A program made the position numbers and the translations under genes. This document shows positions 1 through 41,688 of a DNA stretch of 41,688 nt, piece by piece; the stretch's first letter is position 1; each line of letters opens with the position of its first letter. This DNA comes from an uncultured Agathobaculum sp. (GTDB taxonomy: Bacteria > Bacillota > Clostridia > Oscillospirales > Butyricicoccaceae), in assembly GCF_944380975.1 (NCBI RefSeq), contig NZ_CALWJK010000017.1:1-41688 (forward strand). The letters run 5' to 3'. The notes beneath the pieces were generated by a model, which did not search any database, had not been told where the DNA came from, and worked only from the letters and a program-made list of their open reading frames with translations.

Positions 1-33
1 CCTATCGGCTACATACTCCTTTGGACGGCGCAT

Positions 34-77
34 AAAAGGGCGCGCTGCAGATTTCATTTCTGCAACGCGCCCTTTTT
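34..77 (-). terminator. Terminator after recX
   Basis: The arms at 38-50 and 60-72 form a GC-rich hairpin with one mismatch. A-runs on the left and T-runs on the right let it work in both directions. The recX stop codon lies inside the right-hand T-run, so the gene ends directly on its terminator. Nothing to the left of it (1-33) can be assigned. Confidence 0.8.
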
Positions 78-546
78 ATTCAAACGTATCCGGGATGCTC
101 TGCCCGTACTCTGCAAGCGCGTCGCGGATATCCTGCCACGAGAAGCCGCGCCGCTGCAAAAAGGCAACTGCCTTGTCGATTTCTTTCCGATCGGACACAT
201 CGCCGCGCAAACGCTTGTCCAGCAGCGCGACCAGCTGCGCGCGGTCGGGCGAAAAGCCAGCCAGCGCGGCTTCCGCCGTCTCTCGGTCAACCCCGCGGCG
301 CGTGAGCTCCTGCCGGATGCGCATTTCACCGTACCCTTTGCGGGCGCACGAACGCACAACGCTTTCCGCATACGCCGTGTCATCCAGCAGATGCCGCTCG
401 GTCAGCCACGCAAGCGCATAGTCCGCGGCTTCTTCGTCGTGACCCTTGTCCAGCAGCTTATCGCGCAAGCCTTTGGCGCTGAGCGCGCGGTAGGACAGCT
501 GCTTGGCGGCAGCGTCCAGCGCTGCGCGGTATTTATCCTCGCTCAT
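76..546 (-). CDS. recX: RecX, regulator of RecA
   Basis: A 156-residue, helical, charged protein with the three-repeat RecX pattern (SxKGLRDKL, then [20 protein letters not shown], then [10 protein letters not shown]). RecX proteins bind the RecA filament and limit its extension and strand exchange. The start codon overlaps the recA stop in an ATGA, so the two genes are translationally coupled. The position directly after recA is a common bacterial arrangement. Length is normal for the shorter RecX proteins. The family assignment is firm. The strength and direction of its effect on RecA in this organism cannot be read from sequence. Confidence 0.93.
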
Positions 547-1706
547 TCTTCGTCGAGATCGTCAAAATCGTCCGCGTCGATCGAAACCGCCTTGGATGAG
601 CTGGCCTTGGAGGCAGCAGGCTTGGAGACGGGCGCGGCGACCGGTGTTCCCGGCTTGGCCGTCATTGCCTGATGCGCGTTGCGGCGCTCTTCCTCGACCT
701 TTTCCATGATCTGCTTCTGCACATCGTCCGCGATCTCCGGATGATCCTTGAAATACTGCTTGGCGGCGTCGCGGCCCTGTCCCAAACGGGTCTCGCCCAT
801 GGAGAACCATGCGCCCGACTTGTTGACGATGCCGTACTTAACGCCGAGATCGACCAGCTCACTCGTGCGCGAGATGCCCTCGCCGTACATGATATCGAAC
901 TCGGCTTCCTTGAACGGAGGTGCGACCTTGTTCTTGACCACCTTCACGCGCGTGTGGCTGCCGATCATTTCCGTGCCGTTTTTCAGGTGTTCCATGCGGC
1001 GCACATCCAAACGCACAGACGCATAGAACTTAAGCGCGCGGCCACCGGTCGTGACTTCCGGGCTGCCGTAAATCACGCCGACCTTTTCGCGCAGCTGGTT
1101 GATGAAAATAGCCACGCAGTTGGACTTAGAGATCGAACCCGCCAACTTGCGCATCGCCTGGCTCATCATGCGGGCGTGCAGACCAACGAACGAGTCGCCC
1201 ATTTCGCCCTCGATCTCGGCACGCGGGGTCAGCGCAGCGACCGAGTCAATGACCACAATATCGATCGCGCCCGAGCGCACCAGCGCTTCCGCGATGTCCA
1301 GACCTTGCTCGCCGGTATCCGGCTGGGAGACCAGCAGGCTGTCGATATCGACGCCCAGCGCCTGCGCATAGACAGGATCGAGCGCATGCTCTGCATCAAT
1401 GAATGCGGCAGTGCCGCCCATCTTCTGCGCCTCGGCCACGCAGTGTAGCGCAACCGTGGTCTTACCGGAGGATTCCGGCCCGTAAATCTCCACAATACGA
1501 CCGCGCGGCAGACCGCCGATGCCCAGCGCAAGATCCAGACCAATCGAACCGGTCGGGATATGGTCAATATTCATACCGGCGTTTTCGCCCAAGCGCATAA
1601 CCGAACCCTTGCCGAACTGCTTTTCGATCTGTCCCAGCGCGGCCTCGAGCGCCTTCTTTTTATCGGCCGCAGGCGCGACCGGTTCCAACTGTTTCTTGGT
1701 AGCCAT
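543..1706 (-). CDS. recA: Recombinase RecA
   Basis: A 387-residue RecA with the Walker A motif GPESSGKT at residues 76-83, and the conserved EHALDP, INQLREK and [14 protein letters not shown] blocks. The C-terminus is acidic ([11 protein letters not shown]). RecA forms filaments on single-stranded DNA for homologous recombination and promotes LexA self-cleavage in the SOS response. The reading frame is open for 43 codons further upstream. I place the start at the ATG at 1706 because AGGAGG precedes it at the right distance and the MATKK N-terminus matches the family. A promoter and a LexA-type box lie just upstream, and recX follows by ATGA overlap. Confidence 0.98.
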
Positions 1707-1743
1707 GAAAAGCCTCCTGCACGTTTCAAAAATTCCTGCTCTT

Positions 1744-1793
1744 ATTATAGCAGTGTCAAAAAACAAAAGCAAGAAAAATCGAAAATTTGTTCG
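1744..1793 (-). promoter_or_regulatory. recA promoter with LexA-type (SOS) box
   Basis: On the minus strand TTGCTT, a 17-base spacer and TATAAT (1749-1744) form a sigma-A-type promoter. Just upstream of the -35, CGAACAAATTTTCG (1793-1780) matches the Gram-positive LexA/DinR consensus CGAAC-N4-GTTCG with one mismatch. Repression at this position would be classical SOS control of recA. Confidence 0.7.
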
Positions 1794-1806
1794 TTTATTT
1801 TTTGCA

Positions 1807-1834
1807 TAAAAAATGCCCACCTTTCGGATGGGCA
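1807..1834 (-). terminator. Terminator after prmC
   Basis: The stem at 1829-1834/1814-1819 (TGCCCA/TGGGCA) is followed by six Ts on the minus strand. It sits 11 bases after the prmC stop and upstream of the recA promoter. Confidence 0.85.
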
Positions 1835-1844
1835 CCGCGTCCGC

Positions 1845-2723
1845 TCATTCCAGCGGATCGTTGATTTCCGTATTGTAGCCATAGACGATGCGCGGCACAC
1901 CGGCAAGATCCTCGGTGATGCCGATACCGCCGAAGCGGTTTTCCTCCAGAATTGCGGCAACATCGTTCGCCTGCTGCCAACCGCACTCGAACAGGATCAC
2001 CCCGCCTGTCACCAGCAGCGATCCCCACTTGGAACAGATCGAGCGGTAAAAATCCAACCCGTCCACGCCGCCGTACAGCGCCTCGTGCGGCTCGTAGTTG
2101 TACACACTCCTGTCCAGTTGGTGCATCTCCGCGCGGGTGATATAAGGCGGGTTGGATACGATGATATCAAACTGACCCATATTGCCCGGCGGGCGAAAGC
2201 GCACATCCGCATTGACCGCCACGAACCGGCTCTGCACGCCCAGCCGACGCGCATTCTCCCGCGTGACACGCAGCGCGCCTTCGGAATTATCCACACCAGC
2301 CACATGTGCATCCTTTACCATATGCGCGACGGTGATACCAATACAGCCTGAACCACAGCACAAATCGAGAATACGGGGCGATACCTTTTTCTTTGCCTGC
2401 TCGATCACCAGCTCACACAGCGGCTCGGTATCCGCGCGCGGGATAAGAACATTTTTATCCACCTGAAAGGTCAGGCCGTAAAAATCCCATTCCCCGAGGA
2501 TATACGCCAGCGGCTCGCCATCCAGACACTTATCGCAGAGTAAATTCGCATAATCAACGGTCGCATCATCTAAGTACAGATGACCCCATTCGCCTGTTTT
2601 ATTCTTGTCCACCTTGCAGGCATACGCGGTCAGCTCGCGCGCAGACAGCGACGGCTGCGGCTCGTCCGCTTCCTTGAAGCGGTGGAACAGCTCCATGTAC
2701 ACGTCGTTGATCGTTTTAGTCAA
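1845..2723 (-). CDS. prmC: Release factor glutamine methyltransferase PrmC
   Basis: A 292-residue class I SAM methyltransferase. It has the N-terminal helical PrmC domain, then the PRADTE block, the SAM-binding motif LDLCCGSGCIGI and the catalytic NPPY motif. PrmC methylates the glutamine of the GGQ motif in class I release factors. The reading frame opens with TTG at 2723, seven bases after GAGGTG; a TTG just upstream runs into a stop. Its usual partner prfA is not in this window. The gene lies downstream of a DUF1385 gene on the same strand but is separated from it by 316 bases of palindrome-rich non-coding DNA, and a terminator follows it. Confidence 0.93.
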   Translation of the reverse strand: MTKTINDVYMELFHRFKEADEPQPSLSARELTAYACKVDKNKTGEWGHLYLDDATVDYANLLCDKCLDGEPLAYILGEWDFYGLTFQVDKNVLIPRADTEPLCELVIEQAKKKVSPRILDLCCGSGCIGITVAHMVKDAHVAGVDNSEGALRVTRENARRLGVQSRFVAVNADVRFRPPGNMGQFDIIVSNPPYITRAEMHQLDRSVYNYEPHEALYGGVDGLDFYRSICSKWGSLLVTGGVILFECGWQQANDVAAILEENRFGGIGITEDLAGVPRIVYGYNTEINDPLE

Positions 2724-3039
2724 TTCAATTCACCTCTTTTTGTGAAATGAGCACGCAGAATGTTATCGCACCCCTCCCCTCTGGGGTGGCAACCGTGCCG
2801 GTTGTTCTGATCCTGCGAAAAGGGCGGCAGCCGCAAACAGGAACCCTGCTTTGCGCGCGCAGCGCGCCCTTGAGAAAAAGGGGTGATTCACAAGAGGGGA
2901 GAAACCCTTGGTGTCTCCCCTCTTCGCGAGCCGCAACGAGTGTGCATGCGAGCAACCGCCGCATAGCGGCGGCTCTTAGCGAGTCGTAGTGTGCCTGCGG
3001 CGCACAGCCGCATCATTCTCTTCTCTTGAATAAAGCCTA
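2724..3039. repeat. Non-coding block of tight palindromes
   Basis: Several perfect hairpins occur in 316 bases: 2769-2774/2783-2788, 2790-2795/2799-2804, 2892-2902/2914-2924 (11-bp stem) and 2956-2962/2966-2972. A related phrase (GCGAG followed within a few bases by GTGTGC) occurs near 2926-2945 and again near 2980-2995. One frame is open across most of it (79 codons), but the residues are low in information and there is no ribosome-binding site, so I read it as non-coding. It could be a dispersed intergenic repeat; a genome-wide search would tell. Confidence 0.55.
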
Positions 3040-3975
3040 TTACCAGTTATCCGAGCCATCCTCCGGAATGACTGCCTTCATGCCGGTGATTGCCACCTCA
3101 ATCATGGAGTCATCCGGCTCGAACACGGTCAGGTGCTGGATCATCAGACCCGGCCAGCGCAGCGCACGGGATACAATGCTTTCCGACCGTCCCGCATAGC
3201 GGTTAAACTCATAGCTGATGCCGACCACCAGCGGCAGCAGAACCAGATGCGCGAGCATACGCAAAAACGGGTTGGTGATGTCAACGATGGAAAAGACAAT
3301 GGACGAAACAATGGTCGCAATGATAATCAGCACAAACATGAAGCTGGTGCCGCAGCGGGGATGATACTTGTTCTGACGGCGCACGTTTTCCACCGTCAGC
3401 TCCTCCCCTGCCTCATAGCAGAAAATGGTCTTATGCTCCGCACCGTGATATTCAAAGGTGCGGCGGATATCCTTCATATGCGACACCGACCACATGAAAA
3501 TCAAGAAGATAATCACACGCACGATACCTTCCAGCACATTGCGGGCAAGCACGCCCCAGCTTTCCGGCACGAAGCCGCCGAGAAAGCTCGGCAGCAACAG
3601 GAACAGCGCAACCGGCAGCGCAATGCCGATCACGGTCGAAATGCCGAGGATGAATTTGTCCAGCCCCTCCGAGCCGAACTTGCTTTCCACCCACAGTTCA
3701 AACTTGGAGGGCGGTACATCGGCTTCCTCATCCTCAAAAAAGGATGCCGAATAATTGATGGCTTGAATGCCGTCTTTCATGGCCATGAACAGACCGTAAG
3801 CGCCGCGAAAGACCGGCTTTTTCCACAAAGCGGACGGCTGATGTGCGTTCTCTTCTTTTGTCACCAGTTCACCGTTGGCACGGCGCACGACGGTACAGGT
3901 CTTTTTGGGGCCTTTCATTACGATGCCCTCAATGATGGCCTGCCCGCCGATGGTGGTTTTCTTTTGCGTTGTCAT
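3040..3975 (-). CDS. DUF1385 (YqhQ-like) membrane protein
   Basis: A 311-residue integral membrane protein. The signature GGQAIIEGIVMKGP is near the N-terminus, HGAEHKTIFCYE is central, and HPRCGTSF follows. About four to five hydrophobic segments lie between residues 110 and 260. These three conserved blocks, rich in His, Glu and Cys, are the hallmark of the DUF1385/YqhQ family, whose function is unknown; possible metal binding is only inference. The start codon overlaps the kinase stop in an ATGA and has a strong GAAGGAGA site inside the kinase gene, so expression is probably coupled to the two-component system. In Firmicutes this family often neighbours prmC, as here. Confidence 0.9.
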   Translation of the reverse strand: MTTQKKTTIGGQAIIEGIVMKGPKKTCTVVRRANGELVTKEENAHQPSALWKKPVFRGAYGLFMAMKDGIQAINYSASFFEDEEADVPPSKFELWVESKFGSEGLDKFILGISTVIGIALPVALFLLLPSFLGGFVPESWGVLARNVLEGIVRVIIFLIFMWSVSHMKDIRRTFEYHGAEHKTIFCYEAGEELTVENVRRQNKYHPRCGTSFMFVLIIIATIVSSIVFSIVDITNPFLRMLAHLVLLPLVVGISYEFNRYAGRSESIVSRALRWPGLMIQHLTVFEPDDSMIEVAITGMKAVIPEDGSDNW

Positions 3976-5525
3976 GGGTTATCTCCTTCGGGGGTATAGG
4001 GGCTGTCCGGCACTTTCGGAATCGCACCCGTGATACCGAGCGCCTCTTCGGCTTCGGCGGCGGGCAGCGTGACGGTCACGGTCGTGCCCGCGCCCAGCGT
4101 GGACGCGATATCCAGCGTGCCGCCGTGCAGCGATACGATCTCGTCGGTGACGGCAAGGCCGATGCCGCTGCCGCGCTGCTTGGACGAACCCTTATAAAAT
4201 TTCTCCTTGACGAACGGCAGCTCGGCCTCCGGAATACCCTGACCGTAGTCGCGCACGGATGCGACCACCTTGCCGCCGTCCCGCCGCAGGGTGATGTCGA
4301 TTTTCTTGCCGTCGCCGCCGTATTTTGCGGCGTTATCCAGAATGTTGAGAAACACCTGCTTCATGCGGTGGCGGTCACCGTTGATATAATAGTTGGCTTC
4401 CACATCCTCATCATAGCTGAGCTGGATGCCGCTTTTATGCAGCAGATTTTCATACATGTAAACCGCCTCATAGAGTTCGATCGACAAATCGAACAGCTCG
4501 ACCTCAAGCTTCATGCGGCCGGATTCAATGCGGGCAAAGTCCAACAGTTCTTCGACCATACGGGTCAGGCGGCTGGCTTCTTTCTGTATGATGGTCAGAC
4601 CCTGCATGACTTCCTCCGGGTCTTCGCCGCCGCCCGCCATGAGCGTTTCGCTCCAGCCGCCAATGGCGGTGAGCGGGGTGCGCAGCTCATGCGACACCGA
4701 GGAAATAAAGTCGTTCTTCATGCGTTCGGCACGGCTGATCTCATCCGACATATAGTTGATGGTATCGCATAGTTCGCCAATTTCGTCATCGTATGTTTTT
4801 TGCAGGCGCACGCCATAGCGCCCCGCCGCAATTTCCTTGGCAATCGTATTGATCTTGAGCACGGGATCGACGATCGATTTAACAAAATAGCTGTTGGACG
4901 CAACGACCAGCATCAGGAACACCAAACATGCCAGCAGCGCAATGCCAATGATGATCCAGATCTGCTGCTCGACGATGCGCAGCGAGGTGATAAACCGCAC
5001 GCCGCCAATCAGATCGCCGCGCGCAGACAGCAGCGGCGCGGTCACGCTCATCACCCGTTCGCTGGAAAGCGGGTCGCGTCCGGTATAGACCGCAGTCTTT
5101 TGCGTGGCAAGCGCTTGCGTGGCATCCTCGGTCGAGGCCATACCGCCGCCGGACAGCCCGGACGTGGACAGCAGGATACGACCGGTCGAATCCAAAAACT
5201 GCTGCTCCAGCTTATCCTGCTCCTGAAAGGTCGTCACAGTCGATTCTGCCTGTGCATAAAACTGGTCGTATGTCTCGGTGAAATATTTGCGGAATGTATC
5301 CGCCGCGGTCGTGGCACGGGACACCAGATTGTCCCGCACGGTCGCATAATAATAGCCCGATATGCCGACCGAAATCAGGATCATCACGACCGCAAGGATA
5401 ACGAGCACGAACGAAAGCGAGTTCATCATCCAGCGTCCCTTGATGCCGCCCGGTGAGTGCAGCACCTTAGGCACGGCCGGCTGCGGCGGCACTTCAGGCT
5501 TTTTCTTTTGTTTGTGATAATTCAT
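3972..5525 (-). CDS. Membrane sensor histidine kinase
   Basis: A 517-residue kinase. TM1 is at about 35-58, an extracytoplasmic domain at about 60-188, TM2 at 189-210 and a HAMP linker at 211-263. The H-box SHELRTPLTAI follows with phospho-acceptor His279, then the N-box NILDNAAKYGG, G1 DYGQGI, an F-box and G2 GSGIGLAV. The architecture is that of PhoR/WalK-type kinases. The frame runs into the regulator gene, so I start at the ATG at 5525 (MNYHKQ), which has an AAAGG-type site. A long basic, proline-rich cytoplasmic N-terminus precedes TM1. The signal sensed is unknown. It pairs with the OmpR-type regulator immediately upstream. Confidence 0.92.
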   Translation of the reverse strand: MNYHKQKKKPEVPPQPAVPKVLHSPGGIKGRWMMNSLSFVLVILAVVMILISVGISGYYYATVRDNLVSRATTAADTFRKYFTETYDQFYAQAESTVTTFQEQDKLEQQFLDSTGRILLSTSGLSGGGMASTEDATQALATQKTAVYTGRDPLSSERVMSVTAPLLSARGDLIGGVRFITSLRIVEQQIWIIIGIALLACLVFLMLVVASNSYFVKSIVDPVLKINTIAKEIAAGRYGVRLQKTYDDEIGELCDTINYMSDEISRAERMKNDFISSVSHELRTPLTAIGGWSETLMAGGGEDPEEVMQGLTIIQKEASRLTRMVEELLDFARIESGRMKLEVELFDLSIELYEAVYMYENLLHKSGIQLSYDEDVEANYYINGDRHRMKQVFLNILDNAAKYGGDGKKIDITLRRDGGKVVASVRDYGQGIPEAELPFVKEKFYKGSSKQRGSGIGLAVTDEIVSLHGGTLDIASTLGAGTTVTVTLPAAEAEEALGITGAIPKVPDSPYTPEGDNP

Positions 5526-5587
5526 AACAGAGGGCCTTTCTGCAAAATGCCGGTTTGCGGGCGGCAAAACGCCGCGGGAAGGCTGAA

Positions 5588-6277
5588 TCAGCCTTCCCAC
5601 ATATAGCCATAGCCGCGCACGGTGACGATGTGCGTCGGCTCGGCCGGATCATCCTCAATTTTAATGCGCAGACGGCGGATATTCACATCCACGATTTTCA
5701 GCTCGCCCACATAATGATGCCCCCACACCATTTCGAGCAGCTCGTCGCGCGAAAGCGCCTTGCCGATATTCTCCATAAATGCCTTCAAAAGACCGTACTC
5801 GATCTGCGTCAGTTCGATCTTGATGCCGTTCTTGAGCACTTCGCGCGCGCGCAGATTGAGCTTGAACGGGCCGGACTTGATGACATCCTCCTCCGAAAAC
5901 GGCGAACCGGACACGCGGCGGTAGAGCGCATCCACACGCGCCGCCAGCTCGATCACCGAGAAGGGCTTGGTCACATAATCATCCGCGCCGTTCATCAGGC
6001 CGGTGACCTTGTCGGCCTCCTGCGTGCGGGCGGTCAGCATGATAACACCTGCGGCGTAGCCCGCAGCGCGCATCGCGCGGCAGACCTCATAGCCGTCAAT
6101 GCCGGGCAGCATGACGTCCAGCACCGCGACCGCGATATCCTGATTGGCATGATATTTTTCCAGCGCCTGCTCGCCGGTTTCCGCTTCTATCACTTCGTAA
6201 CCGCTGCGCTTCAAATTGAGCACCAGAAACGAGCGGATATTTTCCTCATCTTCCAATACCAGTATCTTACGCTTCAT
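5588..6277 (-). CDS. OmpR/PhoB-type response regulator
   Basis: A 229-residue regulator. The N-terminal receiver domain has the acidic pair (LEDEE), phospho-acceptor Asp54 in LDVMLPG, the Thr of LTAR and Lys104 in TKPF. The C-terminal winged helix spans about 130-229 and ends in the usual VRGYGYMW. A perfect AAAGGAGG ribosome site precedes the ATG. The cognate kinase follows after 62 bases and a lipoprotein gene precedes it by 27 bases, so all three are probably one transcript. Target genes are unknown. Confidence 0.95.
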   Translation of the reverse strand: MKRKILVLEDEENIRSFLVLNLKRSGYEVIEAETGEQALEKYHANQDIAVAVLDVMLPGIDGYEVCRAMRAAGYAAGVIMLTARTQEADKVTGLMNGADDYVTKPFSVIELAARVDALYRRVSGSPFSEEDVIKSGPFKLNLRAREVLKNGIKIELTQIEYGLLKAFMENIGKALSRDELLEMVWGHHYVGELKIVDVNIRRLRIKIEDDPAEPTHIVTVRGYGYMWEG

Positions 6278-6304
6278 GGAAAGTCCTCCTTTTATTACAA
6301 ACGA

Positions 6305-7639
6305 TCAATTGTTCCAATCCTGTTTGACGAGCGAAAAACGATTTTGTATCGCCTCTGCGGTAATTTCCAGAGAACTTTGTTCCGCCTCGTCCGCGATGCG
6401 CGCGAAATATACTGCCTGCGCTGTCTCGCCGAGCTGCAGCAAATCGGTGCGGCCGGCATAATAATCCCGACTGGAGCCAGTGGCGCAGTAAATGGTAAAC
6501 AGCGGGATTTGCCCGCCTCTGCCGACATATTCTGAAAATGTAACGGCGCTGATGCCGCTGTCGGCCGTTTTGGTTGCTGTGATACGGTCATGCCAGGTGG
6601 GGTCAATCACCAGGCTCCACGCGTCCGAAATATTCTGATAGGTGGTCCTCACCAGTACGGGCGGTTCATCCACACTGTAAGCATACCAATCAAGCATGAA
6701 CACCGCATCGGATGCCGCGGCATCCGTATAACCCGCCATGAGCACGGCACGCGGCAGCTCAGTTACGCCGTCGTTATTGATATCGGTCGCATAGACCGAC
6801 ACCGGACGATAGGTGCTGCGGGTGATCGAATCCTCGCCGTCCAACGCCAGATTGACCAGCGTCCGGTCGGCAAATACAAAGATATCCGTCGTCAAACCCA
6901 CGCCGCTTGCCGTCTTTTCTTCGGCAAACACCGCCGTGTAATCATCCAGCACATGGCCGGTCTGCATCCGCTCGACAGAAACCGTTTCCGCACTGGTGGA
7001 TGCCTCTCCGACCATCGACAGACTGCCTTTGCTATACTGATACAGCCGCGCCACGCGCTTGCCATCCGGCGCGGTGGTGAGCAGCAGCAGATCCTTTGCG
7101 CCGTCGCCATCCATATCGGTCAGCTCCATGGCGGAATACTCGGTCTCGAGCAGCACACCCGGCGCACAGTCGCTTCCAAAATCGCACATGGTCAGCGCGC
7201 CGGTACCATCAGCAGAAAGCCGCCATATGATCACCATACCGCGACGGCCGTCCGGTGTGATCACCGGATAATCCACTGACTGGATTGCCGTGCCTGTCCC
7301 TTCAATCGAACCGGTGCAGACATAGCTTTCCTCTTGCTTGCGATAAATATATACCTTAAAATCATTGCTGGTTGCCGAGGAGGAACCGCGGAAAAACGAG
7401 ATAGCTTCCTCCACCCCATCGTTATCCAGATCAATCAGCTGGATCGAGGAGCGGTTTTCACCCTCCACCGGCGCGGTATAAGAGATGCCGGAAGAGATGA
7501 GTTTCTCCAGCTCAACCTGCAATGTTTGATAGTTTGTAGACGGTTTGGGTGCAGCAAGCAGCTCGTCACCCGATGGAAACGTACAGCCGCTGAGCACCAG
7601 CAAAGACAGCAGTACGGAAAGCATGCGAATCGGTTTCAT
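6305..7639 (-). CDS. Lipoprotein with FG-GAP-like Asp repeats
   Basis: A 444-residue predicted lipoprotein. The signal peptide (MKPIRMLSVLLSLLVLSGC) ends in the lipobox LSGC, so Cys19 would be lipidated. The mature part holds repeated calcium-loop-like segments (DLDNDGVEEAI, DMDGDGAKDLL, DINNDGVTEL) that resemble FG-GAP/VCBS beta-propeller blades. The frame is open 40 codons further upstream, but the ATG at 7639 has a GGGAG site and starts the signal peptide. The protein is probably anchored outside the membrane. It is the first gene of the run containing the response regulator and kinase, so it may report to that sensor or be part of its envelope function. Specific function unknown. Confidence 0.75.
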   Translation of the reverse strand: MKPIRMLSVLLSLLVLSGCTFPSGDELLAAPKPSTNYQTLQVELEKLISSGISYTAPVEGENRSSIQLIDLDNDGVEEAISFFRGSSSATSNDFKVYIYRKQEESYVCTGSIEGTGTAIQSVDYPVITPDGRRGMVIIWRLSADGTGALTMCDFGSDCAPGVLLETEYSAMELTDMDGDGAKDLLLLTTAPDGKRVARLYQYSKGSLSMVGEASTSAETVSVERMQTGHVLDDYTAVFAEEKTASGVGLTTDIFVFADRTLVNLALDGEDSITRSTYRPVSVYATDINNDGVTELPRAVLMAGYTDAAASDAVFMLDWYAYSVDEPPVLVRTTYQNISDAWSLVIDPTWHDRITATKTADSGISAVTFSEYVGRGGQIPLFTIYCATGSSRDYYAGRTDLLQLGETAQAVYFARIADEAEQSSLEITAEAIQNRFSLVKQDWNN

Positions 7640-7681
7640 GGATTTCTCCCATTCATTATACTCCAACAGATATACAAATTC

Positions 7682-7690
7682 AGTATAGCA
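7682..7690 (-). promoter_or_regulatory. Possible extended -10 promoter of the lipoprotein operon
   Basis: The minus strand reads TGC-TATACT about 43 bases upstream of the lipoprotein ATG, an extended -10 element. No good -35 is visible. A TATAAT nearer the start is too close to the ribosome site to be a promoter. Confidence 0.4.
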
Positions 7691-7798
7691 CAAATTCCTT
7701 CGGTTTGGTACTGGAAATTGTATAATTTTTATTCGTATTGCAGGGCTTTTCTGCGTCAAAATGCTATGCCTTTTGTTCGCGCCACACCGCGATTTTCA

Positions 7799-7827
7799 TT
7801 GACAAAACGGGTGGAAATGGGTATACT
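7799..7827 (+). promoter_or_regulatory. Promoter of tRNA-Leu
   Basis: TTGACA (7799-7804), a 17-base spacer and TATACT (7822-7827) lie 26 bases before the mature tRNA. This is close to the sigma-A consensus and typical of stable RNA promoters. Confidence 0.88.
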
Positions 7828-7853
7828 GATGTTACGTCTCTTTATACTTTTAT

Positions 7854-7938
7854 GCGGGTATGGCGGAATTGGCAGACGTGCAGGATTTAGGTTCCTGTGC
7901 CGCAAGGCGTGTGGGTTCGACCCCCACTACCCGTACCA
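7854..7938 (+). tRNA. tRNA-Leu (anticodon UAG)
   Basis: An 85-nt class II tRNA. The acceptor stem is GCGGGTA/TACCCGT with one G-T pair, the anticodon stem is CAGGA/TCCTG with TAG at 7888-7890, and there is a long variable arm (TGCCGCAAGGCG). The T-arm is GTGGG-TTCGACC-CCCAC and CCA is encoded at 7936-7938. It decodes CUA and probably other CUN codons. It is transcribed alone, against the direction of the neighbouring genes and of the leftward replication fork. Confidence 0.97.
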
Positions 7939-7946
7939 GTATAGCA

Positions 7947-7988
7947 AAATGCGGACAGCTTATTATAAAGCTGTCCGCATTTGTTTTT
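7947..7988 (+). terminator. Terminator of tRNA-Leu
   Basis: A perfect 15-bp stem (7947-7961/7968-7982) with a 6-base loop runs into TTTGTTTTT. Confidence 0.92.
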
Positions 7989-8022
7989 CCCTAAATCTGC
8001 TATTTCAAGCTTTCACTTTGCG

Positions 8023-8057
8023 CCATTGAAAAAGGACGGCATCAGCCGTCCTTTTTT
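8023..8057 (-). terminator. Terminator after the DNA glycosylase gene
   Basis: A 10-bp stem (8031-8040/8045-8054) with an ATCA loop has T-runs on both strands. The glycosylase stop codon lies inside it. It can also stop read-through from the tRNA-Leu side. Confidence 0.85.
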
Positions 8058-8662
8058 TGCGCTGCAATTTCCCACAGATAGAGACCTGCAACCGTTGCGT
8101 ATGGCGCATACCGTGCGCGGTATTTCTCAAACTGTGCGCGGGTCAAGTCCTCCAACCCATACAGGCGGCACATGCCTTTACGGATACCAAAATCATCGAA
8201 CGCGAGCACATCAGGCCGCTCAAGTGAAAAGATCAGCAGCATCTCCGCTGTCCATCGTCCGACGCCGGGAAGTGCGGTCAGGGTTTTGATGATTTCATCA
8301 TCACTTTTATCCACAAGACTGTGGATATTTATTGTTCCGTCCTGCACAGCATGCGCTGCGGCGAGCATATAACCCGCCTTACGTCCAGACATGCCGCAGG
8401 CACGCAAGCCATCCTCCCCTTCCGCAAAGATGGTTTCCGGCGTGATCTCTCCCAAACGGTCACACAAACGCGCCCAAACGGTCGCCAGCGCTTTCCCTGA
8501 GATCTGCTGCCCGGCAATCGAATTCACCAAAGCTGTAAACAGGTTGGGGATAACTTCGCGGTCGATATGGCCGATGCGTGCAATCGCTGCGCCGAGCACA
8601 GGATCACGTTCGGTCAAATAATCGGTTTCGGTTTTGCCATATGCAAAGTATTTCTTTTCCAT
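8042..8662 (-). CDS. AlkA-type DNA-3-methyladenine glycosylase
   Basis: A 206-residue HhH-GPD superfamily glycosylase. The helix-hairpin-helix LPGVGRWTA is at 131-139 and the expected catalytic aspartate is Asp157 in FDDFGIRKG. It excises alkylated bases such as 3-methyladenine as the first step of base excision repair. There is no FeS cluster Cys motif, which argues against an EndoIII or MutY role. It is short compared with E. coli AlkA because the N-terminal domain is missing, as in many Gram-positive homologues. The frame is open further upstream; I use the ATG at 8662 with its GGGAG site. Confidence 0.85.
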   Translation of the reverse strand: MEKKYFAYGKTETDYLTERDPVLGAAIARIGHIDREVIPNLFTALVNSIAGQQISGKALATVWARLCDRLGEITPETIFAEGEDGLRACGMSGRKAGYMLAAAHAVQDGTINIHSLVDKSDDEIIKTLTALPGVGRWTAEMLLIFSLERPDVLAFDDFGIRKGMCRLYGLEDLTRAQFEKYRARYAPYATVAGLYLWEIAAQKKDG

Positions 8663-8679
8663 CGCAAACTCCCTATCAC

Positions 8680-8706
8680 AAAGGGCGGGGTTTCCCCCGC
8701 CCTTTT
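8680..8706 (-). terminator. Weak terminator after the thioesterase gene
   Basis: A GC-rich perfect 11-bp stem (8680-8690/8695-8705) with a TTTC loop lies 7 bases past the stop codon at 8712. The T-run on the minus strand is only three bases, so termination may be partial and the glycosylase gene could be read through. Confidence 0.6.
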
Positions 8707-8711
8707 GACAT

Positions 8712-9104
8712 TTATGCGTTTTTCTTGGCCTGTGCCTTCTGCTCAAAGCGTTCCTTGGCGACAATGGCGCGCTGGTGCGTGCCCTCACCAATCAGGCCGG
8801 CTTCATCATAAGCCGCGACCTTGAAGGTCAGTATTTTTCCGTTCGGCGCGATTTCCACCAGCTCGGTCTCCACGCGCACCTCCATGCCCTCAGGCGTGGC
8901 GGCGACATGGCTGACATTGACCAGTGTACCGACCGTGGTCTTGCCCTCTTCCAGATGGGGGGCAACCGATGCTGCCGCCGTGTTTTCAATTGCTGCGATC
9001 ATCATGGGCGTGGCATATACCGACACCAGACCGCTGCCAACATTGCATGCCAGCTTATCCGCAGTGACTACGAACTTCTGCTCACCCTTGATTCCGATTT
9101 CCAT
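8712..9104 (-). CDS. Hotdog-fold thioesterase, FlK-like
   Basis: A 130-residue single-domain hotdog protein. The pattern TPMMIAAIENTA, then TVGTLVNVSHVAATPEG, matches the thioesterase family that includes fluoroacetyl-CoA thioesterase FlK. Thr32, Glu40 and His66 fall where the FlK catalytic triad lies. It probably hydrolyses a small acyl-CoA; the substrate is unknown and a defluorination-resistance role should not be assumed. The start lies 4 bases after the serS stop, so it is most likely translated from the serS transcript. Confidence 0.8.
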   Translation of the reverse strand: MEIGIKGEQKFVVTADKLACNVGSGLVSVYATPMMIAAIENTAAASVAPHLEEGKTTVGTLVNVSHVAATPEGMEVRVETELVEIAPNGKILTFKVAAYDEAGLIGEGTHQRAIVAKERFEQKAQAKKNA

Positions 9105-9108
9105 ATTC

Positions 9109-10404
9109 TTACTCTCCCTTTTTGCGGATCTCGGTCATGCCGCCCATATACGGCTGCAGCGGCTTCGGGATAGCAACAGAGCCATCCGCGCGCAGGTTGT
9201 TTTCGAGGAAAGCGATCAGCATACGCGGGGGTGCAACCACCGTGTTGTTGAGCGTATGCGCGAAGTACAGCTCCTTGGAATCCTTGCCGCGCACGCGGAT
9301 GCCCAGACGGCGTGCCTGCGCGTCGCCCAGATTGGAGCAGGAGCCGACCTCAAAATACTTCTTCTGGCGCGGCGACCATGCCTCTACGTCGCAGGACTTC
9401 ACCTTCAGGTCAGCCAGATCGCCCGAGCAGCACTCCAGCGTGCGCACCGGGATATCCAGCGAACGGAAGAAATCGACCGTGTTCTGCCAGAGCTTATCGT
9501 ACCACATCGGGGACTCTTCAGGCTTACAAACGACGACCATTTCCTGCTTCTCAAACTGGTGGATACGGTATACACCGCGCTCCTCGATGCCGTGCGCGCC
9601 GACTTCCTTGCGGAAGCAGGGCGAATAGCTGGTCAGGGTCTGCGGCAGGGTAGCTTCGTCGTTGATGGTGTCGATGAACTTACCGATCATAGAGTGCTCA
9701 GAGGTGCCGATCAGGTACAGATCCTCGCCCTCGATCTTGTACATCATATTCTCCATTTCCTTGAAGGACATAACGCCCTTCACCACATCACCGTGGATCA
9801 TGAACGGCGGGATATAATAGGTGAAGCCGCGGTCGATCATGAAGTCACGCGCATAGGACAGGATGGAAGAATGCAGGCGCGCAATGTCTCCCTTGAGGTA
9901 ATAGAAGCCGTTGCCCGAAGTGCGGCGCGCAGCATCGAGGTCGATGCCGTCGAAAGACTCCATGATATCCACATGATACGGGATTTCGTAATCCGGTACG
10001 ACCGGATCGCCGAACTTCTCGAGTTCAACGTTCTCGGAATCATCCTTGCCGATCGGAACGGACGGGTCGATGATGTTCGGAATGACCATCATGCGGTTTT
10101 TGACTTCCTCGGCAAAGGTCTTTTCATCCTCTTCGAGCTTTGCCATCTCATCGGCCATCGCCTTGACCTCGGCCTTGACCTTCTCTGCCTCGTCCTTCTG
10201 GCCCTTCGCCATCAGGCCGCCGATCTCCTTGGACTTCTTGTTGCGCAGGGCGCGCAGCTCGTCGCAGCGGGTCTTGGCTGCGCGGAACTTGGCGTCAAAT
10301 TCGATGACCTCGTCCACCAGCGGCAGCTTTTCGTCCTGGAACTTCTTCTTGATGTTTTCCTTGACCGCGTCCGGGTTCTGACGGACAAATTTGATATCCA
10401 GCAT
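9109..10404 (-). CDS. serS: Seryl-tRNA synthetase
   Basis: A 431-residue class II synthetase. The long N-terminal antiparallel coiled coil that binds the tRNA-Ser variable arm spans about 30-105. Then come the TSEHSMIG block, motif 2 (RKEVGAHGIEERGVYRIHQFEK) and motif 3 ending in PPRMLIAFLENN. It charges tRNA-Ser with serine. Motif 3 reads NNTVVAPPR where most bacterial enzymes have a GSGLAVGR-like sequence; the essential Arg is kept. No T-box leader is visible upstream. The gene follows the coiled-coil membrane protein gene by 31 bases with a good AAGGAGA site, so it is probably in the parA-parB transcript. Confidence 0.95.
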   Translation of the reverse strand: MLDIKFVRQNPDAVKENIKKKFQDEKLPLVDEVIEFDAKFRAAKTRCDELRALRNKKSKEIGGLMAKGQKDEAEKVKAEVKAMADEMAKLEEDEKTFAEEVKNRMMVIPNIIDPSVPIGKDDSENVELEKFGDPVVPDYEIPYHVDIMESFDGIDLDAARRTSGNGFYYLKGDIARLHSSILSYARDFMIDRGFTYYIPPFMIHGDVVKGVMSFKEMENMMYKIEGEDLYLIGTSEHSMIGKFIDTINDEATLPQTLTSYSPCFRKEVGAHGIEERGVYRIHQFEKQEMVVVCKPEESPMWYDKLWQNTVDFFRSLDIPVRTLECCSGDLADLKVKSCDVEAWSPRQKKYFEVGSCSNLGDAQARRLGIRVRGKDSKELYFAHTLNNTVVAPPRMLIAFLENNLRADGSVAIPKPLQPYMGGMTEIRKKGE

Positions 10405-10435
10405 GATTTTCTTCTCCTTCTATTTCCTTTAATTT

Positions 10436-10978
10436 TTATTCTGCATCGCTATTTTGGCTGTCCATTTGCTGCTGTACCGCTTCAAACAGCTTGTTGATAT
10501 CCGTATCAAAGCCATCCTCTGTGTTGCCCAGCAAACGGTCTTCGCTATACTTCTGCACCAGCGCATCGTATTCCTGCTTGGTCTCATTTGGATTGTCGGC
10601 CAGAAGCTGTGCATTGATGCGAGCAAGAGAGGCATAGACCTCTCGTTCCTCCATACGTTGCTCGGTGGCGCTCACGACATCGGTTTTCGCCAGTTCCATA
10701 TCCAACACTTCGCGCACCTTATCCAGCGCAGCGCTTTGGGCATCATACTGGGCCTGCAAATCTTCCATTTTTTGGGTTGCACCTTGCGCAACCGTTTGCT
10801 GCTCGGTGAGCTGGTTGGTCAGTGTATCCAGCTGACGGTCAGCGCGCGCCTGCGCAACATAGCTAATCAAAATCAGGGCGATCGCCACGGAAAACAGACC
10901 GACGATATAAAAGGTTAGCGTTGTGCGGCTGAGCTTTTTCTCAGGTTTCACCTGCTCAGGCTTTTTCTTTTCGTCCAT
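10436..10978 (-). CDS. Single-pass membrane protein with coiled coil, unknown function
   Basis: A 180-residue protein I do not recognise. A lysine-rich cytoplasmic N-terminus (1-18) is followed by one membrane helix at about 23-43, then a heptad-rich coiled coil (about 48-95), and a helical acidic tail. Topology by the positive-inside rule puts the coiled coil outside. It starts 12 bases after the parB stop with a GGAGGAA site and precedes serS. Its place next to parAB suggests, but does not prove, a link to chromosome segregation or the cell envelope. DivIC-like proteins have a similar layout, but I see no specific match. Confidence 0.75.
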   Translation of the reverse strand: MDEKKKPEQVKPEKKLSRTTLTFYIVGLFSVAIALILISYVAQARADRQLDTLTNQLTEQQTVAQGATQKMEDLQAQYDAQSAALDKVREVLDMELAKTDVVSATEQRMEEREVYASLARINAQLLADNPNETKQEYDALVQKYSEDRLLGNTEDGFDTDINKLFEAVQQQMDSQNSDAE

Positions 10979-10990
10979 AGCAGTTCCTCC

Positions 10991-11863
10991 TTATACGCGC
11001 AAACCGCGCAGCGCTTCGATCAAGCGTTCCAGATCGTCTGCGCCGTAGTATTCCAGCGACAGCGTACCGCTGTTTTTGCCTTGTTCAATGCTGATTTTAC
11101 GGCCGAGTACGCTTTCCAATTCCTTTTCGACCTCCGAGACATAGTCCACGGAAAAGCCTTCGGGCTGCGGCTTAGGCGCCGGCTTTTTGTTCATACGCTT
11201 GGCGAGCGCTTCCGCCTGCCGCACGCTCATGCCGACCATCTGCTTGGCTGCTTCTACACGCTTGTCCTCTTCTGCAACTGCCAGAACAGCGCGCGCATGA
11301 CCGCCGGACAATTTCCCCTCGGATACCATGGTGCGTACCTCATCGGGCAGCGCGAGCAAACGCAATGCATTGGCTACCGCCGGACGGGATTTGACCACGC
11401 GGTGCGCGACCTCCTCTTGCGTCATGCCGAACTGCTGCATGAGCAACTCATAGCCCTCTGCCTCTTCGATGGGATTCAGATCCTGTCGCTGTAAATTCTC
11501 GATCAGCGCGAGCTCCATGACTTCACTCTCATGGGCTTCGAGCACCATGGCGGGGATTTCTTTCAGTCCCGCCAGACGCGCAGCACGCCATCGACGCTCG
11601 CCTGCAATAATCTGATAATATCCGTTTTTGTCTCCCGGCCGCACGGTGATCGGTGTGATGATACCGTGCAAACGAATGCTCTCCGCCAACTCTTCCAGCG
11701 CCTGCTGGTCAAATTTCTTACGCGGCTGGTTGGGGTTTGGCTCGATTTTTGAAAGCGCGATCTGTGATACACTGTCGGTCGCACCGGCAGCGCTCAAATC
11801 AGTCGCATCCGCACCGAACAGGTTGGACAAGCCGCCTCCCAATCCTTTTTTGGTTGACGCCAT
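10991..11863 (-). CDS. parB: Chromosome partitioning protein ParB (Spo0J)
   Basis: A 290-residue ParB. The N-terminus is KKGLGGGLSNLF. The CTP-binding/clamp domain has the NPNQPRKKFD and GERRWRA boxes, then the helix-turn-helix with VKSRPAVANALRLL and SGGHARA, then a C-terminal dimerisation domain. It loads at parS, spreads as a CTP-dependent clamp and recruits SMC. It starts two bases after the parA stop. Two parS sites lie just upstream of parA. SGGHARA and KSRP are ParB/Spo0J-type features and separate it from the Noc-like paralogue upstream. Confidence 0.95.
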   Translation of the reverse strand: MASTKKGLGGGLSNLFGADATDLSAAGATDSVSQIALSKIEPNPNQPRKKFDQQALEELAESIRLHGIITPITVRPGDKNGYYQIIAGERRWRAARLAGLKEIPAMVLEAHESEVMELALIENLQRQDLNPIEEAEGYELLMQQFGMTQEEVAHRVVKSRPAVANALRLLALPDEVRTMVSEGKLSGGHARAVLAVAEEDKRVEAAKQMVGMSVRQAEALAKRMNKKPAPKPQPEGFSVDYVSEVEKELESVLGRKISIEQGKNSGTLSLEYYGADDLERLIEALRGLRV

Positions 11864-11865
11864 GC

Positions 11866-12642
11866 TCAGCCTCTCCCCTTCCTTTCCGTTTTCTTCAGTA
11901 TTTCATCTGCAAGAGACAAATATGCCTCCGCACCGCGGCACAGCCGGTCATAGTCCGTGATGGGCTTACCATGGCTGGGCGCTTCGCTCAGGCGCACATT
12001 ACGCGGCACAACCGATGAAAACACCTGACCCGGGAAGTGCTTTTTCACTTCTTCCACTACCTGAATGGAAAGATTGGTGCGGCCGTCAAACATAGTCAGC
12101 AGCACGCCCTCCAATTCCAGTGCGGGATTCATTGACTTTTTTACCATACGTACCGTTGTCATCAGCTGACTGAGACCTTCCAGCGCATAATACTCGCACT
12201 GGAGCGGCACCAGAAAGCTGTCTGCTGCACACAAGCAGTTGAGCGTCAGCAGACCGAGCGACGGCGGACAATCAATAAAAATGTAATCGTAGTCATCGCG
12301 CACACGGTCCAATACGCTTTTGAGACGGTTTTCCCGGTTTTCCATTGCGATCAAATCCAGTTCCGCGCCCGCCAGATTGACGTTTGCGCCGATCAGATCC
12401 ACCCATTTTGTGGATACAATCGCGCTTTTCACATCCGGCTCATCCGCCACAATCAAATCATAGACCGAGGTTTCGAGCGAACGCGGGTCCACGCCAAAAC
12501 CGGAGGTCGCGTTTCCCTGTGGATCGAAATCACACAGCAGCATGCGCTTGCCACGCTCATAGAGCGCAGCCGCCAGATTGATGGCTGTGGTGGTTTTCCC
12601 TACGCCGCCTTTTTGATTGGCGAACGCGATAATTTTCCCCAT
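11866..12642 (-). CDS. parA: Chromosome partitioning ATPase ParA (Soj)
   Basis: A 258-residue deviant Walker ATPase. KGGVGKTTT is at residues 11-19, the switch DFDPQGNATSGFG follows, and Walker B is FIDCPPSLG. It has the short form typical of chromosomal Soj, without an N-terminal HTH. ATP-dimers bind DNA nonspecifically and are released by ParB; in Bacillus Soj also regulates DnaA. A promoter (12713-12685) and both parS sites precede it. Confidence 0.96.
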   Translation of the reverse strand: MGKIIAFANQKGGVGKTTTAINLAAALYERGKRMLLCDFDPQGNATSGFGVDPRSLETSVYDLIVADEPDVKSAIVSTKWVDLIGANVNLAGAELDLIAMENRENRLKSVLDRVRDDYDYIFIDCPPSLGLLTLNCLCAADSFLVPLQCEYYALEGLSQLMTTVRMVKKSMNPALELEGVLLTMFDGRTNLSIQVVEEVKKHFPGQVFSSVVPRNVRLSEAPSHGKPITDYDRLCRGAEAYLSLADEILKKTERKGRG

Positions 12643-12684
12643 ATCTGGTTCCCTCTTATCTTTGGTAATTTTCCTACGGGTTTC

Positions 12685-12713
12685 ATTATATCACACCCTT
12701 ATTAGAATGCAAA
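12685..12713 (-). promoter_or_regulatory. parA promoter
   Basis: The minus strand has TTTGCA, 17 bases and TATAAT, with an upstream TG that adds extended -10 character. parS site 1 starts only 25 bases upstream of the -35, so ParB bound there could affect transcription. Confidence 0.65.
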
Positions 12714-12737
12714 GCAAATCCCTCAAATTTTCTCGTA

Positions 12738-12753
12738 TGTTTCACGTGAAACA
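12738..12753. promoter_or_regulatory. parS site 1
   Basis: TGTTTCACGTGAAACA is a perfect 16-bp palindrome matching the bacterial parS consensus. It lies upstream of parA and close to the origin. Confidence 0.97.
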
Positions 12754-12790
12754 TAAAAAAGAGAGCTGCCCTGCGGCAGCTCTCTTCTCC
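12754..12790 (-). terminator. Terminator after noc
   Basis: A perfect 12-bp stem (12759-12770/12775-12786) with a 4-base loop is followed by six Ts on the minus strand. It sits exactly between the two parS sites. Confidence 0.9.
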
Positions 12791-12797
12791 GGTTAAA

Positions 12798-12813
12798 TGT
12801 TTCACGTGAAACA
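12798..12813. promoter_or_regulatory. parS site 2
   Basis: A second perfect TGTTTCACGTGAAACA, starting exactly 60 bp from the first and 27 bases past the noc stop codon. Confidence 0.97.
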
Positions 12814-12840
12814 ACCCCGGTTCTCTATATCAAACACACG

Positions 12841-13665
12841 CTATGCCCGCGCATGTGGAATACTGATGGTTAAGGTCAAGCAATCTTCATCCTCGGTTTG
12901 GTCAACCGTTGCGCCAATGCCCGCATCCACCATGACACCGACCGCACGGTTCAGTGTATTAAGAAAAAAGCGGACATCCTTAATCAGGCGCACTACCTTG
13001 CGCTCTCCCCCAACAGGCGGCGCATCCTTTTCCTTGAGCAAAGCATCTATGTACTGCTCCGAACGGCTGACATTCAGATCATGCTCAATGATATATTTGG
13101 TTGCATTGATGCGGTCGTTCTCATCATCAAGCCGCAGCAGACAACGCGCATGACGCTCTGTTAAATTTGCGCTGCGAATCAATTCCATGTTCTGCGTGGA
13201 CAAACGCAGCAGCCTCAACTTGTTTGCCACCGCGGACTGCGTCTTGCCAACCTTGCGCGCGGCTTCCTCCTGCGTCAACCCATACTGATCAATCAATCGC
13301 TTAAAGCCTTCCGCTTCCTCAAAGAAATCCAAATCACGTCGCTGCAAATTTTCCACCAGCGCAATCGCAGAGGAATCTTCATTATCCGCAGCAATCACCA
13401 GACAGGGCACATCATTCAGTCCCGCCACACGCGCGGCACGCAGCCGTCTCTCCCCTGCAACCAATTCGTATCCACCGCCCGGCGCACGACGCACCGTCAG
13501 CGGATTAAGCACACCGTATTGCCGTATGCTTTCCGCAAGCTGCGCAATCGCCTCCGGATCAAAATACTTGCGCGGCTGATTGGGATTGCGCACAATATCA
13601 CTCACCCGCACTCGCCGCAACGTCCGGTCCTCTTTTCCTGTCACCAATGTTAAAACCGACATCAT
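12841..13665 (-). CDS. noc: Noc-like ParB paralogue (nucleoid occlusion)
   Basis: A 274-residue ParB-family protein. It has NPNQPRKYFDPEA and VAGERRLRAARVAG, and its HTH reads GKTQSAVANKLRLLRL with TERHARCL. These HTH residues match Noc (GKSQ-type, TERHAR) rather than Spo0J. The position between rsmG and parA is also that of Bacillus noc. Noc binds its own sites and blocks division over the nucleoid. The N-terminal membrane-targeting helix of Bacillus Noc is not obvious here. The start is the ATG at 13665 (or the adjacent one at 13662) after AAGGAGGAG. The frame is open further upstream without a ribosome site. Confidence 0.85.
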   Translation of the reverse strand: MMSVLTLVTGKEDRTLRRVRVSDIVRNPNQPRKYFDPEAIAQLAESIRQYGVLNPLTVRRAPGGGYELVAGERRLRAARVAGLNDVPCLVIAADNEDSSAIALVENLQRRDLDFFEEAEGFKRLIDQYGLTQEEAARKVGKTQSAVANKLRLLRLSTQNMELIRSANLTERHARCLLRLDDENDRINATKYIIEHDLNVSRSEQYIDALLKEKDAPPVGGERKVVRLIKDVRFFLNTLNRAVGVMVDAGIGATVDQTEDEDCLTLTISIPHARA

Positions 13666-13840
13666 GTCATCTCCTCCTTGTGCTGTCGACCGGCCCAAAA
13701 CACCACGCCGGTTTGTCCTTCGGTAATAGATTACCATATTATTACATTTTGGCAAGGAAAATCGACCGCAAAACCTGCGTTATTCGACACGCATTTGTCA
13801 TTTCCTCCCAGATATCACACATTTCCATGCATTTTCGGAC

Positions 13841-13875
13841 AAAAAATAACCCTCTGTAATTTCCATACAGAGGGT
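13841..13875 (-). terminator. Terminator after rsmG
   Basis: The perfect 10-bp stem ACCCTCTGTA/TACAGAGGGT (13849-13858/13866-13875) is followed by TATTTTTT on the minus strand. Confidence 0.9.
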
Positions 13876-13897
13876 AAACAACTTGTAATGTATTTTC

Positions 13898-14602
13898 TCA
13901 GAGCGGATCAGTTTGAATCTTTTTGAAACGGCGCGGATACTTGTCCGGCGTTTCATTGATTTTTTGCAGACGCACCAACACGCGCTCAACCCCATCATGC
14001 GGCACTGTATATCGAAGCAATTCCGCGGACGGTGCACCCAACACAGCAAATGCCTGCGACGCAGAACCGACTTCATCCATGCAGTCGGCCGCCTTCATCG
14101 CATAAAACGCACCGCCCACTTTTATCATCGGCAGCGCCAGCTCACAGAGCATACGAAGCTCCGCCACCGCACGGGAAACTGCAAGATCAAACGATGCACG
14201 ATGTACCGCTGCAAACTCTTCCGCACGCCCATGCACCGGGAGGACATTGGTCAGTTCAAGCGCATCGACCACCTCAGAGAGAAAATCAATACGCTTACGC
14301 TGCGCATCCAATAAGGTAAATTCCGCACCCGGGCAAAGGATCGCAAGCGGTAGACCAGGAAAGCCCGCGCCAGTGCCCACATCCAGCACAGTCTGCCCTT
14401 TCTTAATATAAGGCGCAAGCGAAGCGCAGTCGAGAAAGTGGCGTGTGACGACTTCACAGGGATCGGTCACGGCGGTAAGATTCATCACCTTATTCTTTTC
14501 GAGCAGTAAATCCGAGTAACGCAATAATTTATCCACAGCTTGTGGAGAAACTTCCGGGATAAACTCCCGCAAGCCGGAAACCAACAGCTCATATGCGGTC
14601 AT
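13898..14602 (-). CDS. rsmG: 16S rRNA m7G527 methyltransferase RsmG
   Basis: A 234-residue SAM methyltransferase. [21 protein letters not shown] is followed by the SAM motif [16 protein letters not shown] and the SRAVAEL block. It methylates N7 of G527 in 16S rRNA (E. coli numbering), and its loss gives low-level streptomycin resistance in other bacteria. Its start overlaps the mnmG stop by ATGA, as in many genomes. The C-terminus ([11 protein letters not shown]) is typical. A perfect DnaA-box sequence TTATCCACA lies inside the gene at 14529-14537. Confidence 0.96.
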
Positions 14603-16485
14603 GCCTTGTCCTCCTTCCAGCGCGTTTCGATATAGATCATCAGCGCGGTAATATCCGCCGGTGACACACCGGAGATACGCGCGGCTTGTCCGAAGTTGAG
14701 CGGCCGTACTGCATTCAGCTTTTGCCGCGCTTCCAACCGAAGTGATTCAACCTGTTCATAATCCAAATCGGGCGGCAGCGGGCGAGACTGCAATTTGCGA
14801 TACTGCTCCACGTCCTTCTGCTGGCGGCCAATATAGCCCGCATACTTGACGCGGATCTCCACCTGCTCACGGATGACCGCAGGCAGCATGGGTCGTTCCG
14901 GATCAAACAAAGCCAAATCCGCATAGCTGAGTTCCGGACGACGCAGCAGGTCGATCAGCTTGCACCCAGCCTTGACCGGTGCGCTGTTCTTTCCTGCCAA
15001 AAATCCATTGAGCGCATCCGACGGCGCAATACCGACCGCAGCAATGCGGTCGATCTCTGTCTGAACCTGTTCGTATTTGTGACGTACCTTTTCCCCGCGC
15101 TCCGGTGGGTTCAGGCCAATGCGCGCACCAATCGGAACCAGACGTTCATCGGCATTATCCTGCCGCAGCAGCAGACGGTATTCCGAACGCGAAGTCATCA
15201 TACGATACGGCTCATTTGTACCGCGGGTTACCAAGTCATCAATCAGCGTACCGATATAACCGTCCGCGCGATCAAGGATGAGCGGCTCTTCTCCCTTGAT
15301 GGCAAGCGCCGCATTCACGCCTGCGACCAGACCCTGTGCGGCAGCCTCTTCATAACCGGACGAACCACAGAACTGACCTGCACCATACAAACCCTTGACC
15401 TTTTTGGTTTCGAGCGTCGGGCGCAGCTCCAATGGATCGACGCAATCGTATTCAATCGCATAAGCCGGCCGCATGATCTCCGCATGTTCCAACCCCTTGA
15501 CCGTATGCAGCATATCGCGCTGCACATCAAACGGCATGGAAGAGGAAAAGCCCTGCACATAGATTTCTTCCGTGTCTAGTCCCATCGGCTCCAAAAACAG
15601 CTGATGACGCGGTTTATCCGCAAAGCGCACCACCTTATCCTCAATGGACGGACAATAGCGCGGGCCAACGCCTTCGATCTGACCGCCATAAAGCGGAGAG
15701 CGGTCAAGATTCGCACGGATAAGCTCATGCGTGCGGTCGGTGGTATAAGTCAGATAGCAGACCACACGGTTTTCCGGCGGTCGGTCGGTTTCAAAAGAAA
15801 ACGGGATGATCTCCTTCTCCCCTTCCTGCAATTCCAGACCAGAAAAATCAATCGAACGGCGGTGGATACGCGGCGGTGTACCGGTCTTGAAACGCTGCAG
15901 ATGCAAACCAAGCGCACGCAGTGACTCAGTCAGCGGCTTTGCTGCCGCCATGCCGTCCGGGCCACTCTCGCGCGCATATTCGCCAATAATGATACGCCCG
16001 CCAAGGAACGTACCGGACGCAATGATGACCGCTTTGGCAGGGTGGCGCGCGCCGATCGCAGTCACAACAGCGGATACTGCGCCGTTTTCGGTTTCGACCG
16101 AAACGATCTCATCCTGCATCAACTGCAAACCTTCCTGCTGCTCGAGGGCATGCTTCATATACGTGCGGTATTTAACACGGTCAGCCTGCGCGCGCAGCGA
16201 ATGCACTGCCGGGCCTTTGCCGCGGTTGAGCATGCGATACTGGATGCAGGCCGCATCCGCCGCCCGCGCCATCTCTCCTCCCAGTGCATCAATCTCGCGC
16301 ACCAGATGCCCTTTCGCCGTGCCGCCAATGGCAGGATTGCACGGCATGTTGCCCACAGCGTCCAGATTGATCGTAAAACACGCGGTTTTCATCCCAAGGC
16401 GTGCAGCGGCAAGCGCCGCTTCAATACCCGCATGCCCCGCACCAACAACGACAACGTCAAAGGCTTCGGCTGGAAAAACCGTCAT
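14599..16485 (-). CDS. mnmG: tRNA uridine-34 carboxymethylaminomethylation enzyme MnmG
   Basis: A 628-residue FAD protein. The dinucleotide-binding motif [13 protein letters not shown] is at 12-24. [21 protein letters not shown], the [11 protein letters not shown] region and the helical C-terminal domain ending in YIETRW follow. With MnmE it forms the (carboxymethyl)aminomethyl group on U34 of several tRNAs, using FAD, NADH and methylene-THF. The start is the ATG at 16485 after GGAGGAGGAT; the frame is open nine codons further. The gene is translationally coupled to rsmG. A DnaA box lies in its promoter region. Confidence 0.97.
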
Positions 16486-16512
16486 GAATCCTCCTCCTTC
16501 TTCGTGCGTCAC

Positions 16513-16670
16513 AGAGAGTCATGGATAAAGAATAGACCAGCCAAACTTTATCCACACTTGTTGATAACTCTGTGTAAACTTTGGATAACTTGCACTTTTG
16601 GCAAATAAATTGATAACAGAAATAAAATATTACATACTGATATTACAAATAGTAATATAGTTATCCCACG
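16513..16670. promoter_or_regulatory. AT-rich mnmG upstream region with DnaA boxes
   Basis: It holds a perfect TTATCCACA (16548-16556) and a one-mismatch box on the other strand (16580-16588, TTATCCAAA). A minus-strand TATTCT at 16534-16529 could be the -10 of mnmG; the box would then lie over its -35 region. An AT-rich hairpin (16640-16646/16652-16658) sits nearer mnmE. Confidence 0.55.
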
Positions 16671-16703
16671 GAAAAGGGCCGCTGCGCGCGGCAGGCGGCC
16701 CTT
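16671..16703 (-). terminator. Probable terminator after mnmE
   Basis: A perfect 9-bp GC-rich stem (16674-16682/16695-16703) lies 20 bases past the mnmE stop. The minus-strand tail is TTTT, so it is modest. Confidence 0.65.
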
Positions 16704-16722
16704 CTCACTGTGGCATACATAT

Positions 16723-18084
16723 TTACTTTCCCACGCAAAAATCACTGAAAATCCGGGAAACCACCGCTTCGGTCACGGTCTCGCCCGTGATTTCCCCAAG
16801 CGCGGCAATCGCGCCTTCCGCATCCATCACGACCGCATCTGGTGTCATACCGGACTGTGCAGCATACAGCGCCGCTTCGCAGCGCTCCGCCGCGCGAGCC
16901 AGAGCGGCAGCCTGACGGGCGTTAGTAATCAGCGCGCCGTCAAACGCACCGTCTCCCAAGCCAATCGTGCGCGGAATGAGCGAAAGCAGCTTGTCCATGC
17001 CCTCACCGGTCTTGGCGGACAGAGGCACAATATGCAGAAAATGTTTTTTGAGCAGCTTTTCATCCAGCTGCTGCGGCAAATCAACCTTATTGACCACGGC
17101 AATCGCACGGTGGCCCGCTGCGCGGGCAAGCACCAGCATATCCTCGTCGCCGATCGGCTGCGAACCGTCAAACACCGCAAGGATCAGTGCGGAAGCGGAT
17201 GCTTCCGCCATTGCACGGTCGATACCCGCCTGTTCGATCGGGTCGGTCGTGTCTCGCAGACCTGCCGTATCGGTCACGCGCAGCAAAAGCTGGCCGACCT
17301 TTACGTTTTCCTCAATCAGGTCGCGGGTCGTGCCCGGAATATCGGTGACGATAGCGCGTTCACGACCAAGCAGCGTATTGAGCAGCGTACTTTTGCCCGC
17401 ATTCGGACGGCCCAAAATCACACATGGAACACCCTCGCGCAGAATACGGCCGCGCTCATAGCTTTCGGCCATTGCATACAAACGGCTGGTGGTACGGTGC
17501 AGCAGTGCAGCGGCATCATCAAACAAGATCGGGTCGATATCCTCATCCGGGAAATCCACGACCGCATGAAAATGCGCTACCATGCCGATCAAATCTTCCC
17601 GCATCTGCTGCACGGGAGAACCGACCGCACCCATCATCTGCGCCGCTGCATTCTGCGCGGCCTCGGCGGTGCGGGCGGTGATCAAATCGTGCACGGCTTC
17701 CGCTTCGGATAAACCGAGCTTGCCATTCAGAAATGCCCGGCGAGTAAATTCACCTGCTTCGGCCTGCCGCACGCCCTGCGCAAACAGCGCATCCAGCGCT
17801 TGCTGCAAAACAGCGGTCGAACCATGGCATTGCAATTCCGCCATCGACTCACCCGTGTAGGTATGCGGCGCATGAAAGACTACCGCATAGCAGCAGTCTA
17901 TCATCTTGCCGTTTTTATCATGCAGCGTGCCGTAAACCAGCTTTTGCCCCGGTGCATCCAGCATACGCTTGCCGTTTTTTGCACGGAAAATGGTATCTAC
18001 CGCCTGTATCGCCTGCTCACCAGACACCCGAATCAAACCGATCGGTCCGCCGGCGGAAGAAATGGCGGCAATCGTATCGTTCAT
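16723..18084 (-). CDS. mnmE: tRNA modification GTPase MnmE
   Basis: A 453-residue protein. The N-terminal tetrahydrofolate-binding domain comes first, then a helical domain with an inserted Ras-like G domain (GRPNAGKS, TTRD, DTAG, NKVD), and the C-terminal CVGK that delivers the activating cysteine. It is the partner of MnmG, but here mnmG sits beyond its own promoter and a terminator rather than in one unit. The start is the ATG at 18084, eight bases after GGGG; a TTG two codons upstream is less likely. Confidence 0.96.
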   Translation of the reverse strand: MNDTIAAISSAGGPIGLIRVSGEQAIQAVDTIFRAKNGKRMLDAPGQKLVYGTLHDKNGKMIDCCYAVVFHAPHTYTGESMAELQCHGSTAVLQQALDALFAQGVRQAEAGEFTRRAFLNGKLGLSEAEAVHDLITARTAEAAQNAAAQMMGAVGSPVQQMREDLIGMVAHFHAVVDFPDEDIDPILFDDAAALLHRTTSRLYAMAESYERGRILREGVPCVILGRPNAGKSTLLNTLLGRERAIVTDIPGTTRDLIEENVKVGQLLLRVTDTAGLRDTTDPIEQAGIDRAMAEASASALILAVFDGSQPIGDEDMLVLARAAGHRAIAVVNKVDLPQQLDEKLLKKHFLHIVPLSAKTGEGMDKLLSLIPRTIGLGDGAFDGALITNARQAAALARAAERCEAALYAAQSGMTPDAVVMDAEGAIAALGEITGETVTEAVVSRIFSDFCVGK

Positions 18085-18099
18085 AGACAATACCCCGCG

Positions 18100-19080
18100 T
18101 TAGGAACGCGAACGGAAGCTGTTATCCGGTGCAATCACAACACGACGGCCGGGCTCAGTGCCGGTCGAGTACGTGGTGACACCGTTGAAATCCTGCAGCG
18201 CGGCATGGATGATGCGGCGCTCATAGGGATTCATCGGTTCCAGCGTCATCGAGCGGTGGGACTTGACCACTTTCATTGCCATCTTGCGGGCAAGACGCTC
18301 CAGGCTCTCCGCACGCTTTTCACGATAATTCTCGGTGTTGACCGACAGACGCACATGCTCGTCCAGCGCGTTATTGAGCACCAGTGAACCAAGATACTGG
18401 ATCGCATCCAGCGTATCGCCGCGACGGCCAATGATCGGACCCATATCCGGGCCGGAAATCTCCAGACGCAGCTGGTCGCACTCGACCTGCGGCAGCGTCT
18501 TGACTTCGCCCTCGACACCCATCTTTTCGAGCAGTCCGGTGACAAAATCGGTCGCAAGCTGCTCCGCCTTCTTCATGCATTCCTCCGAAACCGGAATCAG
18601 CTCGCGCTCCTTAGGAACAGACGGCGTGATCGGACGTTCCTCACGCGGACGGCGGTCGCGACGGCCGCCGCGTTCCCGGCGCGGACGCTCCCGACGCGGC
18701 GGGCGCTCCACTTCCAGCTTTTCCGGCACAAAATCCGCGGGCGCAGCCTTGACCAGACGCGGCGTATCATCCTCATCCGTAATGGACAACTTCTGCGGCT
18801 TGGCAGCGGGCTTTTCTTCCTTTGCCGGCTTTTCCGCACGATGCGGCTTTGCGGGTTTCTCCACAGTGATGTGGACAGGTTCCGCCTTCTTGACCGGCTC
18901 ATCCGGCACCTCATAGGTGACGCGCACGCGCGCGGGCGTTGCGCCGATGCCGAGAAATCCCTTTTTGCCGTTATCCAGAACCTCTACCGATACATCATCC
19001 CGGTCCATACCGAGCTGCTTGAGCGCTGCTTCAATGGCAGCGTCGCGGGTATCGCCCGTGGTTTCGATAAATTTCTCCAT
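18100..19080 (-). CDS. jag: Jag/KhpB RNA-binding protein
   Basis: A 326-residue protein. The Jag N-terminal domain (residues 1-52) has the KKGFLGIG motif. A long charged linker rich in Lys, Pro, Glu and then Arg spans about 60-170. A KH domain with GPIIGRRGDTLDAIQ and a C-terminal R3H domain (NPYERRIIHAAL) follow. Jag/KhpB/EloR binds RNA, often with KhpA, and affects cell elongation and division in Firmicutes. It begins three bases after the yidC stop, the standard yidC-jag pair. Confidence 0.94.
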   Translation of the reverse strand: MEKFIETTGDTRDAAIEAALKQLGMDRDDVSVEVLDNGKKGFLGIGATPARVRVTYEVPDEPVKKAEPVHITVEKPAKPHRAEKPAKEEKPAAKPQKLSITDEDDTPRLVKAAPADFVPEKLEVERPPRRERPRRERGGRRDRRPREERPITPSVPKERELIPVSEECMKKAEQLATDFVTGLLEKMGVEGEVKTLPQVECDQLRLEISGPDMGPIIGRRGDTLDAIQYLGSLVLNNALDEHVRLSVNTENYREKRAESLERLARKMAMKVVKSHRSMTLEPMNPYERRIIHAALQDFNGVTTYSTGTEPGRRVVIAPDNSFRSRS

Positions 19081-19083
19081 AAC

Positions 19084-20058
19084 TTACTTGTCCCCCTTCT
19101 TTTTCTTCGCGTTCTGGGACTGTTCCTGCTGGGCCGCTTTGTGCGCCGCGCGCTTGGCTTCCTTTTCCGCCGCGATGCGCGCAGACTCTTCCGCGTCCTT
19201 CTTCTCCTTCTTGCCGCGCAGGTAGGTCGTCAGCACGATTTCCTGCACACAGGAGAATACGTTGTTGAAAATCCAGTAAATACCGATCGTGCCCGGCAGA
19301 ATAAAGCCGAAATACAAGGACATGAGCGGCATGATGAGATTCATCATCTTCAGCTGGCTGGCTGCCGCGCTGTTCTGGGTACCCTGCATCTTCTGCATGA
19401 CAAAGCTTGCCAAAAATGCAGTTGCACCCGACAGGATCGGGATGACCCACAGAATGCTCGGATTGAAAATAGACGGCGTCTGCGCCAGATTCAAACCGAG
19501 GAAGCTGAAATCAATATTGAGCAGCTCACCTGCACCGTTGGTGATGTTGGTCACCGTATCCGGCCACACGCCGCCATTCTGCGTGAACAGGTCGCCCAAC
19601 TTTTCGGCAATTGTGATCTGGCCATAGTAATCGGCGGACGCCATATCAACGCCCACCAGCGAGCCAAGCTGCGAGATCACATCGTCACTAAAGCCCATCA
19701 TGAACTTGAGCGGCTGCTGTACCGCATAGTACAGACCCATCATGATCGGCAACGGAATAAACTGCGGCAGACAGCCGGACATCGGATTGACGCCATGCTT
19801 ATCATACAGCTTCTGCATTTCCTCGTTGAGCTTGACGCGGTTGTTTGCATACTTCTTCTGCAGCTGCTGCATTTCCGCGTTGAGCGCATTCATGGCAAGC
19901 ATGCTCTTTTTGCCCTTGATCGCCAGCGGAATACAAATCAGCTTAACGATCAAAGCAAACAGGATGACCGCAAGACCATACGAGCCAACCGCCTTAAAGA
20001 TTGCCAACAGGATCAGACCAAGCGGCCTGACGATGACAAGTCCGAAAATTTCTCCCAT
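19084..20058 (-). CDS. yidC: Membrane protein insertase YidC/OxaA
   Basis: A 324-residue insertase of the short Gram-positive form but without a lipoprotein signal. It has five membrane segments, a cytoplasmic coiled hairpin (ALNAEMQQLQKKY) after the first, and NPMSGCLPQFIPLPIMMGLY, which carries the conserved Oxa1 signature. A central loop of about 50 residues (residues 135-185) between membrane segments is longer than in Bacillus SpoIIIJ. The lysine-rich tail (NAKKKKGDK) can contact ribosomes. It inserts proteins alone or with SecYEG. Start: ATG after GGAGG. Confidence 0.95.
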   Translation of the reverse strand: MGEIFGLVIVRPLGLILLAIFKAVGSYGLAVILFALIVKLICIPLAIKGKKSMLAMNALNAEMQQLQKKYANNRVKLNEEMQKLYDKHGVNPMSGCLPQFIPLPIMMGLYYAVQQPLKFMMGFSDDVISQLGSLVGVDMASADYYGQITIAEKLGDLFTQNGGVWPDTVTNITNGAGELLNIDFSFLGLNLAQTPSIFNPSILWVIPILSGATAFLASFVMQKMQGTQNSAAASQLKMMNLIMPLMSLYFGFILPGTIGIYWIFNNVFSCVQEIVLTTYLRGKKEKKDAEESARIAAEKEAKRAAHKAAQQEQSQNAKKKKGDK

Positions 20059-20099
20059 ATAAACCTCCGTAGGGTTGTTTGTTCATTCGTAAAACGAAA

Positions 20100-20113
20100 T
20101 GGAACCGGTTCCA
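20100..20113. repeat. Perfect 14-bp palindrome between yidD and yidC
   Basis: TGGAACCGGTTCCA lies in the 76-base yidD-yidC gap. It could be a protein-binding site, but no promoter elements are clear around it. Confidence 0.4.
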
Positions 20114-20134
20114 CCCACTCTTTTTCTCCCTTCG

Positions 20135-20347
20135 TTACGGCACGGGGTCATATGGCCCGCGTTTGGAGAAGGGATGGCACCGGCAGATGCGTTTAAACGC
20201 CAGCCAGCCGCCTTTGAGCGCGCCGTATTTCTCAATCGCTTCGATCGCATATTGCGAGCAGGTCGGGATATAACGGCAGCAAGGTGGCTTGGTCGGTGAA
20301 ATATGCCGACGGTAAAATCGGATTGCCGCCAGCAAAAAACGCTTCAT
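20135..20347 (-). CDS. yidD: YidD membrane insertion factor
   Basis: A 70-residue protein. It has the family pattern [47 protein letters not shown] and the final GPYDPVP. The Cys and basic residues are conserved in the family, which aids membrane protein insertion near YidC. It overlaps the rnpA stop by ATGA. Confidence 0.95.
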
Positions 20348-20688
20348 GACCGAGCTGCCGCGACTTTGTTTTCCTGCAAAGCCCGCAGCAGCGATTTCTC
20401 AATTTCCAAATAAGTTGCGCCCACCGCGCGGCTGCGCGCGACGAGCACCAGATCCACGCCCACCGCAAATTCGTCCTCGTGCAGACGATATGCCTCACGG
20501 AACAGGCGTTTGACGCGGTTTCTCTGCACCGCGCCAGCCAGCTTTGCGCTGACCGTCAGCCCCAACCGGTTATACCCCAAACGGTTCTTCCGGCAGTACA
20601 GCACCAAATGCCGCCCTGCCGTGGAAGTCCCGCGGTGATACAATCGCCGGAACTCATGGTTTTCCTTCAAGGATATGGTGTGTTTCAT
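20344..20688 (-). CDS. rnpA: Ribonuclease P protein component
   Basis: A 114-residue basic protein with the RNR signature [12 protein letters not shown] after [14 protein letters not shown]. It is the protein subunit that helps RNase P RNA cleave tRNA 5' leaders. The start follows GAGGAGAAAAAG. Unlike many genomes, rpmH is not directly adjacent: 283 bases and a terminator intervene. Confidence 0.95.
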
Positions 20689-20886
20689 CTTTTTCTCCTC
20701 GTTTTTCCGATGCCCGGGAAAAAACGGAAGGTAACGCCCGATTGGGAGTTATCCCAATTTCTTTGCAGCTAAGTATGTTTTGCAAAGCTGGCCGCATCGC
20801 TTTTGTTCCGGCGGATACGACCCAAACCCTTTTCGCCGGTTTCCTTCGTCAAAGAGAAGAACATTTCAGCTTGTCCGTTCCCTGAC
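20689..20886 (-). other. rnpA leader region, non-coding
   Basis: No credible gene is seen. It contains a perfect 7-bp hairpin with a 4-base loop (20741-20747/20752-20758) and an inverted repeat CTTTGCA/TGCAAAG (20761-20767/20781-20787). It must hold the rnpA-yidD-yidC-jag promoter if the rpmH terminator is efficient, but I cannot point to a convincing -35/-10 pair. Confidence 0.5.
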
Positions 20887-20923
20887 AAAAGAAAAAGCGA
20901 ACCGCAGGATAAAGCGGCTCGCT
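20887..20923 (-). terminator. Terminator after rpmH
   Basis: A 10-bp stem (20914-20923/20896-20905) with one G-U pair when read on the minus strand is followed by TTTTTCTTTT. Confidence 0.88.
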
Positions 20924-20971
20924 TCGTTTTTCCTTCGCGCCGCCGGCGCGTATTGAAAAATCGGTTTTCGC

Positions 20972-21106
20972 TTAGTGCGTCAGGCGTGCGCGGCCCTTGG
21001 CACGGCGACGGGCCAATACCTTGCGGCCGTTCGACGTACGCATACGCTTACGGAAACCATGCTCCTTGGAGCGCTGACGCTTCTTGGGCTGATAGGTTCT
21101 CTTCAT
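20972..21106 (-). CDS. rpmH: Ribosomal protein bL34
   Basis: A 44-residue protein, [20 protein letters not shown] then [19 protein letters not shown], the standard L34 sequence of the large ribosomal subunit. I start at the ATG at 21106 with GGGAGGT upstream; the frame is open further but without support. It has its own promoter and terminator and lies divergently from dnaA, as expected near oriC. Confidence 0.97.
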
Positions 21107-21215
21107 TTCTTCGTGCACCTCCCTGTTTATAGATTTACGGATGGGCACCGGCATAGGTCCGGCGCGAGACGCGGGCATATGCCGCTGCCTGTCCGCAGAA
21201 TATGAGACAATAAAT

Positions 21216-21244
21216 ATTATCCTATAGAAGCACCAAAATGTCAA
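21216..21244 (-). promoter_or_regulatory. rpmH promoter
   Basis: Minus strand TTGACA (21244-21239), 17 bases, GATAAT (21221-21216). The leader to the ATG is about 100 bases. Confidence 0.88.
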
Positions 21245-21256
21245 GGATTTTTTGTG

Positions 21257-21348
21257 TTTTCAACATCTTTTCAACATCTTGGGGAAAAGTTTCAAAATCA
21301 CACTATACATTGGGCTGCCAAACGAAAAAATACAAAATTTTATACACA
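21257..21348. repeat. dnaA upstream region: tandem 11-mers and a DnaA box
   Basis: Two head-to-tail copies of TTTTCAACATC (21257-21267, 21268-21278) are followed by AT-rich DNA and TTATACACA (21340-21348), which fits the relaxed DnaA box TTATNCACA. A weaker box on the other strand is at 21363-21371. This is the likely upstream half of the origin or the DnaA autoregulatory site. Confidence 0.6.
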
Positions 21349-21380
21349 AATTTCCGCACAGCTGTGTAAAACCCTTGCTG

Positions 21381-21409
21381 TTGAATCCGCCCGAGACTTG
21401 TGCTATTAT
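21381..21409 (+). promoter_or_regulatory. dnaA promoter
   Basis: TTGAAT, 17 bases, TATTAT with an extended TG two bases before the -10. It lies close downstream of the DnaA boxes, so autoregulation by DnaA is likely. Confidence 0.75.
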
Positions 21410-21447
21410 ATTATTATCTATGTACTTATATCGACAGGAGGCGCCCC

Positions 21448-22728
21448 ATGGCTAATAATATATTGGAAATGGCGCTCGAACGCCTTGAACGCGATTTCCC
21501 GCCGTCCAGCCTTTCCGCCTGGTTCGACGATGCAACGGTTGTTTCTTTTACGGACAACCGTTTGATTTTGCATTCTCCGGTCCAGTTCAAAAAAGAATTT
21601 ATCGACCAGAAATTCATCGAGCCGCTGCAAAATGCACTGTATGAGCTGACGGGCGACCCGACAACCGTTGTGGTCGTCACCGGCGAGTACACCGCGCCGA
21701 GCACCAGCTCTTCTCCGTATGATGACTATACCTTTGAACGGTTCATCGTCGGTTCGAGCAACAAGTTTGCACATGCGGCAGCGCTTGCGGTTGCGCAGCG
21801 TCCGGCAGCGGAAAATAACCCACTATTTATCTACGGTAACTCCGGACTGGGCAAAACCCACTTGATGTACGCGATTGCGAACGTTTTGCGCCGCACGCAT
21901 CCGGAATTCCGCATCATCTACGTCAAGGGCGAGGACTTCACCAACGAGCTGATCACCGCGATTCAGGAAGGTAACGTGCAAACCTTCCGCAACAAATACC
22001 GCATGGTGGACCTGCTGCTGTTGGACGACGTGCAGTTCATCGCAGGTAAAGAGCGCACGCAGGAAGAATTTTTCCATACGTTCAATGCGCTGTACGAGGC
22101 AAAAAAGCAGATCGTACTGACCTCCGACCGGCCGCCCAAGGAAATCAATACCTTGGAAGACCGCATGAAAACCCGTTTCGAATGGGGCCTGCTGGCGGAT
22201 ATCCAGCCGCCGGATTTTGAAACCCGTATCGCCATCATCCGCGATAAAGCGGTCAAGATGGGGGTCGACCTGCCTGACGACGTTTCTACCTACATCGCAG
22301 AGAATATTCAGGCAAACATCCGTCAGCTGGAAGGCGCAGTCAAGAAAATCAAAGCCATGCATGAGCTAATGGGCGAACGCATCACAGTCTCGCTGGCGGA
22401 AAACGCGATCGATGCCCTGCGTATCGAAAATCCCGGCCTCAATCCCACGCCGGAACGCATCATGGAGGCCGTCGCCAACTATTTCTATATCCCTGTCGAG
22501 CAGATGATCTCGCAAAACCGTTCCAAGGACGTTGCCTATCCGCGCCAGATGGCCATGTATATGATCCGTCAGGAACTCGAATACTCCTTCCCCGATATTG
22601 CAAAGATTTTCAAGCGCGACCATACCACGGTCATGCATGCGTGCAACAAAATCGAGGAGGAGCGCAAAAACTCCCGAGAGACCGAAGAGGTCATCAAAAA
22701 GCTGCATAATAACATCCGCGGGGAATAA
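21448..22728 (+). CDS. dnaA: Replication initiator DnaA
   Basis: A 426-residue DnaA. Domain I spans about 1-75, a very short domain II linker (about 80-90, Ser/Thr/Pro-rich) follows, then the AAA+ domain with GNSGLGKT at 130-137, LLLDDVQF and SDRPPKEI, and domain IV with FKRDHTTVMHACNKI, the DnaA-box recognition helix. It binds oriC and opens the duplex. The start is the ATG at 21448 with AGGAGG. The linker is shorter than in Bacillus. It heads the rightward co-directional gene set. Confidence 0.98.
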   Translation: MANNILEMALERLERDFPPSSLSAWFDDATVVSFTDNRLILHSPVQFKKEFIDQKFIEPLQNALYELTGDPTTVVVVTGEYTAPSTSSSPYDDYTFERFIVGSSNKFAHAAALAVAQRPAAENNPLFIYGNSGLGKTHLMYAIANVLRRTHPEFRIIYVKGEDFTNELITAIQEGNVQTFRNKYRMVDLLLLDDVQFIAGKERTQEEFFHTFNALYEAKKQIVLTSDRPPKEINTLEDRMKTRFEWGLLADIQPPDFETRIAIIRDKAVKMGVDLPDDVSTYIAENIQANIRQLEGAVKKIKAMHELMGERITVSLAENAIDALRIENPGLNPTPERIMEAVANYFYIPVEQMISQNRSKDVAYPRQMAMYMIRQELEYSFPDIAKIFKRDHTTVMHACNKIEEERKNSRETEEVIKKLHNNIRGE

Positions 22729-22958
22729 AAAATCTATCCACATATCCCTGTGGATTCCACAAGAGTTGTCCTGTGGATAAAAAAACAAACTGTGGAAGCT
22801 GTGGAGCGCATAAAATTCATCCACATCCTCCTGTGTACGACATTTCCCGCACCACGTCTGGCTTTTCACCGTTTTTCCCCAATTTCCCCAGCCCCTACTA
22901 CTACGATAAAATCCTATCCTGTTTTTTCTTACGATTTCCAAAGAAAGAGGAACGACCG
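22729..22958. other. oriC: DnaA-box cluster, GC spacer and DnaA-trio
   Basis: DnaA boxes: 22734-22742 (CTATCCACA), 22772-22780 (perfect, minus strand), 22817-22825 (TCATCCACA), plus weaker matches at 22749-22757, 22791-22799 and 22832-22840. Then two TTTCCCCA units 9 bp apart (22874, 22883) form a GC-rich spacer. Next comes CTACTACTACGATAAAA (22895-22911), three CTA triplets that match the DnaA-trio strand-opening element, running into AT-rich DNA before dnaN. The layout is that of the dnaA-dnaN half of a Bacillus-type origin. Confidence 0.85.
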
Positions 22959-24068
22959 ATGAAATTCTCCTGTGAAAAAGAAACACTGCTCAGCCTGATC
23001 GGTACTGCCTCCCGTGCCGTTACCGGCAAAAGCGCTATGCCGCTGCTCGAAGGCCTACTCATCACCGCAGAAACCGATTCGCTGACTATGACCGGCTACG
23101 ATCTTTCCATGGGCATTCGAACCACAGCTGAAGCTGACATTGTCGAACCCGGCAGCATTGTGCTCAATGCAAAGCTGTTTTACGACATTGTACGCAAGCT
23201 GCCGCAGGATGTTGTCTATTTGGAAACCGATGACAAACTGCTGACCACCATCAAATGCGGCCGCGCTGTATTCAACTTGGTCGCTACCGAAGCCGACGAA
23301 TACCCGGCTTTGGCTGAGGTTTCCGCCGATACCGACTTTTCCCTGCCGCAGTCTATCCTCAAAAGCATGATCGCACAAACGATTTTCTCAGTATCCGACA
23401 ACGAATCCAAACCCATCCACACTGGCTGCTTGTTTGAACTAGAAGCCAACCGCCTGAACGTGGTTGCAGTCGACGGCTATCGTCTGTCCGTGCGCCGTGA
23501 AACCGTGGAAGGTATTTCCGGGGACATGAAATTTGTCGTGCCCGGCCCGTCTTTGCGCGAAATCGAACGCATTTTAACCGAAGAGGACGGCGATGTAGAG
23601 ATTTTCCCCGATCGAAAGAACATTTTGTTCCGCATCGGCGGTACAACGCTCATTACCCGTCTGATCGACGGTGAATTTCTCAATTACCGCGCGGCAATTC
23701 CGTCGGAATTTGAATATGTCGTCAAGGCGGATCGCCACGAACTGATCACCTGCATCGAACGTGTGTCGCTGATCGTGTCGGAAAAGCTGAAAAATCCCGT
23801 TCGTTTCCATTTTGACGGCTCTTATGTGCAAATGTCGTGCATTACCGCCGTTGGCAAGAGCTATGACGAATGCGCGTTTGAAGGCACGATCGACGATCTG
23901 GAAATCGGTTTTAACAACCGCTATATTCTGGACGCGCTGCGTGCCGCCGGTGATGATACCGTCAAAGTGCAGCTCAAAGGCGCTCTCAACCCGATCGTCA
24001 TTTCGCCGCTCGAAGGTGATAAATACACTTATTTGGTGCTGCCCGTGAGGTTGAAAGCCAATGACTGA
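22959..24068 (+). CDS. dnaN: DNA polymerase III beta sliding clamp
   Basis: A 369-residue clamp with three repeated domains, starting [14 protein letters not shown] and ending in the typical LPVRLK. It encircles DNA and tethers polymerase and repair partners. The frame is open 62 codons into the origin region, but that part is not clamp-like; the ATG at 22959 has an AGAGGAA site. Its last 8 bases overlap the next gene. Confidence 0.97.
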
Positions 24069-24267
24069 GATTAAAATAGAGACAGAATTCATTAAATTGG
24101 ATGCTTTGTTAAAATTTGCTAATTTAGTGATGTCCGGCGGCGAGGCTAAAATCCGCATTGCCGAAGGTGAAGTGCTGGTAAATGGCGAAAGCTGCACCAT
24201 GCGCGGCAAAAAACTGCACCCGGGCGATACTGTGACACTCGACGGTGAAACCGTCAAAATCGTATGA
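24061..24267 (+). CDS. S4-domain RNA-binding protein, YaaA/RlbA family
   Basis: A 68-residue S4-like fold ([32 protein letters not shown] then [10 protein letters not shown]). Bacillus yaaA, at the same place between dnaN and recF, is thought to act in large-subunit assembly. It is coupled on both sides: its start lies inside dnaN and its stop overlaps the recF ATG by four bases. Confidence 0.92.
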
Positions 24268-25364
24268 ATATCCGTTCTTTGGAGCTGGAACAGTTCCGAA
24301 ATTATGAGCAGGCGCGGTTTGTATTCGATCCGGCGGTCAACCTGATCTGCGGCGAAAACGGACAGGGAAAAACCAACCTGCTCGAAGCCGCTGCCGCCTG
24401 CTCCACCATGCGTTTGTTCCGCACAGCACAGAAAAAAGAGGGGCTGCGCTTTGGAGAAAATCACGCGCGTATTTTAGCCGATTTTCAGGCACAAGGGCGC
24501 GATTTTGCGCTGGAACTGCGCCTTTCGCGCACAAAATCTATGGAAATTTATAAAAACGGCGTGCGGCAGAAGCGGCAGGCCGATGCGCAGGGGCTTTTGA
24601 AAACCGTTCTGTTCTGTCCGGAGGATCTCATGCTGGTGCGGCAGGGCGCGGGTGCAAGACGGCGATTTCTGGATACCGCGCTGTGCCAGCTGCGGCCATA
24701 CTATGCGCGCTATTTGGAGGAATATAACCGCCTGCATGAACACAAAACCCGCATCCTGCGCGACAGTGAGGAAAAGCCCTCACTGCTCTCGATGTGGGAG
24801 GATTTTTCGCTGCGCATGGCGCATATCGGCGCGCAAATTATCCGTTATCGCGCCTATTACTGTAAAAAACTGCTCCAAGCGGCAGCTACTGTCTATGCCG
24901 ATATTGCACCGCAGGAGGTGCTCTCGGGTGAGTATCAAACCGTCTCCTCGGTGACCGATCCCTTTGCATCGGAAAAGCAGATCGAACAGGAGCTGATCGA
25001 CCACGTTTTAAGCCATAAACAGGCTGAAATCGCGGCACGCAGCTGTCTTTCCGGCCCGCATAAGGACGATTTGGTGCTGCTGCTTGATGGGCGCAGCGCC
25101 GCGTCCTACGGCTCGCAGGGGCAGGTGCGCACCTGTACGCTGTCCTTAAAGCTTGCTGAGCGTGAGCTGTTTTTCGGGGAGGACGGCGAGTATCCGGTTT
25201 TGCTGCTCGATGACGTACTTTCCGAGCTGGATCGCCGGCGGCAGGACTTTGTGTTAAACCGCATTTCGGCCGGTCAGGTCATGATTACCTGCTGCGAGGA
25301 CGGTATTTCGGATAAGCTGCGCGCTGGCGCGGTTTTCCAAATACAAAATGGTAAAATCATTTAA
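24264..25364 (+). CDS. recF: Recombination mediator RecF
   Basis: A 366-residue SMC-like ATPase. Walker A is GENGQGKTN at 30-38, the signature is [10 protein letters not shown], and Walker B is [11 protein letters not shown]. RecF helps RecO and RecR load RecA at gaps. ATGA overlap with the S4 gene keeps the conserved dnaA-dnaN-S4-recF order. Confidence 0.96.
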
Positions 25365-25539
25365 GTTTTTCCGTCTGTTTGGTACACAAAACCTGAAAAA
25401 AGTGGTATAATCAGAATAGAATACAGCCCGAGGGACAGACCGGCGGACGAGCCTCCGCGCGGCGGCTGAAAAAACCCGCGCGCGGTCGTTTTGCGGTCTG
25501 TTATTTTGTCCATTTTGTGGGAAAACAGGAGGATATTCC
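25365..25539 (+). promoter_or_regulatory. remB promoter and structured leader
   Basis: TATAAT at 25406-25411 with TGG before it is an extended -10; the -35 is poor. The leader RNA contains an 8-bp outer stem (25435-25442/25494-25501). Inside it, two hairpins share bases: 25443-25447/25454-25458 and 25455-25461/25479-25485. They cannot form together, so the leader may switch between folds. No known riboswitch is recognised. Confidence 0.55.
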
Positions 25540-27790
<2,251 letters not shown>

Positions 27791-27837
27791 TGCGCGGACG
27801 GTATGCATAATAACGCCAACAATTCCGGAGGCAAAGA

Positions 27838-30405
27838 ATGAGTCAAGAATACGAACAGCAAAAAATATTGCAGGTCGATCTCGAAAAAGAGATGAAAAAG
27901 AGCTACATCGACTATGCGATGAGCGTTATTGTAGGCCGTGCGCTGCCCGATGTGCGCGACGGCTTAAAGCCGGTACACCGCCGCATCCTGTATGCGATGT
28001 ACGAGGACGGCCTGACCTCGGATAAGCCCTACCGTAAGTCTGCAACGACCGTCGGTAATGTGCTCGGCCGCTATCATCCGCACGGCGACGCGTCGGTTTA
28101 TGATGCTTTGGTGCGTCTGGCGCAGCCCTTTTCGCTGCACTATCCGCTGATCGACGGCCACGGCAACTTCGGTTCGGTCGACGGCGACCCCCCGGCAGCT
28201 TACCGTTATACCGAGGCCCGTATGGCCAAGCTGGCAAATTACATGCTGGCCGATATCAAGAAAAACACGGTCGACTTTGAGCCGAACTTTGACGAAGAGC
28301 GGCAGGAGCCGGTCGTGCTGCCGTCGCGTTTCCCGAACCTGCTGGTCAATGGCTCGTCGGGTATTGCGGTCGGTATGGCAACCAACATCCCGCCGCACAA
28401 CCTGACTGAGGTCGTGGATGGCATCTGCTATGTGATCGACCACCCGGAAGCCGAGATGGACGAGATCTGTCAGTTCATCAAGGGGCCGGACTTCCCGACC
28501 GGCGGCGTCATCATGGGCCGCAGCGGCATCCGCGCGGCGTATGCGACCGGCCGCGGCAAAATCAAAGTGCGTGCCAAGACCGAGATTGTGGATTTGCCGA
28601 ACGGCAAGAGCCAGATTCTCATTACCGAGATTCCTTACATGGTCAACAAGGCGCGTCTGGTTGAATCCATGGCGAACCTCGTCAAGGATAAGCGCGTCGA
28701 TGGCATCACCAACATTCAGGACCATTCCTCGCGCGAGGGCATGCAGATCGTGGTCGATATCCGCCGCGATGCCAACGCGCAGGTCATTTTGAACCAGCTG
28801 TTCACCTATACGCAGCTGGAGGACACCATTTCGATGATCCATATTGCGCTGGTGCCGGGTGCATCGGGCAAGCTGCAGCCGCGCGTGCTCACGCTGCGGC
28901 AGATCATCGACCAGTATGTTGCTTTCCAGAAGGACGTCGTCGAGCGCCGCACGCGCTTTGACCTCAAGAAAGCGCAGGATCGCGCGCACATTCTGGAAGG
29001 TCTCAAGGTGGCCACCGATAATATTGACCGCATCATTGCCATCATCCGCGCATCCAAAAACGAAGCGGAAGCCAAGGTAAACCTGATGGCAGAGCCGTTC
29101 TGGATCGACCAGATTGCGTTGCTCGGCATCGTGGATGGCTCGGAGCACTTCGAGTTCCACCTCGACGAGCCGCAGGCACAGGCGATCGTGGATATGCGTC
29201 TGGGCCGTCTGTCCGGTCTGGAGCAGGAGAAGATCAACGACGAATACAAGGAACTCGAGGGCAAAATCGCGGGCTTTGAGGATATTTTGTCGTGCGACGC
29301 GAATATTCTCGCAGTCGTTAAGGCAGAATTGCAGGAGATCAAGCAGAAATACGGCGATGAACGTCATACCGAGATCGCCAATGTCGCGGATGAGATCGAC
29401 ATTGAGGATTTGATCGAGGAGCAGACCTGCGCTTATACGCTGACCCACTTCGGCTATATCAAGCGTCAGCCGACCTCGGTTTACCGCGCGCAGCGGCGCG
29501 GCGGCCGCGGCGTGTCCGCGATGAGCACGCGCGAAGAGGACTTTGCCAAGGATATCTTCACCGCCTCGACGCATGACACCATTTTGTTCTTCTCCGACCG
29601 CGGCAAGGTTTATAAGCTCAAGGGCTATCAGATTCCCGAAACCGGCCGCTCCGCGAAGGGCATGAATATCGTCAACCTTCTCGAGTTGGAAAGCGACGAG
29701 AAAATCACTGCGATGTTTGCCATCAAGGAGTTTGCAGACGACAAATTCCTGTTCTTTGTCACCCGGCAGGGCGTTGCCAAGCGCGTGGTGCTGTCCGATT
29801 TGCAGAATATCCGCCGCGCAGGTCTACGCGCGCTCAACCTCAATGAGGACGACGCACTCGTCGATGTGCGCCTGACGGACGGCGAGCAGAACATTCTGAT
29901 TGCAACGCATGAGGGCCGTGCGGTTTGCTTCGACGAGAACGAAGTGCGCGCAATGGGCCGTACAGCGACCGGTGTGCGCGGTATTCGCCTGAGCGAAGGC
30001 GATTATGTTGTTGGCGCAGCGCGGGCGCGCAAGGGCGCTTATGTGCTGTCGATCACCGAGAACGGCTACGGCAAGCGCACGCCTGTCGAGGAGTTCACCA
30101 TCCATCACCGCGGCGGCGGCGGCATGATGCTGCATAACCTGACCGCAAAGACCGGTCTGGTCGCCGGCATTGCAGTCGTGGACAGCGAAAATGACGTGAT
30201 GATTATTACGGATGACGGCGTTATCATCCGCACGGGCTGTGAGGAGATTCGCGAATGCGGCAGAGGCTCGCAGGGCGTTATCGTCATGCGCACAAGCGAG
30301 GACGTAAAGGTCATTTCGATTGCCCGGACGGACAAGCAGGAAGAGGACGAAACTGCTGAGGACAGCGAGAATACTGAAACCTCCGCAGAGACAACCGAAG
30401 AATAA
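27838..30405 (+). CDS. gyrA: DNA gyrase subunit A
   Basis: An 855-residue GyrA. The breakage-reunion domain has the catalytic Tyr124 in [10 protein letters not shown]. The C-terminal beta-pinwheel includes the GyrA box QRRGGRG, which separates it from ParC. The quinolone region reads [10 protein letters not shown]: Ala85 stands at the E. coli Ser83 position, Ser86 follows, and Asp89 matches Asp87. An acidic tail ends the protein. A terminator follows directly. GGAGG precedes the ATG. Confidence 0.98.
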
Positions 30406-30411
30406 TACAAG

Positions 30412-30440
30412 AGGACGCACGAAAGTGCGTCCTTTTTCTT
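30412..30440 (+). terminator. Terminator after gyrA
   Basis: The perfect 9-bp stem AGGACGCAC/GTGCGTCCT with a GAAA tetraloop is followed by TTTTCTT. Confidence 0.93.
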
Positions 30441-30460
30441 CCCCTCCCCTATCTCATGCG

Positions 30461-30492
30461 AAAAATTCTCCACAATACTGTGGAGAAAAAAC
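30461..30492 (-). terminator. Hairpin downstream of gyrA
   Basis: A perfect 9-bp stem (30466-30474/30479-30487) is flanked by A-runs. Only the minus-strand reading gives a T-tail, so it may block antisense transcription coming toward gyrA. Confidence 0.5.
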
Positions 30493-30548
30493 TTGACGGT
30501 ATGTTTGCTAAGTGATATATTTATCACATAGAGATACAAATATATCAC
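30493..30548 (+). promoter_or_regulatory. Promoter with operator over the -10
   Basis: TTGACG, 17 bases, TATATT (30516-30521). The -10 lies inside the perfect inverted repeat GTGATA-TATT-TATCAC (30512-30527), and a further TATCAC half-site is at 30543-30548. This is a classic repressor layout. The HTH protein encoded by the second gene is the natural candidate to bind it. Confidence 0.8.
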
Positions 30549-30565
30549 ATGTGGGAGGAATCATT

Positions 30566-30949
30566 ATGTCGCTGACCCGCGCAAAAAAACTCCACGCCGT
30601 CGCATGGGGTGTGCTCGTCGTTCTGTGGATGTTTGCCAAAAACTATGGCCCGATCAAGGATCAGCCGTGGCAGGGAATCGGCATCGCGCTGTGCGTGGTG
30701 CTGTTAATTGGTCTGTTGCTGCTGGAATTTGGGCTTGGCGTGGAAAAGCCGGACGAGCGCGCCAATGCCAACGGTTATAGGGCCAATTCCCTGCTGTTCA
30801 ACCTGCTCAACGGTGCGCTGGTGCTCTATATCCTTTTCGGCAAGGAAATGCCGGTCACGATCTCCTATGAGTACGCCCTTCTGCTCATGGCGCTGCTCAA
30901 TGTGTTTCAGGATCTGGCGTTTTTGTACTACGAACGCCACGCGTCGTGA
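30566..30949 (+). CDS. Four-TM membrane protein, unknown function
   Basis: A 127-residue protein with four predicted membrane helices (about 9-25, 37-58, 74-94, 100-121) and a cytoplasmic [14 protein letters not shown] loop. I do not recognise a characterised family. Small membrane proteins with a DER-type loop commonly sit beside YozG-type HTH regulators. The start is the ATG at 30566 after GGGAGGA. The stop overlaps a possible GTG start of the next gene. Confidence 0.72.
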
Positions 30950-30954
30950 CCGCC

Positions 30955-31155
30955 ATGCTGAAAACACGGATCAAGGAGCTGCGCGCCGCGCGCGGCATGG
31001 ATCAAGTACAGCTGGCAGAGCTAGTCGGTGTGCGCAGAGAAACCATCGGCAGGCTGGAAAACGGGCAGTATAATCCGTCGCTCAAGCTGGCGATGGACAT
31101 TGCGAAGGTGTTCGGTCTGACAGTTGAAGAGGTTTTTACTTTTACCGAGGAATAA
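30955..31155 (+). CDS. YozG-type HTH regulator
   Basis: A 66-residue XRE-family protein that is almost only the [67 protein letters not shown] at 30946 overlaps the previous stop and is the alternative start. It probably represses its own promoter through the operator at 30512-30548. A second pair with the same makeup lies at 40868-41504. Confidence 0.87.
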
Positions 31156-31161
31156 TAGAAG

Positions 31162-31195
31162 AAAAGACCGTTTTCCATTGGAAAACGGTCTTTTT
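31162..31195. terminator. Bidirectional terminator between the HTH gene and rpsR
   Basis: A perfect 15-bp stem (31162-31176/31180-31194) with a 3-base loop and T-rich tails on both strands. It serves the converging HTH gene and rpsR operon. Confidence 0.95.
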
Positions 31196-31220
31196 GTATC
31201 CTTTATGAATGAAAAACGAA

Positions 31221-31493
31221 TTACTCTGCGGTATAGGGAAGCAGAGCGATGTGACGGGCGCGCTTGATTGCCTCGGTCAGCTGGCGCTGATGACGCGCGC
31301 AGGTACCGGTCATACGGCGGGGCAGGATCTTGCCGCGCTCAGACATATACTTGCGAAGCTTGCCAGCATCCTTGTAATCAACGTGCTCGACTTTATCAAC
31401 ACAGAAAGCGCAAACCTTGCGGCGGCGACGGCCGCGCTGCGGGCGCTCTGCACGCTCCGGACGGGGCGTGAATTCCTTCTTGGTTTCTTCCAT
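31221..31493 (-). CDS. rpsR: Ribosomal protein bS18
   Basis: A 90-residue S18 with [24 protein letters not shown]-like [12 protein letters not shown] and [11 protein letters not shown]. The N-terminal extension is basic. Two CxxC-type cysteines (CAFC) plus the TGTC cysteine suggest the zinc-retaining form. It partners S6 in the 30S platform. Last gene of the rpsF-ssb-rpsR operon. Confidence 0.97.
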
Positions 31494-31514
31494 TGTCGCG
31501 TAACCTCCTTCAGT

Positions 31515-32006
31515 TTAGAATGGGACATCGCCGTCGTCATCGGCCAGCTCCTGAAAATCCGAATCGCCCGCGGGCAGATCGAATGCAGGAGTTACCTGAG
31601 ACGCGGCAGGCTCGGGCCGCATCTGCGATCCGTTATCATAGCCGCCATAACCGCCGCCTGCGTAACCAGCGTTTGCTTCGCGAGACTTTTTGGTCTCGCC
31701 GAAGGAAACTTCGTCGCAGTTTACCTCAATGGCTGTGCGGTTATTGCCGTTCTGATCCTGCCACTGGCGGGACTGAACACGGCCGACTACGATCGCCATG
31801 ACGCCCTTTGCAAACCACTGTGAAACAAACTCCGCCTGACGGCCCCATGCGACGCAGTCGATGAAGTCGGTCTGGCGTTCGCCGTTCGGGCCTTTGCGGT
31901 CGCGGTCGATCGCAAGGCGGAACGAGCACACAGCCATGTTGGATTGCGTGTGGCGCAACTCGGGATCGCGGGTCAAACGACCCATCAGAATAGCCTTATT
32001 GAGCAT
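31515..32006 (-). CDS. ssb: Single-stranded DNA-binding protein SSB
   Basis: A 163-residue SSB. The OB fold has MLNKAILMGRLTRDPELRHTQ and FIDCVAWGRQAEFVSQWF. A flexible Gly/Tyr/Gln-rich linker leads to the acidic tip DDDGDVPF that recruits repair and replication partners. It lies between rpsF and rpsR as in most Firmicutes. Confidence 0.97.
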   Translation of the reverse strand: MLNKAILMGRLTRDPELRHTQSNMAVCSFRLAIDRDRKGPNGERQTDFIDCVAWGRQAEFVSQWFAKGVMAIVVGRVQSRQWQDQNGNNRTAIEVNCDEVSFGETKKSREANAGYAGGGYGGYDNGSQMRPEPAASQVTPAFDLPAGDSDFQELADDDGDVPF

Positions 32007-32021
32007 TGGTCGTTCACCGCC

Positions 32022-32318
32022 TTAGTCGTCCAGGCAGACGATCAAAGAACGCATGATGCCGTCCGTAATCTTGTAGATACGGTCCAGCTCGGCCGGGAAC
32101 TCCGGCTTGGACTCAAAGCGGATCAGGGTGTAAACGCCTTCCGTCTGGTCCTCGATCGGGTACGCCAGACGGCGCTTGCCCCAATCCTCAACTTCTACGT
32201 TCGTGCCGTTCGCCTCGACGAGAGACTTGAACTTGTCCACAACAGCGGTAGCCGCTGCCTCTTCCAGCGTGGGGTTGACAATGAAGATCGTCTCGTACTT
32301 GCCAGAAATCTTTGCCAT
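32022..32318 (-). CDS. rpsF: Ribosomal protein bS6
   Basis: A 98-residue S6 starting MAKISGKYETIFIVNPTLEE, with RRLAYPIEDQTEGVYTLIRFES. The ATG at 32318 follows AGGAGGTG; a longer open frame upstream has no support. It is the first gene of the operon. A small hairpin in its leader (32350-32355/32360-32365) could take part in S6:S18 feedback, but the known motif is not obvious. Confidence 0.97.
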   Translation of the reverse strand: MAKISGKYETIFIVNPTLEEAAATAVVDKFKSLVEANGTNVEVEDWGKRRLAYPIEDQTEGVYTLIRFESKPEFPAELDRIYKITDGIMRSLIVCLDD

Positions 32319-32382
32319 TTTCTTAGCACCTCCTTTTGGACTTTTGGCCCACATCCTTTGATGTGAGCAAGGATACTTTACT

Positions 32383-32410
32383 ATTATATCGAATTGATAG
32401 AAAAAGTCAA
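32383..32410 (-). promoter_or_regulatory. rpsF operon promoter
   Basis: Minus strand TTGACT (32410-32405), 16 bases, TATAAT (32388-32383). It is divergent from the tRNA-Thr promoter, with only 19 bases between the two -35 elements. Confidence 0.85.
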
Positions 32411-32429
32411 GGAAAATTTGAAAAAAAGA

Positions 32430-32458
32430 TTGACGAAAGGAAAAAAACATGATATACT
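32430..32458 (+). promoter_or_regulatory. Promoter of the interrupted tRNA-Thr
   Basis: TTGACG, 17 bases, TATACT, closely like the tRNA-Leu promoter. A 7-bp leader hairpin (32465-32471/32483-32489) follows. It still fires into the truncated tRNA and possibly on to the intact one. Confidence 0.85.
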
Positions 32459-32499
32459 ATCAAGGCTGACATACAGAAACGCTGTCAGCTTAGATTGTT

Positions 32500-32548
32500 G
32501 CTTGCGTGGCTCAGTTGGTAGAGCAGCGCATTCGTAATGCGCTGGTCG
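32500..32548 (+). pseudogene. 5' half of tRNA-Thr(CGU), interrupted
   Basis: Acceptor 5' strand GCTTGCG, D-arm GCTC-AGTTGGTA-GAGC and anticodon arm GCGCA-TTCGTAA-TGCGC (anticodon CGT) are intact. Homology stops after TGGTCG, where the T-arm should begin. No matching CGCAAGC 3' end occurs in the rest of the window. This is best read as a host tRNA gene broken at the left junction of the island. Confidence 0.85.
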
Positions 32549-32558
32549 AATTGCAAAC

Positions 32559-32588
32559 TTGACAAAACCCTTGTCAGTTCTGTATAAT
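32559..32588 (+). promoter_or_regulatory. Promoter of the intact tRNA-Thr, beside CTGGTC repeats
   Basis: TTGACA (32559-32564), 18 bases, TATAAT (32583-32588). Its spacer contains the inverted repeat TGACAA/TTGTCA. Right after it CTGGTCATT occurs twice (32589-32597, 32608-32616); CTGGTC is also where the broken tRNA ends (32542-32547). Confidence 0.82.
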
Positions 32589-32658
32589 CTGGTCATTCCT
32601 GAATCAACTGGTCATTTGGGTTAAAAAGTTCAGAAAAAGCACGAAAATCATTAAAAAT

Positions 32659-32733
32659 GCTAGTGTGGCTCAGAGGTAGAGCAGCTCACTCGTAATGAGC
32701 AGGTCGTGGGTTCGATTCCCACCACTAGCTCCA
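32659..32733 (+). tRNA. tRNA-Thr (anticodon CGU), intact copy
   Basis: A 75-nt cloverleaf. Acceptor GCTAGTG/CACTAGC, anticodon stem GCTCA/TGAGC with CGT at 32691-32693, T-arm GTGGG-TTCGATT-CCCAC, discriminator T and encoded CCA. It decodes ACG. It has the same anticodon as the broken gene 110 bases upstream but a different acceptor stem, so it is not a simple repair of it. It is probably brought by the island as compensation. Confidence 0.96.
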
Positions 32734-32734
32734 A

Positions 32735-32767
32735 AACCCCGTCTGCGATTTCGCAGACGGGGTTTTT
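32735..32767 (+). terminator. Terminator of the intact tRNA-Thr
   Basis: A perfect 14-bp stem (32735-32748/32751-32764) with a GC-rich core and a TTTTTG tail. It begins at the CCA end. Confidence 0.93.
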
Positions 32768-32799
32768 GTTGCCCATTTGGTCAACGTGGTCAACAGAAC

Positions 32800-32821
32800 T
32801 TTTGAAGATGTATCTTCAAAA
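32800..32821. repeat. TGTA-loop hairpin, copy 1
   Basis: Stem TTTTGAAGA/TCTTCAAAA (32800-32808/32813-32821) closes the loop TGTA. It lies between the tRNA-Thr terminator and the DUF6809 gene. There is no U-tract, so it is not a standard terminator. Its G-C pair replaces the A-T pair of copy 2. Confidence 0.75.
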
Positions 32822-32833
32822 ACTGGCCCTTGG

Positions 32834-32880
32834 CTCTTCCCTTTGGAAGAGGTATCATGTCCCCACAAAAAAGAACATAA
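32834..32880 (+). CDS. Seven-codon leader ORF with hairpin over its ribosome site
   Basis: ATG at 32857 encodes MSPQKRT and stops at 32880, 12 bases before the DUF6809 start. Its GGAAGAGG ribosome site is the right arm of the perfect stem CTCTTCC/GGAAGAG (32834-32840/32845-32851). A translated leader is possible; proof would need ribosome profiling. Confidence 0.35.
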
Positions 32881-32892
32881 GGTGGTGAGGAT

Positions 32893-33159
32893 ATGGGTAT
32901 CTTAGAGGATTTCTATATGGGTAAGGTCAAGCCTTGGGAGGACTTTGGTTTTTCAGATGATCCAGTCTATAAGATGAACTCCCGTAAGATTGAGCAGTTG
33001 GAATACTCTCTGATGGTGGGTAGGTCTAAAAAAGAACAGAAAGTGTGTCAGGAACTGAAGCATCTGAGGACAGTTCAAAATAATATGGAACTTGAAAGAA
33101 TGTTCCTCTATGCTTTTCGTATGGGTGCTGCTTTTGCTCTTGACCTTTTTGGTGAGTAG
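32893..33159 (+). CDS. DUF6809-like small protein
   Basis: An 88-residue protein. The pattern ILEDFYMGKVKPWE at the start, a helical middle (QKVCQELKHLRTVQNNMELERMF) and a C-terminal YAFRMGAAFALDL matches the small helical family DUF6809, common in clostridial genomes and mobile elements. Function unknown. The ribosome site is GGTGAGGAT. A strong converging terminator follows. Confidence 0.65.
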   Translation: MGILEDFYMGKVKPWEDFGFSDDPVYKMNSRKIEQLEYSLMVGRSKKEQKVCQELKHLRTVQNNMELERMFLYAFRMGAAFALDLFGE

Positions 33160-33162
33160 ACG

Positions 33163-33201
33163 GAAACACGGGTTGCCGGTGTCGGCAACCCGTGTTTCTG
33201 T
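33163..33201. terminator. Bidirectional terminator
   Basis: A perfect 15-bp stem (33163-33177/33184-33198) with a 6-base loop lies between the converging DUF6809 and XRE genes. T-tails are short. Confidence 0.8.
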
Positions 33202-33227
33202 TTAACATAGTGGTTTTCAATAAAAAA

Positions 33228-33470
33228 TCAATCAAATTCTAACAGCTTAGAGGGTGATATCTGCAACACCTCAGCGATAGAAAAGAGCGTAGCCAAAGAA
33301 ATCCCCACGCTCAGGTTAGGGGCTTCAATCTGACTGAGGAAACCCAGAGAAATCCCTGCTTTTTCTGCAAGCTGCTCCTGCGTCATTCCTCTTTGACGTC
33401 TCAGATATCCAATTTTCAGGCCAACAGCCACAAATTCATCCTTGTACTTGTTGATGTTATCATTTTTCAT
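33228..33470 (-). CDS. Small XRE-family HTH regulator
   Basis: An 80-residue HTH_3 protein (KIGYLRRQRGMTQEQLAEKAGISLGFLSQIEAPN). The ATG at 33470 follows GGAGGGGC. It is divergent from the S-layer homology gene, sharing a 132-base region with that gene's promoter, so it may control that gene as well as itself. Confidence 0.85.
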   Translation of the reverse strand: MKNDNINKYKDEFVAVGLKIGYLRRQRGMTQEQLAEKAGISLGFLSQIEAPNLSVGISLATLFSIAEVLQISPSKLLEFD

Positions 33471-33502
33471 AGCAAAAGCCCCTCCAAAAATATTGTAGGG
33501 AC

Positions 33503-33531
33503 TTGAGTTGGAAAATGTTATATGATACAAT
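33503..33531 (+). promoter_or_regulatory. Promoter of the S-layer homology gene
   Basis: TTGAGT, 17 bases, TACAAT. The leader to the ATG is about 65 bases and includes an AGAGGGG ribosome site. Confidence 0.75.
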
Positions 33532-33602
33532 CAAGATAAACTAATTAGAAACTAGTAAAGCATAGATATAACATTAGAATAACTAAAAGAGGGGTAGTAT
33601 TT

Positions 33603-34817
33603 ATGAGGTTCAACAAGAAAAAAATGTTGTCTGGTGTGCTGGCGACAGGGCTTGCCCTGTCCTGTCTGACTGCACCTGTGTCTGCTCTGAATATTCAAGA
33701 TCAGGTGGAACAGATTCAGCAGCAGGAAAACGTAATGGCAGACTTCACAGACATGACAGGTCATTGGGCTTATGATTATGTAGCCAGAATGGTACAAGAT
33801 GGTTTGTTTGCTGGTACTTCAGCAACAACATTTTCACCAAATGCTAAAATGTCAGAAGTTCAGTTCTTAACAGTTGTACTTCGTAAAGCATTCCCTAATG
33901 AATTAACACAGTATAATGCTCAGTATACAAGTAGTTGGTTTGATGGTGCTTATCGTTTAGGTTTAGCAAAGGGTATTATCAGTCAGTCTGTCTATGGTAG
34001 TGGTGCTGATATGAATGCAAGAAATATTACTCGTGAGCGTATGACGGACATTGCTATTAAGGGTCTTGAAGCAATGGGTGAGCAGACTTATTCTAATGCT
34101 GCTGGTGTTTCTGCTCGTGTGACAGATTTAAATGACTGTAAAGGTGAAATGAGAGATAGTATGATTAAGGCATACACAATGGGTATTATAGCAGGTACAA
34201 GTGATACTACAGTAAGTCCTAAGCAGACAGCCACTCGTGCGCAGGGTGCAACAGTTCTTTATCGTTTTGCATATCCAGACGAGCGTAGTATTCCTGATTT
34301 AAATGCTCCTGTTGAGAAACCAGGTTCAGATTTAAGTCAACCTATCACAATTTATGAGGGTCAAACTCGTACAGCAGGTGAAAGCCGTCTTGCTCGTGAG
34401 GGTGATATCTTTGTTAAGGCTGATGGTACAAAGGTTGTTCTGAAGAAGGGGCCAAATGGTGTTCTTGGCGAAGGTCAGGGTGTTGCTCCAGACCTTGGTT
34501 TTAAGGCTACACCTAATGGTGGAAGAGGTAATGAGGTTATAAATCAAGAACGTTTCTCTCCTGGTCCTGTTCTTGGTGAATATGATACTAACAGTGTAGG
34601 TAAGCCATATAATAATGATGATTATAAGGTAAATCCTTGGACTGGTGAGGGTCATTGGGGTACTGAATGGCAAGTGATTTTAGATGCAAATCCATTCCCT
34701 GCTGAATATGGTAGTTACAATGGACAAATTAGTTCAAATGGTGTTTGGGTTTGGTTAGCAGATTATAATACTTGGGATTTATGTTGCAATTGGCCTGATA
34801 CCAGTTATTTTCAATAA
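33603..34817 (+). CDS. Secreted protein with S-layer homology domains
   Basis: A 404-residue protein. The signal peptide (MRFNKKKMLSGVLATGLALSCLTAPVSA) is followed by three SLH-type modules at about 46-210: DMTGHWAYDYVARMVQDGLFAG, SSWFDGAYRLGLAKGII, and MIKAYTMGIIAGTSDTTVSPKQTATRAQGATVLYRF. The last half (about 215-404) has no domain I recognise and is rich in Gly, Asn and Trp. SLH domains bind pyruvylated cell-wall polymers, so this is probably a wall-attached surface protein. Codon use is AT-rich, unlike the oriC genes. It is well expressed in principle: promoter, ribosome site and terminator are all clear. Confidence 0.88.
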   Translation: MRFNKKKMLSGVLATGLALSCLTAPVSALNIQDQVEQIQQQENVMADFTDMTGHWAYDYVARMVQDGLFAGTSATTFSPNAKMSEVQFLTVVLRKAFPNELTQYNAQYTSSWFDGAYRLGLAKGIISQSVYGSGADMNARNITRERMTDIAIKGLEAMGEQTYSNAAGVSARVTDLNDCKGEMRDSMIKAYTMGIIAGTSDTTVSPKQTATRAQGATVLYRFAYPDERSIPDLNAPVEKPGSDLSQPITIYEGQTRTAGESRLAREGDIFVKADGTKVVLKKGPNGVLGEGQGVAPDLGFKATPNGGRGNEVINQERFSPGPVLGEYDTNSVGKPYNNDDYKVNPWTGEGHWGTEWQVILDANPFPAEYGSYNGQISSNGVWVWLADYNTWDLCCNWPDTSYFQ

Positions 34818-34845
34818 TAAATAATAAATTAAAATAGTTATAGTC

Positions 34846-34907
34846 AAGGAAAGTAAAATGCTGAAAATCTATGTATGATTTTTTGTAGTTTACTTTCCTT
34901 TTTTTAT
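34846..34907 (+). terminator. Terminator after the S-layer homology gene
   Basis: A 12-bp stem AAGGAAAGTAAA/TTTACTTTCCTT (34846-34857/34889-34900) has a smaller hairpin in its loop and seven Ts after it. Confidence 0.9.
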
Positions 34908-34968
34908 TTTTAACTAAAAACAGACATATTGGACATAAATAATTTTTAATTAACATAAATGGAGACAT

Positions 34969-35010
34969 AAAATCCTATTCTCTTTGAAAGTACATTTCAA
35001 GGAGGATTTT
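34969..35010 (+). promoter_or_regulatory. Stem that buries the ribosome site of the SprT-like gene
   Basis: AAAATCCT (34969-34976) pairs with AGGATTTT (35003-35010), and the inner CTTTGAAA pairs with TTTCAAGG (34982-34989/34995-35002) allowing one G-U. The ribosome site AAGGAGGA (34999-35006) is inside both stems. The inner part resembles the TGTA hairpins. This could be an RNA switch or thermosensor. No clear promoter is seen upstream. Confidence 0.6.
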
Positions 35011-35012
35011 TT

Positions 35013-35654
35013 ATGCGTGTGAGTGAGATAACAAGTTTTTTGGAACACGCCTACGGTGTGTTAAATGAGGAATACTTTGATGGTTGCCTACCCCCTGTGG
35101 TTATAACAGTCCAGAGTAGTCCAAGGGCCTTCGGGCATTACACTACCTGGGATGCGTGGCGTGAAAATGAAAAAGGATTCAGGGAGATAAATTTAGGTGC
35201 AGAGAACCTATCCAGAAGTCTTCCTTTTACCATTGCCACCCTGATTCATGAAATGACGCACCATTACTGTGCTATGGCTGGTATCAAGGACACCTCAAGG
35301 GGTGGAACCTATCATAACAAGAAATTCAAAGCAGAAGCAGAAAAGCGTGGTCTGGTGATTGGGTATGACCCCAGGATAGGTCACTCCCCTACCAGCCCCT
35401 CAGAGAGCCTTATAGCCTTTGTAGAGGGTCAGGGGTGGACTGGGATAGACCTAAGTAGGACAGGCTGGTATGGAAGCCCTGGTGGTGCTGAGGGTGGTTC
35501 TGGTGGTGATCCTGATGGTGGGGAGAAAGGAAAGAAGAAAAGTAATGTTCGTAAGTATATCTGTCCTACCTGTGGGTGCAGTGTCAGAGCAACCAAGGAA
35601 GTACATATAGGGTGTCTGGACTGTGGAGTACCTATGGAGTTGGTGGAGAAGTAA
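35013..35654 (+). CDS. SprT-like zinc metalloprotein
   Basis: A 213-residue protein. The SprT-like domain spans 1-140, with the zincin motif HEMTH at 79-83 and a further His101 in TYHNKKFK. A Gly-rich linker at 155-175 leads to a C-terminal zinc ribbon (CPTC at 184-187, CLDC at 201-204). The eukaryotic relative Spartan cleaves DNA-protein crosslinks; bacterial SprT-like proteins are little studied and common on phages and mobile DNA. A protease role is inferred from the motif only. Translation is probably restrained by the upstream stem. Confidence 0.85.
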   Translation: MRVSEITSFLEHAYGVLNEEYFDGCLPPVVITVQSSPRAFGHYTTWDAWRENEKGFREINLGAENLSRSLPFTIATLIHEMTHHYCAMAGIKDTSRGGTYHNKKFKAEAEKRGLVIGYDPRIGHSPTSPSESLIAFVEGQGWTGIDLSRTGWYGSPGGAEGGSGGDPDGGEKGKKKSNVRKYICPTCGCSVRATKEVHIGCLDCGVPMELVEK

Positions 35655-35682
35655 AATTTTAAGATTATGGACGATTAAGCAG

Positions 35683-35717
35683 CCGGAGACCACCAACGGG
35701 TGGTCTCCGGTATTTTT
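35683..35717 (+). terminator. Terminator after the SprT-like gene
   Basis: A perfect 12-bp GC-rich stem (35683-35694/35699-35710) with an AACG loop is followed by TATTTTTA. Confidence 0.9.
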
Positions 35718-35963
35718 AGATGGTCAAAATCGTAAAAAATTGATTTTGACAGAAAAGAAAAATACAGACAGAGCAAGGAATTAAAACCCTTGTCAGACCT
35801 CAAAAATCTGGATGCTGTTATTTTCTTTGTCCTGTAAAGGTTTTGGAGTAGTTCATCTAAAAATGAGATCTGGAGCTGGATTTTTTGGTGTTTTGCTGCT
35901 TTTCCCTTACCCACCTTTTGTTCTTTTGCCCTACTCAAAATATGGGGGTGGGAGTGACACACT
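35718..35963. other. Gap without a convincing gene
   Basis: It holds an AT hairpin TCAAAATC/GATTTTGA (35724-35731/35742-35749). Open frames on both strands (65 to 95 codons) have no ribosome site and look random. Confidence 0.5.
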
Positions 35964-36001
35964 TTTTGTTCTTTTGAAAATGTATTTTCAAAAGAACAAA
36001 A
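35964..36001. repeat. TGTA-loop hairpin, copy 2
   Basis: A perfect 17-bp stem (35964-35980/35985-36001) closes the loop TGTA when read on the plus strand. The tip is TTTTGAAAA/TTTTCAAAA; the lower stem (TTTTGTTC/GAACAAAA) is private to this copy. It starts four bases past the stop codon of the minus-strand XRE gene, so it could act as that gene's 3' end, although the T-tail is missing. Confidence 0.8.
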
Positions 36002-36005
36002 TCAG

Positions 36006-36965
36006 TTAATTTTTATCAGGAGAGTAATAGATGAACAGAGAATAGAGATAATGATATTTTTTACTGAGGATATCATCAATACCATCCAGATCTTCTGGTG
36101 TAAGCCCCTCTCTAAAATCTCTATTCTTATCGTCTGTTATTTCATAAACGATATTTTGCAATTCTTCTTTGATTTTAAAAAGTTTGAACTGCTTAATCTT
36201 ATCTGTAAGTCTACCCATAATAATGAGGTCGTTTTCAACAGGGTTTATCAGTCGTTTAGGGTTGTACTCCAACAGGTGATTACAGAAATCTTGAAGGACT
36301 TGTTCATCTTCTTTATTCAAGTAGTCTTTATCTTCCAAATAACCCTCTAAATCTAAAAAGTCAGTAAGACTATAAACAAATAAGGGGTTTTCTACATCCA
36401 AAAAACTGCTCAAATCAGTAAGAATGGGTACAGCATATGTACTATCAATACGGAATGGATTTTTAAAAACATTATCGTACATCTTTTTTTGAATGGTATT
36501 GTAATAGTCCATTTTGCTAATTGTTTCTAAGATAATATTTATACCAGATAAAGTAGATGCCATTTTTGAACTTGCGCTTTGGGGAGTTATGGATGTTCTT
36601 AAAAAACTATCATACATATCAGTTAGTGACTTCCATGCATCATAAGAGAAACCCAGTTTTTTGAAGGGTTCATAGTCATCAACTTCATCAGCCTTACTTG
36701 CATCTATATAGCCACTCAACCAACTTGTAGAAACCCCAAAAAGTTCTGCCAGTACTTCCAGATTAGCATTATTAGGGACACTTTTACCAGAAGTCCAGTT
36801 CCTAATTGTCTGCCCTGAACAGTTAAACCTACCTGTTTTCAAAAGATCAGGTGGGTTTAACTTTTTTTTCTTCTCCTTTAATTCTTTGAGAAAAGGGTCA
36901 AAGGGAATATACCTGGGGTCTTTTAAAAGACAGTTAAATCTGTCTTTGAATTTTTCTTGCTCCAT
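36006..36965 (-). CDS. XRE-family regulator with large C-terminal domain
   Basis: A 319-residue protein. The N-terminal 90 residues hold an HTH (CSGQTIRNWTSGKSVPNNANLEVLAELFGVSTSWL). The remaining 220 residues are helical and acidic with no domain I recognise. Such long-tailed repressors often respond to a ligand or to SOS, but no LexA/S24 peptidase motif is present. The ATG at 36965 has AGGAGGTG. An inverted repeat over its own -35 suggests autoregulation. It probably governs the divergent unknown gene too. Confidence 0.8.
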   Translation of the reverse strand: MEQEKFKDRFNCLLKDPRYIPFDPFLKELKEKKKKLNPPDLLKTGRFNCSGQTIRNWTSGKSVPNNANLEVLAELFGVSTSWLSGYIDASKADEVDDYEPFKKLGFSYDAWKSLTDMYDSFLRTSITPQSASSKMASTLSGINIILETISKMDYYNTIQKKMYDNVFKNPFRIDSTYAVPILTDLSSFLDVENPLFVYSLTDFLDLEGYLEDKDYLNKEDEQVLQDFCNHLLEYNPKRLINPVENDLIIMGRLTDKIKQFKLFKIKEELQNIVYEITDDKNRDFREGLTPEDLDGIDDILSKKYHYLYSLFIYYSPDKN

Positions 36966-36984
36966 ATCAGCACCTCCTACAAGC

Positions 36985-37018
36985 ATTTTATGTGTCTATT
37001 CTCGAAAAGTCAAGAATA
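36985..37018 (-). promoter_or_regulatory. Promoter and operator of the XRE gene
   Basis: Minus strand TTGACT (37013-37008), 17 bases, TAAAAT (36990-36985). The inverted repeat TATTCT-N10-AGAATA (36997-37002/37013-37018) covers the -35. Confidence 0.75.
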
Positions 37019-37130
37019 ATTTGGTGTTTTGCAGATAGTCAAAATATAATTTGCTGGATATGTGCCCAGAGCTAAAATAAAATATTATTTTGCTTTTATA
37101 AAAAAAGTAAATATTTTTTTATTTAGGGGG

Positions 37131-37159
37131 TTGACAAATGGAATCTCATCGTTTATACT
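37131..37159 (+). promoter_or_regulatory. Strong promoter of the unknown acidic gene
   Basis: TTGACA, 17 bases, TATACT. The 37019-37130 stretch before it is AT-rich with no gene. Confidence 0.87.
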
Positions 37160-37333
37160 GGGGCTACAATAAGATTTGCGAAATACGAAAAAGCAAAATC
37201 ATTTTTGATGTAAATAGAAAAAATAGAGGGAGGGTCAAATGATACCAAAAACATAAAAAAGCAAAATCTACGATTGTTGATGTAAAAAACAAGAAATCAA
37301 AAGAAAATAAAAATTTGAAAGGACGTATTTAAA
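37160..37333 (+). promoter_or_regulatory. Long leader with an internal repeat and a five-codon ORF
   Basis: The phrase AAAAGCAAAATC, then TTGATGTAAA a few bases later, occurs at about 37189-37214 and again at about 37257-37286. The first copy can pair with GATTTGC (37173-37179). Between them AGGGAGGG precedes ATG at 37239, which encodes MIPKT and stops at 37256. Function unknown. Confidence 0.5.
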
Positions 37334-38002
37334 ATGAAAAATAAGATTGATTATAAGAATATTCTGGTGAATTATGGTTCTATGGTAGCTGAGGCCCCTA
37401 CAAAGAAACAGGGTCTTGCTTTGGTAAAGAAAGATTGGGAAGCGAAGAAGCAACAGATGGAAGTATCCATTGATACAGCCCTTGTAGATGTGGGTATTAG
37501 AATGATGACAGTAAGTAAAAAGCGATTTGATATGAAAAAATACCTTGAAACAGGTGAATTTCCTTCTTACCATGGTTGTTATGCTGATGGTTTAGATGAA
37601 GTAATTTCTCTGTTTAAGATTCTAAAAGTATTTAAGGAAGACTCTTCTGTTAAAGAGTGTCTGGATCACATTATGAGTCTATGGGCTGAGAACTTGGATA
37701 CTATGACTATCTTTGATAGAGAAGATTTCTTTGACAGAGTAGTAGACATGATGGGTTATCCAATTGAAACTTTGATGTTTTGGGACCTTCAGAAGATTTT
37801 TGATTATGACCTTGATACTATTTTTGGTGCGGAAATTGCTGATTTGCTTGACTTTAACTTTAACTTGTCAGAAGAAGAACTGATGATTTTTGAGGATTTT
37901 TCAAACCACTTTGATATTAGTATCATTATGAAATATATGTACTCAGACCTTTACGATAGAATTATTAAATCTGTATTTGGTAATAGTGTAGAGTGGTTTT
38001 AA
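37334..38002 (+). CDS. Acidic protein of unknown function
   Basis: A 222-residue soluble, mostly helical protein I do not recognise. The N-terminal 60 residues are basic to neutral (KNKIDYKNILVNYGSMVAEAPTKKQG), and the C-terminal two thirds are rich in Asp, Glu and Phe. There is no signal peptide, membrane helix or Cys motif. The ribosome site is AAAGGACG. It has a strong promoter and a long leader, which suggests it matters to the element. A tiny ORF 44 bases after its stop (MNKNFDYESV...) resembles its first residues, so a duplicated and decayed copy is likely. Confidence 0.7.
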   Translation: MKNKIDYKNILVNYGSMVAEAPTKKQGLALVKKDWEAKKQQMEVSIDTALVDVGIRMMTVSKKRFDMKKYLETGEFPSYHGCYADGLDEVISLFKILKVFKEDSSVKECLDHIMSLWAENLDTMTIFDREDFFDRVVDMMGYPIETLMFWDLQKIFDYDLDTIFGAEIADLLDFNFNLSEEELMIFEDFSNHFDISIIMKYMYSDLYDRIIKSVFGNSVEWF

Positions 38003-38015
38003 AACCACTCTACAC
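37986..38015. repeat. Perfect 30-bp palindrome at the gene end
   Basis: GTGTAGAGTGGTTTT at 37986-38000 is followed at once by its exact reverse complement to 38015. It contains the stop codon of the acidic protein. As RNA it gives an 11-bp stem with an AU loop; there is no U-tract. Confidence 0.85.
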
Positions 38016-38045
38016 AAAGAAATAAAAAGAAAAGGAGATATAACA

Positions 38046-38093
38046 TTGAATAAGAATTTTGATTATGAGAGCGTTTGGATTTTGACGAAGTAA
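38046..38093 (+). pseudogene. 15-codon ORF, possible decayed copy of the acidic gene
   Basis: TTG at 38046 follows AAGGAGAT by six bases and encodes MNKNFDYESVWILTK, then stops. The start region resembles that of the 222-residue gene at DNA level (AATAAGA then TTGATTAT). Either a remnant or a leader peptide. Confidence 0.4.
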
Positions 38094-38098
38094 TGATT

Positions 38099-38140
38099 AA
38101 GGTACTTATTTTGAAAGTGTATTTTCAAAATAAGTACCTT
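38099..38140. repeat. TGTA-loop hairpin, copy 3
   Basis: A 19-bp stem (38099-38117/38122-38140, one G-U pair) closes TGTA. The tip TTTTGAAAG/TTTTCAAAA is shared with copies 1 and 2; the lower stem (AAGGTACTTA) is different. It follows the decayed ORF. Confidence 0.8.
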
Positions 38141-38217
38141 ATAGAGGAAACCTATATCTGCCATATTCTATTCATATGCTAATTAAAAGAAGTTTTTGGA
38201 TACATAAAAGAAAAGTG
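38141..38217. other. AT-rich spacer, nothing recognised
   Basis: No gene, promoter pair or repeat that I can support. Confidence 0.5.
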
Positions 38218-38352
38218 GAAACAGTTTTAGGTCGCAATGAACATAAATAATTACTTTTATATAGCAGGACAGGTGTTTTACAGGATGGTTCGATTCCTCC
38301 TACTGCTTTTGCCCCTTGTGGGTAAACCAAATATTTTAAGGAGGAAACTGAT
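38218..38352 (+). ncRNA. Leader A with a tRNA T-arm/acceptor-like fold
   Basis: AGCAG (38263-38267) pairs with CTGCT (38303-38307). Between them a T-arm-like hairpin AGGA-(T)-GG / CCTCCT (38282-38288/38296-38301) carries the tRNA loop TTCGATT. TGAACATA (38238-38245) and a small CCC/GGG hairpin flank it. Leader B has the same parts in the same order. It ends in AAGGAGG for the next gene. It may be a cis-acting RNA or a decayed tRNA. Confidence 0.55.
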
Positions 38353-38754
38353 ATGGTAAATAATGAGATTTTTGAAGTTGAGAATGAGGAAGAGATTGAG
38401 GTGCTGGGTAAGTGTCCTATCTGTGGTAAGGTTTGTACTAAGGAAAATGATAATGAATTTACTCATGTTTATTTCTCTGAAACAGAAGACTATGAGTATG
38501 TGTGTGAAGATTGTAAAAAAAATAGTTGGTTTTGTGATTTTTGTGCAGAGTGCTATCCATGTATCAGACCTTCTAATGAGTTTGTTAGTCTGTGGGTATC
38601 AGAAGATGAAACTGTATGGATTTGCAAAGACATTGCTGATTCGTCTTATGAACAGTGTAGTAAGTGTGGTTGGTATTGTTATGAAGGTGTACTTTCAGAA
38701 GATGGCCTATGCCCTGACTGTGAATACGACAGGATTGAAGAAGAAAGAATTTGA
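38353..38754 (+). CDS. Multi-CxxC putative zinc protein, unknown function
   Basis: A 133-residue acidic protein with CxxC pairs CPIC, CEDC, CDFC plus a following AEC, CSKC with GWYC, and CPDC. They could hold two or three zinc ions in ribbon or treble-clef folds. There is no HTH, signal peptide or membrane segment. Not recognised. A perfect AAGGAGG site ends leader A. The next leader (B) starts right after its stop, suggesting the gene and its leader were once duplicated. Confidence 0.72.
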   Translation: MVNNEIFEVENEEEIEVLGKCPICGKVCTKENDNEFTHVYFSETEDYEYVCEDCKKNSWFCDFCAECYPCIRPSNEFVSLWVSEDETVWICKDIADSSYEQCSKCGWYCYEGVLSEDGLCPDCEYDRIEEERI

Positions 38755-38756
38755 TA

Positions 38757-38930
38757 GAAAATAGTTTTACGCTTATCTGAACATAGGTAAATTACCTCAA
38801 CGTGCAAAACTGGTGGAGCAGAATGGTTTTTTAGGTGGTTCGATTCCCCTACTGCTCATATCCACTTGTGGTAAGTGTTTTCCCTACTACTTGTGGATAA
38901 AAAATAATTTTTAGAAATGAGGTAATTGTT
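38757..38930 (+). ncRNA. Leader B, relative of leader A
   Basis: GAGCAG (38816-38821) pairs with CTGCTC (38852-38857), enclosing the T-arm-like hairpin AGG-(T)-GG / CCCCT (38833-38838/38846-38850) with loop TTCGATT. Both leaders keep the bulged T while the stem bases change. TGAACATA is at 38778-38785. Hairpin CCAC-TT-GTGG (38862-38871) follows. GGTGGAGCAG also resembles the D-arm of the tRNA-Thr, so descent from a tRNA is plausible. It leads to a truncated gene. Confidence 0.55.
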
Positions 38931-38954
38931 ATGTCGACAAATTCTAATATTTAG
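38931..38954 (+). pseudogene. Gene start cut off at the island edge
   Basis: GAGGT and seven bases precede ATG at 38931; the frame reads MSTNSNI and stops. Its leader is homologous to that of the zinc protein, so this is probably the 5' stub of a gene lost at the right junction. Confidence 0.45.
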
Positions 38955-39167
38955 CAGGTTATTTTCAATTAAAAATCACGCAATTCGTTTGTATTTTGGT
39001 GAATGTTCTATTTGTTTTCATTGTTATCATGATTTCTTAGTATCAAAATAGTATCACAAAAAATAGGATATTGCAAGGACTTGATATATAGAACAACGCT
39101 AAGATAAGCGATCCATGGACTCTTTTTCTTTATTATCAGATCGACAAAAGCGCAAAATATCGAAATA
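38955..39167. other. Gap, no gene seen
   Basis: AT-rich spacer between the island edge and the toxin-antitoxin promoter. No tRNA 3' end or integrase gene is visible in it. Confidence 0.5.
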
Positions 39168-39206
39168 TTGACTTTGCACATAATAAGTACTATACTTGTA
39201 GTGCAA
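39168..39206 (+). promoter_or_regulatory. Toxin-antitoxin promoter and operator
   Basis: TTGACT, 17 bases, TATACT (39191-39196). The inverted repeat TTGCAC (39174-39179) / GTGCAA (39201-39206) brackets the -10, as expected for autorepression. Confidence 0.75.
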
Positions 39207-39219
39207 GGAGGTATGCTAT

Positions 39220-39471
39220 ATGGATACTAACATGACATTTCGGATGGATAGTCAAACCAAGACCAGAATGACGGAGATTTGCGCTCAGCTAGGCATGACC
39301 ACCTCTACCGCCTTTAATATCTTCGCAAACGCCTTTGTACGAGCCAATGGTATGCCATTTGCTATAAAATTGGATTCTCCATCCTCCACGGTAACACGTG
39401 CACAAATGCTGTCCGATGCAGATGATATTTTAAGCGATTTCGCCCAGGATTACAAGAGGATGGCCGAATGA
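39220..39471 (+). CDS. RelB/DinJ-family antitoxin
   Basis: An 83-residue protein. The N-terminal ribbon-helix-helix (MTFRMDSQTKTRMTEICAQLGMTTSTAFNIFANAF) binds DNA, and the C-terminal tail is the toxin-binding part. The ATG at 39220 follows AAGGAGG; a second Met four codons on is possible. ATGA overlap with the toxin gene. Confidence 0.88.
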   Translation: MDTNMTFRMDSQTKTRMTEICAQLGMTTSTAFNIFANAFVRANGMPFAIKLDSPSSTVTRAQMLSDADDILSDFAQDYKRMAE

Positions 39472-39842
39472 TCTGGATTACAGTAGACGATGTAATTGCC
39501 ATCCATTCTCGCGTTGTTGAAAAAAGTGGTGGTTTGGATGGGCTACGCGACAGAGATATTCTGGAATCTGCTATCTCCGCACCGCTCCAATCCTTTGGCG
39601 GAACAGAGTTGTTCCCAACCGACCTTGAGAAAATTGCGAGACTTGGCTTTGGATTAGCAGCCAACCATGCGTTTTTAGACGGAAATAAGCGAATCGGAGC
39701 CATAATGGTGCAACTTCTGCTCAAATGGAATGGCTATACTCTCCAACTGCGGCAGGGTGAACTGGCAGATATGTTTATCGCCATTGCTGACGGTTCCGCA
39801 CAAGAGCAGGATTTGTTACAATGGATCAAACAGCACTTATAA
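39468..39842 (+). CDS. Doc-type (Fic fold) toxin
   Basis: A 124-residue protein. The Fic motif HAFLDGNKR is at 67-75. The NKR ending is of the Doc type, not the NGR of AMP-transferring Fic proteins. P1 Doc phosphorylates EF-Tu and stops translation; the same reaction is the best guess. The partner is a RelB/DinJ-type antitoxin instead of Phd. Length and start are standard. Confidence 0.9.
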   Translation: MIWITVDDVIAIHSRVVEKSGGLDGLRDRDILESAISAPLQSFGGTELFPTDLEKIARLGFGLAANHAFLDGNKRIGAIMVQLLLKWNGYTLQLRQGELADMFIAIADGSAQEQDLLQWIKQHL

Positions 39843-39867
39843 GAAAATCTTTATAATTTAACTACCA

Positions 39868-39907
39868 CAGGAGAGGCAATATAACTTGTTGCCTCTCCTG
39901 CTCTATT
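39868..39907 (+). terminator. Terminator after the toxin gene
   Basis: A perfect 12-bp stem (39868-39879/39889-39900) with a 9-base loop; the tail CTCTATTTTA is weak. Confidence 0.75.
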
Positions 39908-40098
39908 TTACAAGAAAATCATGTCCCCTGCTTTACACTGGCTGCATAACTTCCTTCATTTCTTTCCAAGCACAGACACAACGGACAGAGGATTGCATTA
40001 TACCATATCCTTTGTTATAACAAACTGTACATTAGGTAATAGACATTTTGTCGCAATCCCTCCATAATAAAAAAGATAAAAATATGGAGGTTTCTTAT
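39908..40098. other. Spacer before the recombinase remnant
   Basis: It contains the perfect palindrome TTTGTTATAACAAA (40011-40024). No gene. GGAGG at 40087-40091 serves the next reading frame. Confidence 0.5.
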
Positions 40099-40686
40099 AT
40101 GCAAAGTTTAAAATTTTTGATTGCAAATTATATAGAAGTATCTGAAAACATCAAAAAATTGTCACCAAACACCATAAAAGCTTATCGCATCGACCTAAAG
40201 CAGTTTGCATCTTTTACCCAAAACACTTTGGCCAAGAAGGATGTGATTAAGCGATATATTATGCATTTGAACCAACAGTTTGCCCCACGCTCTGTTAAGC
40301 GAAAGATAGCAAGTGTCCGAGCATTTTATCACGAACTATCCATAAATGGTATATTAAGGTAACACCGCATAATAAGGCAAAAAGAACCGTCCTGCTAGCA
40401 CGTAGCTTTTGGCAGAACGGTTTGCGCTTAGAATAATCTACTGTCAAACATACTCTCATCAAATACAAGAACATGGTGCAATTCTCTATAATCGAAATGG
40501 CAAGCGAATCTCTCCGCAGTCAGTTCAACGCATCATCAATAAGTATCTAAAAAAGCTAAACATACAAAGTCATATCACTCCACATATGTTTCGACACACT
40601 TTTGCAACATCTCTTTTAGAAGCAGGAATGGATATCCGATACATTCAATCACTACTAGGCCACAGTTCCATATCAACGACACAAAA
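40099..40686 (+). pseudogene. Decayed XerC/D-like tyrosine recombinase
   Basis: The first part (40099-40362) is an 88-residue core-binding domain (SPNTIKAYRIDLKQFASF, SVKRKIASVRAFYHEL) that ends in TAA. The second (from about 40440) has the catalytic-domain end [27 protein letters not shown] and [11 protein letters not shown]. The stretch with the first Arg and the Lys is missing, and the protein breaks off just before the nucleophilic Tyr. It cannot be active. Confidence 0.87.
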
Positions 40687-40847
40687 GACAAACTTCCTTT
40701 CCATGCCGAATTGCCCTTGATTAAGCACATAAAAGTTAAAATCTGCGTTGCCGCAGTCACATATTCAAGTGAATAGCTTTTAGCCTGAACATCAATTTGT
40801 TCATCTCGTTCGTCCTTAACGGGTCTTCGGGGTGATGATTGTCTCAT
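40685..40847 (-). pseudogene. Truncated membrane-protein gene
   Basis: ATG at 40847 follows AGGAGGAAA. The first 55 residues (KDERDEQIDVQAKSYSLEYV then [19 protein letters not shown]) look like a small DER-motif membrane protein. At about 40685 the frame runs into the antisense of the recombinase remnant and continues only by chance to 40575. The 3' half is lost. Confidence 0.65.
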
Positions 40848-40867
40848 AAAATGTTTCCTCCTGATTC

Positions 40868-41287
40868 TTAATTCTTAGATTCGTAGTAAACAAATGTTAA
40901 CCAATCAATCAGCAGTGAAAAAACCCATATTATAGTACTGGTGATCCCTACTGTGCCAAGTATCATATCCTTATAAATGCCACCAAGGATGGCAAAAACA
41001 AATCCTACACAAAGTAGAGTGTACTGTATAAGTTGGAATCCTTTCCGTTTTGATTTTAATTCAATCAACTGATTACGTTCATCCAGTTCTTCTACTTTGT
41101 CCTCTCGTGACTTTTTTTGTGAAATACTTCTGCCAAGACCATTTATCCCCAAGATATAACAGCAAGCCGCCCTGAAAACACTATTAAAGTTCAAGTCTCC
41201 ATTCACAAGGGTAAATATCATAACAGAAATTCCCATTGCAAGCCATAATAAGCTGAAATAAAACTTCTTTTTATTATAAATTTTCAT
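40868..41287 (-). CDS. Four-TM membrane protein with DER loop
   Basis: A 139-residue protein. Membrane segments are at about 8-27, 36-52, 85-106 and 110-135. A cytoplasmic loop (KVEELDERNQLIELKSKRKGFQ) lies between the second and third. Function unknown. It overlaps the HTH gene by 14 bases and is followed by the truncated gene of related type, so all three formed one operon. Confidence 0.75.
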   Translation of the reverse strand: MKIYNKKKFYFSLLWLAMGISVMIFTLVNGDLNFNSVFRAACCYILGINGLGRSISQKKSREDKVEELDERNQLIELKSKRKGFQLIQYTLLCVGFVFAILGGIYKDMILGTVGITSTIIWVFSLLIDWLTFVYYESKN

Positions 41288-41504
41288 ATTGCAAATCCTC
41301 CAATTCCTTATTCTCTTTTAGGCAACATAATTCCTCAACACTAACTCCAAAAACCTCTGCCATACGATATGCCAGCATGAGTGAGGGACTATATTGTTCT
41401 TTTTCGATTGATATAATGGTTCGTGATGAAACATGAACTAAATCTGCTAATTGCTGCTGCGTCATTTTTGCCGCTGTACGCAATTCTTTTACTCTTGTTT
41501 TCAT
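41274..41504 (-). CDS. YozG-type HTH regulator
   Basis: A 76-residue XRE protein (MKTRVKELRTAAKMTQQQLADLVHVSSRTIISIEKEQYSPSLMLAYRMAEVFGVSVEELC) similar to the one at 30955. The ribosome site is GGGAGG. Three palindromes around its promoter are probable operators for autoregulation. Confidence 0.88.
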   Translation of the reverse strand: MKTRVKELRTAAKMTQQQLADLVHVSSRTIISIEKEQYSPSLMLAYRMAEVFGVSVEELCCLKENKELEDLQYENL

Positions 41505-41524
41505 GCACTCCCTCCCAATAACAT

Positions 41525-41601
41525 GAAGTTAACTTCCTGTGAAGCTAACTTCATGTTATCATTCAAAAATGAATTTGTCAAGATAAAGTGAAGTGAGCTT
41601 C
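41525..41601 (-). promoter_or_regulatory. Promoter with three GAAG-N4-CTTC operators
   Basis: Minus strand TTGACA (41581-41576), 17 bases, TAACAT (41558-41553). GAAGTTAACTTC (41525-41536, perfect palindrome), GAAGCTAACTTC (41541-41552) and GAAGTGAGCTTC (41590-41601) lie in the start region and upstream of the -35. Nothing is seen in 41602-41688. Confidence 0.75.
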
Positions 41602-41688
41602 ATAATAATTTCAAACGGAATAGTAGGATTGCTGTCTATCAAATTCCTGTGTGTTACTTTATGGCACATGAGCATTCGCACCAGGGTT

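Follow-up and report, generated by a model that had tools for sequence, protein, structure and literature searches.

Folds that resemble tRNA, as well as the punctuation of transcripts by tRNAs, are already known kinds of element. Bacterial RNase P binds the stack of acceptor and T arm together with the elbow, the anticodon arm being dispensable, and RNase Z cuts the 3' ends of CCA-less tRNAs. The tRNA-like domain of tmRNA combines an acceptor, a stemless D loop and a T arm and has no anticodon arm, and the tRNA-like structures of plant mitochondrial mRNAs are called 't-elements'. In mitochondria, tRNA folds between the genes of a polycistronic transcript mark the places at which it is cut (Ojala 1981, as related in PMC3471875). 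For the plant mitochondrial orf291/RFL2 mRNA, the excerpted text of PMC5138203 suggests that a tRNA-like fold serves as a substrate of RNase P and that it needs a bound protein. Plant-virus tRNA-like structures are presented in the excerpted text of PMC9976931 as viral RNAs that mimic tRNA and can be charged with an amino acid.

Here we describe tRNA-like elements in two leaders, A and B, of a 41,688-nt window, which is the whole of contig C17 of a 2.34-Mb genome, and similar elements in phages and mobile elements. With mitochondrial punctuation they share a tRNA-like fold at gene boundaries, as found in the phages, the window elements each being a leader. They differ from it in that most have no anticodon arm, in belonging to phages and mobile elements, and in that cutting is what we infer from the fold. 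The plant mitochondrial cases also have a tRNA-like fold in an mRNA, but in plant mitochondria and with a fold suggested to depend on protein. tmRNA contains the same parts as the phage and island elements, which in contrast carry no tag reading frame or CCA, are much smaller and occur in many copies. Unlike the chargeable plant-virus structures, the elements lie internally in DNA-phage genomes, and the 3'-terminal CCA of a chargeable RNA is largely absent: none follows A or B directly in the sequence, and CCA stands at 74-76 in 2 of the 66 elements of the class.

Architecture of leaders A and B

Each leader contains, on the forward strand, a mini-tRNA without anticodon arm, composed of an acceptor, a GG-containing D region and a T arm with a bulged U. 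Element A (38263..38307; recovered by pattern, descriptor and covariance model) has its acceptor at 38263-38269/38301-38307, its D region at 38270-38282 (CAGGTGTTTTACA) and its T arm at 38283-38300 with the loop at 38289-38295. Element B (38816..38857; descriptor and covariance model) has the acceptor at 38816-38822/38851-38857, the D region at 38823-38832 (ATGGTTTTTT) and the T arm at 38833-38850 with the loop at 38839-38845. Placed by tRNA geometry, the acceptors read AGCAGGA/TACTGCT in A (one G.A mismatch) and GAGCAGA/ACTGCTC in B (one A.A mismatch), and the D region, 13 nt in A and 10 nt in B, stands where a tRNA has its D arm and anticodon arm. The T stems, GGA[U]GG/CCUCC in A and AGG[U]GG/CCCCU in B, each form five pairs with one bulged U and close the loop TTCGATT. 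Relatives carrying these leaders were G029 (a Butyricicoccus MAG, contig NZ_CALWJM010000037.1) and G020 (a genome of the same genus).

The first-pass annotation had described A and B as sharing order and motifs, and all of these are present: TGAACATA (38238 for A, 38778 for B), the AGCAG strand, the T-arm hairpin with loop TTCGATT and a T bulged at an identical position in both, CTACTGCT, and a small hairpin. Its statement that the T stem differs while staying paired also holds, with two of five pairs changed on both sides between A and B; as each acceptor has one mismatch, 'fully paired' applies to the T stems and not to the acceptors. By folding, a hairpin (UUUGCCC/GGGUAAA, 38308..38326, +) lies directly 3' of element A and is kept with changes in G029, and a long hairpin (38859..38899, +) lies directly 3' of element B and is kept in G029 and G020. 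After the hairpin, each leader runs into a ribosome site and an ATG, in agreement with the annotation: AAGGAGGAA at 38338..38346 (+) and ATG at 38353 for A, and GAGG at 38919..38922 (+; sequence and folding) and ATG at 38931 for B. On the 5' side of leader A, the motif GAACATAAATA (38239..38249, +) may be part of an operator or promoter. The exact pattern GRACATAAATA has a second copy at 34931, upstream of the SprT-like gene (2 in the window versus 0.01 expected); a degenerate TGAACATAGGTA stands ahead of B at 38778 and a similar TGGACATAAATA ahead of the B of G020.

A chance origin of the fold was ruled out by shuffling. A descriptor of the mini-tRNA shape matched the window twice on the forward and not at all on the reverse strand, compared to a shuffle mean of 0.02 per strand, and the pattern AGCAGN{5,30}GGTTCGATTCCN{0,6}CTGCT matched twice versus never in 100 shuffles. 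ARAGORN called neither A nor B as tRNA, and no Rfam family up to E 5, including tRNA (RF00005) and T-box, matched either of them, so that neither leader holds the model match that marks a T-box riboswitch. Taken feature by feature, A and B have in common with RF00005 the stack of acceptor and T arm with 7 + 5 pairs (one acceptor mismatch and one bulged U in each included), the T loop and the GG of the D loop, and differ from it in having no anticodon arm.

Folding energy alone gave little support for the mini-tRNA fold. The isolated elements folded no better than shuffled sequences (z of -0.29 and -0.64), and z for the whole leader was +1.25 for A and -1.72 for B. The mini-tRNA of B is part of the minimum-energy fold of its leader. 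In the minimum-energy fold of A, the 3' strand of the T arm instead pairs to the ribosome site; this rival is better than the tRNA-like fold by 6.3 kcal/mol in the window and 5.4 kcal/mol in G029.

Possible masking of the ribosome site in leader A

Leader A may contain a switch that acts on its ribosome site. As a cis-acting translation switch, the leader would flip between the tRNA-like fold, which leaves the site free, and the pairing of T-arm strand and ribosome site, which closes it, without any cutting, the balance being set by a tRNA-binding protein or by the element's own folding. The strand concerned, UUCCUCCU (38294..38301, +), comprises the end of the T loop and the T-arm 3' strand and is the same in G029; the 8-nt complement UUCCUCCU/AGGAGGAA, present in the window and in G029, was the longest among 29 elements compared. 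In the whole leader, the ribosome site of A had an unpaired probability of 0.05 in the window and 0.25 in G029, which rose to 0.71 and 0.55 when the element was removed. As an account of the elements we nevertheless regard such a switch as unlikely, because it does not extend beyond leader A: the ribosome site of B showed none in three genomes (0.27, 0.39 and 0.63 unpaired with or without the element), the longest ribosome-site complement in 27 phage elements was 2-6 nt, and a clear ribosome site was not seen at the marine phage junctions described below. A stretch upstream in B, AATTACCTCA, had by eye seemed complementary to its ribosome site and was rejected, since it is absent from G029 and G020.

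Conservation in related elements and position in the island

Element A is identical at 45 of 45 positions between the window and G029, whereas only 41 of 101 aligned columns agree in the DNA upstream. Across element B, identical positions are 39/42 (window-G029), 41/42 (window-G020) and 38/42 (G029-G020), compared to 55/80, 39/80 and 41/80, respectively, upstream of it. Given the low upstream identity, the conserved block starts near the 5' end of the element for A and for the comparisons of B with G020; between the window and G029, conservation of B extends upstream beyond the element. In total, two related elements carry A and three carry B. In G020, leader B and its gene lie behind SprT and the A cassette is absent. 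An intact 111-aa ORF follows leader B in both G029 and G020; in the window, a 7-codon ORF (38931..38954, +) takes this place and the sequence past the seven codons is unlike the 111-aa ORF, so that the gene behind leader B seems to have been lost. Compensatory changes occurred neither within A nor within B, only between the two. Loss of pairings in homologues, which the annotation had named as the observation that would speak against the fold, was confined to a single pair, an A.C in the T stem of G020's B. No DNA like leader A was found in plasmids or phages, and leader B gave one weak 33-nt match to phages (E 0.5).

A second suggestion of the first-pass annotation, that A and B are tRNA-derived att scars, was not supported. 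The 5' part of a tRNA-Thr(CGT) gene (32500..32548, +) breaks off after the anticodon arm, and an intact tRNA-Thr follows at 32659; the broken 5' part is likely the integration (att) scar of the island, with the intact gene as a rescue copy, and is separate from A and B. The DUF6809, HTH, SLH and SprT-like genes lie 3' of both tRNA-Thr copies, followed by leaders A and B. An att remnant would be expected at the end of the element and in common to both ends, whereas A and B lie inside the island and precede homologous genes in the related elements; on position, homologues and conservation, we rejected scars of one tRNA. Descent from the island's tRNA-Thr was likewise rejected, as all that it has in common with A is a T-arm repeat of 18 nt at 83% (repeat D10) and the acceptors differ. 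The resemblance that the annotation saw between B and the tRNA-Thr D-arm (GGTGGAGCAG) does not extend to every letter in G020, where GTGTGGAGCAG stands instead.

Similar elements in phages and other genomes

The annotation had proposed a covariance-model search for further copies. Our model R1 was trained on phage elements only, six in number, with those of the window left out, and in 289 kb it recovered B (32.6 bits, E 2e-5) and, more weakly, A (21.6 bits, E 0.02); its only other match in the window was the T arm of tRNA-Thr (E 0.34). R1 was further run on genomes with stricter filters than in the other R1 scan and with the descriptor check on both strands. In 87 family genomes, the two best matches were the B elements of the window and G029, and those beyond the window, G029 and G020 comprised seven pieces of ARAGORN-called tRNA genes as well as L258 (tRNA-Arg-like by eye), L259 and L262 (both without descriptor match). 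A further same-family candidate, L252 (G085:C21:25351-25392, -), matches the descriptor, is not called as tRNA, scores 26.9 bits with R1, is GC-rich and ends in TCCA. In 391 class genomes, with 16 candidates scored per listed genome, R1 found only the window and one match without descriptor support.

In the viral collection, the AGCAG pattern matched 79 stretches, 64 of these loci having a match that ARAGORN did not call as tRNA. AGCAG itself was rejected as essential, because scans with ACGAG/CTCGT (13 stretches) and GACGA/TCGTC (15 stretches) also hold paired T stems among the non-tRNAs. The pattern fixes two T-stem pairs. Pooled over the three acceptor patterns, the distinct non-tRNA viral matches had at least three additional pairs in 50 of 63 cases; in genome_contigs this held for 5 of 38 distinct matches, a set in which many fall in open frames. 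A length of 12 nt from the loop to the acceptor end did not discriminate (27/63 viral and 13/38 genome matches) and was dropped as proof. After removal of near-duplicates and of elements whose D region exceeds 26 nt, 66 non-redundant elements remained, of which 62 had GG in the D region, a feature that the descriptor does not require; shuffling gave a mean of 39.3 and a maximum of 50. Element length in the class is about 38-57 nt. A 4-bp/7-nt hairpin in the D region was seen in 14 of 93 distinct non-tRNA descriptor matches (at least three of them D arms, some anticodon-arm-like), and absence of the anticodon arm is thus a rule with exceptions. Since the loci were picked by the T-arm pattern, descriptor counts within them are no survey. 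RF00005 reaches its threshold in some phage copies. The literature searched, whose coverage excludes most subscription-journal papers, yielded no description of such phage elements. Two MAG contigs also hold tRNA-like elements, three in L122 (Muribaculaceae) and two in L096 (Clostridia).

Placement at gene boundaries and paralogue sets

On the marine phage contig L043, four elements stand at gene junctions within 2.1 kb. Three of them overlap the upstream stop codon, with the next ATG 14-33 nt away; two of the four have the loop CTCGTTT/CTCGCTT, and one further gap of 14 nt has no element, if a 53-aa ORF is real. G736, G737, G738, G739 and G740, found via patterns common with L043, carry two to four elements each. 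In the marine junction set (11 elements, 10 distinct, out of 19 matches in that phage group), every pair is intact in every element and both partners vary in 6 of 12 pairs, a result reached in 0 of 500 shuffles. For 29 elements hand-chosen from covariance-model and later matches, the stop of an upstream ORF lay within 60 nt in 23 cases and an ATG-ORF was present within 130 nt in 26; among 600 random positions, the respective counts were 109 and 361. L205 has two elements, each ahead of an AGAGGTA-type ribosome site.

Several elements stand near capsid genes. In the T7-like marine phages L005, L079 and S-TIP37, an element lies 107-118 nt ahead of the major capsid gene, and S-SBP1 and S45-C4 show the same architecture with another loop. 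In L064, the element follows the major capsid gene by 15 nt, with the head-tail adaptor 197 nt further on, and in L020 it lies about 220 nt from each of the major capsid and head-tail adaptor genes; the element of L049 is 7 nt past a ssDNA-binding gene. In the T7-like cyanophage loci L221 and L236-L242, the interval from the hairpin to the major capsid gene contains a stretch that is conserved, GGCATTGGCCC..GGATACC..CCGTC..GACGGTGGGATAGACCACA; L023, which holds the start of the GGCATTGGCCC stretch, had no Rfam match.

The largest set occurs in L009 (phage record G355, 180 kb; 135 kb sampled), with 19 elements on one strand within 60-75 kb and no descriptor match in ten shuffles per piece. Alignment of 15 of these paralogues (14 of the 19 plus one read by eye; two rows gap-shifted) revealed compensatory changes in 9 of 13 pairs, with a score of 0.488 versus 0.236 shuffled (0/500). 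The same region (G355:C1 ~60000-75000) encodes a 484-aa Cas12f/TnpB-like protein and contains repeats like GGTTCTGAACCTAGTTGAATTGACATAGGTGTAAGAC with spacers, and by eye also tracr-like stretches, several directly behind tRNA-like elements; judging from these features, L009 is possibly a natural tRNA-like/guide-RNA array.

Lactococcus 936 phages, in which 354 records match part of the element region, bear on whether the elements are non-functional tRNA genes in decay or att scars. Here, the elements stand in a row with real tRNAs (in Phi.16 ahead of the M5 gene). L056 holds a tRNA-Pro that misses most of its anticodon arm, and L247 and L029 hold tRNA-Asp-like copies without D arm; anticodon-arm-like letters are retained and the D arm is absent in L029, L042, L244, L245 and L247, as in tRNA decay, which the 936 group therefore shows too. 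The excerpted text of a 2018 paper on such phages (PMC6105707) reports no tRNAs in its set. The broken pair in G020's B would also fit decay. On the other hand, compensatory changes in the L009 and marine paralogue sets, the complete identity of A, the repeated gene-junction placement in L043 and its relatives, and the retention of leader B ahead of a homologous gene in G029 and G020 are hard to reconcile with it, and we consider decay or scars as a general explanation highly improbable. By comparison with the tRNA-Pro of L056, the elements in general may nonetheless descend from tRNA genes.

Proposed processing marks at gene boundaries

tRNA geometry, the D-region GG, the match to a phage-only model and conservation in relatives support the annotation's proposal that A and B are RNAs that imitate tRNA; for the 'regulatory' role that it assigned to them, our first choice is a processing mark. 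We put at just under an even chance the reading that elements of the A/B class mark gene boundaries for processing by RNase P and/or RNase Z. Phages and phage-like mobile elements would place tRNA-like elements, mostly lacking the anticodon arm, at gene boundaries; host RNase P would cut on the 5' side of the element and RNase Z, given that there is no CCA, on its 3' side. The transcript would be cut at the element and each gene would obtain an mRNA end of its own, which could alter the stability of the mRNAs. In the island, where the elements appear to be leaders and not spacers, the cut would set the 5' end of the mRNA, and in leader A it would also remove the strand able to mask the ribosome site and so free the site. 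As A lies 261 nt past the preceding ORF, and as about 720 nt separate SprT from B in G020, the phrase 'between genes' suits the phages better.

The proposed cutting follows from the parts that the element retains, the acceptor/T-arm stack with elbow, which are those recognised by RNase P and RNase Z. The bases at the ends gave weak signals. U at -1 and A at 73, which would be expected if enzymes of tRNA ends act here, were found in 27 and 32, respectively, of 49 loci (selected as for the GG count, except that a further 17 loci, kept in that count, were dropped manually because they are probably coding or pieces of tRNAs). These signals are clear only with the L009 and 936 copies, which are paralogues and not independent; when they were left out, each base was present in 13 of 27 (p 0.03 and 0.10).

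Alternatively, the elements may form a stable tRNA-like knot and protect mRNA ends without cutting by RNase P or RNase Z, either by stopping exonucleases or by recruiting a T-arm/elbow-binding protein. Such a role would agree with the placement near capsid and ssDNA-binding genes and with the other stable hairpins found at the element's place in five of eight records of T7-like cyanophages. A hairpin within 5 nt 3' of the element was found in L009 (18/18, control 3.8) and in both window leaders; by contrast, 936 phages (4/26 versus 6.4) and the remaining phages (13/49 versus 10.5) were at control level. The rule that a hairpin always follows the element was accordingly dropped, being true only for L009, both L011 elements and the window group. 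A knot would also leave the retention of GG in the D region without explanation, and we think it improbable that this is what the elements do.

Returning to processing marks, a broader version appears plausible to us, though somewhat further from an even chance: an anticodon-arm-less tRNA mimic, cut by host RNase P and RNase Z, would serve as general punctuation in diverse phages and mobile elements and uncouple capsid and other strongly needed genes. The marks could arise from tRNA by arm loss, the cut in leader A would unmask its ribosome site, and the whole would be a prokaryotic counterpart of mitochondrial punctuation. If true, phages would process their mRNA with the tRNA-trimming enzymes of their hosts, some of the tRNA-like debris in phage genomes would be explained, and the tRNA punctuation of mitochondria would have a prokaryotic parallel that can be tested directly. 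These elements mostly escape the tools used here, as seen for both leaders with ARAGORN and Rfam.

Genes and repeats around the leaders

ORF A (38353..38754, +) encodes a cysteine-rich protein of 133 aa that is zinc-ribbon-like by eye; its protein had no match in Pfam and PHROG searches, and no relative was found in the phage collection. The homologue in G029 has 140 aa and 64% identity. A repeat family around TTTTGAAAATGTATTTTCAAAA occurs in the window at 32797-32824, 35969-35996, 38106-38133 and 38676-38703, with the fourth copy being weak and lying within ORF A; two copies stand in perfect inverted repeats, and similar stretches are present in G029 and G020. Further downstream, the gene of a RelB-like antitoxin precedes a Fic/Doc-like gene (39220-39842), and an N-terminal piece of an integrase lies at 40048.
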